Shown one piece after another: positions 1 through 64,000 of a DNA stretch of 64,000 bases. Each line of letters starts with the position of its first letter. Position 1 is the stretch's first letter. Source of the stretch: Candidatus Pelagibacter communis (GTDB lineage Bacteria; Pseudomonadota; Alphaproteobacteria; Pelagibacterales; Pelagibacteraceae). The stretch spans positions 387,679-451,678 of the forward strand of contig NZ_LANA01000001.1 in the NCBI RefSeq assembly GCF_012932795.1, given 5' to 3'. A model generated the notes under the pieces. The model was not told where the DNA came from and made no database searches. It saw only the letters and a list, made by a program, of their open reading frames with translations. The position numbers and the translations under genes are program-made.

Positions 1-576
1 GAGGCTGAGGGTTCAAATAATGAATCTCAGTCTGATACTTTAAAGAATAATGAGAAAATAAAGGAAACTACTCCTGAAGAAAAAATTTTAGAACTAGAAG
101 ACAAAGTGACTAGAACTTTTGCTGAGATGGAAAATCAGAGAAGAAGATTTGAAAAAGAAAGAGAAGATGCTTTTAGTTATGGTGGTTTTACTTTTGCAAA
201 AGAAATATTAAATTTAATAGATAATTTTGAAAGATCAAAAAAAATTTTAGAAAATGATGAAGTCTTAAAAGATTCTGAGGCACTAAAAAAAACTTTGGAA
301 CATTTTGATATTATAAACAAAGATATGGTTTCTATTTTATCTAAAAATGGGATTACTCCTTTAGATTCTATTGGTAAAAAACTTGATCCAAATTTTCACC
401 AAGCGATGATGGAAATTGAAGATGATCAAAAAGAACCTGGTACAATTATCCAAGAAATTCAAAAAGGCTTTATGATGAAAGATAGATTACTTAGGCCATC
501 ACTTGTAGGGGTTTCAAAAAAAAACGTTATTAAAGAAGAAAAAAATGAAGAAAACAAAGAAAATGGAGACAATTAA
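1..576 (+). CDS. grpE: GrpE nucleotide exchange factor (5' partial)
   Basis: GrpE is the cytoplasmic ADP/ATP exchange factor of the DnaK chaperone cycle. The reading frame is open from base 1 without a start, so the N-terminus lies outside the window; a GTG at 106 is internal. The visible part opens with an acidic, low-complexity segment, then a long charged helix (EMENQRRR...), then the beta-wing domain ending in DRLLRPSLVGVSKK, which resembles the GrpE signature (hxRPAxVxVS). A charged tail follows. It precedes dnaK by 61 bp and dnaJ follows, the usual heat-shock cluster. The family assignment is firm; only the true start is unknown. Confidence 0.95.
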   Translation, partial: EAEGSNNESQSDTLKNNEKIKETTPEEKILELEDKVTRTFAEMENQRRRFEKEREDAFSYGGFTFAKEILNLIDNFERSKKILENDEVLKDSEALKKTLEHFDIINKDMVSILSKNGITPLDSIGKKLDPNFHQAMMEIEDDQKEPGTIIQEIQKGFMMKDRLLRPSLVGVSKKNVIKEEKNEENKENGDN

Positions 577-591
577 TAATGTTTGTCAGAA

Positions 592-620
592 CTTGTAGAT
601 TAAAAAAAAACACTTATATG
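592..620 (+). promoter_or_regulatory. Possible dnaK promoter
   Basis: The 61-bp grpE-dnaK gap contains TTGTAG (593-598) and TATATG (615-620) separated by 16 bases, a plausible -35/-10 pair. CTTGTAG with CACTTATAT could also be read as a degraded sigma-32 promoter. No CIRCE inverted repeat is present. In such A+T-rich DNA chance matches are common, so this is only a candidate. Confidence 0.3.
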
Positions 621-637
621 AAGGGTAGTATTAAATT

Positions 638-2584
638 ATGAGCAAAATTATAGGAATAGATTTAGGAACAACAAATTCATGTGTGTCTATTATGGAGGGT
701 AGTCAACCCAAAGTTTTAGAAAATGCAGAAGGTGCAAGAACAACCCCATCAGTCGTTGCGTTCACTGATGATGGGGAAAAACTCGTTGGGCAACCTGCAA
801 AAAGACAAGCAGTAACTAATCCTGAAAATACTATATTTGCAGTAAAAAGATTAATTGGAAGAAATTTTGAAGACCCAACTGTAAAAAAAGATATTGCAGC
901 AGCTCCTTTTAAAATTGTTAATTCAGAAAAAGGTGATGCTTGGATTGAAGCGAAGAATGAAAAATATTCTCCTTCTCAAATATCTGCATTTATTCTTCAA
1001 AAAATGAAAGAAACTGCTGAAAAATATTTGGGTCAAGAAGTAACCAAAGCTGTGATAACTGTTCCTGCTTACTTTAATGATGCACAAAGACAAGCAACTA
1101 AAGATGCTGGTAAAATTGCAGGCTTGGAAGTTCTTAGGATCATCAATGAGCCAACTGCTGCCTCTTTAGCTTATGGTTTAGATAAAAAACAAAATAAAAA
1201 AATTGCTGTATATGATTTAGGTGGTGGAACTTTTGATGTTTCAATCCTAGAATTGGGTGATGGCGTTTTTGAGGTTAAATCAACTAATGGAGATACATTT
1301 TTAGGTGGAGAAGATTTTGATAATGCTATTGTGGACTACTTAGTTGGTGAGTTTAAGAAAGATAACGGTATTGATTTAAAATCAGACAAACTAGCTTTAC
1401 AAAGATTGAAAGAAGCTGCTGAAAAAGCAAAAATTGAACTTTCTTCTGCTGAACAAACAGATGTAAATTTACCATTTATTACTGCAGATAAAACGGGTCC
1501 AAAACATATTAACTTAAAAATGACTAGAGCTAAATTAGAAGCTTTGGTTGAAGGTTTAATTTCAAGAACACTTCCTCCTTGTAAAACAGCACTTAAAGAT
1601 GCTGGTCTTACTGCTAGTGAAATCGATGAAATTGTAATGGTTGGTGGTATGACAAGAATGCCTAAAGTTTTGTCTGAAGTTAAAAATTTCTTTGGAAAAG
1701 AGCCAAACAAAAGTGTTAACCCAGATGAAGTTGTTGCGATGGGTGCTGCAATCCAAGCTGGAGTCCTTCAGGGTGATGTTAAGGATGTACTTCTCCTAGA
1801 TGTAACACCATTATCACTTGGAATTGAAACTTTGGGTGGCGTATCAACAAAATTGATTGAAAAAAACACAACGATCCCTACAAAAAAAAGCCAAGTATTT
1901 TCTACAGCAGAAGATAACCAGCCTGCTGTGTCAATAAGAGTTCTTCAAGGTGAAAGAGAAATGGCCTCTGATAATAAGATGTTAGGAAATTTTGAATTAG
2001 TTGGTATTGCGCCAGCAGCAAGAGGGATACCTCAAATCGAAGTAACATTTGATATCGATGCAAATGGAATTGTTAGTGTTTCCGCGAAGGATAAAGGAAC
2101 CGGAAAAGAACAAAAAATTCAAATTCAAGCTTCAGGTGGATTAAGTGATGAAGAAATAGAAAAAATGGTTAAAGATGCAGAAGCGAATAAAGATGAAGAT
2201 AAAAAGAAAAGAGAGTCAGTAGATGCAAGAAATCAAGCTGATACATTAATTCATTCAACTGAAAAAAATCTTAAAGAGCATGGTGCTAAAATTTCTGATG
2301 CTGAAAAAAAAGCAATAGAAGATGCTTCTACAAACTTAAAAGAGGCTATAAAAGGAACAGATACCGAAGATATAAAAAAGAAAACAGAAACTTTAGTCCA
2401 AGCCTCAATGAAACTTGGTGAGGCCATTTACAAGTCTCAAGAAAAAAAAGAAGATTCTTCTAAGGATGGTGACAAAAATAATGAAGGAAAAAAAGACGAT
2501 AATGTAGTTGATGCAGATTTTGAAGAAGTAAAAGAAGAAGTAAAAGAAGAAGAAAAAGAAAAAAATAAAGAAAAAAGTGCTTAA
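638..2584 (+). CDS. dnaK: Chaperone protein DnaK (Hsp70)
   Basis: DnaK is the ATP-driven cytoplasmic Hsp70 that binds exposed hydrophobic peptides, working with DnaJ and GrpE encoded on either side. The 648 residues match the family length. The nucleotide-binding domain shows the phosphate-1 motif [10 protein letters not shown] near residue 6, [10 protein letters not shown] near 194 and the adenosine motif GGMTRMP near 335. The linker [13 protein letters not shown] is followed by the substrate-binding beta domain and a helical lid. The C-terminal ~50 residues are extremely Lys/Glu rich. The start is an ATG; dnaJ follows after 32 bp. Confidence 0.98.
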
Positions 2585-2616
2585 GACTTAAAACAACTAT
2601 CATCTTAAAGTAACTT

Positions 2617-3750
2617 ATGGCTAAAAGAGATTTTTATGACGTCTTAGGTGTCAGCAAAAGTGCAAGTCCAGAAGAATTAAAATCAGCTTATAGAAAGCTT
2701 GCAGTAAAACATCACCCTGATAAAAATCCTGGTAACAAGGCTTCTGAGGAAAAGTTCAAAGAGGCTGGTGAAGCATATGGAATTCTTTCTGATTCAGAAA
2801 AAAAACAAAACTATGATAATTTTGGTCATGCAGCTTTTGAGGGCGGAGGTGGAAGGCAAGGTGGAGGCTTTAGTGGTGGCTTTGGTGGAGCTGATTTTTC
2901 AGATATTTTTGAAGATTTTTTTGGAGATTTTGGTGGTGGTGGAAGATCAAGAGGCAGAAGAAACACTAATAACAGAGGATCCGATTTAAGGTACGATTTA
3001 TCAATTACTCTTGAAGAAGCTTATGAGGGAAAAAAACAAGATATAAAATTTTCAACAACTGAGAAATGTATTACTTGTAAAGGAAATGGCACCAAGCCTG
3101 GTCACTCTCCAGATAGATGTACAGTTTGTGGTGGAAATGGTAAAGTAAGATCTAATCAGGGATTTTTTACTGTCCAGCAAACTTGTCCTCAATGTCAAGG
3201 ATCTGGGGAAGAAATTACAAATCCTTGTGTTGACTGTAATGGCCAAGGTAATAAGCAAGCCTCAAAAAAAATATCAGTGACGATACCGAAGGGTGTTGAT
3301 GATGGAACACGAATAAGATTAGCAGGTAAAGGTGAGGCTGGTACTAAAGGAGGAGCTAGTGGAGATTTATATTTATTTATCAATGTTTATTCTCATGATT
3401 TATTTAAAAGATCTGATGAAAATTTATTTTTTGAATTTCCAATATCAATTGCGGATGCTGCCTTAGGCACTACAATTGAGATACCTACTATTGATGGTGG
3501 AAAAGCAAAGATTAAAATACCAGATGGGACTCAAAATGGAAAACAATTTAGACTCAAAGGTAAAGGAATGCCTTATATGCGTGGTAGTGGAAATGGAGAT
3601 CTTTATGTTCAGGTAAATACTGAGGTCCCCATTTCACTAAATAAAGAACAAAAAGAATTACTTGAAAAATTTAGAGAAATTGAGAATGAAAGATCAAATC
3701 CAAGTATCAAAAAATTCTTTCAAAAAGCTAAAAGTTTTTGGAAAAACTAA
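2617..3750 (+). CDS. dnaJ: Chaperone protein DnaJ (Hsp40)
   Basis: DnaJ is the J-domain co-chaperone that delivers clients to DnaK and stimulates its ATPase. The N-terminal J domain carries HPD in KHHPDKNPG at about residues 31-39, followed by a Gly/Phe-rich linker (about 75-115). Four CxxCxGxG zinc repeats are visible ([32 protein letters not shown]), then two beta-sandwich substrate domains. The 377 residues and complete architecture identify a type I DnaJ. It lies 32 bp behind dnaK and is probably co-transcribed with it. Confidence 0.98.
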
Positions 3751-3787
3751 AGACTAATTAGTTAAAAAAGGTTAATATTTTCTCAAG

Positions 3788-4564
3788 ATGAAAAAAATTA
3801 ATTTAGCAATTTCTGGATGTCTTGGAAGAATGGGCAAGCAACTTATTAAATCTTCTAAATCTAATAATAACTTTAAACTAGTGGCTCTTACAGAAAGCAA
3901 ACCTCTTAATAAAAAGATAGCAGGTATCAAGCTTAGTCAAAACACAGATCAAACTTTTGAAAATACAGATGTAATAATAGATTTTACTGTTCCTAAATGT
4001 ACTCTTGAAATTCTTAAAATAGCATCAAAATTAAAAAAAAAAGTAGTCATTGGTACAACTGGATTTTCTCAAAAAGAAGAAAATTCAATAAAAAAGTATT
4101 CAAAGCAAATTTCAATTTTAAAAGCTGGAAATATGAGTTTAGGTGTTAATTTACTGATGTATTTAACTGAAATAGCTTCAAAATCATTAAATGATGAATA
4201 TTTAAGCAAAATATTTGAAGCTCATCATAAACACAAGAAGGATTACCCATCAGGAACTGCTTTAATGCTTGGAAAAGGAATAGCGAATGGAAAAGATAAA
4301 AAATTTTATAGCGTAATTGGTAAAAAATTTCTAAACAAAAAAAATTTTCCATATGGGGAAAAAATTAATTTCAATTCAATTAGAAAAGGAGAAGTTGTTG
4401 GAGAACATGAAGTTTTATTTTCAAGTGGTAAAGAAATTATAAAATTAAATCATGAGGCATTTGATAGAGCTCTTTATTCGGATGGTGCTTTATCTGCTGC
4501 AATATGGCTTAGAACTAAAAAACCTGGACTTTATTCAATGAGGGATTTATTGAATTTCAAATAA
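3788..4564 (+). CDS. dapB: 4-hydroxy-tetrahydrodipicolinate reductase
   Basis: DapB performs the NAD(P)H-dependent second committed step of the diaminopimelate/lysine pathway in the cytosol. The N-terminal Rossmann fold has GCLGRMGKQ (about 10-18) and the substrate-binding signature EAHHKHKKDYPSGTAL lies near 143-158. GTTGFS is the conserved loop that follows the first domain. The 258 residues are normal. The TAA stop shares its last A with the ATG of nth (TAATG), so translation of the two is probably coupled even though their functions are unrelated. Confidence 0.96.
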   Translation: MKKINLAISGCLGRMGKQLIKSSKSNNNFKLVALTESKPLNKKIAGIKLSQNTDQTFENTDVIIDFTVPKCTLEILKIASKLKKKVVIGTTGFSQKEENSIKKYSKQISILKAGNMSLGVNLLMYLTEIASKSLNDEYLSKIFEAHHKHKKDYPSGTALMLGKGIANGKDKKFYSVIGKKFLNKKNFPYGEKINFNSIRKGEVVGEHEVLFSSGKEIIKLNHEAFDRALYSDGALSAAIWLRTKKPGLYSMRDLLNFK

Positions 4565-5217
4565 TGAATGAGAAAATTAAAGCAAAGAAGATATTAAAAA
4601 TTTTAAATAAAATTTATCCAAACACTCCAATTCCATTAAATCATAGCAATAAATTTACACTTTTGACTTCTGTGCTTTTATCTGCTCAATGCACTGATTT
4701 GAATGTTAACAATGTTACTAAAAATATATATCCCAAATATAATAAGCCTGAACACTTTGTTAAATTAGGAAGAAAAAAAATTGAAAAATTAATTAAAAGC
4801 ATCGGTATTTTTCGAATAAAAGCAAAAAGTATTTATTTGATGTCTAAATTACTTTTGGAAAAACATGGTGGTAAAGTGCCCAAAAACTTTGAGGAACTTG
4901 AAAAACTACCTGGTGTAGGTCATAAAACTGCAAGTGTAGTTATGTCCCAAGGTTTTGGTATACCAGCTTTTGCGGTAGATACACATATCCATAGGTTGGC
5001 ACAAAGATGGGGAATAACTAATGGCAAAAGTGTTATTCAAACTGAAGTTGACTTAAAAAAATTATTTCCTAAAAAAACATGGAACAAATTACATTTGCAA
5101 ATAATTTATTATGGTAGAGAATTTTGTAAAGCTAGAGAGTGTTTTGGTTTAACTTGTAAAATTTGCACAACTTGTTATCCTAATCGCAAAAATCCAATTA
5201 AAACAAAAAAAGCTTAA
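4564..5217 (+). CDS. nth: Endonuclease III (DNA glycosylase/AP lyase)
   Basis: Nth removes oxidised pyrimidines and cleaves abasic sites in base-excision repair. The helix-hairpin-helix LPGVGHKTA carries the catalytic Lys121, and AVDTHIHR supplies the catalytic Asp139. Length (217 residues) is typical. The C-terminal iron-sulfur motif is unusual: cysteines lie at 188, 193, 198, 201 and 204, spaced x4, x4, x2, x2, rather than the classical C-x6-C-x2-C-x5-C. The cluster may be ligated differently. It overlaps dapB by one base and is followed one base later by the PfkB kinase gene. Confidence 0.95.
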   Translation: MNEKIKAKKILKILNKIYPNTPIPLNHSNKFTLLTSVLLSAQCTDLNVNNVTKNIYPKYNKPEHFVKLGRKKIEKLIKSIGIFRIKAKSIYLMSKLLLEKHGGKVPKNFEELEKLPGVGHKTASVVMSQGFGIPAFAVDTHIHRLAQRWGITNGKSVIQTEVDLKKLFPKKTWNKLHLQIIYYGREFCKARECFGLTCKICTTCYPNRKNPIKTKKA

Positions 5218-5218
5218 T

Positions 5219-6154
5219 ATGAAGATACTTGGAATCGGAAATGCGATTGTTGATGTTATATGTAAAGTGCAAGAACAATACCTGATAGATAATGAATTAA
5301 CAAAAGGGACAATGAAATTAGTTGATGAAATTGAATTTCAAAAACTTTTATCTACTCTCAAAATTGATAAAACAATTTCTGGTGGGTCAGTTGCAAATTC
5401 TATTGTTGGATTGTCTCAATTAGGAAATAGTGTTGGATTTATAGGAAAAATTAATGATGATAAGCTTGGTCAAAAATATGAAGAAGGCCTAGTTGAAGAG
5501 AAGGTGCAATATTATTATAAAAAAAAAGAGGAACCTTTATCTACAGGAACCTGCTTAATCTTAATAACTCCTGATGCAGAAAGAACAATGGTTACCTTTT
5601 TAGGTATAGCAGGCAAGATTAGTGAAAAAGATATCAATGAAAAAGCAGTCAAAGAAAGTGAAATAATATTTCTTGAAGGATATTTATGGGATAAGGGAGA
5701 GCCAAAAAATGCTTTTGATAAAGCAATGTCATTATCAAATAAAAAAGCAATGTCTTTATCTGATCAATTTTGTGTTAACAGACACAAAGATGATTTTTTA
5801 GACTTAGTTAAAAATAAGCTTGATATTACTTTTGCTAATGAACAGGAAATTAAGTCATTAATTGATACAAATAACTTCAATGAAATTATTACATTTGGAA
5901 AACAATTGGGAAAACACTTGATTATTACCCGAGGAGAAAAAGGTAGTGTGGCTATTAATGGTTCTAATGTTACAGAGTGCAAAAGTGAACCAGGCTTAAA
6001 AATAGTAGACCTAACAGGAGCTGGAGATTTATTTGCAGCAGGATTTCTACACGGCTTTATCAATGGCAAGTCAACAAAAGACTCTCTTGAAAAAGGTACT
6101 GAAATGTCTGCAAAGATAATTCAAAAGGTTGGTGCTAGATTAAATCATTTATAA
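5219..6154 (+). CDS. PfkB-family carbohydrate/nucleoside kinase (adenosine-kinase-like)
   Basis: An ATP-dependent ribokinase-superfamily kinase that phosphorylates a sugar or nucleoside. The first signature region contains SGGSVANSIVGLSQLG (about 58-73) and the second is DLTGAGDLFAAGFLHG (about 263-278), with the catalytic Asp in GAGD. The opening GIGNAIVDVICKVQE and the length of 311 residues resemble the adenosine kinase branch common in alphaproteobacteria, but the substrate cannot be fixed from sequence alone. It begins one base after nth and ends convergently one base before the next gene. Confidence 0.88.
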   Translation: MKILGIGNAIVDVICKVQEQYLIDNELTKGTMKLVDEIEFQKLLSTLKIDKTISGGSVANSIVGLSQLGNSVGFIGKINDDKLGQKYEEGLVEEKVQYYYKKKEEPLSTGTCLILITPDAERTMVTFLGIAGKISEKDINEKAVKESEIIFLEGYLWDKGEPKNAFDKAMSLSNKKAMSLSDQFCVNRHKDDFLDLVKNKLDITFANEQEIKSLIDTNNFNEIITFGKQLGKHLIITRGEKGSVAINGSNVTECKSEPGLKIVDLTGAGDLFAAGFLHGFINGKSTKDSLEKGTEMSAKIIQKVGARLNHL

Positions 6155-6155
6155 T

Positions 6156-6740
6156 TTATTCAATAAAATAACCATCTTTATGGCTTAAGATAAAATTTTT
6201 GTCCTTAAATTTATCGGTAATTTTTTTTCTAAGCCTATAAATGTGTGTTTCAACTGTGTGCGTTTCTATATCTAATGAATATCTCCAAATATTTTTTTGT
6301 AAATCAGATACACTATGTTTCTTTTTTGCATCACTTAAATATAAAATAATCGCAACTTCTTTTTCAGTTAGTTTCAAACTTAAATCATCCTTAGAAAAAA
6401 ACTTTGAATTTAAATTTAACTCATATCCATTTATATAAATTTTAGATTGATGATTAAATTTTAATTTTATTAATTCAATATTTATTAGTTCTAAAAGTTT
6501 TTTAAAAGGTAGTGGAAAAATACCGATATTGAAAAAATTTTTTTCATCTATATTTTTATTTAATAATTTTGAATTAGATTTCATAACTATTAAGGAATTT
6601 TCTATATTTAAACCAGTATCTTTAATAAAATCTGACTCATTTTCATATTTTATTATCTCAAAAAATAAATTTTCTTTAATCTCATATAAGATTTCATATA
6701 GTGAGTTAAAATTTATTATAAAAACATTTTGTTTAATCAT
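6156..6740 (-). CDS. OmpR/PhoB-type winged-helix regulator with degenerate receiver
   Basis: The C-terminal ~90 residues form an OmpR/PhoB winged helix: LTEKEVAIILYLSD, then the recognition-helix signature ETHTVETHIYRLRKKI and the wing FILSHKDGYFIE. The N-terminal ~100 residues have the size and hydrophobic pattern of a receiver domain (FIINF, SLIVMKS, FPLPFKKLLELIN), but I see neither the acidic cluster and phospho-acceptor Asp nor the usual Lys. It therefore probably works as a phosphorylation-independent DNA-binding protein. It is divergent from the YkuD gene, 14 bp away. Target genes are unknown. Confidence is high for the DNA-binding domain and moderate for the receiver origin. Confidence 0.82.
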   Translation of the reverse strand: MIKQNVFIINFNSLYEILYEIKENLFFEIIKYENESDFIKDTGLNIENSLIVMKSNSKLLNKNIDEKNFFNIGIFPLPFKKLLELINIELIKLKFNHQSKIYINGYELNLNSKFFSKDDLSLKLTEKEVAIILYLSDAKKKHSVSDLQKNIWRYSLDIETHTVETHIYRLRKKITDKFKDKNFILSHKDGYFIE

Positions 6741-6754
6741 ATCTAATATTACTC

Positions 6755-7246
6755 ATGATAATTCATGTTAAAAATAAACACACTCTAATAATTGATGATT
6801 TTGAGCTTAAGTGTTGTATTGGTAAAATGGGTTCTAAATATAATAAAAAGGAAGGTGATTATTCAACTCCTATTGGTCAATTTTCTTTAGGAAAATTATA
6901 TTATAGACAAGATCGGGAAAAAAAGCTGGAAACAAAGATTACAACAAGAGTGATAAAAAAAAGTATGGGATGGTGTAATGATCCATTAAACACTTACTAT
7001 AACAAAGAGATTTTAATTAATAAAAAAATCAAACATGAAAAATTATTTAGAAAAGATAATTTGTATGATTATTTAATAGTTATTAATTACAATATTGGAA
7101 AGATAAAAAAAGATAAAGGAAGTGCTATTTTTATTCATCTTACAAAAAATTATAAACCCACTGCTGGATGTGTAGCTTTAAAAAAAAAGGATTTTATCAT
7201 TTTGACAAAATTAATAAACAATAAGACTAAAATTAAAATTTTTTAA
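6755..7246 (+). CDS. YkuD-fold L,D-transpeptidase family protein
   Basis: A 163-residue protein with the YkuD catalytic signature: the His of IFIHLTKN and the Cys of PTAGCVALKKKD, corresponding to H-x(n)-S/T-x-G-C-x-x-L. GDYSTPIGQFSLG near residues 34-46 is also typical. Family members cross-link peptidoglycan or attach lipoproteins through L,D-peptide bonds in the periplasm. No clear signal peptide is visible, so the substrate site or export route is uncertain. It diverges from the winged-helix regulator and overlaps the convergent yggS 3' end by 4 bp. Confidence 0.85.
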   Translation: MIIHVKNKHTLIIDDFELKCCIGKMGSKYNKKEGDYSTPIGQFSLGKLYYRQDREKKLETKITTRVIKKSMGWCNDPLNTYYNKEILINKKIKHEKLFRKDNLYDYLIVINYNIGKIKKDKGSAIFIHLTKNYKPTAGCVALKKKDFIILTKLINNKTKIKIF

Positions 7247-7890
7247 TCTCTGTTACCAAATATCTTAGAACCTATTCTAAGATGTGTAGCACCATTTTCG
7301 GCTGCCTCTAAAAAATCACTAGACATCCCCATACTAACGCAACCTAAATTCAATTTATCAGATAATAATTTCATTTTAGAAAAATAATTTATTGCACTTT
7401 GATTAATTGGGGGCAAGCACATCAGTCCTATAATATCTAAGTCTAGCACGTTAATACATTTTAAATAAAATTCTTCTGCATTTTCTATAGATATCCCATT
7501 TTTTTGAGGTTCATTTCCAATATTAATTTGGATAAAAATTTTAAGTCTTTTATTTTGCTTTATTTGCTCACTAGAAATTTTTTCTGCTAACTTAAGATTA
7601 TCTAAGGAATGTATATAATCAAATAAAGGGATTACATATTTAACTTTATTAGATTGTAGTTTACCTATCATGTGAAGCTTAACTTCATCAAAATCATTTT
7701 TAATTGATGTCCATTTTTCTAACGACTCCTGAACTTTATTTTCACCGAAATGACGATGTCCATGGTTAATTAGGGGTAATATTTCACTCACTGGGAAAGT
7801 TTTGCTTACAGCAATTATTGTGGGCGTAATATTAACTTTTGCCTTTAATATGCTTTCTATTGAGTTTAAATTAGTAATACTATTATGCAT
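7243..7890 (-). CDS. yggS: YggS-family pyridoxal phosphate homeostasis protein
   Basis: A single-domain PLP-binding protein (alanine racemase N-terminal TIM-barrel fold) involved in vitamin B6 and amino-acid homeostasis. Visible hallmarks are IIAVSKTFP near residue 25, carrying the PLP Lys, HFGENKVQE near 50, LHMIGKLQSNK near 75, and the phosphate-binding end SMGMSSDFLEAAENGATHLRIGSKIFG. I choose the ATG at 7890 over the in-frame GTG at 7896 because AGGTG lies just upstream. That ATG abuts the divergent start codon of the ThiE-like gene in the hexamer ATGCAT. Confidence 0.93.
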   Translation of the reverse strand: MHNSITNLNSIESILKAKVNITPTIIAVSKTFPVSEILPLINHGHRHFGENKVQESLEKWTSIKNDFDEVKLHMIGKLQSNKVKYVIPLFDYIHSLDNLKLAEKISSEQIKQNKRLKIFIQINIGNEPQKNGISIENAEEFYLKCINVLDLDIIGLMCLPPINQSAINYFSKMKLLSDKLNLGCVSMGMSSDFLEAAENGATHLRIGSKIFGNRD

Positions 7891-8457
7891 AAACACCTAC
7901 CTAAAATTTATTATTTTATAAATAAATTTGACCTTAAGGAATTACAAACAATTAATAAAAGTGTATCCATTATATACAGAAACTATGAAAAAAGTGTAGA
8001 TGAAAAAACAATAAATCTAATAAAAAAATACTGTAAAAAGAATAAACAAAAAATTTTTATCTCTAATAACTTTAAAATTGCAATTAAATTAAAGCTAGAT
8101 GGTCTTTATATACCTTCATTTAATAGAGTTCTTAATACTCACAATTATTCTAAGCCTTTAAATTTTCATATTATCGGTTCAGCTCATAATGAAATGGAAA
8201 TCAGAATTAAGGAGAATCAGGGCTGTGAGTTAGTTTTTTTATCACCAATTTTTAAGATTAAAAAACAAAAAACATTCTTAAATATAATCAAATTTAATAA
8301 AATTTCTTTATACAAAAAAGTACCTCTAATAGCTTTAGGAGGTATCAATAATGAAAATTTAAAAAAAATTAATATTTTAAGGTGTGTGGGGTTTGCAGGT
8401 ATAAGCTGGATAAAAAAAAACGGCCTAAATAAATTTAGGCCGCTTTTAAAAGTCTAA
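7885..8457 (+). CDS. Divergent ThiE/TenI-like (thiamine phosphate synthase superfamily) protein
   Basis: The TIM-barrel pattern of thiamine phosphate synthase is recognisable: LDGLYIPS (residues 71-78) at the place of the usual G-x-H-L-G-Q, IIGSAHN near 96-102, VFLSPIF near 117-123, and the phosphate-binding VPLIALGGI near 146-154. Several substrate motifs are altered: the usual NDR reads NNF and no HLGQxD is present. It may be a TenI-type isomerase or a functionally diverged relative rather than the main ThiE. Length 190 is slightly short. Its last codons contain the terminator of the convergent porin gene. Confidence 0.65.
   Translation: MHKHLPKIYYFINKFDLKELQTINKSVSIIYRNYEKSVDEKTINLIKKYCKKNKQKIFISNNFKIAIKLKLDGLYIPSFNRVLNTHNYSKPLNFHIIGSAHNEMEIRIKENQGCELVFLSPIFKIKKQKTFLNIIKFNKISLYKKVPLIALGGINNENLKKINILRCVGFAGISWIKKNGLNKFRPLLKV
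8412..8442 (-). terminator. Rho-independent terminator of the porin gene
   Basis: CGGCCTAAA (8421-8429) pairs perfectly with TTTAGGCCG (8434-8442) around a four-base loop. Read on the minus strand the hairpin is followed by nine T residues (complement of the A run 8412-8420). It starts 25 bp past the porin stop codon and lies wholly inside the 3' coding end of the ThiE-like gene. On the plus strand only four T residues follow, so termination in that direction would be weaker. Confidence 0.85.
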
Positions 8458-8467
8458 AATGTACTAA

Positions 8468-9583
8468 TTAGAACGCAAGTCCAACAGCGATTTCGTTAAT
8501 CGTTAGTTTTCCACCAGTTGATTGGTAGTCAACATTATTTGTTTCTGTTCTGTACGCTTTGATAGACATAGAGCCCATTGAGTACGCAGCTTGGATAGAT
8601 TTCATATCCATAGTTACGTCTGTAACAACAGTTGACTCTGCAGTACTTGAAGCCTGAGCATCGTAAGTATCTTCCGCTTTAGCAAATGATACAGATAGAT
8701 TATCATTTACGTTAAACGCAATTGATACAGTTTCTGCTTCAAAAATACCAGCTGAAGTAGCTCCGTTAACTTCTTTTTCTGCAGTTATAGCTAATGCAGC
8801 ACTTTGTGTACCAGCATCAAGGTATGATTTAGAGTAACCAACTGAGACAGGTCCGTATGCGTAGTTTACATAGTAAACTCCGTCAAAAGAATCTCTAACA
8901 CCTACTGTAGTACTATCAGTTTCTCTCTCAGAACCGAAAACACCCACAGTCGCACCGTGACCAGAGAAAGTAAGACCTAAAGATTTACCTGAAGACCAAG
9001 CAGCAGAAGCACTTGCTCCACCATCATTAGTCGCAGTATCATTAGCTTCAGGAGCGTATTCAACATCAGCAGTAACTGAAATTCCACCTAAATCAAATGC
9101 AGGTGAAGTATACGCGATACCATTGTTATCGTTGTAACTTCCAACAAAGTTTGCTGAAAGTGATGTAGCACCGCCATCATCAACTTCTTCATACGCTTTA
9201 GGAGTTTGAACATCATACTTAGTAGAATTTCCACCGTATCCTGTTCCCATTGTTATAGATCCCAAAGACCCCATAACCATCGTAAGTGCAGATGAAGATA
9301 GTGCCATAGCATCTTTAAGTAAAGTGTAACCACTAAAAGTAAAACCATTATCTAATTCACCTGATCCAGATACTGTAAAGTCTTTATCAGTTCCAAGTCC
9401 TGATCCGTGATCCGGATTAGCACCTTGGAGTGCATTAGTTGAGTTAACACTTCCTGTATTACCGCTTTGAGTAGAGTAAGTAGCATTAAACGAACCTGAT
9501 ACTGACATCTCCCCAGCTTGAGCACCTACTGCAACTAGCGAACCTGCTAATGCTGTAAGTCCTATTTTTTTTAAGTTATTCAT
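8468..9583 (-). CDS. Outer membrane porin (general Gram-negative porin type)
   Basis: A 371-residue exported beta-barrel protein. The start is set at the ATG at 9583, not 9610, because AAAGGA sits six bases upstream and the following residues form a classical signal peptide (basic NNLKK, hydrophobic core, cleavage after GAQA). The mature part is rich in Gly, Ser, Thr and alternating strand patterns (DNGFTFSGYTL, GPVSVGYSKSYLD) and ends in the aromatic residue Phe, as barrels recognised by BamA do. Codons are visibly richer in G/C than in neighbouring genes, consistent with high expression. It probably mediates diffusion of small nutrients. A strong terminator follows. Confidence 0.88.
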   Translation of the reverse strand: MNNLKKIGLTALAGSLVAVGAQAGEMSVSGSFNATYSTQSGNTGSVNSTNALQGANPDHGSGLGTDKDFTVSGSGELDNGFTFSGYTLLKDAMALSSSALTMVMGSLGSITMGTGYGGNSTKYDVQTPKAYEEVDDGGATSLSANFVGSYNDNNGIAYTSPAFDLGGISVTADVEYAPEANDTATNDGGASASAAWSSGKSLGLTFSGHGATVGVFGSERETDSTTVGVRDSFDGVYYVNYAYGPVSVGYSKSYLDAGTQSAALAITAEKEVNGATSAGIFEAETVSIAFNVNDNLSVSFAKAEDTYDAQASSTAESTVVTDVTMDMKSIQAAYSMGSMSIKAYRTETNNVDYQSTGGKLTINEIAVGLAF

Positions 9584-9758
9584 ATATATCCTTTTGTTAT
9601 TATTATTCATGAATGTAGAAAATTTACTTGTTTTTTTTTTTTATTGGATAATATTTTTGTTTAAATAGCCTTTTTTTTCTTTTTGTGACATTTATACAAC
9701 TAAAATAGACCCTAATTTTATTGATTTTTGCCTATTTATCGTGTTTTTACTCATTAAC

Positions 9759-10319
9759 ATGAAAAAAATTTTTATTATATTTGCTGTATGCTCGATATTT
9801 TTGTCTGGTTGTGGCATTTATAAAAGGTCAGATATTAAAGATAATCCCACAGAGGTGAATAAAAGAGTTGAAAAGAATTTAAGAGAGGGAAAGGGCATAC
9901 GTTTTGGTAGTTTATCAGGCAATAATAGTGGAACTTTCGATTTTGCTTCTTCAAACCCAATGTGGCAAGCATCAATAAGTATATTAGATTTTGTTTCATT
10001 TGCTAACGTCAGTTATTCTGGTGGTATAATCATAACTGATTGGTTTAACGATTCCTCGCAAACAGAAAATATTAGAGATATAAAAATCACTATTAAATTT
10101 TTAAGTAATGAAATACGAGCAGATGGATTACAAATTGACGTTCATGAACGAATTTGTAAAAAAAATAATTCAAACTCATGCAAAATTAATAAGATTAAAT
10201 CTAAAATATCAAGTGAATTAAAGTTAGCTATTTTGAAAAAAGCTTCAAGACTAGAAAATGATATAGTTACTAAAAATATAAAAAAAAATAAAAGAGTACT
10301 TCCTAGAAAAGACAAATGA
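9759..10319 (+). CDS. DUF3576-type outer-membrane lipoprotein
   Basis: A lipoprotein with signal sequence and lipobox IFLSGC, the acylated Cys being residue 18. The ATG at 9759 is preferred over the GTG at 9741 because it places the basic n-region (MKK) directly before the hydrophobic core. The body (SSNPMWQASISILDFVSFANVSYSGGIIITDWF, quoted in part) resembles the alphaproteobacterial DUF3576 family, which commonly lies upstream of leuS as here; its function is unknown, though outer-membrane assembly is a reasonable guess given lptE nearby. The C-terminus is Lys/Arg rich. The family name is from memory. Confidence 0.75.
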   Translation: MKKIFIIFAVCSIFLSGCGIYKRSDIKDNPTEVNKRVEKNLREGKGIRFGSLSGNNSGTFDFASSNPMWQASISILDFVSFANVSYSGGIIITDWFNDSSQTENIRDIKITIKFLSNEIRADGLQIDVHERICKKNNSNSCKINKIKSKISSELKLAILKKASRLENDIVTKNIKKNKRVLPRKDK

Positions 10320-10374
10320 TAATATAAGATTGTTCTTAGTTTTTTTATGAACAAAAATTAGTTTATATATTAAA

Positions 10375-12924
10375 GTGCAGAGATATAATTTCAAAACAAT
10401 AGAAAGAAAATGGCAAAAATTTTGGGATGCCAATAATTTTTTTAAGTCTGAAATTGATAAAAATAAAAAAAAATTTTATTGCCTTGAGATGTTTCCATAT
10501 CCATCTGGTAAAATACATATGGGGCATGTACGTAATTATACTATTGGAGATGTTCTTTCTAGATTTAAAAAAATGCAGGGCTTTAACGTTTTGCATCCAA
10601 TGGGCTGGGACTCATTTGGTATGCCTGCAGAAAATGCAGCTAGATTAAATAACCTAGATCCTAAAACTTGGACCGAAAACAATATTGCTATTATGAGGGG
10701 TCAACTAAAACTTCTTGGTTTATCAATTGACTGGGACAAAGAAATTTCAACCTGTTCTCCAGAATACTATAAACACCAACAAAAATTTTTTTTAGAAATG
10801 CTGAATAAAGGATTGGTTTATAGAAAAGAAAATTATGTTAATTGGGACCCGATCGATCAAACAGTACTAGCAAATGAACAAGTTATAGATGGTAAGGGTT
10901 GGCGATCAGGAGCAATTGTTAAAAGAAAAAAATTAAATCAATGGTTTTTTAGTATATCTAAATTTTCTGAAGAATTACTTTCTGGTCTTGATCAATTACA
11001 ACAATGGCCCAACAAAGTAAAGGTCATGCAAAGAAACTGGATTGGTAAATCTTTTGGATGTGAAATAAATTTTCAAATAAAAGGAAATGATCCTGTAGAT
11101 AATATTAAATGTTTTACTACAAGACCGGACACTTTATTTGGACTATCTTTTTTAGCTTTGTCAGTTGACCACCCTGTTGCAAAATTTTATGAAAAAAATG
11201 CAAACTTTATAAAATTTAAAAATGAATGTTCTAAAACTGGGACAACTGAAGAATCTATTGCTCAAGCTGAAAAAATAGGTTTCAAAACAAATTTAACAGC
11301 AATAAATCCTTTAGATAAAAACATTCAAGTACCCGTTTATTTTGCAAATTTTGTTTTAATGGATTATGGTTTTGGAGCAGTATTTGGCTGTCCAGCTCAT
11401 GATCAAAGAGATTTGGATTTTGCATTAAAATATGAATTAAATGTTATTCCAGTTGTAAAACCTAAAGATTTACTTAAACCTTATCAAATTGAAAAAGAGG
11501 CTTATACAGGGCCAGGTGTAATTTTTAACTCAAATTTTCTTAATGGTTTAAAGGCCCCTGAAGAATCTATAAATGAAACAATTAAAATTTTAGAAAAAAA
11601 AAAAATAGGTATAAAAAAAATTAATTTTAGATTGAAAGACTGGGGTATTTCTAGACAAAGATACTGGGGGTGTCCAATTCCAATAGCTTATAATAAAAGT
11701 GGTAAAATTGTAAAAATCCCAGAAGAAATGTTACCTATAAAATTGCCAGAAAAAATTGACTTAAATACCAAAGGGAATCCTTTAGACCATCATAATACTT
11801 GGAAAAAAATAATAATTAATGGTGAAGAATGTACAATGGAGACAGATACCTTGGATACTTTTGTAGACTCTTCTTGGTATTTTTTAAGATTTTGTTCCTC
11901 TAAAAATAATGATTACGGATTTGATTATGATGACGTAAATTATTGGTTGCCTGTTGATCAATATATCGGTGGTATAGAACATGCAATTTTACATCTTTTG
12001 TATTCAAGATTCTTTATGCAGGCCATTGGGTATAAAAATAATAAATTTAACCACACCGAACCTTTTAGGGGCTTATTTACACAAGGCATGGTTTGTCATC
12101 AAACATACAAAAATGATAAAAACCAATGGTTGAGCCCAGATGAAGTGGACTCAGAAGATGGTAAAAATTATTTTATTAAAAAGAATCCTAAATCTATAAT
12201 TAAAGTTGGGCCATCTGAGTCAATGTCAAAATCAAAAAAAAATACTATAGATCCAACCGAAATGATAAATAGTTATGGAGCAGATGCAGTAAGATTATTT
12301 ATTTTATCGGATAGTCCTCCAGAAAAGGATATTCAGTGGTCAGATCAAGGAATGATTTCAGCTTATAAATTTTTACAAAAGTTTTGGAGAATGCACATAG
12401 AGATATTGAGCCAAATTAAGGAAAAAAAAGTTGGATTAGAATTAGATGATAACACTTTATCCAAATTTACAAATCTGATTCTAGAAAAAATTGAAAAAAA
12501 TTTAAATAATTTTCAATACAATGTTATTGTAGCTAGTTTTCACGAAATTTATAATTTTTTAAGTAAGCAAATTAAAAAGGACATAACCTTTTCAGTTTTA
12601 TTAGAAAATTATTTAAAAATTTTAAAAATTATGAATCCAATTATTCCTCACTTTACAACTGAGTGTATGGAGAATTTAGGTTATAACAATAAAGAGTTAT
12701 TTTGGCCAGTTTTAGATAAAAAACATGTTGTAGAAGCGAGAGCAAATATAGTTGTACAAATCAATGGTAAAAAAAGATGTTTAATAAACACGGTGATAAA
12801 TATCGATGAAAATAACTTAATAACAACTATTAAAGACGACCCAGCAATTAAAAAATACTTAAGTGAAAAAAAAATTAAAAAAACTATCTATATTAAAAAT
12901 AAATTAATAAACATATTAATATGA
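10375..12924 (+). CDS. leuS: Leucyl-tRNA synthetase
   Basis: LeuRS charges tRNA-Leu with leucine in the cytosol. The class I HIGH-type motif is in [14 protein letters not shown] (about residues 43-56) and the KMSKS loop is [13 protein letters not shown] (about 620-632). Between them lies the CP1 editing domain ([28 protein letters not shown]). 849 residues is normal. I accept the GTG at 10375 as start because the family N-terminus ([15 protein letters not shown]) follows immediately and no in-frame ATG precedes it. The stop overlaps lptE by four bases (ATGA). Confidence 0.97.
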
Positions 12925-13382
12925 AGATTTATAATCAAATATTTATAATTATATTAATTTTTATAAATTCGTGTGGATACAATCCTATATATTTAGAAAA
13001 AAAAAATTATTTCTCAATCACGTCTATAGAACTTAAAGATAAAAACCAGATATCTTATAAAATTAAAAATAGTCTTAAAAAGTATATCAATATAGAAAAT
13101 AAGCCAAAAACATATGCTGTTAGCATAAAATCTAATAAACAAATTAGAACGACCTCGAAAGATAAAAAAGGAAATGCCAAAACTCTAGAATATAAAATCT
13201 CTGTACAAATGGTGTTTTCAGATTTAGATAATAAATACGAAAAAACTTTTGAAGAGACCTTTGGTTATCAAAATAGATCTAATAAGTTTAATTTAAAAAG
13301 ATACGAGAATGATATTCAGAACAATTTAATTGAGAAAATTGTTTTTGATATAAATCAATTTCTCTATCAATTAGAAAAATGA
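12921..13382 (+). CDS. lptE: LPS-assembly lipoprotein LptE
   Basis: LptE is the lipoprotein plug of the LptD lipopolysaccharide translocon in the outer membrane. The 153-residue product starts with a lipoprotein signal whose lipobox is INSC (Cys18), followed by GYNPIY, the usual opening of mature alphaproteobacterial LptE. The rest is poorly conserved, as is normal for this family. Context supports the call: leuS-lptE-holA is the standard order in proteobacteria, with ATGA overlaps on both sides that suggest coupled translation. Confidence 0.87.
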
Positions 13383-14374
13383 TTTTAAAATCATTTGAAC
13401 TTAATAAAATAAAATTAAATAAATACAATTTTTATCTTTTTTATGGAGATAATGAGGGCTTAAAAGAAGAAATTATAAAGAATTTATTTGAGAAGAATTA
13501 CCAAGATAAAATAAGTAGATATGAGGAAAAAGAAATCTTAGATAACAAAAGTGATTTTTTTAATGGTGTATTTACAAAATCATTCTTTGATAATGAAAAG
13601 CTTATAATTGTTAATAGAGCTACAGATAAATCAAAAGTCATTATTGAAGAATTAGTTAAAAAAAATCCAAAGGATGTTCTGATTATCTTAAATTCAAAAA
13701 ATCTTGAAAAAAAATCAATTTTACGAAAGTTTTTTGAAAAAGAAAAGTCTATCATTTGTGCACCATGCTACGAAGATAACAATCAAACTTTAAATGCTAT
13801 AATTAATAGTTTTTTTAGAAATAGAAAAATTTCTATTTCTCAACAATTAATAAATATTTTAATTGAGAGAAGTAGAGGTGATAGAAAAAATTTAAATAAT
13901 GAATTAGAAAAAATTAATAATTATTCCTTAAATAAAAAAAACATAACTTTACAAGAAATTACTAAACTAACAAATCTTGCAGATAACTATAGTGCCTCAG
14001 AACTTGTTGATAATTCTCTTGCTAAAAACACTAGAAAAACAGTTACTATTTTAAATGAAAATAAATTTACAGAAGAAGACAATATAATAATTATAAGAAC
14101 TTTGATATCAAAGTTAAAAAGATTATTAAAAATTTGTGAATTTATAGATAATAAAAATAGCATTGTAGAAGCAGTTTCATCTTTTAAGCCACCTATTTTC
14201 TGGAGGGACAAACAAATTGTGACACAACAGTTAAATAATTGGAAAAGAGAAGAATTGAAAGATTTAATTTATAAAAGTAATGAAATTGAACTTTTAATTA
14301 AAAAAAATTCGAGCATAGGTAAAAATATATTATCTGACTTTATAATTAGCAATTCTAAAAAAGCTAATAATTAG
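13379..14374 (+). CDS. holA: DNA polymerase III subunit delta
   Basis: HolA is the clamp-loader delta subunit that opens the beta sliding clamp. At 331 residues it has the typical length, with the N-terminal AAA-like segment (YLFYGDNEGLKEEIIKNLF near 20-40, a degenerate nucleotide-binding region) and the helical lid/collar later (RSRGDRKNLNNELEKI near 164-179). It overlaps lptE by four bases and its 3' end overlaps the convergent parB gene by 11 bp. Sequence conservation in this family is low, so the operon position is an important part of the evidence. Confidence 0.92.
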   Translation: MILKSFELNKIKLNKYNFYLFYGDNEGLKEEIIKNLFEKNYQDKISRYEEKEILDNKSDFFNGVFTKSFFDNEKLIIVNRATDKSKVIIEELVKKNPKDVLIILNSKNLEKKSILRKFFEKEKSIICAPCYEDNNQTLNAIINSFFRNRKISISQQLINILIERSRGDRKNLNNELEKINNYSLNKKNITLQEITKLTNLADNYSASELVDNSLAKNTRKTVTILNENKFTEEDNIIIIRTLISKLKRLLKICEFIDNKNSIVEAVSSFKPPIFWRDKQIVTQQLNNWKREELKDLIYKSNEIELLIKKNSSIGKNILSDFIISNSKKANN

Positions 14375-15212
14375 ATTTTATAATTTCAATAATTTTATTT
14401 AATTGATCTAAATCTTTATATTCTAAGACCAATGAACCTGTATTATTTCTTTTATTTTTAATAGAAACATTGAGCCCAATTTTTTCTACAATCGACAATT
14501 CTAGAGCCTGTATGTTTGGATTATTTGATTTTACATATGATTTTTTTTTTTTTTTAAAAATTTTTACAAAATTTTCAGCTTGTCTTACGGAAAGTTTTTT
14601 TTCTATTATTTTGGATGCAACAAAGTCTGCATTATCTAATCCTACTAATACTTTGGCGTGACCAGGGGTTAATTTATTTGTTTCGATTAATTTTAATACC
14701 CCCTCTGGTAAACCTAGTAATCTTAAAAAATTAGTTATGTGACTTCGGCTTTTTCCTATAAATTTTGCAACTTTTTCTTGGTCGTATGAAAATTCTTTAA
14801 TAAGGCGTTGGTAGCCTCTTGCTTCTTCAACTGCGTTTAAGTCATTTCTTTGAACATTTTCAATAATTGCAAATTCTAATGATTTCAAATCATTAACATC
14901 AGTAATTACAACTGGAACTTCATGTAGTCCTGCTTTTTGTGCTGCTAACCATCTTCTCTCACCAGCGATTATTTCATATTTAGAATTATCTTCCTTGAAT
15001 TTTCGAACAATGATTGGCTGAATAATTCCTCTTTCTTTTATTGAATTTGTTAAATCTTGCAAACTATCTTCATCAAACAGTTTTCTTGGTTGATACCTAT
15101 TGCTCAAAAGGTCACTTATCAAAACTTTATTAATATTTATATCAACTTTAGTTTCTCCTATTAATGATGACAAGCCTCTGCCCAAACCTTTTTTTATTTT
15201 GTTTGCATCCAT
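14364..15212 (-). CDS. parB: Chromosome partitioning protein ParB
   Basis: ParB is the centromere-binding CTPase that loads on parS and spreads, guiding origin segregation with ParA. The start KKGLGRGLSSLIGE is diagnostic. The N-terminal CTP-binding region contains NRYQPRKLFDE and the motif IIAGERRWLAAQ, followed by the helix-turn-helix KFIGKSRSHITNFLRLL. The C-terminal dimerisation part is short. 282 residues is normal. Its ATG overlaps the parA stop (TAATG). A consensus-matching parS lies 1.4 kb upstream inside rsmG. Confidence 0.97.
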   Translation of the reverse strand: MDANKIKKGLGRGLSSLIGETKVDININKVLISDLLSNRYQPRKLFDEDSLQDLTNSIKERGIIQPIIVRKFKEDNSKYEIIAGERRWLAAQKAGLHEVPVVITDVNDLKSLEFAIIENVQRNDLNAVEEARGYQRLIKEFSYDQEKVAKFIGKSRSHITNFLRLLGLPEGVLKLIETNKLTPGHAKVLVGLDNADFVASKIIEKKLSVRQAENFVKIFKKKKKSYVKSNNPNIQALELSIVEKIGLNVSIKNKRNNTGSLVLEYKDLDQLNKIIEIIKSNY

Positions 15213-16006
15213 TACGCGGCACTTCCTATTTTTTGTTCTTGATTAATAAATTCATCTGTAAAACTAAAATACGACTTACTTCCTGGACATGACTTATCAT
15301 AGATTAAAACCGGCATACCATGTGATGGTGCTTCTGATAACCTTACGTTTCTGGGTATGATGGTAATATAAACTTTTTCTTTAAAATAATCTCTAGCTTC
15401 TTTTTCAACTTGAGAAGAAAGTTTGTTTCTTTTGTCATACATGGTCAAAAGAATTCCTCTAATTTTTAATTCTGGATTTAAATTAATTTTTATTCTGTCT
15501 ATAGTTTTTAATAACTGCGTAACTCCTTCTAATGCGAAAAACTCTGCTTGTAATGGCACTACTAAAGAGTTTGAGGAGACTAAGGCCATAACAGTTAACA
15601 AGCTCAGCGATGGTGGACAGTCTATAAGGATATAATCATAAAATCCTTCAGAATCATTTAAATATGCGGTTAATTTAACCTTCAATAAAAAGGCTCTTTC
15701 ATTATCCCCAGCTGTCTCCACTTCTAGCCCAGATAGATCTACATTGGATGATATTAAATCTAGATTCTCTACCTTAGTTTTTTTTATTACATCTGAAATT
15801 GATTTTGTTCCATTCAATACTCCATAAATTGTATCACTAGAATTTTGCATATTAGACAGACCAAGACCTGTTGTGGCATTTCCTTGAGGGTCGAGATCAA
15901 TTACCAAAATTTTTTTTTGTTGTTGTGCCAAGCCTGCAGCAAGATTAATAACGGTTGTTGTTTTCCCCACTCCACCCTTTTGGTTTATTATTGAAATAAT
16001 TTGCAT
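15212..16006 (-). CDS. parA: Chromosome partitioning ATPase ParA
   Basis: ParA is a deviant-Walker ATPase that forms a nucleoid-bound gradient pulling ParB-parS complexes. The deviant Walker A KGGVGKTTT lies at residues 10-18, Walker A' VIDLDPQGNAT near 39-49, and Walker B DYILIDCPPSLSLLT near 122-136. 264 residues matches chromosomal ParA/Soj. It sits seven bases after rsmG in the mnmG-rsmG-parA-parB order typical of bacterial origin regions. Confidence 0.97.
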   Translation of the reverse strand: MQIISIINQKGGVGKTTTVINLAAGLAQQQKKILVIDLDPQGNATTGLGLSNMQNSSDTIYGVLNGTKSISDVIKKTKVENLDLISSNVDLSGLEVETAGDNERAFLLKVKLTAYLNDSEGFYDYILIDCPPSLSLLTVMALVSSNSLVVPLQAEFFALEGVTQLLKTIDRIKINLNPELKIRGILLTMYDKRNKLSSQVEKEARDYFKEKVYITIIPRNVRLSEAPSHGMPVLIYDKSCPGSKSYFSFTDEFINQEQKIGSAA

Positions 16007-16013
16007 TTTAATT

Positions 16014-16655
16014 TTAAATTTTTTTTTTTATATTTTTTATGTTTAATAAAAATGAATTTTCACTGGTAATACTTTTTTTTTTTTCAAAATCAAAATCCCA
16101 AATTTTTAAAGTCTCTTTTAAAATTTTTTCTCCAGTTTTACCCATAAACATAACTACATTTTTATAACTCACAAAATTTTTATAAACCAAATCTAAAACT
16201 ATCGGTAATGGCTTAAAAGCTCTAGATATTATTGTACCTGACTCTAAGTTTTGTGCCTCAAAAATATTCTCTTGTATAACTTTTGCGTTTATTTCTAGGT
16301 CTTTTGATGCTTTTCTTAAAAACCTGCTCTTATGAAAGCTTTTTTCATATAAATGAATTTTTGATTTTTCTTTCTTATTTTTGAGCATAATTGATGTAAT
16401 TATACCTGGAAAACCACCTCCGGATCCAATATCTGTGGTATTTTTGCTATTTAAATCAATAAATTCAATGATTTGTGCTGAATCTATTACGTGGCGATGC
16501 CTGATAACATCGCTTTCTTCAGTTTCTCTGCTTATAATGTTTATCTCTTTATTTTCTTTTTGAACCATAGCAATGAAGGTCTCAAACTGCAACAATGTTT
16601 CACGTGGAACATTTTGGTGTTTTAGTAGGGAATATTTATTTAAAATATCTTCCAT
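16014..16655 (-). CDS. rsmG: 16S rRNA m7G527 methyltransferase RsmG
   Basis: RsmG (GidB) methylates N7 of G527 in 16S rRNA using S-adenosylmethionine. The Rossmann motif is TDIGSGGGFPGIITSIM near residues 74-90, preceded by RHVIDSAQI. The N-terminal NVPRETLL (residues 15-22) is encoded by DNA matching a parS centromere. The protein has 213 residues, the normal size. Its ATG overlaps the mnmG stop by one base. Confidence 0.95.
   Translation of the reverse strand: MEDILNKYSLLKHQNVPRETLLQFETFIAMVQKENKEINIISRETEESDVIRHRHVIDSAQIIEFIDLNSKNTTDIGSGGGFPGIITSIMLKNKKEKSKIHLYEKSFHKSRFLRKASKDLEINAKVIQENIFEAQNLESGTIISRAFKPLPIVLDLVYKNFVSYKNVVMFMGKTGEKILKETLKIWDFDFEKKKSITSENSFLLNIKNIKKKI
16596..16611. promoter_or_regulatory. 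parS: parS centromere site inside rsmG
   Basis: Read on the minus strand the 16 bases are TGTTCCACGTGAAACA, which fit the widely used bacterial consensus TGTTNCACGTGAAACA at every position and form a near-perfect palindrome centred on CACGTG. The site is in frame within rsmG and encodes Val-Pro-Arg-Glu-Thr. It lies 1.4 kb from the parB start and about 7.3 kb from the putative oriC, a typical position for the primary ParB loading site. Binding itself is inferred from the match. Confidence 0.9.
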
Positions 16656-18526
16656 TAAGCTATAAGCTTAATAGACTTTCTTTTCACATGTGACAACAAA
16701 ATATATACAGCTGCTGGGGTAATTCCATCAATTCTGAGGGCTTGACCCATAGTTTTAGGTTTTATTTTTTTAAATTTAGCTTTTACCTCATTTGAGAGAC
16801 CAGAAAGCTCATCATAATCAACTTTATCAGGTATTATCAAGTTTTCATCTCTTTTAAACGCTAAAATATCGGCCTTTTGTTTTTTAAGATAACCTCTGTA
16901 GTGTGCATTTATTTCTATTTGCTCATCTATTTTTTTATCGAAAAAAGGTATATCAGGCCAAATTTCTCTAATTTTAATCATATTAACACCTTTGTGGGCT
17001 AATATTTCATGAGATTTTCTTAAAACACCATCTTTAGCAATTTTTATATTGAAACCATTTACTTTTGTTGGAGATATTGATGATTCTAGCATTTTTTTTG
17101 ATATGATGGATAATTTACTATTTTTATCTTTAAATAAAACCTCTCTATTTTTGGATATTAATCCTAAATAAATGCCCTTGCTTGTTAATCTTTGATCTGC
17201 ATTATCAGCCCTCAAGCTTAATCTATATTCAGCTCTTGAAGTAAACATCCTATAAGGCTCTGCAACTCCTTTGGTAACTAAATCATCTATCATGACTCCT
17301 ATATAAGCGTCTGATCTGTCTAGTATAAAAGGTTCTTCTTTTTTAAATGATAAAGCAGCATTAATTCCGGCTATCAAGCCTTGAGCTGCAGCTTCCTCGT
17401 ATCCAGTAGTTCCATTTATCTGTCCAGCTAAATACAAATTAGGAATTTTTTTAGTTTCAAGAGTTAAAAACAGTTCTCTGGGATCTACATAGTCATATTC
17501 AATAGCATAGCCGGGCCTAATTATTTTTACATTTTCTAAACCATTGATATTGTTACATATTTCTTGCTGTATATCACTAGGTAAGGACGTTGAAATCCCA
17601 TTGGGGTAAACTGTATGATCATTTAGACCTTCAGGCTCTAAATATATCTGATGTCGCTCTTTCTCGGCAAACTTTACTATCTTATCCTCTATTGAAGGAC
17701 AGTATCGTGGTCCTACACCCTGAATACTCCCTGAGTACATGGCGCTACTTTTTAAATTTTTTTGAATTATTTTATGAACCTTATCATTCGTGTAAGTCAT
17801 TCGACATGAGACTTGTTTATTATAATTTTTTTTGGTTAGGAAAGAAAAAAAATAAGGATCGTCATCTGCAAATTGTTCTTCTAAATTATCATACTTAATT
17901 GTTCGAGCATCCAACCTAGGTGGTGTTCCTGTTTTAAGTCTTCCAATTTTGAAATCATATTTTGCAAGTTGTTCACTTAAACCTGTTGAAGGTTTCTCTT
18001 CAAACCTTCCAGCTGGCGTTTTTTTATCACCAATATGTATCAATCCATTCAAGAAAGTTCCGGTTGTTAAAATTAACTTATTGCAATTGATTTTTTTTCC
18101 TGATTTTGTTTCGAAGCCAGTTATAACGTTTTTATCAAAAATAAACTTAATAACTGGATCAGAAAAAACTGTTAAATTACAGTAATTTAAAACTTTTTCT
18201 TGCATAAACTTACGGTATAGTGATCTATCTGATTGTGTTCTTGGACCCTGAACAGCGGGTCCTCTACTTCTATTTAATAACCTAAATTGTATACCAGACT
18301 TATCTGCAACCTCACCCATTACACCGTCTAAGGCATCTATCTCTCTAACTAGATGACCTTTACCAAGACCACCTATTGCTGGATTGCAAGACATCTCCCC
18401 TATGGTCTCTATTTTGTGAGTAAAAAGTGCGGTATTAACTCCGAGACGTGCAGACGCAGTTGCAGCCTCACAACCTGCATGGCCTCCACCAATTACTATT
18501 ACGTCAAATGACAAATCGTTTTTCAT
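16655..18526 (-). CDS. mnmG: tRNA uridine 5-carboxymethylaminomethyl modification enzyme MnmG
   Basis: MnmG (GidA) is the FAD subunit of the MnmE-MnmG complex that installs cmnm5U at wobble uridine 34 of several tRNAs. The dinucleotide-binding motif [12 protein letters not shown] lies at residues 11-22. [17 protein letters not shown] and [12 protein letters not shown] are family signatures, and the C-terminal [21 protein letters not shown] is the tRNA/MnmE-interaction tail. 623 residues is normal. The partner mnmE lies 166 bp upstream on the same strand; the 166-bp gap probably contains a promoter. Confidence 0.97.
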
Positions 18527-18692
18527 AATTTAAATTTATAACTGATTAGAATATTTACAAGTAGGCAGTATTTTTATAATGGTGATATTTTAAGTTGATA
18601 TATGTTAATAATTTGAATATTTAATAGACGAATTAGCTATATATTCCAACAAAAACAGTCCAAAATGTCTTAAAAACCCACTAAAATAGAGA

Positions 18693-20024
18693 TTATTTTC
18701 CAATACAAAAATCGTTGAAAATACTGTCTAATATCTCTTCAACATCGACTTTGCCAACAATCATTCCTAGATTTCTGGTAGCTAATCTCAAATCTTCAGC
18801 AGCTTTATCGAAATCATCAACTTCATTTTTTTCATTAAAACTTTTAAGATGATTGAGACATTGCTTAAGATGCTGTCTGTGTCTTTCTCTAGTAATTAAA
18901 ATGTTATCATTTTTTATGAATTTATTTTTTAGGTTTTTTTTAATTTTTAAAATTAACTGATCTATATTTAAATTTTCTTTAATAGAAATTAATACATGGT
19001 TTAATTTTTTTATCTCAGGATCAATATCCTCCTCTAAAAGGTCTAATTTATTTATAACTAAAATTGCATTTTGATCCAACAAACCCTTCAAAACATCACT
19101 AATTACTAGGTTTTTAGCATCAACAACAATAAGCTTTAAATCTGCTTCATCTGCCCTATTTAAAGATAATTTAATACCTTTTTTCTCAATTTCACTTTTA
19201 GACTCTCTTATACCGGCCGTATCAGAAACAATAACTGGGTAACCGTCAATATTTAGGTGTGTTTCTATTACATCTCTTGTGGTTCCTGCAATTTCTGAAA
19301 CTATTGCAGCTTCCCTATTAGACAAACAATTTAATAAACTAGACTTACCAGCATTTGTCGGTCCAAGAATTGTTATTTTAAACCCTTCTCTAATTCTTTC
19401 TCCAACTTTTTGATCATCTAAAATTTTTTCTATATTTTGTAAAACATAGTTAGAGTTTTTTTTAATCTCTTTTAAAATATCATCTGGTAAATCTTCATCT
19501 GGGAAATCTATCTTGGCTTCAACATTGGATAAAATTTTTAAAAGTTTTCCTCTGAGCTCATTAAATTTATCAGCTGATTTTCCACTCATAATCTTAATTG
19601 CTTGTTGTCTTTGGATTTCGGTTTCTGCAGAAATTAAATCAGCAATACTTTCTGCCTTGAGTAAATTTATTTTTCCATTTTGAAATGCCAACCTTGTAAA
19701 TTCGCCTGGTTCTGCCATACGACAATTTTCAATCTTTGAAATAGAGGCATGCAGTGCATCAATTACTGCTTTACTACCATGTACATGAATTTCTGCCATA
19801 TCCTCGCCTGTATAGCTCTCTGGGCCAGGAAACCATAATATTATTCCCTCATCTATCAGCTCAGAAGAGTTGATTTTATTGATCTTTTTCAATGTCGCGA
19901 TTCTAGGCTCTGGAATTGTCCCATTAGTTAACAATTTTATCACTTTTTTTGTTTCTACACCCGAAACTCTAATAATTGCTATCCCAGATATACCTGGGCC
20001 CGTTGAAAGAGCAAAAATTGTCAT
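18693..20024 (-). CDS. mnmE: tRNA modification GTPase MnmE
   Basis: MnmE (TrmE) is the GTPase partner of MnmG in wobble-uridine modification. The N-terminal formyl-THF-binding domain includes RVSGVET and the GEFTRLAFQNGKINL region. The G domain is inserted in the helical domain with P-loop GPTNAGKSSLLN (about 222-233), DTAGIRES and NKLD. The protein ends in CIGK, the conserved C-terminal Cys motif. 443 residues is usual. It stands between rho and mnmG in the leftward gene train leaving the putative origin. Confidence 0.97.
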   Translation of the reverse strand: MTIFALSTGPGISGIAIIRVSGVETKKVIKLLTNGTIPEPRIATLKKINKINSSELIDEGIILWFPGPESYTGEDMAEIHVHGSKAVIDALHASISKIENCRMAEPGEFTRLAFQNGKINLLKAESIADLISAETEIQRQQAIKIMSGKSADKFNELRGKLLKILSNVEAKIDFPDEDLPDDILKEIKKNSNYVLQNIEKILDDQKVGERIREGFKITILGPTNAGKSSLLNCLSNREAAIVSEIAGTTRDVIETHLNIDGYPVIVSDTAGIRESKSEIEKKGIKLSLNRADEADLKLIVVDAKNLVISDVLKGLLDQNAILVINKLDLLEEDIDPEIKKLNHVLISIKENLNIDQLILKIKKNLKNKFIKNDNILITRERHRQHLKQCLNHLKSFNEKNEVDDFDKAAEDLRLATRNLGMIVGKVDVEEILDSIFNDFCIGK

Positions 20025-20094
20025 GAAGTATTATAGCTTCTATTTTGTGGGTCTGTAAAACTTTAAATTAACAATTTGGGAAGTTGGCTAATAT

Positions 20095-21363
20095 TTATAC
20101 TGGCTTATTCATGGAGTTAAAGAAATCTGTATTACTTTTTGTTTCTTTAAGTTTTGAATTAATAAATTCTATGGCATCCATGGTTCCCATTGGACCAATA
20201 ATTCTTCTAAGAACATTCATCTTTGAAAGATCATCTTTATTAAAAAGAAGTTCTTCTCTTCTTGTTCCAGATTTTGTAATATCAATAGCTGGATATATTC
20301 TTTTCTCTGCAATTTTTCTATCAAGAACTGTTTCACTATTACCCGTTCCTTTAAATTCTTCAAAAATTACTTCATCCATTCTAGATCCTGTATCAATCAA
20401 TGCAGTTGAGATTATTGTTAAAGATCCGCCTTCTTCAATATTTCTAGCAGCACCAAAAAATCTTTTGGGTCTTTGCAATGCATTAGCATCAACACCGCCT
20501 GTTAAAACTTTTCCAGAGCTAGGTATCACGGCATTATAGGCCCTACCCAATCTTGTGATTGAGTCCAACAAAATCACAACATCTTTTTTATGTTCAGTTA
20601 ACCTTTTTGCTTTTTCAATAACCATTTCAGCTACAGCTACGTGTCTTGAAGCCGGCTCATCGAATGTAGAACTGATAACCTCGCCTTTAACAGTTCTTTG
20701 CATGTCAGTTACTTCTTCGGGCCTTTCGTCTATCAATAAGACTATTAAATAGCTTTGGGGATAATTTTTTGCAATTGAGTTTGCAATACTCTGTAATATC
20801 ATTGTTTTACCTGCTTTTGGGGGAGAGATAATTATTGATCTCTGACCTTTTCCAATTGGACTTACAAGATCTATTAACCTTGGGGTTAAATCTATTTTTT
20901 TTTCAATTTTTGTCGATTCTATCTCCATCACCATTTGTTTGTTTGGATACAATGGAGTTAAATTGTCAAAAGCAATTTTATGACGAGCTTTTTCTGGCTC
21001 TTCAAAGTTTATCTTACTCACCTCTAATAATGCAAAATATCTTTCGCCATCTTTTGGCGCTCTAACAGGACCTTCAACTGTATCTCCTGTTCTTAAACCA
21101 AATTTTCTAATTTGACTTGGACTTACATAAATATCATCGGGACCTGGTAAATAATTTGATTCCATTGCTCTTAGGAAACCAAAACCATCCTGGAGTAACT
21201 GCAACACACCAGCCCCTGTAATTTCTTCTTTTTCTGCAACTTTTTTTAGTATTGCAAATAATATTTCTTGCTTTCTTAGTGTACTAGCATTTTCAATTCC
21301 AAGCTCTTCAGCTTGTGTGATTAATTGTTCAGATGATTTTAACTTAAGTTCTTGTATGTTCAT
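20095..21363 (-). CDS. rho: Transcription termination factor Rho
   Basis: Rho is the hexameric RNA-dependent ATPase helicase that terminates untranslated transcripts. The N-terminal helix bundle is followed by the cold-shock-like primary RNA-binding domain ([22 protein letters not shown], in part, near 59-80). The Walker A is SPPKAGKTM near 179-187, with Walker B and Q/R loops in [16 protein letters not shown] and the C-terminal half. 422 residues is standard. The leader is very odd: no Shine-Dalgarno is visible and a C10 run ends two bases before the ATG. Confidence 0.97.
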
Positions 21364-21365
21364 TT

Positions 21366-21375
21366 GGGGGGGGGG
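21366..21375 (-). promoter_or_regulatory. C10 homopolymer in the rho leader
   Basis: The plus strand has ten consecutive G, so the rho mRNA carries ten consecutive C followed by AA and the AUG. Such a run is strikingly out of place in this A+T-rich sequence, and it occupies the position where a ribosome binding site would lie. Poly(C) is the classical high-affinity ligand of the primary RNA-binding site of Rho, so a role in autoregulation is plausible. That role is inference. Confidence 0.6.
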
Positions 21376-21428
21376 TTAAATATTATTAAGATAAGATTAA
21401 TATATATACTCTTTTGAGTAATTCAAGT

Positions 21429-21863
21429 CTAGATAGGTTTAAAAACAACAATAAAAACAATCAAAATAAGCAATATTGTTGGTACTTCATTAATTATTCT
21501 AAAAAACTTAGATGACTTGGTGTTTTGATCAAATTCAAAATCACTGAGAAGCCTTGATAAATAAAAATGATATAAGGTTAATAAGACAACCAACAACAAT
21601 TTCACCTTGATCCAAACTGCAGACAGAACCTCCAAGCCTAGTGAGGAGATTAAAATTAAGCCAAAAACCCAAGATAAAAGCATCGCTGGAGTCATGATAT
21701 AAAAATACAATTTTCTTTCCATGGTTTTAAATATTGAAGATGAGTTTTCATTCTTTATGTTTTCAACATGGTAAACAAAAATTCTTGGTAAATATAAAAG
21801 GCCTGCCATCCAGGAAATTATTGCAATTAAATGTAGGCTCTTAAATAATAGATAGCTATTCAT
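21429..21863 (-). CDS. hemJ: Protoporphyrinogen IX oxidase HemJ
   Basis: HemJ is the inner-membrane protoporphyrinogen oxidase used by many alphaproteobacteria in place of HemG or HemY. The 144-residue protein has about four hydrophobic membrane segments. Its opening SLHLIAIISWMAGLLYLPRIFVYH contains the conserved His of the first helix and W-x-A-G-L-x-Y-L-P-R-x-x-V-Y-H; KLLLVVLLTLYHFYLSR lies later. It overlaps hemH by 8 bp, and hemE precedes, so the last steps of haem synthesis are encoded together. Confidence 0.88.
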   Translation of the reverse strand: MNSYLLFKSLHLIAIISWMAGLLYLPRIFVYHVENIKNENSSSIFKTMERKLYFYIMTPAMLLSWVFGLILISSLGLEVLSAVWIKVKLLLVVLLTLYHFYLSRLLSDFEFDQNTKSSKFFRIINEVPTILLILIVFIVVFKPI

Positions 21864-22890
21864 AATTTAAACATGGACATTTTTTAAAATTAGATGGACA
21901 TTGCATCTTTGGTGGATAAAGATTTTCACTAATTTTATATTCATTTTTTTTAATTATTAATTCTGACATTGCTTTAATAAAATCTTCATTAATACCAAGC
22001 GCTGGAACTCTTGTATAATTTTTACATCCATTAGCGTCTGCTATTTCTTTATATTCTATATCAAGTTCAACAAGGGTTTCTGAGTGTTCGGAGACAAACG
22101 CGATAGGAACTAAAACAATGTGTTTACCAATCTTTGAATTTTCAATGATAATGTCTTCTGTTGATGGTCCTATCCATTTTAGCGGGCCGACTCGACTTTG
22201 ATAACTCAAAACCCAATCTAAATTTTCGTCATTTAAACTCTCAACTATTTTTTTAACCGACTGTTCTACTTGCCATTGATAAGGGTCTCCTTTTTCAATA
22301 TTTTTTTCAGGTAAACCATGTGCAGAAAATATTAACTTAAAATTTTTAAGATCTTTTATTTTTTTTATTATCTCTTTTCTGTGTGCGTTAATAAAATTTG
22401 AGTCTGTTGGATAACAGCAGATTGTGCTTGTCCTAACTTGGTAATTATTTTTTTTACAAACATCTTTCCATTCTTTAATTGAAGACCCTGACGTTGCGGC
22501 AGAATATTGGGGATAAAGAGGCATTAAAATAACTTCGTTTGGGTCATATAACTGAACATCTTTTATCACATCTTTGGCTCTTGGATTCCAACACCTCATT
22601 ACGATATAGCATTTGTATTCATCCTCTTCCTGAGTCTGGTTTAATTCAATTTCTAAAGCACCAGACTGTTCTTCAGTTAATTTTAGTATGGGTGATGATC
22701 CACCAAGTTCAGCATATATTTTTTTAGCAACTGGGGCCCTTCTATTGGAGATTAGTTTAGCTAGTGGATATCTTAAAAAAGTTGGTAAATTCAAAATTGC
22801 AGGGTCATTAAATAAATTAAATAGAAAAGGCTCAACACTTTCCATTTTATCGGGTCCTCCAAGGTTAAATAAAATAATTGCTTTTTTCAT
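21856..22890 (-). CDS. hemH: Ferrochelatase
   Basis: HemH inserts Fe2+ into protoporphyrin IX, the final step of protohaem synthesis. Visible features are NLGGPDKMESVEPFLFNLF near residues 9-27, the catalytic His in LIFSAHGLPEKNIEKGDPY near 190-208, and SYQSRVGPLKWIGPSTEDII with VPIAFVSEHSETLVELD. 344 residues matches the family. A Cys-rich C-terminus (MQCPSNFKKCPCLN) could hold a [2Fe-2S] cluster, as in some proteobacterial ferrochelatases, but that is not certain. It begins directly after hemE. Confidence 0.95.
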   Translation of the reverse strand: MKKAIILFNLGGPDKMESVEPFLFNLFNDPAILNLPTFLRYPLAKLISNRRAPVAKKIYAELGGSSPILKLTEEQSGALEIELNQTQEEDEYKCYIVMRCWNPRAKDVIKDVQLYDPNEVILMPLYPQYSAATSGSSIKEWKDVCKKNNYQVRTSTICCYPTDSNFINAHRKEIIKKIKDLKNFKLIFSAHGLPEKNIEKGDPYQWQVEQSVKKIVESLNDENLDWVLSYQSRVGPLKWIGPSTEDIIIENSKIGKHIVLVPIAFVSEHSETLVELDIEYKEIADANGCKNYTRVPALGINEDFIKAMSELIIKKNEYKISENLYPPKMQCPSNFKKCPCLNYE

Positions 22891-23892
22891 TTAGTAATCT
22901 TTTACTATTTTAACTAAGTAATCAACCATGTCGGGTTTGGTTTCTGGTAAAACCCCGTGCCCTAAATTAAAGATATATGGATGATCTTTAAATATTTCTA
23001 GATATTTTATTGCCTCTTTTTTTAAATTTTCTTTATCGGTTAATAATATTTTTGGATCAAGCCCTCCTTGAACAGGTATATTAATTTTTTTACATATAGA
23101 TATCGGATTTACATCATAGTCAATATTGACAACATCCGGCTTGACTATATCACAATAATTTATGTAGTCTTTTAATCCTCTTGGAAAACAAATTACTGGT
23201 ATGTTTAATGATTTTACATAATCTACTAAATTTAAAGTTGGGATATATATATAATTTGGTAAATCTTTTTCTTCAAGTAGTCCGGCCCAACTATCAAAAA
23301 TTTGAATCACGGTTGCACCATTTTTAATTTGTTGATCAATGTGTAACTTTAAGAATTTTTCTAATATTATTAAAACTCTATTTATCAAAAACTCGTCTTT
23401 AAAAAAATTCTTTATTAAGTGTTTTTTAGGTGAATGTTTGTTAATCATATAAACTAATATTGTCCACGGTGCTCCAACAAACCCTATTAAGTTTTTATTT
23501 TTAATTAAATTATTTTCACTTACTTTTTTAATCGATTTATAAACTGGATATAATTTTTCTATAAAATCAATTTCATCAACTTTAGAAATTATATCCAAAT
23601 CTAACAGCCCTAATTGTGGACCAAAATCTTTTTTAAATTCTACCTTTTGATTTAATCCATAAGGAATCATTAAAATATCTGAAAATATTATTGCTGCGTC
23701 TAAATTAAATCTTCTTAAAGGTTGTAAGGTAATTTCTGATGATAAGTTTTCATTTAAACATAGATTTATAAAGTTTGGATTTAATTTTCTAATTTCCCTA
23801 AACTCTGGAAGATATCTACCTGCTTGTCTCATTAACCATATTGGAGTATTTGTTGTTTTTTTATTTATTATAGTTTCTTGGATTGGTGTCAT
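22891..23892 (-). CDS. hemE: Uroporphyrinogen decarboxylase
   Basis: HemE decarboxylates uroporphyrinogen III to coproporphyrinogen III. The signature PIWLMRQAGRYLPEFREIR near residues 17-35 is the N-terminal family motif, and GFVGAPWTILVYMI lies near 137-150. It ends with FNLGHGVLPETKPDMVDYLV. The 333 residues are typical. It is transcribed leftward, first in hemE-hemH-hemJ, with its start adjoining the putative oriC; hemE beside the origin is a well-known alphaproteobacterial arrangement. Confidence 0.96.
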   Translation of the reverse strand: MTPIQETIINKKTTNTPIWLMRQAGRYLPEFREIRKLNPNFINLCLNENLSSEITLQPLRRFNLDAAIIFSDILMIPYGLNQKVEFKKDFGPQLGLLDLDIISKVDEIDFIEKLYPVYKSIKKVSENNLIKNKNLIGFVGAPWTILVYMINKHSPKKHLIKNFFKDEFLINRVLIILEKFLKLHIDQQIKNGATVIQIFDSWAGLLEEKDLPNYIYIPTLNLVDYVKSLNIPVICFPRGLKDYINYCDIVKPDVVNIDYDVNPISICKKINIPVQGGLDPKILLTDKENLKKEAIKYLEIFKDHPYIFNLGHGVLPETKPDMVDYLVKIVKDY

Positions 23893-23934
23893 ATTAATAA
23901 GTAAATATTTAATTATAGTATTAGTTATATAGTA

Positions 23935-23943
23935 TGTGAATAA
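23935..23943 (-). promoter_or_regulatory. DnaA box (TTATTCACA)
   Basis: The minus strand reads TTATTCACA, fitting the relaxed consensus TTWTNCACA at all positions and differing from TTATCCACA by one base. It is the best of three boxes in the putative origin. Confidence 0.65.
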
Positions 23944-23956
23944 TGGTAATTAAAAA

Positions 23957-23965
23957 TTTTACACA
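23957..23965 (+). promoter_or_regulatory. DnaA box (TTTTACACA)
   Basis: The plus strand reads TTTTACACA, matching TTWTNCACA throughout. It is 13 bases from the previous box and in the opposite orientation. Confidence 0.55.
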
Positions 23966-23967
23966 TA

Positions 23968-23976
23968 TTATACACG
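23968..23976 (+). promoter_or_regulatory. Weak DnaA box (TTATACACG)
   Basis: TTATACACG matches TTWTNCACA in eight of nine positions and lies two bases after the preceding box, in the same orientation. Clustering raises its credibility. Confidence 0.45.
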
Positions 23977-24059
23977 ATTTATTAACAAGTAATATTTTAT
24001 AAAATAAGCACTTAATCTTTAAATTTAGGCTCTATTTAGTTTTATTGTATAAAATGTAT

Positions 24060-24084
24060 ATTAATAACTCACATGTTTATTAAT
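24060..24084. repeat. Inverted repeat in the putative origin
   Basis: ATTAATAA (24060-24067) and TTATTAAT (24077-24084) are perfect inverted arms around a nine-base centre containing the palindrome ACATGT. Its position between the DnaA boxes and the PPDK regulator gene suggests a protein-binding site or a promoter operator. A/T-only arms reduce its significance. Confidence 0.4.
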
Positions 24085-24176
24085 GTTTATAAAAAAGAGG
24101 TTTTACAGAAAAAAAAAAATAGTGAGAAAATTATAAATAATTTTAGAAATAATACGGAATCGTTAACACTTTATAC

Positions 24177-25004
24177 ATGAGTAATTCATACCAAATATAT
24201 CTAATATCAGACTCTACAGGAGAAACACTTGATAGAGTGTTTCTTGCTATTAAGGCTCAATTTAAAAATATCGAATACGATATTAAGTCTTATTTTTTTA
24301 CCAGAACAGAAAATCAGGTAATAAAAATTCTTGAAGAGGCAAAAAAAAATGAAAATTCTATAATTTTATACACCATTGTCGACAGTAGCCTTGCTAAATT
24401 TTTAGCAAACAAAAGTGATGAAAAAAAAATTCCCTGTTTTGGAGTATTGGGTAATTTAATTCTCAGTTTTTCAAAACTATTAAATCAACAAGCGTCACAT
24501 GTTCCGAGCGGGCAACACGCCCTTAACGAAGAATATTATGAAAGAATTGAAGCGATTCAATTTACAATGAATCATGATGATGGAAATATGGTTGATGAAT
24601 TGGAAAAATCAGATTTAATATTGTTAGGCGTTAGCAGAACTAGCAAAACTCCAACCTCCATTTATCTTGCCAACAAAGGTTTTAAAACTTCAAATATTCC
24701 ATTAATTAATGACAAATCAATACCAGAGAGCTTAAAAAAAAATCCGACAATGGCTTGTGTTGTTGGTTTAACAACTGAAGCAGAAAGGTTGGTTGATATA
24801 AGAAAAAATAGAATGATGACTCTAAAAGAAAGAGAAAATACGAGTTATACAGATATACAAAAAATAAAAGAAGAGGTTGAAAGGGCAAAAAAAACTTTTA
24901 TGAAATACAAATGGCCAACTATCGATGTTACTAGAAAATCTGTTGAAGAAGTTGCTGCATCAATAATAAAAATACACGAAATATATAAAAATAATGATCA
25001 ATAA
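24177..25004 (+). CDS. Pyruvate, phosphate/water dikinase regulatory protein (PPSR family, DUF299)
   Basis: A bifunctional ADP-dependent kinase/phosphorylase that inactivates and reactivates pyruvate phosphate dikinase or PEP synthetase. The opening IYLISDSTGETLDRV and the nucleotide-binding loop LLGVSRTSKTPTSIYLANKG (about 147-166) are diagnostic, as is GLTTEAERLVDIRKNRM. The 275 residues match. It is the first gene to the right of the putative oriC, as in Caulobacter. It overlaps maf by 11 bp. Whether the target is PPDK or PEPS cannot be told here. Confidence 0.92.
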   Translation: MSNSYQIYLISDSTGETLDRVFLAIKAQFKNIEYDIKSYFFTRTENQVIKILEEAKKNENSIILYTIVDSSLAKFLANKSDEKKIPCFGVLGNLILSFSKLLNQQASHVPSGQHALNEEYYERIEAIQFTMNHDDGNMVDELEKSDLILLGVSRTSKTPTSIYLANKGFKTSNIPLINDKSIPESLKKNPTMACVVGLTTEAERLVDIRKNRMMTLKERENTSYTDIQKIKEEVERAKKTFMKYKWPTIDVTRKSVEEVAASIIKIHEIYKNNDQ

Positions 25005-25581
25005 AATAATACTTGCTTCAAAGAGTGGTGTTAGAAAAAAGATTTTAGAAGAAAACCAAATAAGATGTCTTGTGGAGCCTTCGAATGTTGATGAAGATAG
25101 TGTTAAAGATAGCCTATTAAAGATGAATGCAACACCAGAAATTATCTCTAAAAATTTGGCCGAACTTAAGGCAAACAAGATAAGTCAAAGAAGACATGAC
25201 CACTTAGTTTTGGGAGCAGATAGTGTTATCGATCTAAAAGGTAAAATAATTTCAAAACCAAACAACAGAAAAGAAGCACTAGAAATACTTCTTGATTTAA
25301 ATGGACAAACGCACCATCTAATAAGCTCAGTTTGCATATCTCAAAATGGCTTAATGGTTTGGAATTGTACGGATAAAGCATCTTTAACTATGAAACAAAT
25401 GAAAGAAGAGGAACTTGTTAATTATTTAGCTAAAATAAACGATGAAACATTATATGCTTACAACGTATATCAAATTGAAGGCGAAGGCAGATCTTTATTT
25501 GCTAATATAGAAGGTGATGAAGATACCATAATGGGTTTACCGGTTAAAAAAATTAAAGAATATTTAAGCAACTATAAATGA
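24994..25581 (+). CDS. maf: Maf-like nucleoside triphosphate pyrophosphatase
   Basis: Maf proteins hydrolyse non-canonical or canonical NTPs to NMP and pyrophosphate. The N-terminal motif is LASKSGVRKKIL, the nucleotide contact region is LVLGADSVIDLKGKIISKP near residues 70-88, and YNVYQIEGEG with GLPVKKIKEYL ends the fold. 195 residues is normal. It overlaps the preceding gene by 11 bp and aroE by 4 bp, forming a compact operon from the origin outward. Nucleotide specificity is not determined. Confidence 0.9.
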   Translation: MINKIILASKSGVRKKILEENQIRCLVEPSNVDEDSVKDSLLKMNATPEIISKNLAELKANKISQRRHDHLVLGADSVIDLKGKIISKPNNRKEALEILLDLNGQTHHLISSVCISQNGLMVWNCTDKASLTMKQMKEEELVNYLAKINDETLYAYNVYQIEGEGRSLFANIEGDEDTIMGLPVKKIKEYLSNYK

Positions 25582-26411
25582 AAAAATATTTAGTTATAGG
25601 AAATCCAATCGAGCACTCTCTATCTCCTTTAATACATAATTTTTGGATGAAGAAATATTGCTTAGTAGATAGTGTTTATGAAAAAAGAAAAGTAGAAGAA
25701 AAAGAATTAAAAAATATAATTAAAGAGATAAGAGAAGATGAAATATTTGGTGTGAACGTTACTGTACCATTTAAAAAGTTAATTATCCCTTACTTGGATG
25801 AGTTAGACTTTAGTGCTAAAGAAACTCAATCTGTAAATACTCTTTTTAAAATTAAAAATAAGATTATTGGGCATAACACAGACAGCGCTGGTTTTGGGGA
25901 CACTATAAAAAAACTTTATTTTCATACCAACAACTCCTCTAAGCTACCTCTCGAGGATAAACTTATTTTTATTATTGGAGCCGGTGGGGTTACCGCTTCC
26001 ATAATTCATGCACTCAAACTTCAGGGAGCTAACAAAATTACCTTAAGCAACAGAACAAAAGAAAAATCCCACGAATTAAAGAAATTATTTCCCAAAATAG
26101 AAGTGTTGGATTGGGGTAAAAGACCTACGATTTGTGATGTTATAATTAATACTACTAGCATTGGATTAAATAAAAATGAAGAAATAAATATAGACTTTAG
26201 TGATTACAATAAAAATTCTCATAAAAAAACTTTATTTTATGATTTAATTTACAACCCAAAAGAAACTAATTTTTTAAAGAAAGCAAAGTTAAGGGGAAAC
26301 AAAACAATGAATGGTAAAATGATGTTTTTGAATCAAGCAAAATATGCATTTAATATTTGGACAAACATAATGCCAAAAATTGATGATGACATAAAAAAAT
26401 TATTAGACTGA
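25578..26411 (+). CDS. aroE: Shikimate dehydrogenase
   Basis: AroE reduces 3-dehydroshikimate with NADPH in the aromatic amino-acid pathway. The shikimate-binding NPIEHSLSPLIHNFW near residues 8-22, the catalytic Lys in VNVTVPFKKLIIPY near 57-70, and the HNTDSAGFG motif are all present, with the Rossmann motif GAGGVTASIIHAL near 134-146. 277 residues is typical. ATGA overlaps join it to both neighbours. Confidence 0.95.
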   Translation: MKKYLVIGNPIEHSLSPLIHNFWMKKYCLVDSVYEKRKVEEKELKNIIKEIREDEIFGVNVTVPFKKLIIPYLDELDFSAKETQSVNTLFKIKNKIIGHNTDSAGFGDTIKKLYFHTNNSSKLPLEDKLIFIIGAGGVTASIIHALKLQGANKITLSNRTKEKSHELKKLFPKIEVLDWGKRPTICDVIINTTSIGLNKNEEINIDFSDYNKNSHKKTLFYDLIYNPKETNFLKKAKLRGNKTMNGKMMFLNQAKYAFNIWTNIMPKIDDDIKKLLD

Positions 26412-26980
26412 TGATTAAAATTGGAATCCTAGGAGACATTGGATCAGGTAAAAGCTATGTAGCAAAGAATTTTGGGTGTCCAGTATTTAATGCCGATCTT
26501 GAAGTTAGTAAATTATATAAAAAAGATAAAAAAATTTTCAATAAACTAAAAAAAATTTTACCTGGATATATTTTTTCTTTTCCCATTAATAAAAAAGAAA
26601 TTGCAAATGCTATTTTGGCAAATAAGTCTAATCTAAAAAAAATTGTTAAAATTGTTCATTTTGAAATTAAAAAAAAAATGAATATTTTTCTAAATAAAAA
26701 CAGGAACAAGAAAATTGTAATTTTAGATATTCCACTCTTATTAGAAAAAAGAATTAATAAAAAAAATGATATTTTGATATTTGTTCAATCTAAGAGACAA
26801 GACATTCTGAAAAGATTAAAAAAAAGAAAAAATTATAATATAGCACTTTTAAATAAATTTAAAAATATTCAACTACCACTAGATTATAAAAAGAAAAAAT
26901 CTCAATTCGTTATTAAGAATAATTTTACAAAAAAATCTGTTAAAAGAAATATTATAAATATTTTGAAAAAAATTTTATAG
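26411..26980 (+). CDS. coaE: Dephospho-CoA kinase
   Basis: CoaE phosphorylates dephospho-CoA, the last step of coenzyme A synthesis. The P-loop GILGDIGSGKSYVAKNF lies at residues 5-21 with NADLEVSKLY near 28-37. VVILDIPLLLEKRI corresponds to the conserved D-x-P-L-L-x-E motif. The usual I-x-H-P segment reads IVHFEI, with Phe in place of Pro. The protein is very Lys rich (189 residues). It overlaps aroE by one base and is followed by dnaQ. Confidence 0.9.
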   Translation: MIKIGILGDIGSGKSYVAKNFGCPVFNADLEVSKLYKKDKKIFNKLKKILPGYIFSFPINKKEIANAILANKSNLKKIVKIVHFEIKKKMNIFLNKNRNKKIVILDIPLLLEKRINKKNDILIFVQSKRQDILKRLKKRKNYNIALLNKFKNIQLPLDYKKKKSQFVIKNNFTKKSVKRNIINILKKIL

Positions 26981-26981
26981 A

Positions 26982-27653
26982 ATGAGAGAAGTCATACTAG
27001 ATACAGAAACAACAGGATTATCCGTTAGCGATGGACATAGAATTGTTGAAATTGCTTGTATTGAGTTAGATGATTTAATTCCTACTCAAAATAGGTTTCA
27101 TTGTTATCTCAATCCAGAAAGAAAAGTTTCTGAAAAAGCGCTCGAAGTCCATGGTTATACAGATGAATTTTTATCTACTCAAAAAAAATTTTTGGAAGTG
27201 GCTGATGAGTTTTTAAATTTTATAAAAAATAAAAGATTGGTAATTCATAACGCTGCGTTTGATTTGTCACATCTGAATAATGAATTAACGTTGGTGGGAA
27301 AGAAAAAATTAAATAAAGAAAATGTTCTAGATACGCTAACATTGGCCAGGGATAAATTTCCTGGTTCACCAACTAGTCTTGATGCTTTGTGCAAAAGATA
27401 TCGAGTAGATAATACTAAGAGGAGTAAGCACACCGCTCTCATTGACTGTGACCTATTGGCTAAAGTTTATATTAATCTTTTGGGTCAAAAAGAACCTACA
27501 CTAAATTTTAAAAATGAAGATAATGAAAAAATAATAATTAATTCAAATAAAAAAAATCAATATTATAAAAAAGTTATTAAACCAACAGAAGAAGAATTAA
27601 AACTCCATAAAGATTATTTAAAAAATAACTTAAAGAAAAATTTTTTTAATTAG
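26982..27653 (+). CDS. dnaQ: DNA polymerase III epsilon subunit (3'-5' exonuclease)
   Basis: DnaQ is the proofreading exonuclease of the replicase. Exo I is LDTETTGL (about residues 6-13) with the metal-binding Asp and Glu, Exo II is VIHNAAFDLSHLN near 87-99, and Exo III is HTALIDCDLLAKVY near 151-164. 223 residues is normal. The C-terminal tail is probably the alpha-subunit binding part. Its stop overlaps the convergent secB gene by 8 bp. The gene closes the rightward origin operon. Confidence 0.95.
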   Translation: MREVILDTETTGLSVSDGHRIVEIACIELDDLIPTQNRFHCYLNPERKVSEKALEVHGYTDEFLSTQKKFLEVADEFLNFIKNKRLVIHNAAFDLSHLNNELTLVGKKKLNKENVLDTLTLARDKFPGSPTSLDALCKRYRVDNTKRSKHTALIDCDLLAKVYINLLGQKEPTLNFKNEDNEKIIINSNKKNQYYKKVIKPTEEELKLHKDYLKNNLKKNFFN

Positions 27654-28068
27654 CTCTCTGTTTATACAGATGGTTGAAATCTATTTTTTTATCAAGTTTT
27701 ATTTCTGGAAATCCAGAATTATGAAGAAGGTTTAAAAATGCTTTTTCTAGATTTGGGTAAATTTTATTTTGAACATCACATAATAAAACTTTCTCCAAAT
27801 CTTTTTTATCTTTTAGTTCGTCATTTATTTTTACAACTGAAGTATAAACTATTTCAAAATAAGACTTTTTTTCATTAGGTTCCTTATCCTCAAATTTTAA
27901 GGTAGTATTAACTTCAATCATTTTATTTTTTAAAGCTTTAGAATTAATATCAATATTTAACTGATATTTAGTAATATTTTCTTTCACAAATATATAAGTT
28001 TGAATATCAGGTGTTTCACTAGAAATATCTTTTATGTATTCAGCTAATATTTTAAAGTTTTCTTTCAT
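27646..28068 (-). CDS. secB: Protein-export chaperone SecB
   Basis: SecB is the tetrameric cytosolic chaperone that keeps preproteins export-competent and hands them to SecA. The product (140 residues) opens with FKILAEYIKDISSETPD, a typical SecB start, and has LLCDVQNKIYPNLEKAFLNLLHNSGFPEI near 104-132 (in part), corresponding to the conserved P-x-x-R-x-x-I region. It overlaps the upstream fxsA gene by 17 bp. secB beside dnaQ is standard in alphaproteobacteria. Confidence 0.9.
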   Translation of the reverse strand: MKENFKILAEYIKDISSETPDIQTYIFVKENITKYQLNIDINSKALKNKMIEVNTTLKFEDKEPNEKKSYFEIVYTSVVKINDELKDKKDLEKVLLCDVQNKIYPNLEKAFLNLLHNSGFPEIKLDKKIDFNHLYKQRAN

Positions 28069-28474
28069 CTTTTTCCTCTACATCCTCAAACTCGCCATTT
28101 ATAAAATCTTCATTTTTATTATTAGTTTTTCCCTTGGTTGAAATATTTCTTAAAATCAATTTTCTTGTGGGTCGAAAAATAATTAATAAACCTAAAAAGT
28201 CAGTTGCAAAACCAGGTAAAATTAAAAGTAATGCTGCAAAAGCTAAGGCTGCACCTGATATAATTTCATAAATAGGAAGTTCATTTTTGACAATTTGAGA
28301 CATTCCAGCCTTCAAAGTATTAAAACCTTCGTATCTTGCGTATATAACACCAAAAAAAGCAGTAATAAAAATAAGCAAAACTGTACTAAAGGCGCCAATT
28401 TGAGAGCCTATCCTGATAAAAAGATAAATCTCAACAGCTGGGATACCAATTAGTAATAATAAAAATGTGTTCAT
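28052..28474 (-). CDS. fxsA: FxsA-family inner membrane protein
   Basis: A 140-residue membrane protein of the FxsA/YtzA type, named for suppressing F exclusion of phage T7; its normal role is unclear. The N-terminus LLLIGIPAVEIYLFIRIGSQIGAFSTV holds the first membrane helix with the conserved P-x-x-E. Further helices are ISGAALAFAALLLILPGF and FLGLLIIFRPTR, where LLILPGFATDFLGLLI is the family signature. A charged cytosolic tail follows. secB overlaps its end. Confidence 0.9.
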   Translation of the reverse strand: MNTFLLLLIGIPAVEIYLFIRIGSQIGAFSTVLLIFITAFFGVIYARYEGFNTLKAGMSQIVKNELPIYEIISGAALAFAALLLILPGFATDFLGLLIIFRPTRKLILRNISTKGKTNNKNEDFINGEFEDVEEKDERKL

Positions 28475-28532
28475 TTGTCTTTATTGTAAATTGCTAGTTG
28501 TAATTAAGCAACATAGTAAATATTATTAATAT

Positions 28533-29126
28533 ATGAACTACAGTTTCGAATATATGGATATTATTCTTCTGGCAATGATTGCTGGTTTTATATTTCTTCG
28601 TTTGCGAGGTATACTTGGTAAAAAAACTGGTTTTGAGGGAAAAATATCAACACAATTTGAAAAAGAATTTGAAAAAATTAAAATAAGCCCAAAACTAATT
28701 AATGAAAATTTTGATGTAGAGGCACAAAAAGACTTCTTAAAAGGTGCAAAAATTGCTTATGAAACAATTATTACTGATTTTAGTGATAGTGATAATAAAT
28801 TGATAGCCAGTAAACCACTTTTGAGTAAAAAAATTCATGATCAATTTAGAGAAGCTCTTTTGGATAGAGAAAACAAAGGTCACTTCGCTGAAATAACTTT
28901 TATAGGAATTAAATCAGCTGTGATAAAAACACATAAAAAAATAGATAATAGCCTAGAAGTTACAGTAGATTTTGTAAGTGAAATTATTACTTGCATAAAA
29001 GATAAAGATAAAAAAATAATATCAGGAGACAGTGAAAAAATTAAAAAAGTTTATGATACCTGGATTTTTTCAAAAGATATGAAATCTTCAAATCCAAATT
29101 GGTTATTAATTGATACCATTACATAA
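28533..29126 (+). CDS. Tim44/TimA-domain membrane-anchored protein
   Basis: A 197-residue protein with one N-terminal membrane helix (MDIILLAMIAGFIFLRLRGILG) and a soluble C-terminal Tim44-like domain: FLKGAKIAYETIITDFSDSD, LLSKKIHDQF and a final WIFSKDMKSSNPNWLLIDT. Mitochondrial Tim44 docks Hsp70 to the import channel; bacterial versions sit at the inner membrane, and their client is not well known. It diverges from fxsA/secB and precedes smr directly. In related genomes a lytic transglycosylase often follows, but here it is absent. Confidence 0.85.
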   Translation: MNYSFEYMDIILLAMIAGFIFLRLRGILGKKTGFEGKISTQFEKEFEKIKISPKLINENFDVEAQKDFLKGAKIAYETIITDFSDSDNKLIASKPLLSKKIHDQFREALLDRENKGHFAEITFIGIKSAVIKTHKKIDNSLEVTVDFVSEIITCIKDKDKKIISGDSEKIKKVYDTWIFSKDMKSSNPNWLLIDTIT

Positions 29127-29648
29127 TTGAATAAAAAAATTTCAGATAAAGATAAAAACGATTGGGAAAATTTTTTAAATAATAAACAAAAAATTTCTAG
29201 TAAAGATTCTTTAAGAGATAAAATACAAAAAAAAACAAACAAAAATAAAGACGATTGGGAAAATTTTTTAAATAATAAAGATAAGATACCAGATAAAGAC
29301 TTTGATCAAAAAAAAAATATAAGATTCGAAAAAATAAAAAAAATTGATCTTCATGGCTATACGATAGAAGAGGCTAACAGGACAATTGAACAATTTATTA
29401 TTAAATCTTTTGACGAAAATATTACTAAAATAATAGTAATTACAGGAAAAGGTCTCAGATCTAAAAATGTTGGAAACCCCTACCTTTCAAAAGATCTAAG
29501 TATATTAAAATACTCAGTTCCCGAATTCATTAAAAAAAATAGTTGCTTAGCACGACTTATTATCGAAACTGCAGATGCTAAGATTGAAGATGGTGGAGGT
29601 GGCGCTTTTTATATTTTTCTTAAAAATAAAAATAAATTTAAAGAATAA
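29127..29648 (+). CDS. Smr/MutS2-domain DNA endonuclease-like protein with duplicated N-terminus
   Basis: The C-terminal Smr domain shows [10 protein letters not shown] (about 73-82), VITGKGLRS (about 104-112) and [11 protein letters not shown] near the end, the three family motifs for nicking or branched-structure binding. The N-terminus is a near-repeat: DWENFLNNK occurs at residues 12-20 and again at 43-51, giving two copies of the short tryptophan motif where relatives usually have one. Translation probably starts at TTG directly after the TAA of the Tim44 gene, as no ATG lies near. The last 11 bp overlap convergent hslU. Confidence 0.85.
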
Positions 29649-31005
29649 ATTTAGATAAATCTGTATCTTTAACAAACTGATCTAGATTTTGTTTTACATA
29701 CTCAGAGTTAATGATAATTTTTTCTCCCGATCTATCTGTTGCTGTGAAACTTATATCATCCAATATTCTTTCAATAATAGTATGCAATCTTCTTGCTCCA
29801 ATATTTTCAACAGTATTATTAACTTCTGAAGCCATGTTAGCAATGGCATCTATACCATCCTCAGAAAACTCCAGTTCTACATTTTCAGTTTTTAGAAGCG
29901 CAATATATTGCTTAATTAAACTATAGTCTGGTTCTTTAAGAATTCTTTTAAAATCGTCGCTAGTTAAAGCTTCAAGCTCAACTCTAATTGGAAGTCTACC
30001 TTGAAGTTCTGGCAATAAATCAGAAGGTTTTGCAAGTTGGAATGCTCCAGATGCAATGAATAGAATATGATCAGTTTTTATAGGACCATATTTTGTACTT
30101 ACAGTTGTTCCTTCAATTAAAGGTAATAGGTCTCTTTGAACTCCCTCTCTAGAAACATCTCCTCCAGATCTATCAGTTCTACCTGAAATTTTGTCTATTT
30201 CATCCAAAAATACAATTCCATTATTTTCCGCTGAGTCTTTTGCAGATTTTATGATTTTATCTTCTTCTATTAATTTATCAGCTTCATCATTAATCAAAAT
30301 TTCGTGAGATTCTTTGACAGTCATTTTTTTCTTTTTTTGCTTGTTACCAACAGATTTTCCAATCATTTCCCCAATATTTATCATTCCAATATTTGCTCCT
30401 GGCATTCCAGGAATTTCAAATGAAGGTTGAGAACTGCTATCATTTACCACTATTTCAATCTCGTTATCATCTAGATCACCATCTCTTAATCTTTTTCTAA
30501 AACTTTCTCTTGTTGCCAAACTCGCTTTATTTCCAACAAGTGCATCCAAAACTTTTTCTTCAGCTAATTTTTGAGCTTTTGTATGAACTTCTTTTCTTTT
30601 TTTTACTTTCTCCATTGCAATAGCAATTTCAAGAAGATCTCTTATAATTTGTTCAACATCTCTTCCAACATAACCAACTTCTGTAAATCTTGTTGCTTCG
30701 ACTTTTACGAAAGGTGCTTCTGCTAATTTAGATAGTCTCCTGGATATCTCAGTTTTACCAACACCTGTTGGGCCAATCATTAAAATATTTTTAGGCAAAA
30801 CTTCATTTTTCATTTCACCTTTTAAAGCTTGTCTTCTCCATCTGTTCCTTAAAGCAATTGCAACTGCTTTTTTCGCTTTATTTTGACCGACCACATACCG
30901 ATCAAGTTCAGATACTATTTCTCTAGGAGATAATGAGCTAACTAAAGAACTATCTTTATGTTCATTTTTTTCTTTAGGAAAAGGAGTAACGTTTGATTCT
31001 TTCAT
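29638..31005 (-). CDS. hslU: ATP-dependent protease ATPase subunit HslU
   Basis: HslU is the AAA+ unfoldase ring that feeds substrates to the HslV protease. [25 protein letters not shown] (in part, near 25-50) precedes the Walker [15 protein letters not shown] near 74-87. Walker B is [12 protein letters not shown] near 262-273, preceded by the variable I-domain, and the C-terminus ends in DLSKFIL, the tail that inserts into HslV. 455 residues is normal. Its ATG abuts the hslV stop. Confidence 0.97.
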
Positions 31006-31520
31006 TATATTTTTTCAATTTTAATATTGTTATTTGTAAATACACAAATCTCAGAAGCAACTTTGATAGATTTTTTTGCAACCTCTTCCGCACTTAAGTC
31101 TGTATCTAATAAAACCTTAGCAGCAGCTAAAGCGTAATTTCCACCAGAACCTATGCCTATAGCATTTCCTTCTGGCTCCAAAACATCACCTGTGCCTGAA
31201 ATTATATAACTATTTTCTTTATCACCAATTGCCATTAAAGCTTCTAGCCGTCTTAAATATTTATCAGTTCGCCAATCTTTAGCTAATTCAACCGCAGCTC
31301 TTGGAAGATTACCCGCATGCTTTTCAAGTTTAGCTTCAAGCCTCTCAAAAAGAGTTAAAGCGTCCGCTGTAGACCCTGCAAAACCCGCAATAACATTTCT
31401 TTTTTCGATTTTTCTTACTTTTGCAGCAGTGCTTTTTATAACTGTATTGCCCATACTGACTTGGCCATCTCCAGCTACCACTACTTCATTATTCTTTCTA
31501 ATAAGTACAATTGTAGTCAT
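31005..31520 (-). CDS. hslV: ATP-dependent protease catalytic subunit HslV
   Basis: HslV is the threonine peptidase (proteasome-beta-like) of the HslUV complex. After removal of Met the catalytic Thr is exposed in the start [36 protein letters not shown] and [14 protein letters not shown] are further family motifs. This N-terminal requirement fixes the start at 31520. 171 residues is a little short but usual. hslV-hslU are translationally coupled, and hisB diverges 89 bp away. Confidence 0.97.
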
Positions 31521-31609
31521 AGATTATAGATGGATATTAATTTTTATACTTCAAGTAGTGATTACAAATATTGATATAGTTAAACAATCTATGTATACCT
31601 TTAAAATAT

Positions 31610-32200
31610 ATGGTTAGAATAGGAAAAGTATCTAGAAAAACAAAAGAAACTAGCATCAGTGTTGAGGTAAATATTGATGGTAAAGGCCAGTATAAGATTG
31701 ATACTGGAATTGGTTTTTTGGATCATATGCTTGAGCAACTATCAAAGCATTCACTTATTGATTTAAAAGTAAAAGCAAAAGGAGATACCCACATAGACCT
31801 TCATCACACAACTGAAGACACAGGCATTGCTATAGGTGAGGCTTTAAAAAAAGCTTTAAAAAATTATCAAGGAATTAGAAGATATGCACACGCAATGATT
31901 CCAATGGATGAAACGTTAACAAGAGTTGCAATTGATGTTTCAAACAGGCCTTATTTAATTTGGAAAGTAAAATTAAAAGTAGAAAGACTTGGAGAAATGG
32001 ATACAGAACTTTTTAAAGAATGGTTTCAAGCATTTTCCCAGTCAGCTGGAATAACATTGCATATGGAAAATATTTATGGAGATAACAGCCATCATATAAT
32101 TGAGTCATGTTTTAAAGCTCTAGCAAGGTCACTAAGAATAGCTTTAGAAATAGATCCTAGAAATAAGAAGAGTATTCCATCAACCAAAGGCTCTTTATAA
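31610..32200 (+). CDS. hisB: Imidazoleglycerol-phosphate dehydratase
   Basis: HisB dehydrates imidazole-glycerol phosphate to imidazole-acetol phosphate in histidine synthesis. The monofunctional form (196 residues) shows the metal-binding motifs [10 protein letters not shown] near 38-47, [17 protein letters not shown] near 65-81 and [16 protein letters not shown] near 159-174. It heads hisB-hisH-hisA-hisF and is divergent from hslV, again the alphaproteobacterial order near the origin. Confidence 0.97.
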
Positions 32201-32205
32201 ATTTA

Positions 32206-32832
32206 ATGAATGTCACGATTGTTGACTATAATTCAGGAAATATCAGCTCTGTAATAAATTCCTTTAAGGAAGTTGCTAAAGATAAAGTTAATATTGAAGT
32301 AACTTCAGATTTAACAAAGATTAAATCAAGTGATAAGGTAGTATTGCCAGGACAGGGATCATTTAAGAGCTGCGTTGATGCTTTAAATAGCATTAGTGGA
32401 TTAATTGACACTCTAAACGAATTTGCAATCAATCATAAAAAACCTCTTCTTGGAATTTGTGTTGGCTTACAGATGTTTGCAGATACTGGTTATGAGGAAA
32501 TTGAAACAAAAGGTCTTGGTTGGATTCCAGGCAAAGTCTCAAAGCTTGATAACAAAAATGGAAAATATAAACTTCCACACATTGGTTGGAATGAAATAAA
32601 TATTATTAAAGACAGCAAGATTTTTCAAGGTATAGAAAATAATTCACATATGTATTTTGTACACAGTTATGAATTTATCCCAGTGGATAAAAATGTAATT
32701 TCAGCAACCACAGACTATTCATCAAATATTGTCTGCTCTGTAGAGAAAGAGAACATCTTCGGAACCCAATTCCATCCTGAAAAGAGTGATAAAATGGGCT
32801 TACAAATTATTCGAAATTTTATTAGTTTATAA
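32206..32832 (+). CDS. hisH: Imidazole glycerol phosphate synthase, glutaminase subunit HisH
   Basis: HisH hydrolyses glutamine and channels ammonia to HisF. VDYNSGNISSVINSF opens the fold. The nucleophile elbow is LLGICVGLQMFAD (about 80-92), and the His and Glu of the triad are in FGTQFHPEKSDKMG near the end. 208 residues is typical. It starts five bases after hisB and ends two bases before hisA. Confidence 0.97.
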   Translation: MNVTIVDYNSGNISSVINSFKEVAKDKVNIEVTSDLTKIKSSDKVVLPGQGSFKSCVDALNSISGLIDTLNEFAINHKKPLLGICVGLQMFADTGYEEIETKGLGWIPGKVSKLDNKNGKYKLPHIGWNEINIIKDSKIFQGIENNSHMYFVHSYEFIPVDKNVISATTDYSSNIVCSVEKENIFGTQFHPEKSDKMGLQIIRNFISL

Positions 32833-32834
32833 AA

Positions 32835-33554
32835 ATGAAAATATTTCCAGCAATAGATATTAAAGATAAAAAGTGTGTGAGATTGATCAAAGGAGACTTT
32901 AACAATAAAACTGAATATGAAATATCACCAATTGATCAGGCTGGTAAGTATAGAGATCATGGTTTTAAAAATTTACACATTGTTGATTTAGATGGCGCAT
33001 TAACTGGGAAGACAGTTAACTTGGATATCATTAAAGAGATAATTAATAAATTTGATCTTAAAATTGAAATTGGTGGAGGTATAAGAAACCTTGAAAGTAT
33101 TACAAAATATACTGATGTTGGTGTTGAAAAAGTAATTTTAGGAAGTGCTGCAATAAAAGATAAAAACTTTTTAAAAGAAGCATGTGAAAAGTTCCCTAAC
33201 AAAATTGCTTTAGGTCTTGATGCAAAAGATGGATATTTGTCTGTATCTGGTTGGAAAGAAAATTCTAATCAATTAACCTTAGATTATCTGAAAGAAGTTA
33301 ATGAATTTGGTGCAAGCAGATTGATATATACAGATATTAATCGTGATGGAATGAAACAAAGCCCAAATTTCTCAGAAACGGAAAAGGTTGCAGAAATCTC
33401 TAATTGTCCAGTAATTATATCTGGAGGAGTTTCCTCAATTGATGATGTTAAAAAAGCAAAAGGATTGAAAAATATTGAAGGTATAATAGTTGGCAAAGCG
33501 ATATATGATGGTGATATCAAATTAGATGAATTGGCCAAAGAAATAGATGCTTAA
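32835..33554 (+). CDS. hisA: ProFAR isomerase HisA
   Basis: HisA is the (beta/alpha)8-barrel ketol isomerase acting on ProFAR, upstream of HisH/HisF. The start [18 protein letters not shown] has the catalytic Asp, IEIGGGIRN holds the first phosphate loop, and the second catalytic Asp is in [22 protein letters not shown] supplies the second phosphate site. 239 residues is normal. Its end overlaps hisF by 8 bp. Confidence 0.97.
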
Positions 33555-34302
33555 AAATAGAATTATACCATGCTTGGATGTTAAAAACGGTCGTGTTGTA
33601 AAAGGAATTAATTTTGTAGATTTAAAAGATGCTGGTGATCCTGTGGAGCAAGCTAAAATTTATAGTGATGGTGGAGCAGATGAAATATGTTTTTTAGATA
33701 TTACAGCTTCTAATGAAAATAGAGACACTATTTATGAGGTTGTTAAAAAAACATCTAAGAAATGTTTCGTACCCTTAACAGTTGGTGGTGGAGTTAGAAG
33801 TGTAGAAGATATTAATAAATTATTAAATTGTGGAGCTGATAAAGTTTCTATTAATACGGCTGCAGTTCAGAATTTTAAAGTGATAATTGAAAGTTCAAAA
33901 AAATTTGGATCACAGTGCATTGTTGTTGCAATCGATGCAAAACTAAATGGAGATCAATGGGAAGTATATACTCATGGTGGAAGAAATAACACCAATATTG
34001 ATGCTATAGAATTTGCCAAGAAAATGGAAGATAGTGGAGCAGGTGAGTTGTTAATTACCTCTATGGATAGAGATGGAACACAAATTGGTTATGATATTGA
34101 TTTAATGTCCAAGATATCATCTAAAGTAAATATTCCATTAATAGCATCTGGAGGTGTCGGCAATTTAGATCATTTAGTTGATGGTATTAAATTAGGAAAG
34201 GCTAGTGCGGTCTTAGCTGCTTCTATATTTCATTATGGAAAACATTCAGTGCAAGAAGCCAAAGAATATTTGGACTCAAAAGGAATTCCTGTTAGAATTT
34301 GA
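33547..34302 (+). CDS. hisF: Imidazole glycerol phosphate synthase cyclase subunit HisF
   Basis: HisF uses ammonia from HisH to form imidazole-glycerol phosphate and AICAR, linking histidine to purine synthesis (purH lies 7 kb away). [19 protein letters not shown] is the N-terminal signature with the catalytic Asp, [10 protein letters not shown] is the phosphate loop and [15 protein letters not shown] holds the second catalytic Asp. 251 residues is typical. It overlaps hisA by 8 bp. Confidence 0.97.
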
Positions 34303-34360
34303 TCTGAAATCATGGTCAATACTAAATTAACATTACTATATTATTAAAAGATAAATAATT

Positions 34361-34630
34361 ATGAATATTTTTGATGATCTAATCAAATTAGCCAGGGAAA
34401 GAAAAAGCGAACCTGTAGAAGGCTCTTATACCAACAAACTACTTAGTGATAAATCCCTAAGTAAAGCAAAAGTTTTAGAAGAAATAGATGAATTAATAGA
34501 AGCTGTAGAAAAAGATACAAATAAAATTCATGAGGCTGCAGATGTTTTTTACCATCTGATTATGTATCTTGAGGCAAACAATATTAAAGTTGAAGATGTC
34601 ATGGCTGAGTTAGATAAAAGAAAAAAATGA
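34361..34630 (+). CDS. hisE: Phosphoribosyl-ATP pyrophosphohydrolase
   Basis: HisE cleaves phosphoribosyl-ATP to phosphoribosyl-AMP, the second step of histidine synthesis. The 89-residue all-helical MazG-like protein contains GSYTNKLLSDKSLSKAKVLEEIDELIEAVE (in part) and the metal motif HEAADVFYHLIMYL. It lies 58 bp after hisF, so it may have its own start signal. Its TGA overlaps the HIT gene start (ATGA). hisG, hisD, hisC and hisI are not in the window. Confidence 0.94.
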   Translation: MNIFDDLIKLARERKSEPVEGSYTNKLLSDKSLSKAKVLEEIDELIEAVEKDTNKIHEAADVFYHLIMYLEANNIKVEDVMAELDKRKK

Positions 34631-34992
34631 GTTACGACAAAAATAATATTTTTGCAAAAATTTTGAGAAAAGAAATTCCATGTAAAAAAATATTTGAAAA
34701 TGACTATGTTCTTTCTTTTTATGATATTAATCCTCAAAAAAAAATTCATGCACTTGTGATACCAAAAGGTGAATATATTAATCTGGATGATTTTAATAAT
34801 AGAGCTTCAGATCAAGAGATAGTAGCATTGAGCAAAGCAATTACAGAAGTTGCAAAAATATTAGGAATATCAACTGATAATGGAAAGGGTTATAGGGCTC
34901 TTACCAATTTAGATGACCATGGAGGTCAAGAGGTTCCACATTTACACTTTCATTTATTTGGAGGTGAAAAAATTGGAAAAATGGTTGAGTGA
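34627..34992 (+). CDS. HIT-family nucleotide hydrolase (HinT-like)
   Basis: A 121-residue histidine-triad protein that hydrolyses nucleotide phosphoramidates or related adducts. NNIFAKILRKEIPCKKIFENDYV (in part) is the classical opening and EVPHLHFHLFGGEKIG carries the H-x-H-x-H triad near the C-terminus. The HIT gene commonly follows hisE in alphaproteobacteria. Its physiological substrate is unknown. It overlaps both neighbours. Confidence 0.93.
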   Translation: MSYDKNNIFAKILRKEIPCKKIFENDYVLSFYDINPQKKIHALVIPKGEYINLDDFNNRASDQEIVALSKAITEVAKILGISTDNGKGYRALTNLDDHGGQEVPHLHFHLFGGEKIGKMVE

Positions 34993-35492
34993 AAAAAAAA
35001 ATTTTTAGAAATTATTTAGAGCTAAAATCATTAAAAGATTTTAAAGAAGTCAAGAAACCATCAGAAAATTATTTTGTAGAATTAGCTAATCCAAAAGATT
35101 TTCAATTAAATAAATTTTGTTATAAAAATATTGGTAAAAATTATCATTGGACTGATAGACTTGTTTGGACAGAATTGGATTGGATTAAATATATATCAAA
35201 TAAGAAACTTTCTACTTATATCCTTAAGAATAAAGATGAAATAGCTGGCTATTTTGAACTCATATTTGATAAAAATACAGGAGAAGCAGAAATTGCCTAT
35301 TTTGGTATTCTAGAGGAGTACTTTGGAAAAAAACTTGGGGGATATTTATTAAGTGAAGCAATTAAAAATTCATTCAACTTAGGTTGCCAAAGAGTATGGG
35401 TTCACACTTGTTCTTTAGATCATAAAAATGCTTTACATAATTATCAATCAAGGGGCATGAAAATTTTTAAATTTGAAACATTAATTAGATAA
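34989..35492 (+). CDS. GNAT-family N-acetyltransferase
   Basis: A 167-residue acetyl-CoA-dependent acyltransferase. The core strand and pantetheine loop are recognisable in EIAYFGILEEYFGKKLGGYLLSEAIKN (in part, about 99-125), and RVWVHTCSLDHKNALHNYQSRGMKIF resembles the C-terminal substrate/CoA part of amino-group acetyltransferases. GTG overlapping the HIT stop (GTGA) is the likely start. It converges with lolA, four bases apart. The acceptor is unknown. Confidence 0.85.
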   Translation: MKKKIFRNYLELKSLKDFKEVKKPSENYFVELANPKDFQLNKFCYKNIGKNYHWTDRLVWTELDWIKYISNKKLSTYILKNKDEIAGYFELIFDKNTGEAEIAYFGILEEYFGKKLGGYLLSEAIKNSFNLGCQRVWVHTCSLDHKNALHNYQSRGMKIFKFETLIR

Positions 35493-35496
35493 AAGT

Positions 35497-36054
35497 TTAA
35501 TTATTTACTGGCAAAATAAAAATTTTATCATCTATTTTTTTATTTATTTTAATAGATGAAATAAATGTAATAACTAGGTTTTGGTAAATGTCCTCAGTTT
35601 GCCATCCAACTAAAGTTAAATTTTTTTTATCGAAAAAAATATTAATTTTATTATCATTTTCAAAAATTGTATAATTTATATATTTGTTTTCAATTACTCT
35701 AGCTTCAAGGCTATTCATTTTTGATATTAAAAACTCTTTATCTAATAAAAAAACTAGTGGTGTTTTAGTTAGTGGATAAATATAATAATTGCTACTATTT
35801 TTATTTTTAATTACCAGAGATTTCCCATCAGAAATAATTGTTTTTTTATTAATATTATCGTATTCACACCAAATTTTTTTAGGATATTTTATAATACACT
35901 TTCCATTTTCATTTCTATCATTAATAGTTTGAATAAAATCAAAACTTAAATTATTTGTAAGCTGCATTTGAGATTTTATATCTTCTACTGTTGAGGAATA
36001 AACTGGACTATAAAATTTTAATATAAAAAAAAAAATTAATATTCTAAGCATCAT
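35497..36054 (-). CDS. lolA: Outer-membrane lipoprotein carrier LolA
   Basis: LolA is the periplasmic chaperone that carries lipoproteins from the LolCDE exporter to the outer membrane. A signal peptide (hydrophobic ILIFFFILKF, cleavage around VYSS) is followed by an 11-strand half-barrel pattern: FDFIQTINDRNENGKCIIKYPKKIWCEYD (in part) and SDGKSLVIKN. 185 residues is normal. Sequence similarity in the family is low, but position after ftsK is standard in proteobacteria, with an ATGA overlap. Confidence 0.88.
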   Translation of the reverse strand: MMLRILIFFFILKFYSPVYSSTVEDIKSQMQLTNNLSFDFIQTINDRNENGKCIIKYPKKIWCEYDNINKKTIISDGKSLVIKNKNSSNYYIYPLTKTPLVFLLDKEFLISKMNSLEARVIENKYINYTIFENDNKINIFFDKKNLTLVGWQTEDIYQNLVITFISSIKINKKIDDKIFILPVNN

Positions 36055-38141
36055 AAAACTTCTCTTTTACCAACATGATTTGCTTTACTTACAACTCCAT
36101 CAGCTTCCATCATATCAATTATTCTTGCAGATCTATTATAGCCTATTTGTAATTTTCTTTGTAAAAAAGAAGTAGAAGCTTTACCCTCTGATCTAATAAT
36201 ATCTAATGCCGCTTGGTATAACTCATCTTTATCAGTTGAACCTAAAGAGTTTTCATTCATTCCTTTTTCATCTGCAAAACTTAATATCTCATCTATATAG
36301 CGTGGCTCAGCTTGGCTTCTCAAATAGTTGTTAACTTTTTCAATTTCATTGTCTGAAACAAAGGGAGCATGAATTCTAACTATCCGATTAGCTGAGGACA
36401 TGTATAACATATCACCTTTACCTAGTAATTGTTCTGCACCCTGCTCACCTAAAATTGTTCTACTATCTATCTTAGAGGTTACTTGAAAAGATATTCTTGT
36501 AGGAAAGTTTGCTTTAATAGTTCCTGTAATAACATCAACGCTAGGTCTTTGCGTTGCCATTATGATATGAATCCCAGCAGCTCTTGCCATTTGTGACAAT
36601 TTTTGGATATAGTTTTCTATTTCTTTTCCAGCAACAAGCATTAAGTCTGACATTTCATCAACAACAACCACGATATAAGGCATAGGAATTTTGTGTTTTG
36701 CATTATAACCATCAATGTTACGAACACCTTCTTTAGTCATAAGTCGATATCGATTTTCCATTTCTTTGACAACCCAACCTAATATGGAGGCAGCTTTTTT
36801 GGCTTCAGTAATAACAGGACAGAGCAAGTGAGGTATCCCCTCATAAGTTGATAACTCTAACATTTTAGGATCAATTAAAATAAACTTACATTTTTCAGGG
36901 GTATGTCTGTAAAGAATTGAGAGAATTATAGTATTAATACAAACTGACTTACCAGAACCAGTAGTTCCAGCAATTAACAAATGAGGCATAGAAGTCAAAT
37001 CTCCAACAATAGGAATTCCCGAGATATCTTTACCGAGAGCTATTGGTAATTTGATATCTTTCTTTAAAAAATCATTACTAGATAGAATCTCACTAAGAAA
37101 AACATTTTCCCGAGTTGTATTAGGTAGCTCGATACCAATTGTACTTCTACCAGGAATAGTTGCAATTCTGGCTGATTCAGAGCTTGTGTTTCTCGCTATA
37201 TCATCTGAAAGATTAATAATTTTTGATACTTTAACACCAGCAGCTGGTTCAAATTCATTTAAAGTTACTACTGGACCATGACTTACCTTTTTAATAGCGC
37301 CATTAACTCCAAAATCTAAAAGAATTTTTTCTAAAAACTCACTACTGATATAATCATCATCTTTTAATTTTTCTTTATCTTTTTGTGTTGGAATCTTTAA
37401 TAAATTTATGGAGGGCAGTATAAATTTTATTTTTCTATTATCATTTTTGTTGTCATTTTTTATGAAAGGCAAGTCTTCTTGAATCAGACTTTTTATTTCT
37501 TCTTGAGGTATAAATTCATCAATTATTTCATTTTTATTAGTATAATTTTTTTCTTTATTAGAAATTATCGAATTAAATATTTTTTTTATAAATTTGTTAA
37601 AAAAATTAATACTAAATTGAATACTGGTTAAAAATAAAATTAAAATTAATAATAAGATAACATAATAAGCAAATTGGGTATTAATATTAATTATTGAATT
37701 TAAAAAAGTTGTTTCTAAATATTTTCCAACAAACCCTCCATTACCATTAATATAAAGCTCAAACGTTACTGGATAAAAGAAAGAAAAAAATAAAGAACCA
37801 ATCAAAGAATATAAAATTGTATAAAAAACACTTTCAATTATTAATAAAACTTTTTTATGCATGATGGTATTTAAGCCAGAGGCTATTAGACTAAAAGGAA
37901 TTAATAGTGAGATTATCCCAAAAGATTGAAAAAAAATATCAGCAGTAAAGCTTCCACGAAACCCAAAAATATTTATAATTTCGGTATCTTTTGGAAAGAT
38001 AAAGTTTGGATCTTCAGGAGAAAAAGTAATTAAAGAAGCTAGTAAAAAGAGACCACTAATCAAAATGGTTACACCAATAATTTCAATAACTCTATTTAAA
38101 GCAAAATTTATTATATTATTAGCTATAATTTTTAATTTCAT
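36051..38141 (-). CDS. ftsK: DNA translocase FtsK
   Basis: FtsK pumps chromosome ends away from the closing septum and activates XerCD at dif. The N-terminal ~190 residues contain four membrane helices (for example VIEIIGVTILISGLFLLASL). A short linker replaces the long one of E. coli (696 residues against about 1330). The motor has LLIAGTTGSGKSVCINTII (Walker A, about 390-408) and YIVVVVDEMSDLMLVAGKE (Walker B). The C-terminal gamma winged helix (FLQRKLQIGYNRSARIIDMME) reads polar DNA motifs. Confidence 0.96.
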   Translation of the reverse strand: MKLKIIANNIINFALNRVIEIIGVTILISGLFLLASLITFSPEDPNFIFPKDTEIINIFGFRGSFTADIFFQSFGIISLLIPFSLIASGLNTIMHKKVLLIIESVFYTILYSLIGSLFFSFFYPVTFELYINGNGGFVGKYLETTFLNSIININTQFAYYVILLLILILFLTSIQFSINFFNKFIKKIFNSIISNKEKNYTNKNEIIDEFIPQEEIKSLIQEDLPFIKNDNKNDNRKIKFILPSINLLKIPTQKDKEKLKDDDYISSEFLEKILLDFGVNGAIKKVSHGPVVTLNEFEPAAGVKVSKIINLSDDIARNTSSESARIATIPGRSTIGIELPNTTRENVFLSEILSSNDFLKKDIKLPIALGKDISGIPIVGDLTSMPHLLIAGTTGSGKSVCINTIILSILYRHTPEKCKFILIDPKMLELSTYEGIPHLLCPVITEAKKAASILGWVVKEMENRYRLMTKEGVRNIDGYNAKHKIPMPYIVVVVDEMSDLMLVAGKEIENYIQKLSQMARAAGIHIIMATQRPSVDVITGTIKANFPTRISFQVTSKIDSRTILGEQGAEQLLGKGDMLYMSSANRIVRIHAPFVSDNEIEKVNNYLRSQAEPRYIDEILSFADEKGMNENSLGSTDKDELYQAALDIIRSEGKASTSFLQRKLQIGYNRSARIIDMMEADGVVSKANHVGKREVL

Positions 38142-38206
38142 AAATTAATAAATCAAATTAATCACTTTGTATCATCTAATTTTTATTGTTAAAATTAAAA
38201 ATTATT

Positions 38207-39304
38207 ATGAATATCTGTATTATAGGAGACGGTCTTACTGGTCTATCTTTAGCCAAAAATCTTACAAATAAAAAAATTGATGTTCATTTTTATCATAAAA
38301 ATAAAATTAAAAATTTAACATCAAGTAGAACAATAGGAATATCAAGAAATAACTTAGAATTTTATAAAAAAGAAATTTATGAAATTCCTAAGAAAATTTT
38401 CTGGCAAATTAAAAAAATAGAAATTTATTCAGAAAAACTAAACAAAGAAAGATTGTTGAAATTTGAAGATAAGAAAGACAACCTTTTTTATATGCTAAAA
38501 AATGATGAGCTTTATAAATTATTAATGAAAGATCTATCCAATAATGAATATTTCAAAAAAAAACTAATTAAAAATGATTCTTCTTTTAAAGATTTATTAA
38601 AAAAAAATAAATATGATTTGATTATTAATTGTGATTTAAATAATTTTTTTTCAAAAAAATTTTTTATAAAGAAAATTGATAAAAACTACGAAAATCTTGC
38701 ATACACAACAATTTTGAGTCATCAAAAATTAAAAAATAATGTTGCTATTCAAATTTTTACCAAAAATGGCCCAATTGCATTTTTACCAATTTCAAATAAT
38801 GAAACATCAATAGTATGCTCATTAGATACTAAGAACAAAAAATATAATGATTATGAGGTCTTAGAGTTAATAAATAAAAACAACCCAAAGTATCAAGTAC
38901 AAAAAAAACTTAAGTTAAGTAGTTTTAAATTAAGCTCATCTAATTTAAGAAATTACTACCATCAAAATATTCTTGCCTTTGGTGATTTGCTCCATCGAAT
39001 ACATCCACTAGCAGGGCAGGGTTTCAATATGACTATTAGAGACATTAAAATTTTATCTAAAATTATCCAAAATAAAATTGATCTTGGTATACAGTTGGAT
39101 GAGTCTATTTTATCTGAATTTGAAAAAGAGACAAAAATTAAAAATTTTATTTTTTCTAATAGTGTAGATCTTATTTATGAAGTATTTAACTTAGATAAAA
39201 AAATCAAAAATAAAAGCTTTAATAAAATTTTGAAAATTATTGGAAAGAATAAAGGATTGACTAATTATTTTATCAAAATTGCAGATAAAGGATTAAATTT
39301 CTAG
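38207..39304 (+). CDS. UbiH-family FAD-dependent hydroxylase
   Basis: A flavin monooxygenase of the UbiH/UbiF/UbiL group that hydroxylates the ubiquinone ring; the exact position is not resolved by sequence. The Rossmann motif ICIIGDGLTGLSLA follows the ATG at 38207 directly, which is why I prefer it to the upstream TTG. The second FAD motif is LAFGDLLHRIHPLAGQGFNMTIRDI near 256-280 (quoted in part as GDLLHRIHPLAGQG). The middle part is short and highly diverged. The 3' end converges with the LON gene three bases away. Confidence 0.85.
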   Translation: MNICIIGDGLTGLSLAKNLTNKKIDVHFYHKNKIKNLTSSRTIGISRNNLEFYKKEIYEIPKKIFWQIKKIEIYSEKLNKERLLKFEDKKDNLFYMLKNDELYKLLMKDLSNNEYFKKKLIKNDSSFKDLLKKNKYDLIINCDLNNFFSKKFFIKKIDKNYENLAYTTILSHQKLKNNVAIQIFTKNGPIAFLPISNNETSIVCSLDTKNKKYNDYEVLELINKNNPKYQVQKKLKLSSFKLSSSNLRNYYHQNILAFGDLLHRIHPLAGQGFNMTIRDIKILSKIIQNKIDLGIQLDESILSEFEKETKIKNFIFSNSVDLIYEVFNLDKKIKNKSFNKILKIIGKNKGLTNYFIKIADKGLNF

Positions 39305-39307
39305 AAT

Positions 39308-39949
39308 TTATTGAATTGTAGTATTATCAAAATTGTCATAATTATAAGTACTTAATATTTCAGCTATTTTATCTTTTCTAATTTCTAAATTTTGGCTTTC
39401 TAGTAAAATTTGTTTTTCTTCTAATGAAAAAGGTGAGGCCATAGCCAATGCATTTATAGTTTCATTCAAATTTTGCTTTTCTAAAGATTTCCAATTAATT
39501 ATATATCCTTTTTTTTCAAATAATGATTTCAGATCTTTAAAAATTAATTCGATATCTGAAAATTTTAACTGTTGCTTTTGAAAATTTAAATCATCTTTGT
39601 AATCATCAAAATTAACTTCACACTCACGATATAATTTATTATTTTTAATTTCCTTAGTTATTTTAAAACGTGTTAAACCATTAAGTTCGATCAAATATGT
39701 ACCATTGGATGAATCTTTAAAATTTGTAATTTTTCCAAGACAGCCAGTCTCATGAAGATCTATAATAGAATTTGGATTATTGTTTTTAGGTTGAATTAAG
39801 CCTATTAATTTATTTTCTTTCATACTATCATTTATCATTTCTACATATCGAGGTTCAAATATATTTAATGGGACAGTCGTATCAGGAAAAATAATAAAAT
39901 TACTCAAAGGAAAGATAGGTATTATTTTTGGTAAATCTTGTTTTTTCAT
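39308..39949 (-). CDS. LON-substrate-binding-domain protein
   Basis: This protein contains only the N-terminal domain of Lon protease (PF02190 type), without the ATPase or peptidase. IIPIFPLSNFIIFPDTTVPLNIFEPRY, quoted in part as IFPLSNFIIFPDT, is the typical start, followed by IGLIQP and GCLGKITNF. I take ATG 39949 over the upstream TTG (39964) because GAAG lies close in front. Stand-alone forms occur widely in alphaproteobacteria, often beside thioredoxin genes; their function is unclear. 213 residues. Confidence 0.85.
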   Translation of the reverse strand: MKKQDLPKIIPIFPLSNFIIFPDTTVPLNIFEPRYVEMINDSMKENKLIGLIQPKNNNPNSIIDLHETGCLGKITNFKDSSNGTYLIELNGLTRFKITKEIKNNKLYRECEVNFDDYKDDLNFQKQQLKFSDIELIFKDLKSLFEKKGYIINWKSLEKQNLNETINALAMASPFSLEEKQILLESQNLEIRKDKIAEILSTYNYDNFDNTTIQ

Positions 39950-40044
39950 TACTTCTTTTAACAAACTTTTAAAAATCTATATAGTGTTCAATAACTTTAT
40001 TATTGCTTGCACAGAAAAAACCGTCTATTTATAGTGGTTTATAA

Positions 40045-40119
40045 GCGGGTCTAGCTCATTGGTAGAGCGAATCGTTGCCAACGATTAGGTAGAGGGTTCG
40101 ATTCCCTTGACCCGCTCCA
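40045..40119 (+). tRNA. tRNA-Gly (anticodon GCC)
   Basis: The acceptor stem GCGGGTC (40045-40051) pairs with GACCCGC (40109-40115), then discriminator T and an encoded CCA. The D arm GCTC...GAGC, anticodon stem AATCG/CGATT with loop TTGCCAA (anticodon GCC at 40077-40079), and T arm GAGGG-TTCGATT-CCCTT complete the cloverleaf. GCC reads GGC and GGU glycine codons. Confidence 0.97.
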
Positions 40120-40139
40120 TTAAGCATAAATAATTAAAA

Positions 40140-40484
40140 ATGAGTGATCTTTTAAATAAAAAATGTGTTCCTTGTGAGGGTGGAATTTTACCTTTCGATA
40201 TAAGTGAAATTCATAAATATCAAAAAAAAGTAGATGGATGGGATGTAAAAGAAAATGAAGAAAAAATCTATTTTTTAGAAAAAAAATTTAAGTTTGAAAA
40301 TTTTGTTAAAAGTCAGAATTTTGTTAACAAAGTAGGAGAAATCTCAGAAGAAGAAGGTCATCATCCGGATATTTCCTTTGGATGGGGATATGTAGTAATT
40401 ATAATTACTACACATGCAATAGAGGGATTGTCAGAAAATGATTTTATCCTTGCTGCAAAAATTGATCAGATTCTTAATGTCTGA
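40140..40484 (+). CDS. phhB: Pterin-4a-carbinolamine dehydratase
   Basis: PhhB dehydrates 4a-hydroxytetrahydropterin, recycling tetrahydrobiopterin-type cofactors. EEGHHPDISFGWGYVVIIITTHAIEGLSENDF (in part) is the diagnostic segment holding the catalytic His pair near residues 78-79, and VDGWDVKENEEKIYFLEKKF fits the N-terminal half. 114 residues is usual. No aromatic hydroxylase is visible nearby. It begins 20 bp after the tRNA and its 3' end overlaps convergent purH by 11 bp. Confidence 0.94.
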   Translation: MSDLLNKKCVPCEGGILPFDISEIHKYQKKVDGWDVKENEEKIYFLEKKFKFENFVKSQNFVNKVGEISEEEGHHPDISFGWGYVVIIITTHAIEGLSENDFILAAKIDQILNV

Positions 40485-42009
40485 AATGTCTTGTTTTAGA
40501 AAAGACTAAAACAGTACCAGTTTGATTTGCAAATTTAATTATTTCTTTATCTCTTATTGATCCTGAAGGTTGTATTACGGCAGTAACACCCGATTGTACT
40601 AATTTTTCTATACCATCAACAAATGGAAAAAATGCATCTGAAGCTGCTACAACTTCTTCATTTAAATCTTGAAATTTATTCATCTTATCTATTGCAATTT
40701 GACAGCTATCAAGTCTGCTAGGTTGACCAGAGCCAATACCAACTGTTGTTTCCTGACTTGCCAAAACAATTGCATTAGACTTAACATATCTACAAATATT
40801 AAATGCAAAAATTAAATTTTTTAACTGTGATTTACTAGGTTTTTTTTTAGAAACTACTCTAAAGTCCCTAATATTAAATCTTTTTAAATCTTCTGACTGA
40901 GTTAAAACAGATTCATTAGCCGAGCTAAATTTTACTAAATCTTTCATTACAAAGTTTGTTGCATCAATAAGACGCAAATTTTTTTTCTTTTTAAAAACTT
41001 TTAATGCTTCAGAGTCAAATCCATTTGCAATAATAACTTCCAAGAAAATATTATTTAATTCTAAAGCTAGGGTTTTATTTAATTTGTAGTTACATGAAAC
41101 TATTCCTCCAAAAGCACTTATGGGGTCACATGCTATTGCTAAATGGTAGCTTTTTAAGATATTTTTATTAATAGAAACACCACATGGATTGGCATGCTTA
41201 ACAATTACAGTTCCTAAATTTTTTGGTAAAGATTTAGAAATAGTTAGTGCTGAAAATATATCGTTATAGTTGTTATAACTTAGCTGCTTTCCTTGAATTT
41301 GTTTAATGTCTAAAATTTTATTTTTTGAGTAAACAGCAGCATGTTGGTGAGGGTTTTCACCATATCTTAATTTTTCTATTAAATTTCCATAGATGACTTT
41401 TTTTTTAGGAAAGTCGTTATTTTTAATTGTATTGAAATAATTTGAGATTATAGCATCGTAATATGCTGTTTCAGAAAAAGCTTCAGAAGACATCTTTTCT
41501 CTAAACTCGATAGATGTAGAGCCTTTATTTTTTTTTATTTCATCAATTAGCTCTTTATATTGATCTGAAGAGGTAATGACAGCAACATCATTATAGTTTT
41601 TTGCAGCAGCTCTAACCATTGTTGGTCCTCCAACATCAATATTTTCTATGATTTTTAAATGATTATTACTTTTTTCTAGAGTTTTTTCAAAAGGGTAGAA
41701 ATTAACAATAACAAGGTCTATCAGCTCGAAATTATTATCTTTTAAGTCTTTGTTGTGGGATTTGTTATTTCTTTTACTTAATATTCCAGCATGTATTTTT
41801 GGGTGTAATGTTTTAACTCTTCCACCGAGTATTTCAGGCGAGTTGGTATATTCTGAAACTTCCAAACATTTAAATTTAAATTTTTTAATTTCTTTAAAAG
41901 TGCCGCCTGAGCTTATTAATTCAATCTTATATCTGGATAAAACTTTTAAAAGATTTTTCAAATTTTTTTTATCAGAAACTGAAATTAATGCTCTTTTAAT
42001 TTTCTTCAT
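40474..42009 (-). CDS. purH: Bifunctional AICAR formyltransferase / IMP cyclohydrolase
   Basis: PurH performs the last two steps of IMP synthesis. The N-terminal cyclohydrolase has ALISVSDKKNLKNLLKVL, SGGTFKEIKKF and GGRVKTLHPKIHAGIL, while the transformylase shows KLRYGENPHQHAAVY, KHANPCGVS with the catalytic KH, and DAFFPFVDGIEKLVQSGVTAVIQPSGS (in part). I place the start at ATG 42009, which overlaps the stop of the upstream heparinase-like gene (TAATG) and begins MKKIKRALISVSD. 511 residues matches the family. Confidence 0.96.
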   Translation of the reverse strand: MKKIKRALISVSDKKNLKNLLKVLSRYKIELISSGGTFKEIKKFKFKCLEVSEYTNSPEILGGRVKTLHPKIHAGILSKRNNKSHNKDLKDNNFELIDLVIVNFYPFEKTLEKSNNHLKIIENIDVGGPTMVRAAAKNYNDVAVITSSDQYKELIDEIKKNKGSTSIEFREKMSSEAFSETAYYDAIISNYFNTIKNNDFPKKKVIYGNLIEKLRYGENPHQHAAVYSKNKILDIKQIQGKQLSYNNYNDIFSALTISKSLPKNLGTVIVKHANPCGVSINKNILKSYHLAIACDPISAFGGIVSCNYKLNKTLALELNNIFLEVIIANGFDSEALKVFKKKKNLRLIDATNFVMKDLVKFSSANESVLTQSEDLKRFNIRDFRVVSKKKPSKSQLKNLIFAFNICRYVKSNAIVLASQETTVGIGSGQPSRLDSCQIAIDKMNKFQDLNEEVVAASDAFFPFVDGIEKLVQSGVTAVIQPSGSIRDKEIIKFANQTGTVLVFSKTRHFRH

Positions 42010-43631
42010 TATAGTTTTGTAATTTGCCACTTTATAGTCTGATTTTCGCTATTAGTCATTCCAGAAATGACTATATTCCGATTATCAATAAATAAATTTT
42101 TTTTGCCAAAATATAGACCGTTATCAACATTTATAATATTATTGTCAGAATTAAATTTCCAGCCTTCACCATCAAGATCTATAAGTATTGATTTATTATC
42201 TTGAGTTTTCATAATTTTAATATTGGGCTCTAAATGAAATCTAACTTCATATTTTAAATTTTTAATACTATTTTTAAAAATTATTTTATCATTACCAATA
42301 AATTTTATTTGTTCAGGGTAAAATTCTATCTCTCTTTCATGAATAATACCATATTGTTTTAAATATCCATCATGAGATGAATTAATTTTCCAATAATTTT
42401 TTTCACATACAATATTTTTTTTTAATATTTTTAATCCATGAGAAATTTCATTTTTAGTCATATTAAATTTACACGATGATCTATCGTCTAAAATTAGAGT
42501 ACTATGTATTGCGCTTGATTTTGATAGTTTATTTAATTGATGACCATGTTTTTGAAAATAACCTGAGTTACAGATTAACTTTTTCCCGTTTGATATTATT
42601 TCAAAAGATAATGCACCTGCTTGATAATTTGAAGAAAACTTTTTATCAGGGCTTGATCCTACATCCATAAATAGAGAAATTTTCTTATTATTAAGAGCCA
42701 CATAACCTCCCAATTCTTTACTTTGATTTTTAAAATTATAACCAAGTTTTTTTAAGTAATAATCAAAATCCATATTATTTGTTTCGTGATTACCATTAAA
42801 AAGTATATCGACTTTATTGTTCTGCCAACTAAATGCATAAGCCTGACCTAAATAATATATATTTTCATTAATAAAATCAGGTATATCATTTTGAGATTCT
42901 TTGAACCATTCTCTTATTAAAATGAAATATTTTAAGTAAAAGCATAATTGTCGGATATTTCTTGATTTTGGAAAACCATCATTATTAAAAGAAAATTTTA
43001 CAAATTTTTTCAATAAGTTTAACCCTGTATCTAAATAGTTATTTCTGTCATGATAGGTTAAACCAGTCAAAATGATAGCTGCACAGCCTATTATTTTGTC
43101 ATCACCCCATTCTGATCCCTCTATTTCATTAATTAAATGATTTATTTGTTTCTTTATTACATTATTAAATCTATCTCTGTAGTCAGTGCTACAATCTTCA
43201 TAAGAAAGTCTAGAGCTAGAAATCCAGGCGATTACTCTTTTAGCAACTATATCAATCTCCCAACTTTTGAAATTGTATCTGTAATTTTTATCTATCCATT
43301 GTTTAATTATATTTTGAGTATCTTTTTTTGAAGATTTTAAATCCAAACTGAATAACCAAAAAAAACTATTTAAGTTTTTGTAATCTTTTTCCTTTAAATC
43401 TTTGTTATCCCATACTTCGTTTAAAGAATAATTTTCAATATTAATTTTTTTTTTATTATATTTTATAAGAGCATCTAGCAAATTTGAACTTGGATAATAT
43501 TCTAAAGAACTTATAAAAGAAGGTGTAATTTTTTTATTATAGATGTTTGAACTTAAATAAAGATGGCGAATTTTTTTTTTTAAAAAAATATATGAATTAT
43601 TAATAAAATTTAATAAATTATTAAAAATCAT
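42009..43631 (-). CDS. Heparinase II/III-family protein
   Basis: A 540-residue protein with an alpha-helical N-terminal part (WEIDIVAKRVIAWISSSRLSYED, in part) and a beta-rich C-terminal heparinase II/III-like domain: GGYVALNNKKISLFMDVGS, QAGALSFEIISNGKKLICNSGYF (in part), SAIHSTLILDD and LKIWREIEFYP-like strands. Such proteins are lyases of acidic polysaccharides, or uncharacterised relatives. No signal peptide is evident. The rpe-heparinase-purH order recurs in alphaproteobacteria, which argues for a housekeeping rather than a catabolic role. The substrate is unknown. Confidence 0.82.
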   Translation of the reverse strand: MIFNNLLNFINNSYIFLKKKIRHLYLSSNIYNKKITPSFISSLEYYPSSNLLDALIKYNKKKINIENYSLNEVWDNKDLKEKDYKNLNSFFWLFSLDLKSSKKDTQNIIKQWIDKNYRYNFKSWEIDIVAKRVIAWISSSRLSYEDCSTDYRDRFNNVIKKQINHLINEIEGSEWGDDKIIGCAAIILTGLTYHDRNNYLDTGLNLLKKFVKFSFNNDGFPKSRNIRQLCFYLKYFILIREWFKESQNDIPDFINENIYYLGQAYAFSWQNNKVDILFNGNHETNNMDFDYYLKKLGYNFKNQSKELGGYVALNNKKISLFMDVGSSPDKKFSSNYQAGALSFEIISNGKKLICNSGYFQKHGHQLNKLSKSSAIHSTLILDDRSSCKFNMTKNEISHGLKILKKNIVCEKNYWKINSSHDGYLKQYGIIHEREIEFYPEQIKFIGNDKIIFKNSIKNLKYEVRFHLEPNIKIMKTQDNKSILIDLDGEGWKFNSDNNIINVDNGLYFGKKNLFIDNRNIVISGMTNSENQTIKWQITKL

Positions 43632-43635
43632 TATT

Positions 43636-44295
43636 CTAACTTGATTTTAAAAGTTCTATATTTTTTTTTATATTTCCATTATTATTTTTGAATATAGTAG
43701 TGCCAGAAACTAAAATATTTGCCCCAGCTGCAATAGCTAACTTGTTGTTATCAAAATTAATTCCCCCATCAATTTCAATATCAAATTCTAAATTTTTTTC
43801 ATCTTTTATTTTTTTTAATTCTTTGATCTTTTCTAGAACTTTAGGCATAAACTTTTGTCCTCCAAATCCAGGATTTACACTCATAATTAAAACTAAATCA
43901 ATTTCATCCAATAGTTCAATTATTAAATCAATTTTTGTTTCAGGGTTTAAAGAGACACCTACTTTTTTGTTTAAACTTTTTATATGTTGAATGGAGTTTT
44001 TTAAATTTTCTGTTGCCTCTGGGTGTATTGTAATAATGTTAGCTCCTGCATCAGCGTAGTCTTGGATATATTTATGAACAGGTGATATCATTAAATGAAC
44101 ATCAAATGGTAATTTTGTATGTTGTCTCAAGGCTCTGATAATTGGAGGTCCCATTGTTAAATTTGGAACAAAATGTCCATCCATGACATCTACATGGATC
44201 ATATCGGCGCCACCTTCTTCCAATTTTTTAATCTCATTTCCCAACTGACTAAAATCAGCAGATAGAATTGAGGGTGAAATTTGTATTTTTTTCAT
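43636..44295 (-). CDS. rpe: Ribulose-phosphate 3-epimerase
   Basis: Rpe interconverts ribulose 5-phosphate and xylulose 5-phosphate in the pentose phosphate pathway. SPSILSADFSQLGNEIKKLEEGGADMIHVDVMDGHFVPNLTMGP, seen here as ISPSILSADFSQLG and HVDVMDGHFVPNLTMG, gives the metal-binding residues. VNPGFGGQKFMPKVLEKI and the catalytic Asp in IEIDGGINFDN follow. 219 residues is normal. The next gene downstream starts four bases later. Confidence 0.97.
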   Translation of the reverse strand: MKKIQISPSILSADFSQLGNEIKKLEEGGADMIHVDVMDGHFVPNLTMGPPIIRALRQHTKLPFDVHLMISPVHKYIQDYADAGANIITIHPEATENLKNSIQHIKSLNKKVGVSLNPETKIDLIIELLDEIDLVLIMSVNPGFGGQKFMPKVLEKIKELKKIKDEKNLEFDIEIDGGINFDNNKLAIAAGANILVSGTTIFKNNNGNIKKNIELLKSS

Positions 44296-44341
44296 TGATT
44301 ACTACTTTAGTAGTATCAATTTTATTTTTAATTTGAATTAA

Positions 44342-44686
44342 TTATTTACCAAAAATACGATAAATTTCAGCAGCAATTTCACTTTCTAAAGGAAAAGATA
44401 GCATTCCCATGACAGAATATCCCAATAAATAAGGCATTAGATAAAATCTGATCATATAAAAAAACCAAGCTACATAAAGTGGAACAAGAGGCTCTATAAT
44501 GAATGAAGGTGTAATTGGTTTAAACAAACGTATCAATGGGTTTGTAACTTTTACAAACACTTTCATAAAAAAAAATTCTGAATTTTCTCGCTGAAAAATA
44601 TTCATTGCAACTTTTCCAATAAGGGTCCACATCACAACTCCTAAAATATAATCAATCGTGAGAATAAAAGGATGAATTTCAGGCAT
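44342..44686 (-). CDS. YggT-like small integral membrane protein
   Basis: A 114-residue protein with two or three hydrophobic segments: FILTIDYILGVVMWTLIGKVAMNI, LVPLYVAWFFYMIRFYLMPYLLG (each quoted in part of the helix). The middle VKVTNPLIRLFKPITPS resembles the T-N-P-x-x-x-x-I-R-x-x-P segment of YggT proteins, also seen at 53922-54212. No function can be stated. It sits between rpe and the solute symporter with its own short leader; a terminator hairpin lies immediately upstream. Confidence 0.65.
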   Translation of the reverse strand: MPEIHPFILTIDYILGVVMWTLIGKVAMNIFQRENSEFFFMKVFVKVTNPLIRLFKPITPSFIIEPLVPLYVAWFFYMIRFYLMPYLLGYSVMGMLSFPLESEIAAEIYRIFGK

Positions 44687-44717
44687 AAATATAAAAAGGG
44701 ATTCTTTTAAAACTTAA

Positions 44718-44744
44718 CTAAGGGGCGAAATAATCGCCCCTTAG
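44718..44744 (-). terminator. Hairpin terminator after the solute symporter gene
   Basis: CTAAGGGGCGA (44718-44728) and TCGCCCCTTAG (44734-44744) form a perfect 11-bp stem with a five-base loop, starting 12 bp after the symporter stop. Only short T runs follow on the minus strand, so termination may be partial, or the hairpin may stabilise the mRNA 3' end. Confidence 0.7.
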
Positions 44745-44756
44745 TATTAAACTTAA

Positions 44757-46571
44757 CTAGTGTTGTTTTCCTAGAACTGTTTTACCGCTAGGAACACGAA
44801 CTTCATCAACCATGTCTTGAGTAGCTTTGTCTGGTGCAGCTGTTAGTAAACTAACAACAACCATAGAAACTAAACTAACTAGTGATCCAAAGATACCGAA
44901 TGTAAGTTGAGTTATACCCCAGAATCCAGCTCCACCAGTACGCACATGAATTAAGTACCATGTACCAGCGGCTAAACCTAGAAGCATTCCTGCAACAGCA
45001 CCTGGTCCGTTCGCTCTCTTCCACCATACACCTAGTACAAGTGGGAAGAACAATCCAGACATCGCAAAGTCAAAAGCCCATATTACTGAACCTAAGATAC
45101 CTTGGATACCCATTGCGGCAATAGTTGCTCCAGCAAAACCAATTATTACAAGTAATACCCTTGCAACAATCAATCTTTTTGCAGTTTCTGCTTTTGGATC
45201 AATGATCTTGTAATACAAGTCATGAGACAAAGCATTTGCAATCGCTAAAACTAAACCATCAGCTGTAGACATGGCAGCAGCCATACCTCCAGCAGCAACT
45301 AAACCTGAGATCACATAAGGTAATCCAGCAATTTCCGGAGTAGCTAATACAACGGCTTTACCACCCATGAAAAACTCGTTTAACTCAACAGTTCCATTTC
45401 CGTTAAAGTCGCTAACAAACATTAAGTTAGCTTGGTTCCAGTTTTGATACCAGTCTATTGCCTGAACTTCAGCTATTGACTTACCAATAATCCCTGTTGA
45501 AAGTGTTGGATCAATCAGTGATAGTTTTGATAATGTCGCTAGCATCGGCGCAGTTGAGTATAAAATGAAGATGAAAAGTAGCGACCATGCCACAGATCTT
45601 CTAGCTGATTTTACACTTGGAGTAGTAAAGTATCTCATCATAACGTGAGGCAAAGAAGCTGTTCCTGCCATCATACAAATTGCTAGAGAAATGAATCCCC
45701 AATTTGTTCCGTTAACTGATGAATGCGCTTTAGTTATTCCAGCTAAGCCTTTTGGTACTGTAGCTAAGTCAGCAGCAGAGTTTTTAACAAAACCAAACTG
45801 ACCTTCTAGCTCAGCAATTCTAGCTACTTCATCCGCCAACATCAAATGTGGGAAGATACCAGCACCCATTTTACTACTGATCCAGAATACAGGAAGTAAG
45901 TAAGCAATAATTAAAACTATATATTGCGCGACTTGCGTCCATGTAACCGCTCGCATTCCACCAAGCATTGAACAAAGCAATATACTTGCTAATCCAACAT
46001 ACACAGCTATCTCAAAAGGAATATCTAATGCTACCGAAGCAATAGTTCCTGTTGCGTTAATTTGTGCAGTCACATAAGTGAATGAAGCTACTGTTAATAC
46101 TAATACCGCTGAAAGTCTTGCCGTGTTACCACCATATCTTGTACCAACAAAATCTGGAACTGTGTAACAGCCAAATTTTCTTAAGTAAGGTGCTAACAAA
46201 GTAGACACAAGTATATATCCACCTGTCCATCCAACTAGAAGCGCCATGTATCCATAGCCCTTAAAGTAAATACCACCTGCCATAGCAACGAATGAAGCAC
46301 CAGACATCCAGTCTGCTGCAGTAGCCATTCCGTTGAATACAGTTGGGACTTGTCTTCCTGCTACGTAATACGCATCTACTTGAAGTGTACGTGAAAGATA
46401 TCCAATTACTGCATAGATACCAACAGTGAATGCAACAAAAGCTATTCCGATTGCTTTTGCAGACATCCCCATTTGTTCAGCTATTGCCATTAAGATTATG
46501 AATCCTATAAAACCACCTGTATAGATTCCATAAACTTTTGGCAAATTGTCGATAAATTTACCTTTAATCAT
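44757..46571 (-). CDS. Sodium:solute symporter (SSS family, acetate/organic acid type)
   Basis: A large inner-membrane Na+-coupled transporter of 604 residues with about 13 hydrophobic helices. YYVAGRQVPTVFNGMATAADWMSGASFVAMAG (in part) is the family signature near residues 68-100, and GGMAAAMSTADGLVLAIANALSHDLY (in part) lies near 430-455. The associated DUF4212 small subunit gene ends on its ATG, and acs lies 1.0 kb beyond, so acetate or a related carboxylate is a likely substrate; this is inferred. Codon use is G/C-richer than in neighbours, suggesting strong expression. Confidence 0.93.
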   Translation of the reverse strand: MIKGKFIDNLPKVYGIYTGGFIGFIILMAIAEQMGMSAKAIGIAFVAFTVGIYAVIGYLSRTLQVDAYYVAGRQVPTVFNGMATAADWMSGASFVAMAGGIYFKGYGYMALLVGWTGGYILVSTLLAPYLRKFGCYTVPDFVGTRYGGNTARLSAVLVLTVASFTYVTAQINATGTIASVALDIPFEIAVYVGLASILLCSMLGGMRAVTWTQVAQYIVLIIAYLLPVFWISSKMGAGIFPHLMLADEVARIAELEGQFGFVKNSAADLATVPKGLAGITKAHSSVNGTNWGFISLAICMMAGTASLPHVMMRYFTTPSVKSARRSVAWSLLFIFILYSTAPMLATLSKLSLIDPTLSTGIIGKSIAEVQAIDWYQNWNQANLMFVSDFNGNGTVELNEFFMGGKAVVLATPEIAGLPYVISGLVAAGGMAAAMSTADGLVLAIANALSHDLYYKIIDPKAETAKRLIVARVLLVIIGFAGATIAAMGIQGILGSVIWAFDFAMSGLFFPLVLGVWWKRANGPGAVAGMLLGLAAGTWYLIHVRTGGAGFWGITQLTFGIFGSLVSLVSMVVVSLLTAAPDKATQDMVDEVRVPSGKTVLGKQH

Positions 46572-46834
46572 TATTTATCCTCCCTTTCGCTGAAACCAAA
46601 CTCTTCATCTATCTTCTCTTGTCTACCTGCAAACCAGAAGTTCAATATTACAAATGCTAATAATGAACCCTGACATGTCATATAATATGACAGCGGGTAT
46701 CCAAAAGGTCTGAAGCTAGATGCTTCCATTTCAGTTCCGAAAAAAAAGATGCCTATTGAAAAGAAAAACCAGATTGCTAAAGTAATAAATAGCAGTCCCT
46801 TAGTTTTTCCCCAATGTTTTTCTTTGTTTGACAT
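46571..46834 (-). CDS. DUF4212 symporter small subunit
   Basis: An 87-residue membrane protein with two helices (GLLFITLAIWFFFSIGIFFFG and YYMTCQGSLLAFVILNFWFAG, near 14-34 and 50-70). The PFGYPLSYYMTCQGSL region is typical of DUF4212, which always partners an SSS-type symporter. Its stop overlaps the symporter ATG by one base, implying coupled translation in a fixed ratio. A GGGAG ribosome site precedes its start. Confidence 0.92.
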   Translation of the reverse strand: MSNKEKHWGKTKGLLFITLAIWFFFSIGIFFFGTEMEASSFRPFGYPLSYYMTCQGSLLAFVILNFWFAGRQEKIDEEFGFSEREDK

Positions 46835-46870
46835 TTTTTACTCTCCCTATAGGTTAAAAATGAAACCATA

Positions 46871-46881
46871 CTCATAATGAG
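46871..46881. promoter_or_regulatory. Short palindrome upstream of the symporter operon
   Basis: CTCATAATGAG is a perfect 5+1+5 palindrome 37 bp upstream of the DUF4212 start, in the 120-bp divergent gap that must hold promoters for two transcription units. It could be an operator. A length of 11 bases is near chance level, so the support is weak. Confidence 0.25.
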
Positions 46882-46954
46882 GTGGAATTAAACCCTAAAA
46901 AACACTCCTAATTAAGCCACTTTTATAATATAAAACAACTAGGAGTAGATAAAA

Positions 46955-47578
46955 GTGCTTAAATATAAACTTAAATTAAAAGACGTAAAACTTGAAGATT
47001 TTAAAATCTATTTATTAGCTTTATTTAAAGGAATTTTACCCAAAAAAAAAATTAAAAATAATGAAGAGCTCAAGTTATTTATTCAAAAAAAGTCTGCATG
47101 GGTATCCCAAGTAACTTTATATAATTATTTAAAAACAAGGATGGGAACTAAATGGGTGTTACACTTCGATGATGAAAAATTTCTAGAGTCTATAAATAAA
47201 GCAAAGTGGAACATTTATTCTATAGCTCTTCAAGATCTCACATTTTTTTGTTTATCATATTTGAGTGTATTTCATAATTATCAAGAAACACATAATGCAA
47301 AAAATATTTACGAAACGATCCTTGATGAAGAAATTAAAAATAATATGCCTGAAGAAATAATTTTGATAGCAAAAGAAAAATTTCTTAAAAGATTAGAAAA
47401 GATTGATTGGAATGCTTACTATAAATCTTGGCCTTTTAATGAAAGTGCACTAGCATTATATGAGTGGGCACCAATAGCTGAAGAATTGAAAGTGTTAGAT
47501 AGAAAAATAGTTTTAAATTCGATGATACTAAAGTGGGATAATATTAAAGATGAGTTTATTAAATTAATAAAAGTCTAA
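46955..47578 (+). CDS. Conserved-looking protein of unknown function
   Basis: I do not recognise a functional family. The 207-residue product begins at GTG 46955 with a strong AGGAG nine bases upstream. It is soluble, mostly helical and Trp/Tyr rich; [25 protein letters not shown] near 47-71 (in part) and [21 protein letters not shown] near 80-100 look like conserved blocks. It diverges from the symporter operon and its stop codon overlaps the convergent acs stop by four bases. Its setting between symporter and acs hints at carboxylate metabolism, but that is only context. Confidence 0.75.
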
Positions 47579-49662
47579 ATATTTTTTCTATTATCAACTA
47601 AGCTTTGTACAACACTTGGATCAGCTAGAGTTGAGGTATCTCCTAATTGATCATGTTCGTTAGCGGCAATTTTTCTTAAAATTCTTCTCATAATTTTTCC
47701 TGATCTTGTTTTTGGTAATCCAGGTGAGAAGTGAATTATATCAGGTGTAGCAAGAGGGCCAATTTGTTTTCTAACCCAAAGTTTTAAATCTCTCTCAAGT
47801 TCTCCGTTAGGCTCTTCCCCTACGTTTAAAGTTACATAGCAATAAAGACCATTTCCTTTTATATCATGTGGATAGCCAACAACTGCAGATTCAGCTACTT
47901 TTTCGTGAGCCACAAAAGCACTTTCTATCTCAGCTGTTCCTAAATTATGACCAGAAACTATTATTACATCATCAACACGACCCGTTATCCAATAATACCC
48001 ATCTTTGTCCCTTTTTGCTCCGTCACCTGTAAAATATTTTCCATCAAATTGTGAAAAATAAGTATCTATAAATCTTTGATGATCTCCGTAAACAGTTCTC
48101 ATTTGCCCAGGCCAAGACTGAGAAATACACAGTCTTCCTTCACCAGCACCTTTAATTTCTTTACCATTTTTATCTATAATTGAGGGTTTAATACCATAAA
48201 ATGGTTTGGTTGCTGAGCCAGGTTTAAGATTAATAGCACCTGTTTGTGGAGAAATTAAAATGCCACCAGTTTCAGTTTGCCACCAAGTATCAACTATAGG
48301 ACATTTGGAATTTCCAACTGTCTTATAATACCACAACCAAGCTTCAGGATTTATAGGTTCACCTACTGTTCCTAATAACTTTAAGGATTTCCTCGATGTT
48401 TTTTTCACATATTTGTCACCTTCTCGCATTATTGATCTAATGGCAGTAGGAGCTGTATAAAAAATATTAACTTTATATTTATCAATAATTTGCCACCATC
48501 TTGACCAATCAGGATAATTTGGGACTCCTTCATGCATTATTGTTGTAGCTCCGTTAGCTAGTGGTCCATAAATAATATAGCTATGTCCAGTAACCCATCC
48601 TATGTCCGCTGTACACCAGTATACGTCTCTTGGTTTGTAGTTAAAAATATATTGATGAGTCATTGAAGCGTAAACCATATATCCACCAGTGGTGTGTAAT
48701 ACGCCCTTCGGTTTACCTGTTGATCCTGATGTGTAAAGAATAAATAAAGGATCCTCTGCATTCATTTCTTCTGGTTCACATTTATTAGAAACATCTTTAA
48801 TTAAATCTTCATACCAAACATCTCTTCCATCTACCCAATTAATATAATTACCAGTTCTTTTTATAACTATGCACTTTTTGACATTAGGACAATTTATTAA
48901 AGCTTCATCAACATTAATTTTTAAAGGAATAATTTTTCCACCTCTTACACCCTCATCAGATGTAATAATATATTCAGACTCACAGTCATTTATTCTTCCT
49001 GATATAGACTCTGCTAAAAAACCACCAAAAATAATTGAGTGAATAGCACCAATTCTTGCACAAGCCAACATTGTAATTGCTAACTCCGGTATCATTGTTA
49101 GATAAATTGTAACGCGATCACCTTTTTTAATTCCTAATTTTTTTAGGCCGTTTGCTGCTTTTGAAACTTCAGAATGTAGCTGTTTGTAAGAAATTTTTCT
49201 TGTATCATTGGGGTTATCACCAACCCAAATAATTGCAGTTTTATCTTTTTTATCTTTTAGGTGTCTATCAATACAATTACTTGATGCGTTGAGTGTTCCA
49301 TCTTCATACCATTTAATTTTTACATCTGTTTTGCTATATTTTACATTTTTAATTTTTTTATATGGTTTGATCCACGTTATTCTCTTTCCTTCTTTTTTCC
49401 AAAATTCGTTATTATTTTTAATAGAATCTGAATATTTTTTTTGATATTTTGTTTTGTTGACCAATGCAGCCTTTATCCACTCAGGTCTAGTTTTGAAAAT
49501 TAATTCTTTTTCTATATCGTTTTTAACTTTGGATTTTACTTTTCTAGAAACCTTTTTTTTAACTTTAGGTTTTACTTTTCTAGAAACTTTTTTTTTAACT
49601 TTAAATTTTACTTTTCTAGAAACGTTTTTTTTAACTTTAGACTTTTTCTTTTTTTTTGGCAT
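47575..49662 (-). CDS. acs: Acetyl-CoA synthetase with Lys-rich N-terminal extension
   Basis: Acs activates acetate to acetyl-CoA via acetyl-AMP. The adenylation core loop is [23 protein letters not shown], seen as [15 protein letters not shown], followed by WWQTETGG and [21 protein letters not shown] (in part); the C-terminal [17 protein letters not shown] holds the Lys that is acetylated in relatives. The usual Acs N-terminus starts at about residue 58. Before it lies a Lys/Val/Arg-rich extension built from three 12-residue repeats. 695 residues compares with about 650. It starts six bases after the EVE gene, with no clear ribosome site. Confidence 0.95.
49516..49623. repeat. 36-bp tandem repeat (3 copies) in acs
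   Basis: Three in-frame copies of a 36-bp unit encode VSRKVK-x-KVKKK at residues 14-25, 26-37 and 38-49 (the last degenerate). The hexamer TCTAGA recurs at exact 36-bp steps (49543, 49579, 49615). The unit is a multiple of three, so copy number could change without a frameshift. Confidence 0.9.
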
Positions 49663-49667
49663 GAATT

Positions 49668-50081
49668 TTAAATATTACTCATCTTATTCAAAATTTTCCA
49701 GCTTTTAGAGTCGATAGGCATAACTGATAATCTACTTTGTCTGATAAGCGATAAATGGCTTAGAGCCTTATTATTTTTAACATCTTCAAGTGTCACACTT
49801 TTTTTTAATTTCTCCTTGAACTTTACCTGAACAGCAACAAATCTACCATCTTTGTCAGTTTTATCTAGGAAAGCTTCTTTAATTACTTCGACTATGCCAA
49901 CAATTTCTTTCCCTATATTTGAGTGGTAAAAAAAACAAAAATCTCCTTTTTTCATCTCTTTCAAGTTTTTAGCTGCCTGATAGTTTCTTACCCCATCCCA
50001 TGGAGCACCTTTGGCCCCAGCTTTTTTTTGTTGATCAATTGACCAAACATCAGGTTCTGATTTCATTAACCAATATCGCAT
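49668..50081 (-). CDS. EVE-domain protein
   Basis: A 137-residue EVE (PUA-like) protein of the thymocyte-nuclear-protein-1 type, a family thought to bind modified bases in DNA or [18 protein letters not shown] at the start, [27 protein letters not shown] (in part) near 29-55 and a final [16 protein letters not shown] are characteristic. Its ATG overlaps the tsaD stop by one base; this pairing with tsaD is common in alphaproteobacteria. The ligand is unknown. Confidence 0.93.
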
Positions 50082-51154
50082 TACAGTCTTACTCCAGCAC
50101 CTTTTAAAAAGGCAGCATCTTCATCTAAGGGCCATCTTGGTTTTGCAGGATAGTTTAACTTATTAAACTGATTTAATTTAAATTTTTCTAGCCCAACCAT
50201 TGCAATCATTGCAGCATTATCTCCACATAAATTGATAGGTGGAAATATTGCTTCAAAATTTTCTTCTTTACAAAGATTAATCAAGACCCCCCGAATTTTT
50301 TGGTTTGCAGCAACACCTCCAGCAACTACAAATTTATTTTTTGCTGTTCCATTAATTTTTTTAAATTCTTCAAAAGCAATTTTACTTTTTTTATATAATA
50401 TTTCCTCAATAGTTTTTTGAAATGATGCTGCTAAGTCATATTTTTCTTGGTCAGTTTTTATTTGTTTGGATATTTTTAAAACAGCAGTTTTTAATCCTGC
50501 AAAAGATAAATTACACCCACCCTTATAAAAAATTGGCTTTGGTAATTCATATTTTTTAGGATTGCCTTTTTTTGCATATACTTCAATTTGTGGTCCACCA
50601 GGAAATTCTATGCCTAATAATTTTGCAGTTTTATCAAAAGCCTCTCCTACAGCATCATCTATTGTTGTTCCTAATCGTTTATATTTTCCTAAACCTTGAA
50701 CATTTAAAAATTGGGTGTGCCCTCCAGAAATTAAAAGCAACAGATAGGGGTAATTAAGTTCACAATTTAGTTTAGGACTTAATGCATGACCCTCTAAATG
50801 ATTTACAGCAATGAAAGGTTTATTAAGTGAATAGGCCATTGCTTTACCAAAGCTCAAACCAACAGACAAGCAGACTATAAGGCCAGGACCAGCTGTAGAT
50901 GCCACAGCATCTATCTCATCCATTTTTATTCCACTCTCATCAATTGCTTTTTTTGTAATTAAATCTATTTTTTCCACATGCGATCTTGCAGCAAGTTCGG
51001 GAACAACACCCCCAAATTCTCTATGAACATCAATTTGACTTGAAACAATGCTCGATAGAATTGTTGGGATGCCTTGCTTATTTTCAGTTATAATAGCAGC
51101 AGCTGTCTCATCACAGCTTGATTCAATTCCAAGAATTATAGGTTTTTTATTCAT
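50081..51154 (-). CDS. tsaD: tRNA N6-threonylcarbamoyladenosine transferase TsaD
   Basis: TsaD transfers the threonylcarbamoyl group to A37 of ANN-decoding tRNAs, working with TsaB and TsaE. LGIESSCDETAAAI opens the ASKHA fold, and the metal-binding histidines are in AVNHLEGHALSP near 107-118. LLLISGGHTQFL and VAGGVAANQKIR are further signatures. 357 residues is typical. It diverges from hemC 59 bp away, an alphaproteobacterial arrangement. Confidence 0.97.
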   Translation of the reverse strand: MNKKPIILGIESSCDETAAAIITENKQGIPTILSSIVSSQIDVHREFGGVVPELAARSHVEKIDLITKKAIDESGIKMDEIDAVASTAGPGLIVCLSVGLSFGKAMAYSLNKPFIAVNHLEGHALSPKLNCELNYPYLLLLISGGHTQFLNVQGLGKYKRLGTTIDDAVGEAFDKTAKLLGIEFPGGPQIEVYAKKGNPKKYELPKPIFYKGGCNLSFAGLKTAVLKISKQIKTDQEKYDLAASFQKTIEEILYKKSKIAFEEFKKINGTAKNKFVVAGGVAANQKIRGVLINLCKEENFEAIFPPINLCGDNAAMIAMVGLEKFKLNQFNKLNYPAKPRWPLDEDAAFLKGAGVRL

Positions 51155-51213
51155 TAAATTAGTTTTTATTAATAATACAATCTTAATATAAGTATCAAGT
51201 ATAAAGCAAATAA

Positions 51214-52137
51214 ATGAAAAATAGAAAAATTATTATAGGCTCAAGAAGAAGTAAATTAGCAATGATCTATGCAGAAAAAGCTAGAGAAAAAATTTTAAGT
51301 TATGTAAAAAATTTTGGTATTGATGAGGTAGCTATTAAAGAGATTGAAACTAAGGGAGACCAAGTTCTAGATCAAAGATTATCTGAAGTGGGTGGTAAGG
51401 GACTTTTTTCAAAGAATATTGAGGTAGAGTTATTAGACAACAAAATAGATATAGCAGTCCATGCATTAAAGGATATGCCTTCTGAAGAAACTGAAGGTCT
51501 ATTAACAAGTTGTTTTTTAGAAAGAAATGATCCAAGAGAAACTTTAATTAGCAAAAACCATAAACAATTAAAAGATTTATCTCCAAATTCAATTATAGGA
51601 ACATCTTCATTTAGAAGGGAGTTTCAAATAAAAAAGATGAGAGATGATCTTGATTGTAAATTAATTAGAGGCAATGTGGATACAAGAATAAAAAAGCTTA
51701 ATGAAAATTTTTATGATGGAATTATATTATCTTATGCTGGAATTAATTCTTTAGGACTTAATCAAAATATATCTCAAATTTTCTCAACTTCTGAGATTAT
51801 ACCTTGTGCAGGTCAAGGAGTTATCGCTTTGCAATGTAGAGATAATGATAAAGAATTAATAGAGATATTAAAAAGTGTTAATCATCAATTGACACACAAT
51901 TGTATAAAAGCAGAAAGAAATGTTTTAAAGATATTGGAGGGAGATTGTGAAACAGCAGTGGGAGTATTTGCTAGTATTAGTGGCTTTAAAATTAATCTTG
52001 AGGCAGAGCTTTTTTCACTTGATGGCAGTAAAAGGTTTCACCTAAAATTATCTGAAAATATTAACAAAGCTAATGAACTGGGAATAGAAGTTGGAAAGGC
52101 TTTAAAAAAGTTGTCTAATAACTCTCACAAAAAATAG
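51214..52137 (+). CDS. hemC: Hydroxymethylbilane synthase (porphobilinogen deaminase)
   Basis: HemC polymerises four porphobilinogens to hydroxymethylbilane. IGSRRSKLAMIYAEKA is the N-terminal motif, ALKDMPSEETEGL and IGTSSFRREFQI follow, and the dipyrromethane cofactor is attached to the Cys in LEGDCETAVG near residue 245. 307 residues matches. hemD follows after one base, so the two steps to uroporphyrinogen III are co-expressed; hemE/H/J lie near the origin instead. Confidence 0.96.
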   Translation: MKNRKIIIGSRRSKLAMIYAEKAREKILSYVKNFGIDEVAIKEIETKGDQVLDQRLSEVGGKGLFSKNIEVELLDNKIDIAVHALKDMPSEETEGLLTSCFLERNDPRETLISKNHKQLKDLSPNSIIGTSSFRREFQIKKMRDDLDCKLIRGNVDTRIKKLNENFYDGIILSYAGINSLGLNQNISQIFSTSEIIPCAGQGVIALQCRDNDKELIEILKSVNHQLTHNCIKAERNVLKILEGDCETAVGVFASISGFKINLEAELFSLDGSKRFHLKLSENINKANELGIEVGKALKKLSNNSHKK

Positions 52138-52138
52138 T

Positions 52139-52837
52139 ATGCATATTTTATTAACAAGACCAATAGAAGATTGTCACGAAATGATATTAAAATTTCAATC
52201 ATTAGATCATGAAGTGTCTCACTTACCTTTAATCGATATTAAAGCAATCAAACATAAATCCTTAGATTATTCCAAGTTTAATGGAATTATATTTACAAGC
52301 TCTAACGCAATTAAATTTTTAGATTTAAAAAATATTAATAAAAAAATAATATGTTTTTGTGTAGGTAGTGTTACTGAAAAAAAAGCCAGAAGTTTTGGCT
52401 TTCAAAATGTTTTTGCTGCAGACGGAAATATAGATAATTTAAAAGAATTAATATTACAAAACTTTAATTCTTCTGAAGGAAAGCTTCTTTATATTAGTGG
52501 GGAAGTCATCTCCAGTAATTTAGATAAAGATCTAATCTCAAATGGTTACACTATAGAGCGAGTAATTAACTATAGAGCCAACCCAATTGAAAGGTACGAT
52601 GATGATTTTATTGAAAAACTAAAATTAAAGATGCCAGAAATTACTTACATTTACTCACAAAATAGTGCCATTAACTTTTTAAAGATGATTAAAAATTATC
52701 AGTTGGAAAACCTATGGATGAATACTAATTTAATGTGTATTGGAGAAAAAACCTCGGCAATTCTTAATGAAATTAAGTGGAAAAAAATTTTTCTTTTTAA
52801 TCCTGGAGAAGAAGAATTTTTGCTATATAAAATCTAA
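52139..52837 (+). CDS. hemD: Uroporphyrinogen-III synthase
   Basis: HemD closes and inverts ring D of hydroxymethylbilane. The family is poorly conserved; supportive features are the N-terminal ILLTRPIEDCHEM, the FTSSNAIKFL segment near 57-66, CVGSVTEKKARSFGF near 77-91 and VINYRANPIE near 142-151. 232 residues is normal. The position directly after hemC and the two-domain HUP-like pattern make the assignment secure. Confidence 0.92.
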   Translation: MHILLTRPIEDCHEMILKFQSLDHEVSHLPLIDIKAIKHKSLDYSKFNGIIFTSSNAIKFLDLKNINKKIICFCVGSVTEKKARSFGFQNVFAADGNIDNLKELILQNFNSSEGKLLYISGEVISSNLDKDLISNGYTIERVINYRANPIERYDDDFIEKLKLKMPEITYIYSQNSAINFLKMIKNYQLENLWMNTNLMCIGEKTSAILNEIKWKKIFLFNPGEEEFLLYKI

Positions 52838-52839
52838 AT

Positions 52840-53925
52840 ATGGACATATTTAGTAATTTTAGTGACCTGTTTATTTCAGTTTGGTCTAAAGGAATTCGTG
52901 GAGTGGATATTTTTCAAATACTAATTGGTATTGGAATATTTTTTATTTTTTTAATTTTTAGAGGAATAATAAGCAAAGTTATTATTAAAAGACTAGAAGC
53001 CATTGCAAAGAGAACCACAAATAAACTAGATGATACTTTCGTTAGCGCAATGGAAGGACCTGCAAGATTTCTACCAATTGTTTTGGGATTTTTTATTGCA
53101 AGCTATTATATGTCTTTTGGTGAAGATGCTAGAGCTGTAATTGATACAATCAATCGAACCCTAATAACAATTTTAATCTTTTGGTTAATACATCAAGTTG
53201 TTGAACCAATTTCTTACATTTTAAGTGGGTTGGATAAAATGTTAACCCGTGAGTTAATTGGTTGGATTATTAAATCCTTAAAAATTTTGATTTTTATTTT
53301 AGGTTTGGCTGCTGTGTTAGAGCTTTGGGGAATAAAAATAGGACCAATTATTGCTGGACTTGGTTTATTTGGTGTTGCTGTCGCATTAGGTGCACAAGAT
53401 TTATTTAAAAATTTAATCTCAGGAATTTTAGTTTTAGTAGAAAAAAGATTTAAGATTGGTGATTGGATTTTAGTTGAAGGTATTATCGAAGGTGTTGTTG
53501 AGAAGATTGGCTTTAGATCAACTGTTTTAAGAAAATTTGATAAATCTCTAGCTATAATTCCTAATTTCCAGTTTGCTGAGAACGCAGTTATAAATATTAG
53601 TGAAACAACTAACTGGCGAATTGATTGGGCGATAACACTTCAATATGACACTACAGTTGATCAGTTAAAAAAGATAAGAAATGAAATTGAAAATCATATT
53701 AAGAAAAGTGATGATTATGATAACGCCGTAGGAATTGCAGTACGAGTTGAAAAGTTTTCAGATAGCTCTATAGATATGAGAGTTAGATGTTTTACTAATT
53801 CTAATAGCTTTAGTATGTGGCTAGAAGTTAAAGAAAAACTTGCAATTGAAATTAAACAAATTGTGGAAGGTAATAATGCGGCTTTTGCTTTTCCAAGTCA
53901 GTCAATTTATATTGAAAAAAAATGA
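52840..53925 (+). CDS. MscS-family mechanosensitive channel
   Basis: A small-conductance mechanosensitive channel that releases solutes on hypo-osmotic shock. It has four or five membrane helices; the pore-lining region GLGLFGVAVALGAQDLFKNLISGILVL (in part, near 172-197) with Gly/Ala packing is typical, followed by the beta domain EKRFKIGDWILVEGIIEGVVEKIGFRST (in part). The 361 residues exceed minimal MscS by an extra N-terminal helix or two. It overlaps yggT by four bases (ATGA) and starts two bases after hemD. Confidence 0.94.
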   Translation: MDIFSNFSDLFISVWSKGIRGVDIFQILIGIGIFFIFLIFRGIISKVIIKRLEAIAKRTTNKLDDTFVSAMEGPARFLPIVLGFFIASYYMSFGEDARAVIDTINRTLITILIFWLIHQVVEPISYILSGLDKMLTRELIGWIIKSLKILIFILGLAAVLELWGIKIGPIIAGLGLFGVAVALGAQDLFKNLISGILVLVEKRFKIGDWILVEGIIEGVVEKIGFRSTVLRKFDKSLAIIPNFQFAENAVINISETTNWRIDWAITLQYDTTVDQLKKIRNEIENHIKKSDDYDNAVGIAVRVEKFSDSSIDMRVRCFTNSNSFSMWLEVKEKLAIEIKQIVEGNNAAFAFPSQSIYIEKK

Positions 53926-54212
53926 TAGCTATTTTTTATCTATCACTTCAAATATTAAAACTTTATTCTTACGTAGTTATAGCCAATGTAGTTGTTAGTT
54001 GGTTAGTTGCTTTTAATGTTTTAAATACTCAAAATAGGTTTGTTTATTCTGTTTTGGAGATGACTTATCGATTAACAAATCCAGCTCTTAATAAAATAAG
54101 AAGTTTTCTACCTAATTTAGGATCACTAGACATTTCACCAGTAATATTACTGTTATTGATTTGGTTTCTAGAAATGTGTATGAAGCTATACATTGCGCCA
54201 ATGATTTTTTAA
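53922..54212 (+). CDS. yggT: YggT-family membrane protein
   Basis: A 96-residue protein with two membrane helices (YVVIANVVVSWLVAFNVL and ISPVILLLLIWFLEMCMKLYI) and between them the family segment LTNPALNKIRSFLPNLGSLDISP (in part). YggT proteins are implicated in osmotic adaptation and, in other bacteria, cell division; coupling with MscS by ATGA overlap fits an osmotic or envelope role. The function is not established. Confidence 0.9.
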   Translation: MIAIFYLSLQILKLYSYVVIANVVVSWLVAFNVLNTQNRFVYSVLEMTYRLTNPALNKIRSFLPNLGSLDISPVILLLLIWFLEMCMKLYIAPMIF

Positions 54213-54221
54213 GAAAACCTT

Positions 54222-55067
54222 ATGATTTTAATAGATGGAAAAAAACTAGCAGCTGAACTTAGAGAAGAACTAAGACTAGAAGTTGAAGAGCTAAAAGCAA
54301 AATACAATAAAGTTCCTGGACTTACAGTCATCTTAATTGGAGACATGGCTCCTAGTCAGATTTATGTTCGTAACAAAGAGAAATCAGCAAATGAAGTTGG
54401 TTTAAAATCTGAAGTTATTAAGTACCCAGAAGAAGTTGAAGAAAAAACTGTATTAGAAAAAATTGAAGAATTAAATAAAAATGAGTCAGTTTCAGGAATT
54501 TTAGTTCAGCTTCCATTGCCAAAACATATTGATAAACAAAAAGTGATTGAAACTATTATACCCTCAAAAGATGTGGATGGCTTCCATCCAATGAATGTTG
54601 GAAACCTGTCATCAGGTTATGAGAGTTCAGTTCCTTGTACTCCTTTAGGATGCTATTTAATGATCAAAAAAATTGAACCAAACTTAAGTGGAAAAAAAGC
54701 GATTATGGTAGGTAGATCAAATTTAAATGGTAAGCCAATGGCACAATTACTTTTAAAAGAGAATTGTACAGTAACTATTACTCATTCAAAAACTAAAGAT
54801 TTAAAAGCAGAGTGTTTAGAAGCAGATATTATAGTTGCTGCAGTTGGCATTCCAGAACTTGTAAAAGCTGATTGGGTAAAAAAGGATGCAATCGTAATCG
54901 ATGTTGGTATTAATAAAACTGAAAAAGGTATTGTTGGTGACGTAGCATTTGATGAAGTTTCAAAAGTTGCAAAAGCTTTAACACCAGTTCCAGGTGGAGT
55001 AGGGCCTATGACTATTGCCTGTTTGTTAAAAAATACTATTGATTGTTTTAAAAGATCTCAAAACTAG
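54222..55067 (+). CDS. folD: Methylenetetrahydrofolate dehydrogenase / cyclohydrolase
   Basis: FolD interconverts 5,10-methylene-, methenyl- and 10-formyl-tetrahydrofolate, supplying formyl units for PurH. The catalytic region YVRNKEKSANEVGL holds the Tyr and Lys, GILVQLPLPKHI follows, and the C-terminal nucleotide site is VGRSNLNGKPMAQLLL with PVPGGVGPMTIACLL near the end. 281 residues is normal. It starts nine bases after yggT. Confidence 0.97.
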   Translation: MILIDGKKLAAELREELRLEVEELKAKYNKVPGLTVILIGDMAPSQIYVRNKEKSANEVGLKSEVIKYPEEVEEKTVLEKIEELNKNESVSGILVQLPLPKHIDKQKVIETIIPSKDVDGFHPMNVGNLSSGYESSVPCTPLGCYLMIKKIEPNLSGKKAIMVGRSNLNGKPMAQLLLKENCTVTITHSKTKDLKAECLEADIIVAAVGIPELVKADWVKKDAIVIDVGINKTEKGIVGDVAFDEVSKVAKALTPVPGGVGPMTIACLLKNTIDCFKRSQN

Positions 55068-55748
55068 GTGTTAAAAAAAATATTAAGAAAACTCCATATA
55101 CTTCATAGTATTTATATTAAGCATAAATTTTTTATAAAGAAAAAATCTTATGCAATGGATAACGAAGACACCGCAGTATTAAATTACTTTAAAGACAAAA
55201 AAAATGGATTTTATGTTGATGTTGGTTGCTATCATCCAATTCATAGAAACAATACATACTTACTACACAAGCAAGGTTGGAGTGGTGTAAATATAGATAC
55301 AAGTGAATTTTCTATTGATTTATTTAATCATATGAGACCAAATGATCTCAACTATAATTCTGCAATTTCAAATAAAAATGAAGTCGTTAAATTATTTTAT
55401 CAAAAAGAACTCAGTCAGTTAAGCACTACAGAAATTGATCAAGCAAAAACTGTTTTTCAAGGCAATATTAAAGAAAAAGAAGTACAAGCTTTCACTTTAG
55501 ATGAAATATTATATAGAAATAAGTATAAGAATTCTAAAATTGATTTTTTAGATATTGATGTTGAGGGAGCTGACCTTAAAGTTTTAGAAGGTCTATCTTT
55601 TGATAAGTATAAACCTGAGTTGGTGTGTGTCGAAATTCATGCAAAAGAAATAAAAAAAAGTGCTACTTATAATTTTCTAATTAAAAAAAATTATGTATTA
55701 CTCTGGTCGGGTGTTTTTAGCCATATTTTTAAAAGATTACAAAATTAA
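55068..55748 (+). CDS. FkbM-family SAM-dependent methyltransferase
   Basis: A class I methyltransferase of the FkbM group. NGFYVDVGCYHPIHRNNTYLL near residues 41-61 (in part) is the SAM-binding motif I, and KIDFLDIDVEGADLKVLEGLSF near 148-169 (in part) is the second family signature. FkbM enzymes O-methylate sugars or small molecules; the acceptor is unknown. The GTG directly after the folD stop is the apparent start, but ATG at 55152, just before motif I, is an alternative. It converges with the ABC permease gene. Confidence 0.87.
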   Translation: MLKKILRKLHILHSIYIKHKFFIKKKSYAMDNEDTAVLNYFKDKKNGFYVDVGCYHPIHRNNTYLLHKQGWSGVNIDTSEFSIDLFNHMRPNDLNYNSAISNKNEVVKLFYQKELSQLSTTEIDQAKTVFQGNIKEKEVQAFTLDEILYRNKYKNSKIDFLDIDVEGADLKVLEGLSFDKYKPELVCVEIHAKEIKKSATYNFLIKKNYVLLWSGVFSHIFKRLQN

Positions 55749-55752
55749 TTTT

Positions 55753-58287
55753 TTATTGATTTCTAATTAAGGGATAAACTTTCGGGTTTAAATATTTTAA
55801 ATTTGTTAACATAATTAGAGCTAATGTTACCAAACCAATACTTCCACTAATGTTAAATAATATTTGTAAATCTAACTGCCAAACTAATTGAAAGACATTT
55901 TCAATAATATAATAAGAGCCGATTACAGCAAAAAATATTGCGATTAATATCACTGAAAAAAATATTAAAATAAATTCTATAAGAGAGGAAAGTATAATTT
56001 CTTTTTTTGAAAAACCTAAAATTTTAAAAACTAAATTTTGAAACTCTTTAATCTTACCTTGCACAATAATTGCGCTAGATATAACAATTAAACCTATAAT
56101 AATTGTAATTGCTGAAATTAAAATTACGGCAATAAAAACTTTGTTTAATATACTAGTTACCTTTGTAAGATAATCAGCAATTCTTATAATTGAAATACTT
56201 GGGAGTATCTCTAATAGTTTATTCTCTTTGAACTTTGTTTGATCTTTAAATTTAGCTGTTGCTAAATATTCGTGGGGAATAGTGTTTGCAAATTGTGGAT
56301 TGAACAACATAGCAAAATTTATAGATAAATCTCGATAATCAACTGCTCTAAAATTAACTATTTTTCCTTCAATCTCTCTTCCGTAAATATTAAGTGTAAA
56401 AATATCCCCTAATTTTATATTAAAATCCTTTGCAACTTCACTATCTAATGAAATTTGAAGTTTGTTAGGTTTTGATAAATCCCACCATTCACCTTCAGTT
56501 ACTGGATTGTCTTCAGGAACTTCAGCTGCCCATGATGAACGTCTATCACTTCCAATTACCCAATAACTATTATTATCTTTTTTAATATAGGTTTTTGGAT
56601 CTATTCCATTAATCTTGACAATGCCTGTCGCAACTAAAGGTACTATTTCTAATTCTGCATTAGAATCTATTTCAATAATTGCATTCTCAAATAAATCTCT
56701 ATCAGAATTTTGTATCCCAATAAAAAAATAATCAGGTGCGATCTCAGGAATAGATTTTGCGATTTCTCTTTTAAAATTTGTGCCAACCAATGCTAGTGTT
56801 AATAATAAAGTTACTCCCAAACCCAAAGACATAATTGTGATTGGAGTAATACCTTTTGTTTGAGTAATGTTCTTAATTGAAACTTTAAGAGGGATATTGG
56901 ATATTTTTTTTAAACTTTTTAGTAAAAAAACAATGCATTTAGAAAGTAAAAAAAATACAATTAAACAAATGAAAAAGGCCAAAAAATAAATCAAGCTATA
57001 AAAAGGTCTTACCGAACCAATGACAAATAACATCATTAAAGCTGATAAAAATAGTAAACTTACAAAGATAGATTTTTTTGAATAATAAAATTGTAAATTT
57101 TGAAATACATTTCTAAATAAGTTAGAGGCCTTTACTTGATCAATTGCGTTAATAGTTGGAATAGAAAAAATGATTAATACCAACATGCCAACAAGGAATA
57201 TCTTAATAAAATTAGTCAATGAAAATAAGGGTTTAATATTTAATCCTAGACCTTCAGAAAAATATATATCAGCCACTGGAACCAGCAAAAAACTCAAGGC
57301 ATAAGAAGCAATACTTACAAAGGTCAGTAAAATTAATAATTGTAGATAATATATTGTCTTTATATTTAATGAAAAAAACCCTAAAGCTTTCTTTACTGCA
57401 ATAGACATATTGCTTTGATTAATAAAAGATAGCAGGGTATTTGCGATACCAATACCAGCAATTAACATAGCGCTAATAGATACAAGGGATAAAAATTGTG
57501 AAAAGTTATCAATTATTCTTCTAAGACCGCTAGCTGAATTTTCAGGATAACGTAGTCTTACCGTAAGATCATCTTTAAATATTTCTTTAATCTTATTTCT
57601 AGTTACTTTTGTGTTGTCTCCTTTATTAAATTTAACTTTATACTCATAATTTAAAAAACTGCCCAAGCTATTAAGTTTTAATAGCCTCAAAGTTTCTTTA
57701 CTTGTTATTGCAAAATCACCAAATGCTACAAAGCCACTAACATCAGGTAGTGATTTTATTACTCCAACTACCGTAAATAATTGATTTTGAACTTTAATTT
57801 TTTCATTCACTTTGAGGTCTAAAGTTTTAAAAATATTTTCATTAACAATAATGGTGTTTTTCTCTTGATGAATTCTATCCATTGCTCCAACAGGCTCGTG
57901 AACAACTTCTCCATATAGTGGATATTTTTTATCAACAGTTTTAATTCGAGTGAACAATGATTGATTATTATTATTTACTGATGAGACCATGGTTGTAAAT
58001 TCAACCATTTCAGAAATTGTTGTAAATTTTCTTACTTTATTAACTAAATCTAAATTTCCTTGCACCCTATTGTAATCAATTTCAACATCTCCACCTAATA
58101 AAGATTTAGCGTTATCATCTAGTTCTTTTTTCAAACTGTCTTCAATAGTTAAAATTGCACTTAAAATAAAAAGACTGATAAATAAAGTAAGGATAATACT
58201 AAAAATTTTGCGATAGTTTCTAACAAGATCTCTAAACGCATATTTTAAAATTAAATTAAATTCAAAAATTTTAAGCAATTTTTCCAT
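55753..58287 (-). CDS. ABC transporter permease (YbbP/FtsX-like, two FtsX domains)
   Basis: An 844-residue inner-membrane protein with about ten helices and two large periplasmic loops, the FtsX/MacB-like architecture duplicated as in E. coli YbbP. The first half has IFSIILTLFISLFILSAILTIEDSL near 28-52 (in part) then an extracytoplasmic domain; the C-terminal helices include FIAVILISAITIIIGLIVISSAIIV. It partners the ATPase encoded just upstream, with a 17-bp overlap. Exporters of this group handle lipids or lipoproteins or work mechanically on the envelope; the substrate is unproven. Confidence 0.9.
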   Translation of the reverse strand: MEKLLKIFEFNLILKYAFRDLVRNYRKIFSIILTLFISLFILSAILTIEDSLKKELDDNAKSLLGGDVEIDYNRVQGNLDLVNKVRKFTTISEMVEFTTMVSSVNNNNQSLFTRIKTVDKKYPLYGEVVHEPVGAMDRIHQEKNTIIVNENIFKTLDLKVNEKIKVQNQLFTVVGVIKSLPDVSGFVAFGDFAITSKETLRLLKLNSLGSFLNYEYKVKFNKGDNTKVTRNKIKEIFKDDLTVRLRYPENSASGLRRIIDNFSQFLSLVSISAMLIAGIGIANTLLSFINQSNMSIAVKKALGFFSLNIKTIYYLQLLILLTFVSIASYALSFLLVPVADIYFSEGLGLNIKPLFSLTNFIKIFLVGMLVLIIFSIPTINAIDQVKASNLFRNVFQNLQFYYSKKSIFVSLLFLSALMMLFVIGSVRPFYSLIYFLAFFICLIVFFLLSKCIVFLLKSLKKISNIPLKVSIKNITQTKGITPITIMSLGLGVTLLLTLALVGTNFKREIAKSIPEIAPDYFFIGIQNSDRDLFENAIIEIDSNAELEIVPLVATGIVKINGIDPKTYIKKDNNSYWVIGSDRRSSWAAEVPEDNPVTEGEWWDLSKPNKLQISLDSEVAKDFNIKLGDIFTLNIYGREIEGKIVNFRAVDYRDLSINFAMLFNPQFANTIPHEYLATAKFKDQTKFKENKLLEILPSISIIRIADYLTKVTSILNKVFIAVILISAITIIIGLIVISSAIIVQGKIKEFQNLVFKILGFSKKEIILSSLIEFILIFFSVILIAIFFAVIGSYYIIENVFQLVWQLDLQILFNISGSIGLVTLALIMLTNLKYLNPKVYPLIRNQ

Positions 58288-58936
58288 CTTTAATTTTAAT
58301 TTTTCTTTTTGCTTTATTGGCTAGCTTAGGGTCGTGAGTTACCATAATTAAAGAAGAACCTTCCTCCTTGACATACTTAAATAGTATATTTGATATCATT
58401 ACTGAGTTTTCACTATCCAAATTACCAGTTGGTTCATCAGCTAATATTAATTGAGGTTTCATAGCTATTGCTCTTGCTATAGCTACTCTTTGCTGCTCTC
58501 CACCTGATAATTGACTTGGTAGATTATTAAATCTGTTTTTTAATCCAAACCGATCCAATAATTCTTTTGCTTGTTGTTCAGGATTTTTAAGTTTGTTTAA
58601 CTCTAGAGTTAAAGCAACATTTTCTACTGCTGTATAATTTGGAATTAAATAAAAAGATTGAAATACAATTCCAATGTTTTTTCTTCTTATTTTTGAAACT
58701 TCGTCTTCAGAAAGAGTAGTTAAATCTTGATCTTGAAAATAAATTTTGCCTGAGGTTGCTTTTTCTAAACCCCCAATTAACATAATTAAACTAGTTTTTC
58801 CTGAGCCACTTTCACCAACAATAGAGATAGTATCCTTTTTCTTTGTTGTTAAATCAATATTGTTTAAAACTTTTATAGTTTCTTTGTTAGTTTGATATTT
58901 AAGATTTATCTTTTTTAATTTAAGAAGAGTGTTCAT
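58271..58936 (-). CDS. ABC transporter ATP-binding protein (YbbA/LolD type)
   Basis: The 221-residue ATPase of the YbbAP-type exporter. Walker A is VGESGSGKTSLIM near 39-51, the Q-loop region is GIVFQSFYLIPNYTAVENV, the signature is LSGGEQQRVAIARAI near 142-156 and Walker B is LILADEPTGNLDS. It resembles LolD/MacB-class ATPases. Its ATG at 58936 overlaps the ATG of the divergent TesA-like gene within the tetramer CATG, so the two promoters must lie within each other's coding regions or upstream of them. Confidence 0.93.
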   Translation of the reverse strand: MNTLLKLKKINLKYQTNKETIKVLNNIDLTTKKKDTISIVGESGSGKTSLIMLIGGLEKATSGKIYFQDQDLTTLSEDEVSKIRRKNIGIVFQSFYLIPNYTAVENVALTLELNKLKNPEQQAKELLDRFGLKNRFNNLPSQLSGGEQQRVAIARAIAMKPQLILADEPTGNLDSENSVMISNILFKYVKEEGSSLIMVTHDPKLANKAKRKIKIKDGKIA

Positions 58937-59552
58937 GAATAAAAGTTTTATTATTAAAATAATTGTACTTTGTCTAGTTACTATAAAAGTATCTGCAATA
59001 GAAAAAATTATATTATTTGGTGATAGTTTGATGGCTGGGTACGGCTTAGATAATGAATATCATTTATCAGTAGTTTTACAAGAAAAATTAATATCTGAAG
59101 GCTACAAAATTGAAGTAGTAAATGGTAGCGTTTCCGGAAGTACTTCTTCTGGTGGTGTAAACCGAGTTGAATGGACTCTATCCGAACCTAATATTGATTT
59201 AGTAATTTTAGGCCTTGGTGCAAATGATATGCTTAGAGGCATTCAACCTAAAGAGACTAAAAATAATTTAGAAAAAATAATAAAAACTGCACAAAATAAA
59301 AATATAAAAGTAATTTTAGCAGGCATGATTGCGCCAACTTCTTACGGACTTGAATATAAAAGTAGTTTTGATAAAATTTATTCAGACTTGTCTAAGCAAT
59401 ATAATTTACCATTAATACCCTTTTTATTAGAAGGTGTTGCTTTAAAACCTGACTTAAATTTAAGTGATGGAATGCATCCAAATGAAAAGGGCACAATTAT
59501 TATTAGTAAAACTTTACAGGAAATGATTTTGAAAAATATTTTATCAAATTAA
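58935..59552 (+). CDS. TesA-like arylesterase / lysophospholipase (SGNH hydrolase)
   Basis: A periplasmic GDSL/SGNH hydrolase. The ATG at 58935 is preferred over the GTG at 58929, giving a signal peptide (NKSFIIKIIVLCLVTIKVSA). Block I is ILFGDSLMAGYGLD with the catalytic Ser, block III is LGANDMLRGI, and block V is SDGMHPNEKG with the Asp and His. About 205 residues, as in TesA. E. coli tesA is likewise divergent from ybbAP, so this trio is a conserved unit. Substrates are probably acyl esters or lysophospholipids. Confidence 0.93.
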   Translation: MNKSFIIKIIVLCLVTIKVSAIEKIILFGDSLMAGYGLDNEYHLSVVLQEKLISEGYKIEVVNGSVSGSTSSGGVNRVEWTLSEPNIDLVILGLGANDMLRGIQPKETKNNLEKIIKTAQNKNIKVILAGMIAPTSYGLEYKSSFDKIYSDLSKQYNLPLIPFLLEGVALKPDLNLSDGMHPNEKGTIIISKTLQEMILKNILSN

Positions 59553-59554
59553 GA

Positions 59555-60649
59555 TTAATTTTTTTCCATTAACCACAAAGCATTTTCACTTAAAAAAAAT
59601 ATTTTACCATTAGTTGGATGAACTTGAATATCTCTTATTCTTCCAACTTTATTTTTAAATATAAGATCTTCTTTCACATTAGATAAATCATCAAATATTA
59701 ATTTTCTCAAAGATTGATCTTTTAAAGAAGTAATTAGTGCATGTCCATTCCATTCTTTAAACTCATTTCCTTTATAAATTGTGATGGCACTAGTAGCTAT
59801 TGAAGGTATCCAATATTGAATTGCTTTAGTAAAACCTGGCTTCCATTTAGGACCTATCTTTGTTCCTGAATAATTTTTTCCTCCCCAGCCTAAAATCTTC
59901 CATCCATAATTTTCTCCTTTTTTAGCCTCTCCAAACCAATCACCACCTCTTGCTCCGTGATTACTTAAATATATTTTTCCATCATAATCAGAGAGTGTTA
60001 AACCTTGTGGATTACGAACACCTATTTGATAAATTTCAGGTAACCAGCTTTTCTTACCTTCAAATTTTGGATTATCTTTTGGAATACTACCATCAGTATG
60101 AATTCTAATAATGCTACCAGGATGTTTTGTGGGATTTTGAGCTATCATACCTAGGCCTCTTTCACCAGTTGACGCATAAATATAATCACCCTTAATTGCT
60201 AATCTTGAACCAAAATGATAACCAGAATCTATTGGAGGGTTTGCTTGAAAAATATTTTTAAAATTTAATTCTTGTTTATTTAGTTGTGCTTTTGCAATTG
60301 ATGTACTTGTTTTTGAATCCCCTCTATCTTCTGAATAAGAAATCCATAATGTATCATCTTGACAAATAATATCTAATAATCCACCTTGGCCAACTTCTAA
60401 AAAGTTAAGATTATGCTTAATCTCTATAACTTTTTTTGAAACCACATTAATAATTTTAATTTTTCCACTTTTTTCAGTTACAATGATTTCATTATTATTA
60501 ATAAATGAAGATCCCCAAGGTTCATTTAGTTTTATTATTTTAGTGAATATATAATTGTTAGAATAGCTTTTTGAAGCGAATAAAAGAAAAAAAAATATTA
60601 ATAAAAAATATTTTTTTACCCTAAGAAAGTTTTGATCTACCACCATCAA
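59555..60649 (-). CDS. PQQ-type sugar dehydrogenase (glucose/sorbosone dehydrogenase family)
   Basis: An exported six-bladed propeller protein of 364 residues. The N-terminal hydrophobic segment YFLLIFFFLLFASKSYS is a signal peptide. LNEPWGSSFINNNEIIVTEKSGKI (in part), GQGGLLDI, HFGSRLAIKGDYIYASTGERG (in part) and GVRNPQGLTLSD are family motifs of soluble aldose dehydrogenases. The ATG lies 28 bp inside the SDR gene; the next in-frame codons offer no better start. PQQ dependence is inferred from the family. Its substrate is unknown. Confidence 0.87.
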   Translation of the reverse strand: MMVVDQNFLRVKKYFLLIFFFLLFASKSYSNNYIFTKIIKLNEPWGSSFINNNEIIVTEKSGKIKIINVVSKKVIEIKHNLNFLEVGQGGLLDIICQDDTLWISYSEDRGDSKTSTSIAKAQLNKQELNFKNIFQANPPIDSGYHFGSRLAIKGDYIYASTGERGLGMIAQNPTKHPGSIIRIHTDGSIPKDNPKFEGKKSWLPEIYQIGVRNPQGLTLSDYDGKIYLSNHGARGGDWFGEAKKGENYGWKILGWGGKNYSGTKIGPKWKPGFTKAIQYWIPSIATSAITIYKGNEFKEWNGHALITSLKDQSLRKLIFDDLSNVKEDLIFKNKVGRIRDIQVHPTNGKIFFLSENALWLMEKN

Positions 60650-61331
60650 CAGCTATTATCTGTCCAGTAACCCAAGAACTTTCTTCAGTAATTAAAAATT
60701 TTGCAAGTGCTGCAGAATCTTTTCCTTCGCCCAATCTTTTAAGAGGATGTGCTTTAGCAATGCCTTCTGCTATTGCAGGATTTTTTAACATTGGTTCTGC
60801 AATTTTAGATTTTGATAAGCTAGGTGCTATGCAATTCACTCTAATATTTGGAGCAAACTCAGCAGCTAGCGTAACAGTTAATCCTTCAACAGCAGCTTTA
60901 GTAGATGCAATAATTGTGTGATTAGTAAAACCTCTTTGAGCAGCAACAGTTGAAAATAAAACTACTGAGCCTTTGTTCTTTTTTAAACTTTCCTGAAATC
61001 CTTTTATAACTTCAATGGCTGAATAAAGGTTTAGTTTCATACATTTATTCATGTCAGCTTCAGTAACCATTCTTAATGGTTTTAAATCAATAGAGCCCAC
61101 GCAATAGGCGACACCCTTGATATCATTAATATCTGATTTTACTTTTTCTATAAACCCATCCTCCAACACATCAACAACCGTATAAGAGCAACCCAATTTT
61201 TCTGCAATTGTTTTAACTTCACTTTCATTTCTTGCAACTAGATGAATATTATTACCTGAATTTTTAAGCTGTTCAGCTAAGCTAGAACCTACAGAACCTG
61301 TCGCACCAAAAATAAGATATTTTTCTGACAT
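60621..61331 (-). CDS. Short-chain dehydrogenase-like protein lacking the catalytic Tyr
   Basis: A 236-residue SDR fold with the nucleotide motif IFGATGSVGSSLA (about 7-19), NLYSAIEV, and the active-site strand VVLFSTVAA with Ser127. In the Y-x-x-x-K position the sequence is NHTIIASTKAAVEGL: Lys145 is present but residue 141 is Ile rather than Tyr. RVNCIAPSL and VTGQIIAVDGG complete the fold. It may be an inactive, binding or chemically altered SDR. It is divergent from the photolyase gene by 27 bp and overlaps the sugar dehydrogenase gene. Confidence 0.9.
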   Translation of the reverse strand: MSEKYLIFGATGSVGSSLAEQLKNSGNNIHLVARNESEVKTIAEKLGCSYTVVDVLEDGFIEKVKSDINDIKGVAYCVGSIDLKPLRMVTEADMNKCMKLNLYSAIEVIKGFQESLKKNKGSVVLFSTVAAQRGFTNHTIIASTKAAVEGLTVTLAAEFAPNIRVNCIAPSLSKSKIAEPMLKNPAIAEGIAKAHPLKRLGEGKDSAALAKFLITEESSWVTGQIIAVDGGRSKLS

Positions 61332-61358
61332 ATAATTTTTAATTAGTTATATTTAACT

Positions 61359-62849
61359 ATGAGATTGTTTTTTATACTTGGTAATCAATTATTTCCATTA
61401 AAATACTTGGACCGCTTCAAAAAGGACCATGTGTTTTTTATGGCAGAAGACAACGAATTATGCACTTATGAAAAGCATCATAAGCAAAAGATACTGCTAT
61501 TTCTATCTTCCATGAGGTCTTACGCAGACAACCTTAAGAAAAACAAATTTAAAATAGATTATTTAAAAATTGAAGATAAAGAATTTAAAGATGATTATTT
61601 CAAAAAATTAAAAAAAGTAGTTACTCAAAAAAAAATTACAGAAATTTCAAGTTTTGAAATTGAAGATAAATTTTTTGAAAAAAAAATTTCACAATTTTTA
61701 AAAAAAGAAAAAATTAATTGGAATGTTGTTCAAACTCCAATGTTTTTAAACTCAAGAGATGAGTTTAAAAATTATTTAGCAAAATCAAAAAAACCTTTTA
61801 TGGCAACATTTTACAAGGAGGTTCGTAAAAAATCTGGAATATTGATGGGTGCTGATGGAAACCCTATCGGTGGTAAGTGGAGTTTTGATGAGGATAACAG
61901 AAATAAATTACCAAAAGATATATTAATACCAAAATTTCCAAAAATTAATGAAACCAGTCATACAAAAAAATTAAAACCAATTATTGAAAAATTATTTAAA
62001 GACCATCCCGGTAGCACAAGTAATTTTTGGCTTGCAACTGAATACAGTGATGTTGTTAAGCTTTTAGATTTTTTTATTAAAGAAAAATCAAATTTATTTG
62101 GTGATTATGAGGATGCCGTTAATCAAAAAGATAATATTCTATTTCATAGTGCTTTAAGCCCGTATATTAATTTAGGTTTGATAACTCCTGAAATTATTAT
62201 TCAAAAAATTCTAGAATTTCACAAAAAACATAAAATTAGAATGAACTCTCTTGAAGGTTATATTCGTCAGATAATAGGCTGGAGAGAGTTTATGCGTGGA
62301 ATTTATCAAGGCTATTCTGATGAGATGGAAACTAAAAATTTTTTCAAACATAATAGAAAAATGAAAAAGTCTTGGTACGAGGGTACAACAGGTTTACCCC
62401 CACTGGACCATGCTATTAAAAATGCTGTTAACCATGCCTGGTCTCATCATATTGAGAGACTAATGATTTTATCAAATATAATGAACCTTTGTGAGGTTAA
62501 ACCAACAATTGTTTATAAGTGGTTTATGGAGATGTTTGTGGATTCATCTGATTGGGTAATGGTTCCCAATGTTTATGGAATGGGACTATTTAGTGATGGA
62601 GGTATTTTTGCTACTAAACCATATATCTGCGGATCAAGTTATTTTATGAAAATGATGGATTTTAAAAAAGGGGAATGGTGCAATACGATGGATGGCTTAT
62701 ACTGGAGATTTATAGATAGAAATAGAAAATTTTTTCTAAAAAATCCTCGACTATCTATGATGGTTTATGTTTTTGATAAAATGAAAGATGAAAGAAAAAA
62801 AATGATTTTATCTGAAGCTGATAAATTTATTAAACAAAATACCATTTAA
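61359..62849 (+). CDS. Cryptochrome/photolyase-family protein (FeS-BCP/PhrB-like branch)
   Basis: A 496-residue flavoprotein of the prokaryotic (6-4) photolyase-like branch. The N-terminal Rossmann domain begins FFILGNQLFP, and the FAD-binding half has YIRQIIGWREFMRGIYQ (about 301-317), NHAWSHHIERLMILSNIMNL near 358-377 and FVDSSDWVMVPNVYGMGLFSDGGIFATKPY, quoted in part. Family members carry a [4Fe-4S] cluster on four Cys; here only Cys378 and Cys441 lie in plausible places, and the C-x-x-C loop appears shortened to MMDFKKGEW. Repair activity is likely but not certain. The stop overlaps the DUF2256 ATG. Confidence 0.92.
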   Translation: MRLFFILGNQLFPLKYLDRFKKDHVFFMAEDNELCTYEKHHKQKILLFLSSMRSYADNLKKNKFKIDYLKIEDKEFKDDYFKKLKKVVTQKKITEISSFEIEDKFFEKKISQFLKKEKINWNVVQTPMFLNSRDEFKNYLAKSKKPFMATFYKEVRKKSGILMGADGNPIGGKWSFDEDNRNKLPKDILIPKFPKINETSHTKKLKPIIEKLFKDHPGSTSNFWLATEYSDVVKLLDFFIKEKSNLFGDYEDAVNQKDNILFHSALSPYINLGLITPEIIIQKILEFHKKHKIRMNSLEGYIRQIIGWREFMRGIYQGYSDEMETKNFFKHNRKMKKSWYEGTTGLPPLDHAIKNAVNHAWSHHIERLMILSNIMNLCEVKPTIVYKWFMEMFVDSSDWVMVPNVYGMGLFSDGGIFATKPYICGSSYFMKMMDFKKGEWCNTMDGLYWRFIDRNRKFFLKNPRLSMMVYVFDKMKDERKKMILSEADKFIKQNTI

Positions 62850-62971
62850 TGAAAAAAGAAAACTTGCCTTCAAAAGTTTGCCCTGTTTGTAAAAGACCTT
62901 TTGTTTGGCGTAAAAAATGGAAATTAAATTGGGATAAGATAAAGTATTGCTCTAAAAAGTGCTCTAAGTGA
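62849..62971 (+). CDS. DUF2256 mini zinc-finger-like protein
   Basis: A 40-residue ORF starting at the ATG that overlaps the photolyase stop (TAATG). It reads MKKENLPSKVCPVCKRPF, then WRKKWKLNWDKIKYCSKKC, giving two CxxC/CxxxC knuckles (Cys11, Cys14, Cys34, Cys38) likely to bind Zn. Length, the FVWRKKW core and the position next to a photolyase-family gene fit DUF2256, which habitually accompanies these enzymes. Function is unknown. Its TGA overlaps the GTG of the next gene. Confidence 0.88.
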   Translation: MKKENLPSKVCPVCKRPFVWRKKWKLNWDKIKYCSKKCSK

Positions 62972-63384
62972 TTTATTTATCTTTATTTACTATATCTTTT
63001 TTAGCTGCAACCATTTTACCATTTTCATCCGAACTCACGTTGGCAGGATTAATTGCAACATCAAATTATGATAATTTATTTTTATTAATTGTGGCAAGTT
63101 TTGGGAATGTTTTAGGGTCAGTTGTTAACTGGGTTTTAGGTTTTTATTCAAGAAATCTTACTACAAAAAAGTGGTTTCCATTTAAAGATAATCAAATTAA
63201 AAACTCTTCAAAATGGTTTAGAAAGTTTGGTAAATGGTCATTATTATTTGCGTGGGTTCCTATTGTAGGTGATCCACTGACTTTAGTTGCAGGTTTATTG
63301 AAAGTTAGATTTATAGAATTTATTATTTTAGTAGCAATTGGAAAAGTAAGTAGGTATTTTGTTGTCTTCTATTTGATGGGTTAA
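62968..63384 (+). CDS. YqaA-like (DedA/SNARE-associated superfamily) membrane protein
   Basis: A 138-residue inner-membrane protein with about four hydrophobic segments. LAATILPFSSELTLAGLIA (about 12-30), NVLGSVVNWVLGFYSR near 47-62 and WSLLFAWVPIVGDPLTLVAGLLKV (in part, near 93-116) are the YqaA-type family motifs, the last including the P-x-x-G-D loop. Start is GTG overlapping the DUF2256 stop (GTGA). It may be a lipid scramblase or transporter like other DedA relatives; this is not established. Confidence 0.87.
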   Translation: MIYLSLFTISFLAATILPFSSELTLAGLIATSNYDNLFLLIVASFGNVLGSVVNWVLGFYSRNLTTKKWFPFKDNQIKNSSKWFRKFGKWSLLFAWVPIVGDPLTLVAGLLKVRFIEFIILVAIGKVSRYFVVFYLMG

Positions 63385-63387
63385 GTA

Positions 63388-64000
63388 ATGAATATAATAG
63401 TTTTACAACATATAAGAATTGAAGATCCAGGCTATATCAAAGATTTAATGTTAGCTGATGGTTTTAACTTAACTACTATTGAGTTAGACGAAGGTGAAAA
63501 AATTCCAAGTGACTTAAGTAAATTTGATGGAATGTTTTGTATGGGTGGTCCAATGGATACTTTTATGGAGCAAGAGCACCCTTGGTTAATTGATGAAAAA
63601 AAAAGAATTAAAGAATTTGTCATTGATTTAAAGAAACCTTACCTTGGTTTTTGTTTGGGCTGTCAGTTATTAGGAGAAGTTGTGGGTGGTAAAGTAGTAA
63701 AATCTAACCCAGCAGAAATTGGAATAATGGATATAAATTTTACTAAAGAAAAAAATAAAGATATTTTATTTTCAAAATTTCCAGAACAAATTAAAAGTTT
63801 ACAGTGGCATTCTTTTGAGGTGCAGGGAATAGATAGTAATAAAGATATTACTTTATTAGCCTCATCTCCTGTAACTAAATATCAAATTTTTAAATATCAA
63901 GATCATGCTTACGGAATCCAATTTCATATAGAAATCAAAGACACAACGGTAAATGAGTGGGGTTGTGTACCAGAGTATAAAAAAGCCCTAGAAGATCAAT
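63388..64000 (+). CDS. Type 1 glutamine amidotransferase (3' partial)
   Basis: The ORF begins three bases after the YqaA stop and is open to the window end (204 codons seen). MGGPMDTFMEQEHPWL near 52-67 and the nucleophile elbow YLGFCLGCQLLGE (Cys89) identify a class I amidotransferase of the GMP-synthase-like type, with the His and Glu of the triad in GIQFHIE (His180, Glu182). LQWHSFEV is also typical. The acceptor substrate is unknown. It is the fourth gene of the photolyase operon; about 30 residues are probably missing. Confidence 0.9.
   Translation, partial: MNIIVLQHIRIEDPGYIKDLMLADGFNLTTIELDEGEKIPSDLSKFDGMFCMGGPMDTFMEQEHPWLIDEKKRIKEFVIDLKKPYLGFCLGCQLLGEVVGGKVVKSNPAEIGIMDINFTKEKNKDILFSKFPEQIKSLQWHSFEVQGIDSNKDITLLASSPVTKYQIFKYQDHAYGIQFHIEIKDTTVNEWGCVPEYKKALEDQ

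Follow-up and report, generated by a model that had tools for sequence, protein, structure and literature searches.

Origins of the hemE type have been delimited by the boundary genes hemE and COG1806 (DUF299) on the two sides of a gap of 200-1000 bp, with an IHF site as a usual, non-obligatory criterion (PMC1914354, as far as its available text goes). Cori of Caulobacter crescentus and the ori of Rickettsia prowazekii, both of the hemE/COG1806/RP001 type, display these boundary genes together with an A/T-rich gap and DnaA boxes. The Wolbachia ori (hemE/COG1253) has kept hemE and changed the other boundary, and almost every Wolbachia origin studied is reported to carry CtrA sites (same source, available text). 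A further point of comparison is the basal origin unwinding system (BUS) of B. subtilis and many other bacteria, which consists of a DnaA box, a spacer and DnaA-trios; the criterion in the available part of PMC8287927 is three or more trios no further than 16 bp from the box.

The locus described here belongs to an alphaproteobacterium that was assigned to SAR11/Pelagibacterales by its gene content, size and composition. SAR11 bacteria count among the most numerous cells of the ocean, and no description of their oriC was found in the literature searched, which included few subscription papers and had DoriC outside its scope, where a prediction may exist. Metagenomic studies have used origin-to-terminus coverage to estimate their replication (PMC9589681, available part), and a sequence-defined origin would offer a fixed anchor for such estimates.

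The gap between hemE and DUF299 displayed the same boundary genes, A/T richness and DnaA boxes as the origins of Caulobacter and Rickettsia (PMC1914354, available text). Its length lies within the published range, its box cluster is denser than elsewhere in the 36% of the genome scanned, its A/T content exceeds that of the genome, and it coincides roughly with a shift in GC skew. It differs from these two origins in that it holds neither a CtrA site nor an IHF consensus, and no CtrA protein scored above cut-off in 58 genomes; neither the TTAA-N7-TTAA sites nor the CtrA protein of a CtrA-controlled Cori was found. The gap is very probably an ordinary hemE-type alphaproteobacterial oriC without CtrA sites and not a new kind of system. 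It would be a naturally occurring example of the hemE type from a group in which searches for CtrA found none.

Gene layout and DnaA boxes

The window, i.e. the whole stretch of 64 kb that was analysed (G000:C1:387679-451678), comes from a genome of 1.28 Mb in three contigs that is 99% complete. Its relevant features are collected in Table 1. The preliminary description had pointed to A/T-rich DNA, to genes leaving the site in both directions, and to hemE and a DUF299-maf-aroE-coaE-dnaQ row as flanks, all of which was borne out. The GC content of the gap lies below the range of 21.5-36.9% found across 2-kb windows of the 64-kb window. The main ORFs run on the minus strand from 14364 to 23892 and on the plus strand from 24177 to 27653, two TTG-started plus ORFs (102 and 151 aa) that overlie longer minus genes being set aside in this count. 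Both hemE and DUF299 scored above curated cut-offs, and maf, aroE, coaE and dnaQ were assigned by reading. An Rfam scan of the window at the gathering threshold returned a single tRNA and nothing else.

Table 1. Features of the hemE/DUF299 gap and its surroundings (positions in the window)
Feature	Position	Strand	Remarks
Proposed origin region (oriC)	23893..24176		284-bp hemE/DUF299 divergent gap, 16.9% GC
hemE, left flank	22891..23892	-	TIGR01464, 308.6 bits (cut-off 302.95)
DUF299 / PPDK-PEP synthase regulator gene, right flank	24177..25004	+	NF003742, 301.3 bits (cut-off 225)
Proposed unwinding side, hemE to box 1	23893..23934		42 bp, 10% GC, least stable of the gap's four parts (nearest-neighbour energy)
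DnaA-trio-like repeat TAG-TAT-TAG (3'-GAT-5' type)	23916..23924	+	10 bp from box 1; definition from PMC8287927 (available part)
DnaA box 1, TTATTCACA	23935..23943	-	zero mismatches to TTATNCACA
DnaA-like box 2, TTTTACACA	23957..23965	+	one mismatch to TTATNCACA
DnaA-like box 3, TTATACACG	23968..23976	+	one mismatch to TTATNCACA
DnaA-like box 4, TTATTAACA	23979..23987	+	one mismatch to TTATNCACA
DnaA-like box 5, TTATAAACA	24084..24092	-	one mismatch to TTATNCACA
Right-hand box position (TCGTTAACA)	24160..24168	+	degenerate in this species; box position in relatives
parB and parA	14364..16006	-	parB: TIGR00180, 199.9 bits (cut-off 58.45); parA: by reading and sub-cut-off ParA-family matches
parS-like site TGTTTCACGTGGAACA	16596..16611 (G000:C1:404274-404289)		the genome's only one with at most one mismatch; adjoins parAB, 7.3 kb from the gap

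Three DnaA-box-like sites within 42 bp had been noticed beforehand and were confirmed. Four sites with at most one mismatch to TTATNCACA were found within 53 bp, and the strict TTATNCACA form is present just once in the gap. When the 284-bp gap was shuffled with its dinucleotide composition preserved, three boxes within 42 bp arose in 2 out of 2000 shuffles and four within 53 bp in none out of 2000. Across the 464 kb scanned (the window and 20 further stretches, together 36% of the 1.28 Mb), four boxes in 53 bp were encountered nowhere else, and three consecutive boxes in 11-bp register only here. Across the whole window, one-mismatch boxes amounted to 87 against 105.8 expected, i.e. they were not enriched, and their clustering alone is special.

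The only other triple in these 464 kb was located at 32640-32690 of the window, where three one-mismatch DnaA-like sites are found within 53 bp of one another, inside an ORF read as hisH. As a locator on its own, TTATCCACA was uninformative, with 202 and 225 genome-wide sites at no more than one mismatch against 251 and 249 for the control.

Conservation across the family

The hemE gene was found in 109 out of 118 genomes of the family, and 70 hemE loci were fetched (30 + 40). A divergent hemE/DUF299 gap of 261-297 bp was present in 67 of these (30/30 and 37/40). Together, the 67 gaps contained 192 copies of TTATNNACA against 22.1 expected, an approximately ninefold excess in related species whose figures are not independent trials. 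By box form, TTATNAACA was counted 145 times (9.6 expected) and TTATNCACA 32 times (2.0 expected). The excess was retained among 43 mutually less similar gaps, with 112 copies of TTATNNACA against 13.9 expected. Origin boxes of the family are mostly TTATTAACA-like and display A at position 6, where the standard box has C.

The arrangement of the boxes also recurred. Box 1 was taken to be the best-matching site within a range of 32 bp, which makes the following counts approximate: it displayed at most one mismatch to TTATNNACA in 46/67 gaps, and boxes with at most one mismatch were found at offsets of +22 (31/67), +33 (29/67) and +44 (24/67) from it. At least two boxes in the 11-bp register were present in 35/67 gaps (1.4 expected) and at least three in 12/67 (0.03 expected), as judged from 60 shuffles and, again, in related species. 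Towards the other end of the gap, a minus-strand box was located at -93 from the DUF299 start in 20/67 gaps, and a box with at most one mismatch preceded this start at -17 in 31/67 and at -14 in 24/67 relatives.

Trio-like repeats beside box 1

The 50-bp window of the proposed unwinding side belongs to the top 0.14% in instability within the 64-kb window, with eight other non-overlapping places being less stable. Like BUS, the gap has a box, here TTATTCACA, next to trio-like TA[GT] repeats that run in the 3'-GAT-5' sense, with a spacer of 10 bp; unwinding at this place is a prediction. In B. subtilis, the trio repeat is situated on the strand opposite to the box, and the same layout is found here relative to the strand of TTATTCACA. 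The repeat comprises just three units, the minimal length asked for in BUS, and a run of three TA[GT] units beside box 1 was not detected in 38/67 relatives.

In 29/67 gaps, the 30 bp adjoining box 1 on the hemE side contained at least three consecutive TA[GT] units (6.0 in shuffled sequences, maximum 14), and in 20/67 at least four (0.9, maximum 5). No comparable concentration at three units was seen in the other parts or on the other strand of the 67 gaps. A looser.A. trio pattern was barely above chance, with at least four units in 27/67 (19.5 expected) and at least five in 14/67 (6.7 expected). All these counts are approximate because box 1 was placed by score and was visibly off in several gaps (e.g. 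L096, L099, L114).

Turnover of the flanking genes

The three hemE loci without the gap (L110-L112) were all from genus g8, and their hemE matches were only 31% identical. DUF299 was present in five out of six genomes of this genus, and rho was encountered to the left of DUF299 in all five loci (rho was recognised visually, through its similarity to the rho ORF of the window). The TTATAAACA box occupied the same place in 5/5 of these rho loci, and a trio-like run of at least three units was found in 4/5. The location of hemE away from the origin in g8, with matches elsewhere that are 31-37% identical, suggests that the gene was lost and that a copy of foreign or paralogous origin took its place.

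In two genomes, hemE appeared as two adjoining or overlapping matches (G030:C1:358209-359179 and G078:C5:73513-74509). In G078, one of the two contains stops; a frameshift, decay or an assembly error may be responsible.

The second (sister) family of the order displayed the reverse situation. DUF299 was found in none of its 25 genomes, while hemE was present in 11 of the 12 genomes searched and was followed by maf ~259-275 bp to its right in 11/11 loci. Runs of at least three units were detected in these gaps, of T[AT]G in 9/11 and of TA[GT] in 5/11. Exact TTATNNACA was found on either strand in 5/11 and was missing from 6/11. As an example, the left end of the gap in L164 reads TAGTAGTAGTAGTTGTGCCTGTG. 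Retention of hemE with a changed second boundary is also known from Wolbachia (PMC1914354, available text), nearly all of whose examined origins differ from the gap of the window by their reported CtrA sites.

The hemH match of the sister family was only 25-28% identical in L164, L165, L169 and L170, against 48-52% in the other seven loci, as if it had been replaced.

Skew, coverage and parS

Skew was sampled in five genomes (G000, G005, G008, G020 and G050), each represented by twenty 20-kb stretches that cover about one third of it. A two-switch model was fitted on a 5-kb grid, with the contig order C1/C2 assumed for G000, and gave best intervals 30-80 kb wide. In the above order of genomes, the nearest interval point was situated at 1.7, 0.15, 1.4, 15.6 and 27.9 kb from the site for strand-corrected GC3 skew, at 1.7, 15, 94, 15.6 and 27.9 kb for raw GC skew, and at 238, 15, 154, 15.6 and 182 kb for gene direction. 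A GC-skew minimum elsewhere in the genome had been named in advance as a counter-indication to an origin at this place; strand-corrected skew showed no such displacement, its best interval reaching to within 28 kb of the site in 5/5 genomes, and that of raw skew did so in 4/5. The gene-direction switch was near the site in 2/5 genomes. With the switch fixed at no more than 25 kb from the site, strand-corrected and raw GC skew explained 29-69% of the variance, the fit of G050 being poor (R2 about 0.3). The coincidence with the skew switch is thus a rough one, since these fits place the switch to tens of kilobases only; it is observed directly, as are the sequence elements of the gap and their conservation.

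Inside the window, cumulative skew reached its minimum near 50 kb, with a further low near 62 kb, and the gap formed a local minimum only. This curve was rejected as an origin locator because it follows gene direction.

Metagenomic coverage takes a single-origin V shape in SAR11 (PMC9589681, available part), at coordinates that could not be matched to the gap. Sites resembling parS were hardly commoner than in the control when up to three mismatches were allowed (12 against 8).

Origin assignment and alternatives

The hemE/DUF299 gap is very probably the chromosome origin (oriC) of this SAR11-type alphaproteobacterium, because the box cluster, its register, the trio-like repeats and the gap length are conserved and because the element survives where either flanking gene is missing. 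From the arrangement of these elements, the following course of events is predicted. DnaA would bind box 1 and the adjoining array, whose boxes are 11 bp apart, or about one helical turn. A DnaA filament would then grow leftwards from box 1 onto the trio-like repeats in the A/T-rich DNA beside hemE, where the duplex would open and the helicase would be loaded before forks depart both ways. New origin copies might be separated by ParAB acting at the parS-like site 7.3 kb away.

It is very unlikely that the gap is instead a conserved divergent promoter or regulatory region of hemE and DUF299, with boxes for DnaA-controlled transcription and an origin elsewhere nearby. Promoters must be present, as both genes diverge from the gap; many relatives have a box position 14-17 bp ahead of the DUF299 start, and the limited resolution of the skew leaves room for a neighbouring origin. 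A promoter, however, should not outlive the gene on each side in turn. The element abuts rho in 5/5 g8 loci and maf in 11/11 sister-family loci, with boxes or trio-like repeats persisting, and this succession of neighbours argues against a mere promoter, as does a length held at 261-297 bp in 67 loci.

An origin at dnaA-dnaN, as in many bacteria, is highly improbable here. The DNA-binding domain of dnaA was located at C1:348631, adjacent to dnaN, and its distance of 63 kb from the gap is not far past the resolution of the skew fits; but the 384 bp upstream of dnaA contain one TTATNNACA match and no box cluster, and the skew between dnaA and the gap remains below zero at C1:365-385 kb. That the box cluster is an accident of a composition of 83% A/T is scarcely credible. 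One-mismatch boxes are indeed common in the genome (87 in the window, yet below expectation), but the cluster was reproduced in 0/2000 shuffles, is unique in 464 kb, and its boxes recur in register across species.

Read as an origin, the element persists where one or the other of the genes by which it is located has gone. Of potential use to specialists are a DnaA-box/trio core that survives the loss of boundary genes and a box whose centre is mostly A, where C is standard.

Regulators of the proposed origin

DnaA is canonical (TIGR00362, 476.9 bits against 343.9). The RDHTT motif of its DNA-binding domain is kept as in solved relatives. CtrA model NF045991 was above cut-off in 0/58 genomes (best 148 bits against 350) and in 1/14 controls, with weaker matches in all 58, as is usual for response regulators; the model is named for Rhodobacterales, and a very divergent CtrA could escape it. 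None of the three OmpR-type regulators of the genome reached the cut-off of this model in a comparison with NCBIfam. The available part of a 2010 survey likewise lists no ctrA for Pelagibacter (PMC2877005). Model DUF1153, which we take to represent SciP, was found in 0/58 genomes, with Caulobacter as the sole control above cut-off.

The preliminary description had reported no TTAA-N7-TTAA pair, which agrees with the count of zero in the gap, and had derived from this a simplified origin control. That proposal held in part: CtrA and SciP were not found, whereas GcrA was detected in 55/58 genomes and an N6/N4 methyltransferase, a candidate CcrM, in 58/58, and a CcrM homologue in SAR11 was reported in a 2014 study (PMC3973325, available part). 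The Pfam GcrA model used is not perfectly specific, being above cut-off also in the control Sulfolobus acidocaldarius, which is unexpected for an alphaproteobacterial cell-cycle regulator.

No IHF-like site was found in the gap with either WATCAANNNNTTR or WATCAN5WTR. Among the 67 gaps of relatives, WATCAANNNNTTR was enriched (17 sites in 16 gaps, 5.1 expected).

The 67 gaps contained two GANTC sites where 9.7 were expected, a count as low being reached in 1/200 shuffles, and one of the two is at 24157-24161 in the gap of the window; GANTC was also scarce in the sampled genome (704 against 1224 by mononucleotide expectation). TTAA-N7-TTAA was counted 31 times in the 67 gaps against 17.9 expected, which was reached in 1/200 shuffles. 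It is conceivable, and on balance unlikely, that DnaA took over former overlapping CtrA/DnaA sites after the loss of CtrA. The timing of the origin would then depend on DnaA only, CcrM and GcrA would have been retained to serve other genes, and the origin would avoid GANTC. This reading was suggested because a TTAACA recurring at 11-bp intervals contains TTAA-N7-TTAA, which has the spacing known from CtrA sites, and it is weakened because just 5/31 of the occurrences consist of two boxes in register, 19 holding at least one box half. With such a fraction, the excess was also rejected as a pure by-product of boxes in register, DnaA boxes accounting for part of it only.

A protein encoded at 6156-6740 of the window on the minus strand (L034:1489-2073) displayed an OmpR-type DNA-binding domain with no receiver among its NCBIfam matches, the best stretches starting after residue 73. 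It is possibly an orphan regulator, encoded 17 kb from the proposed origin.
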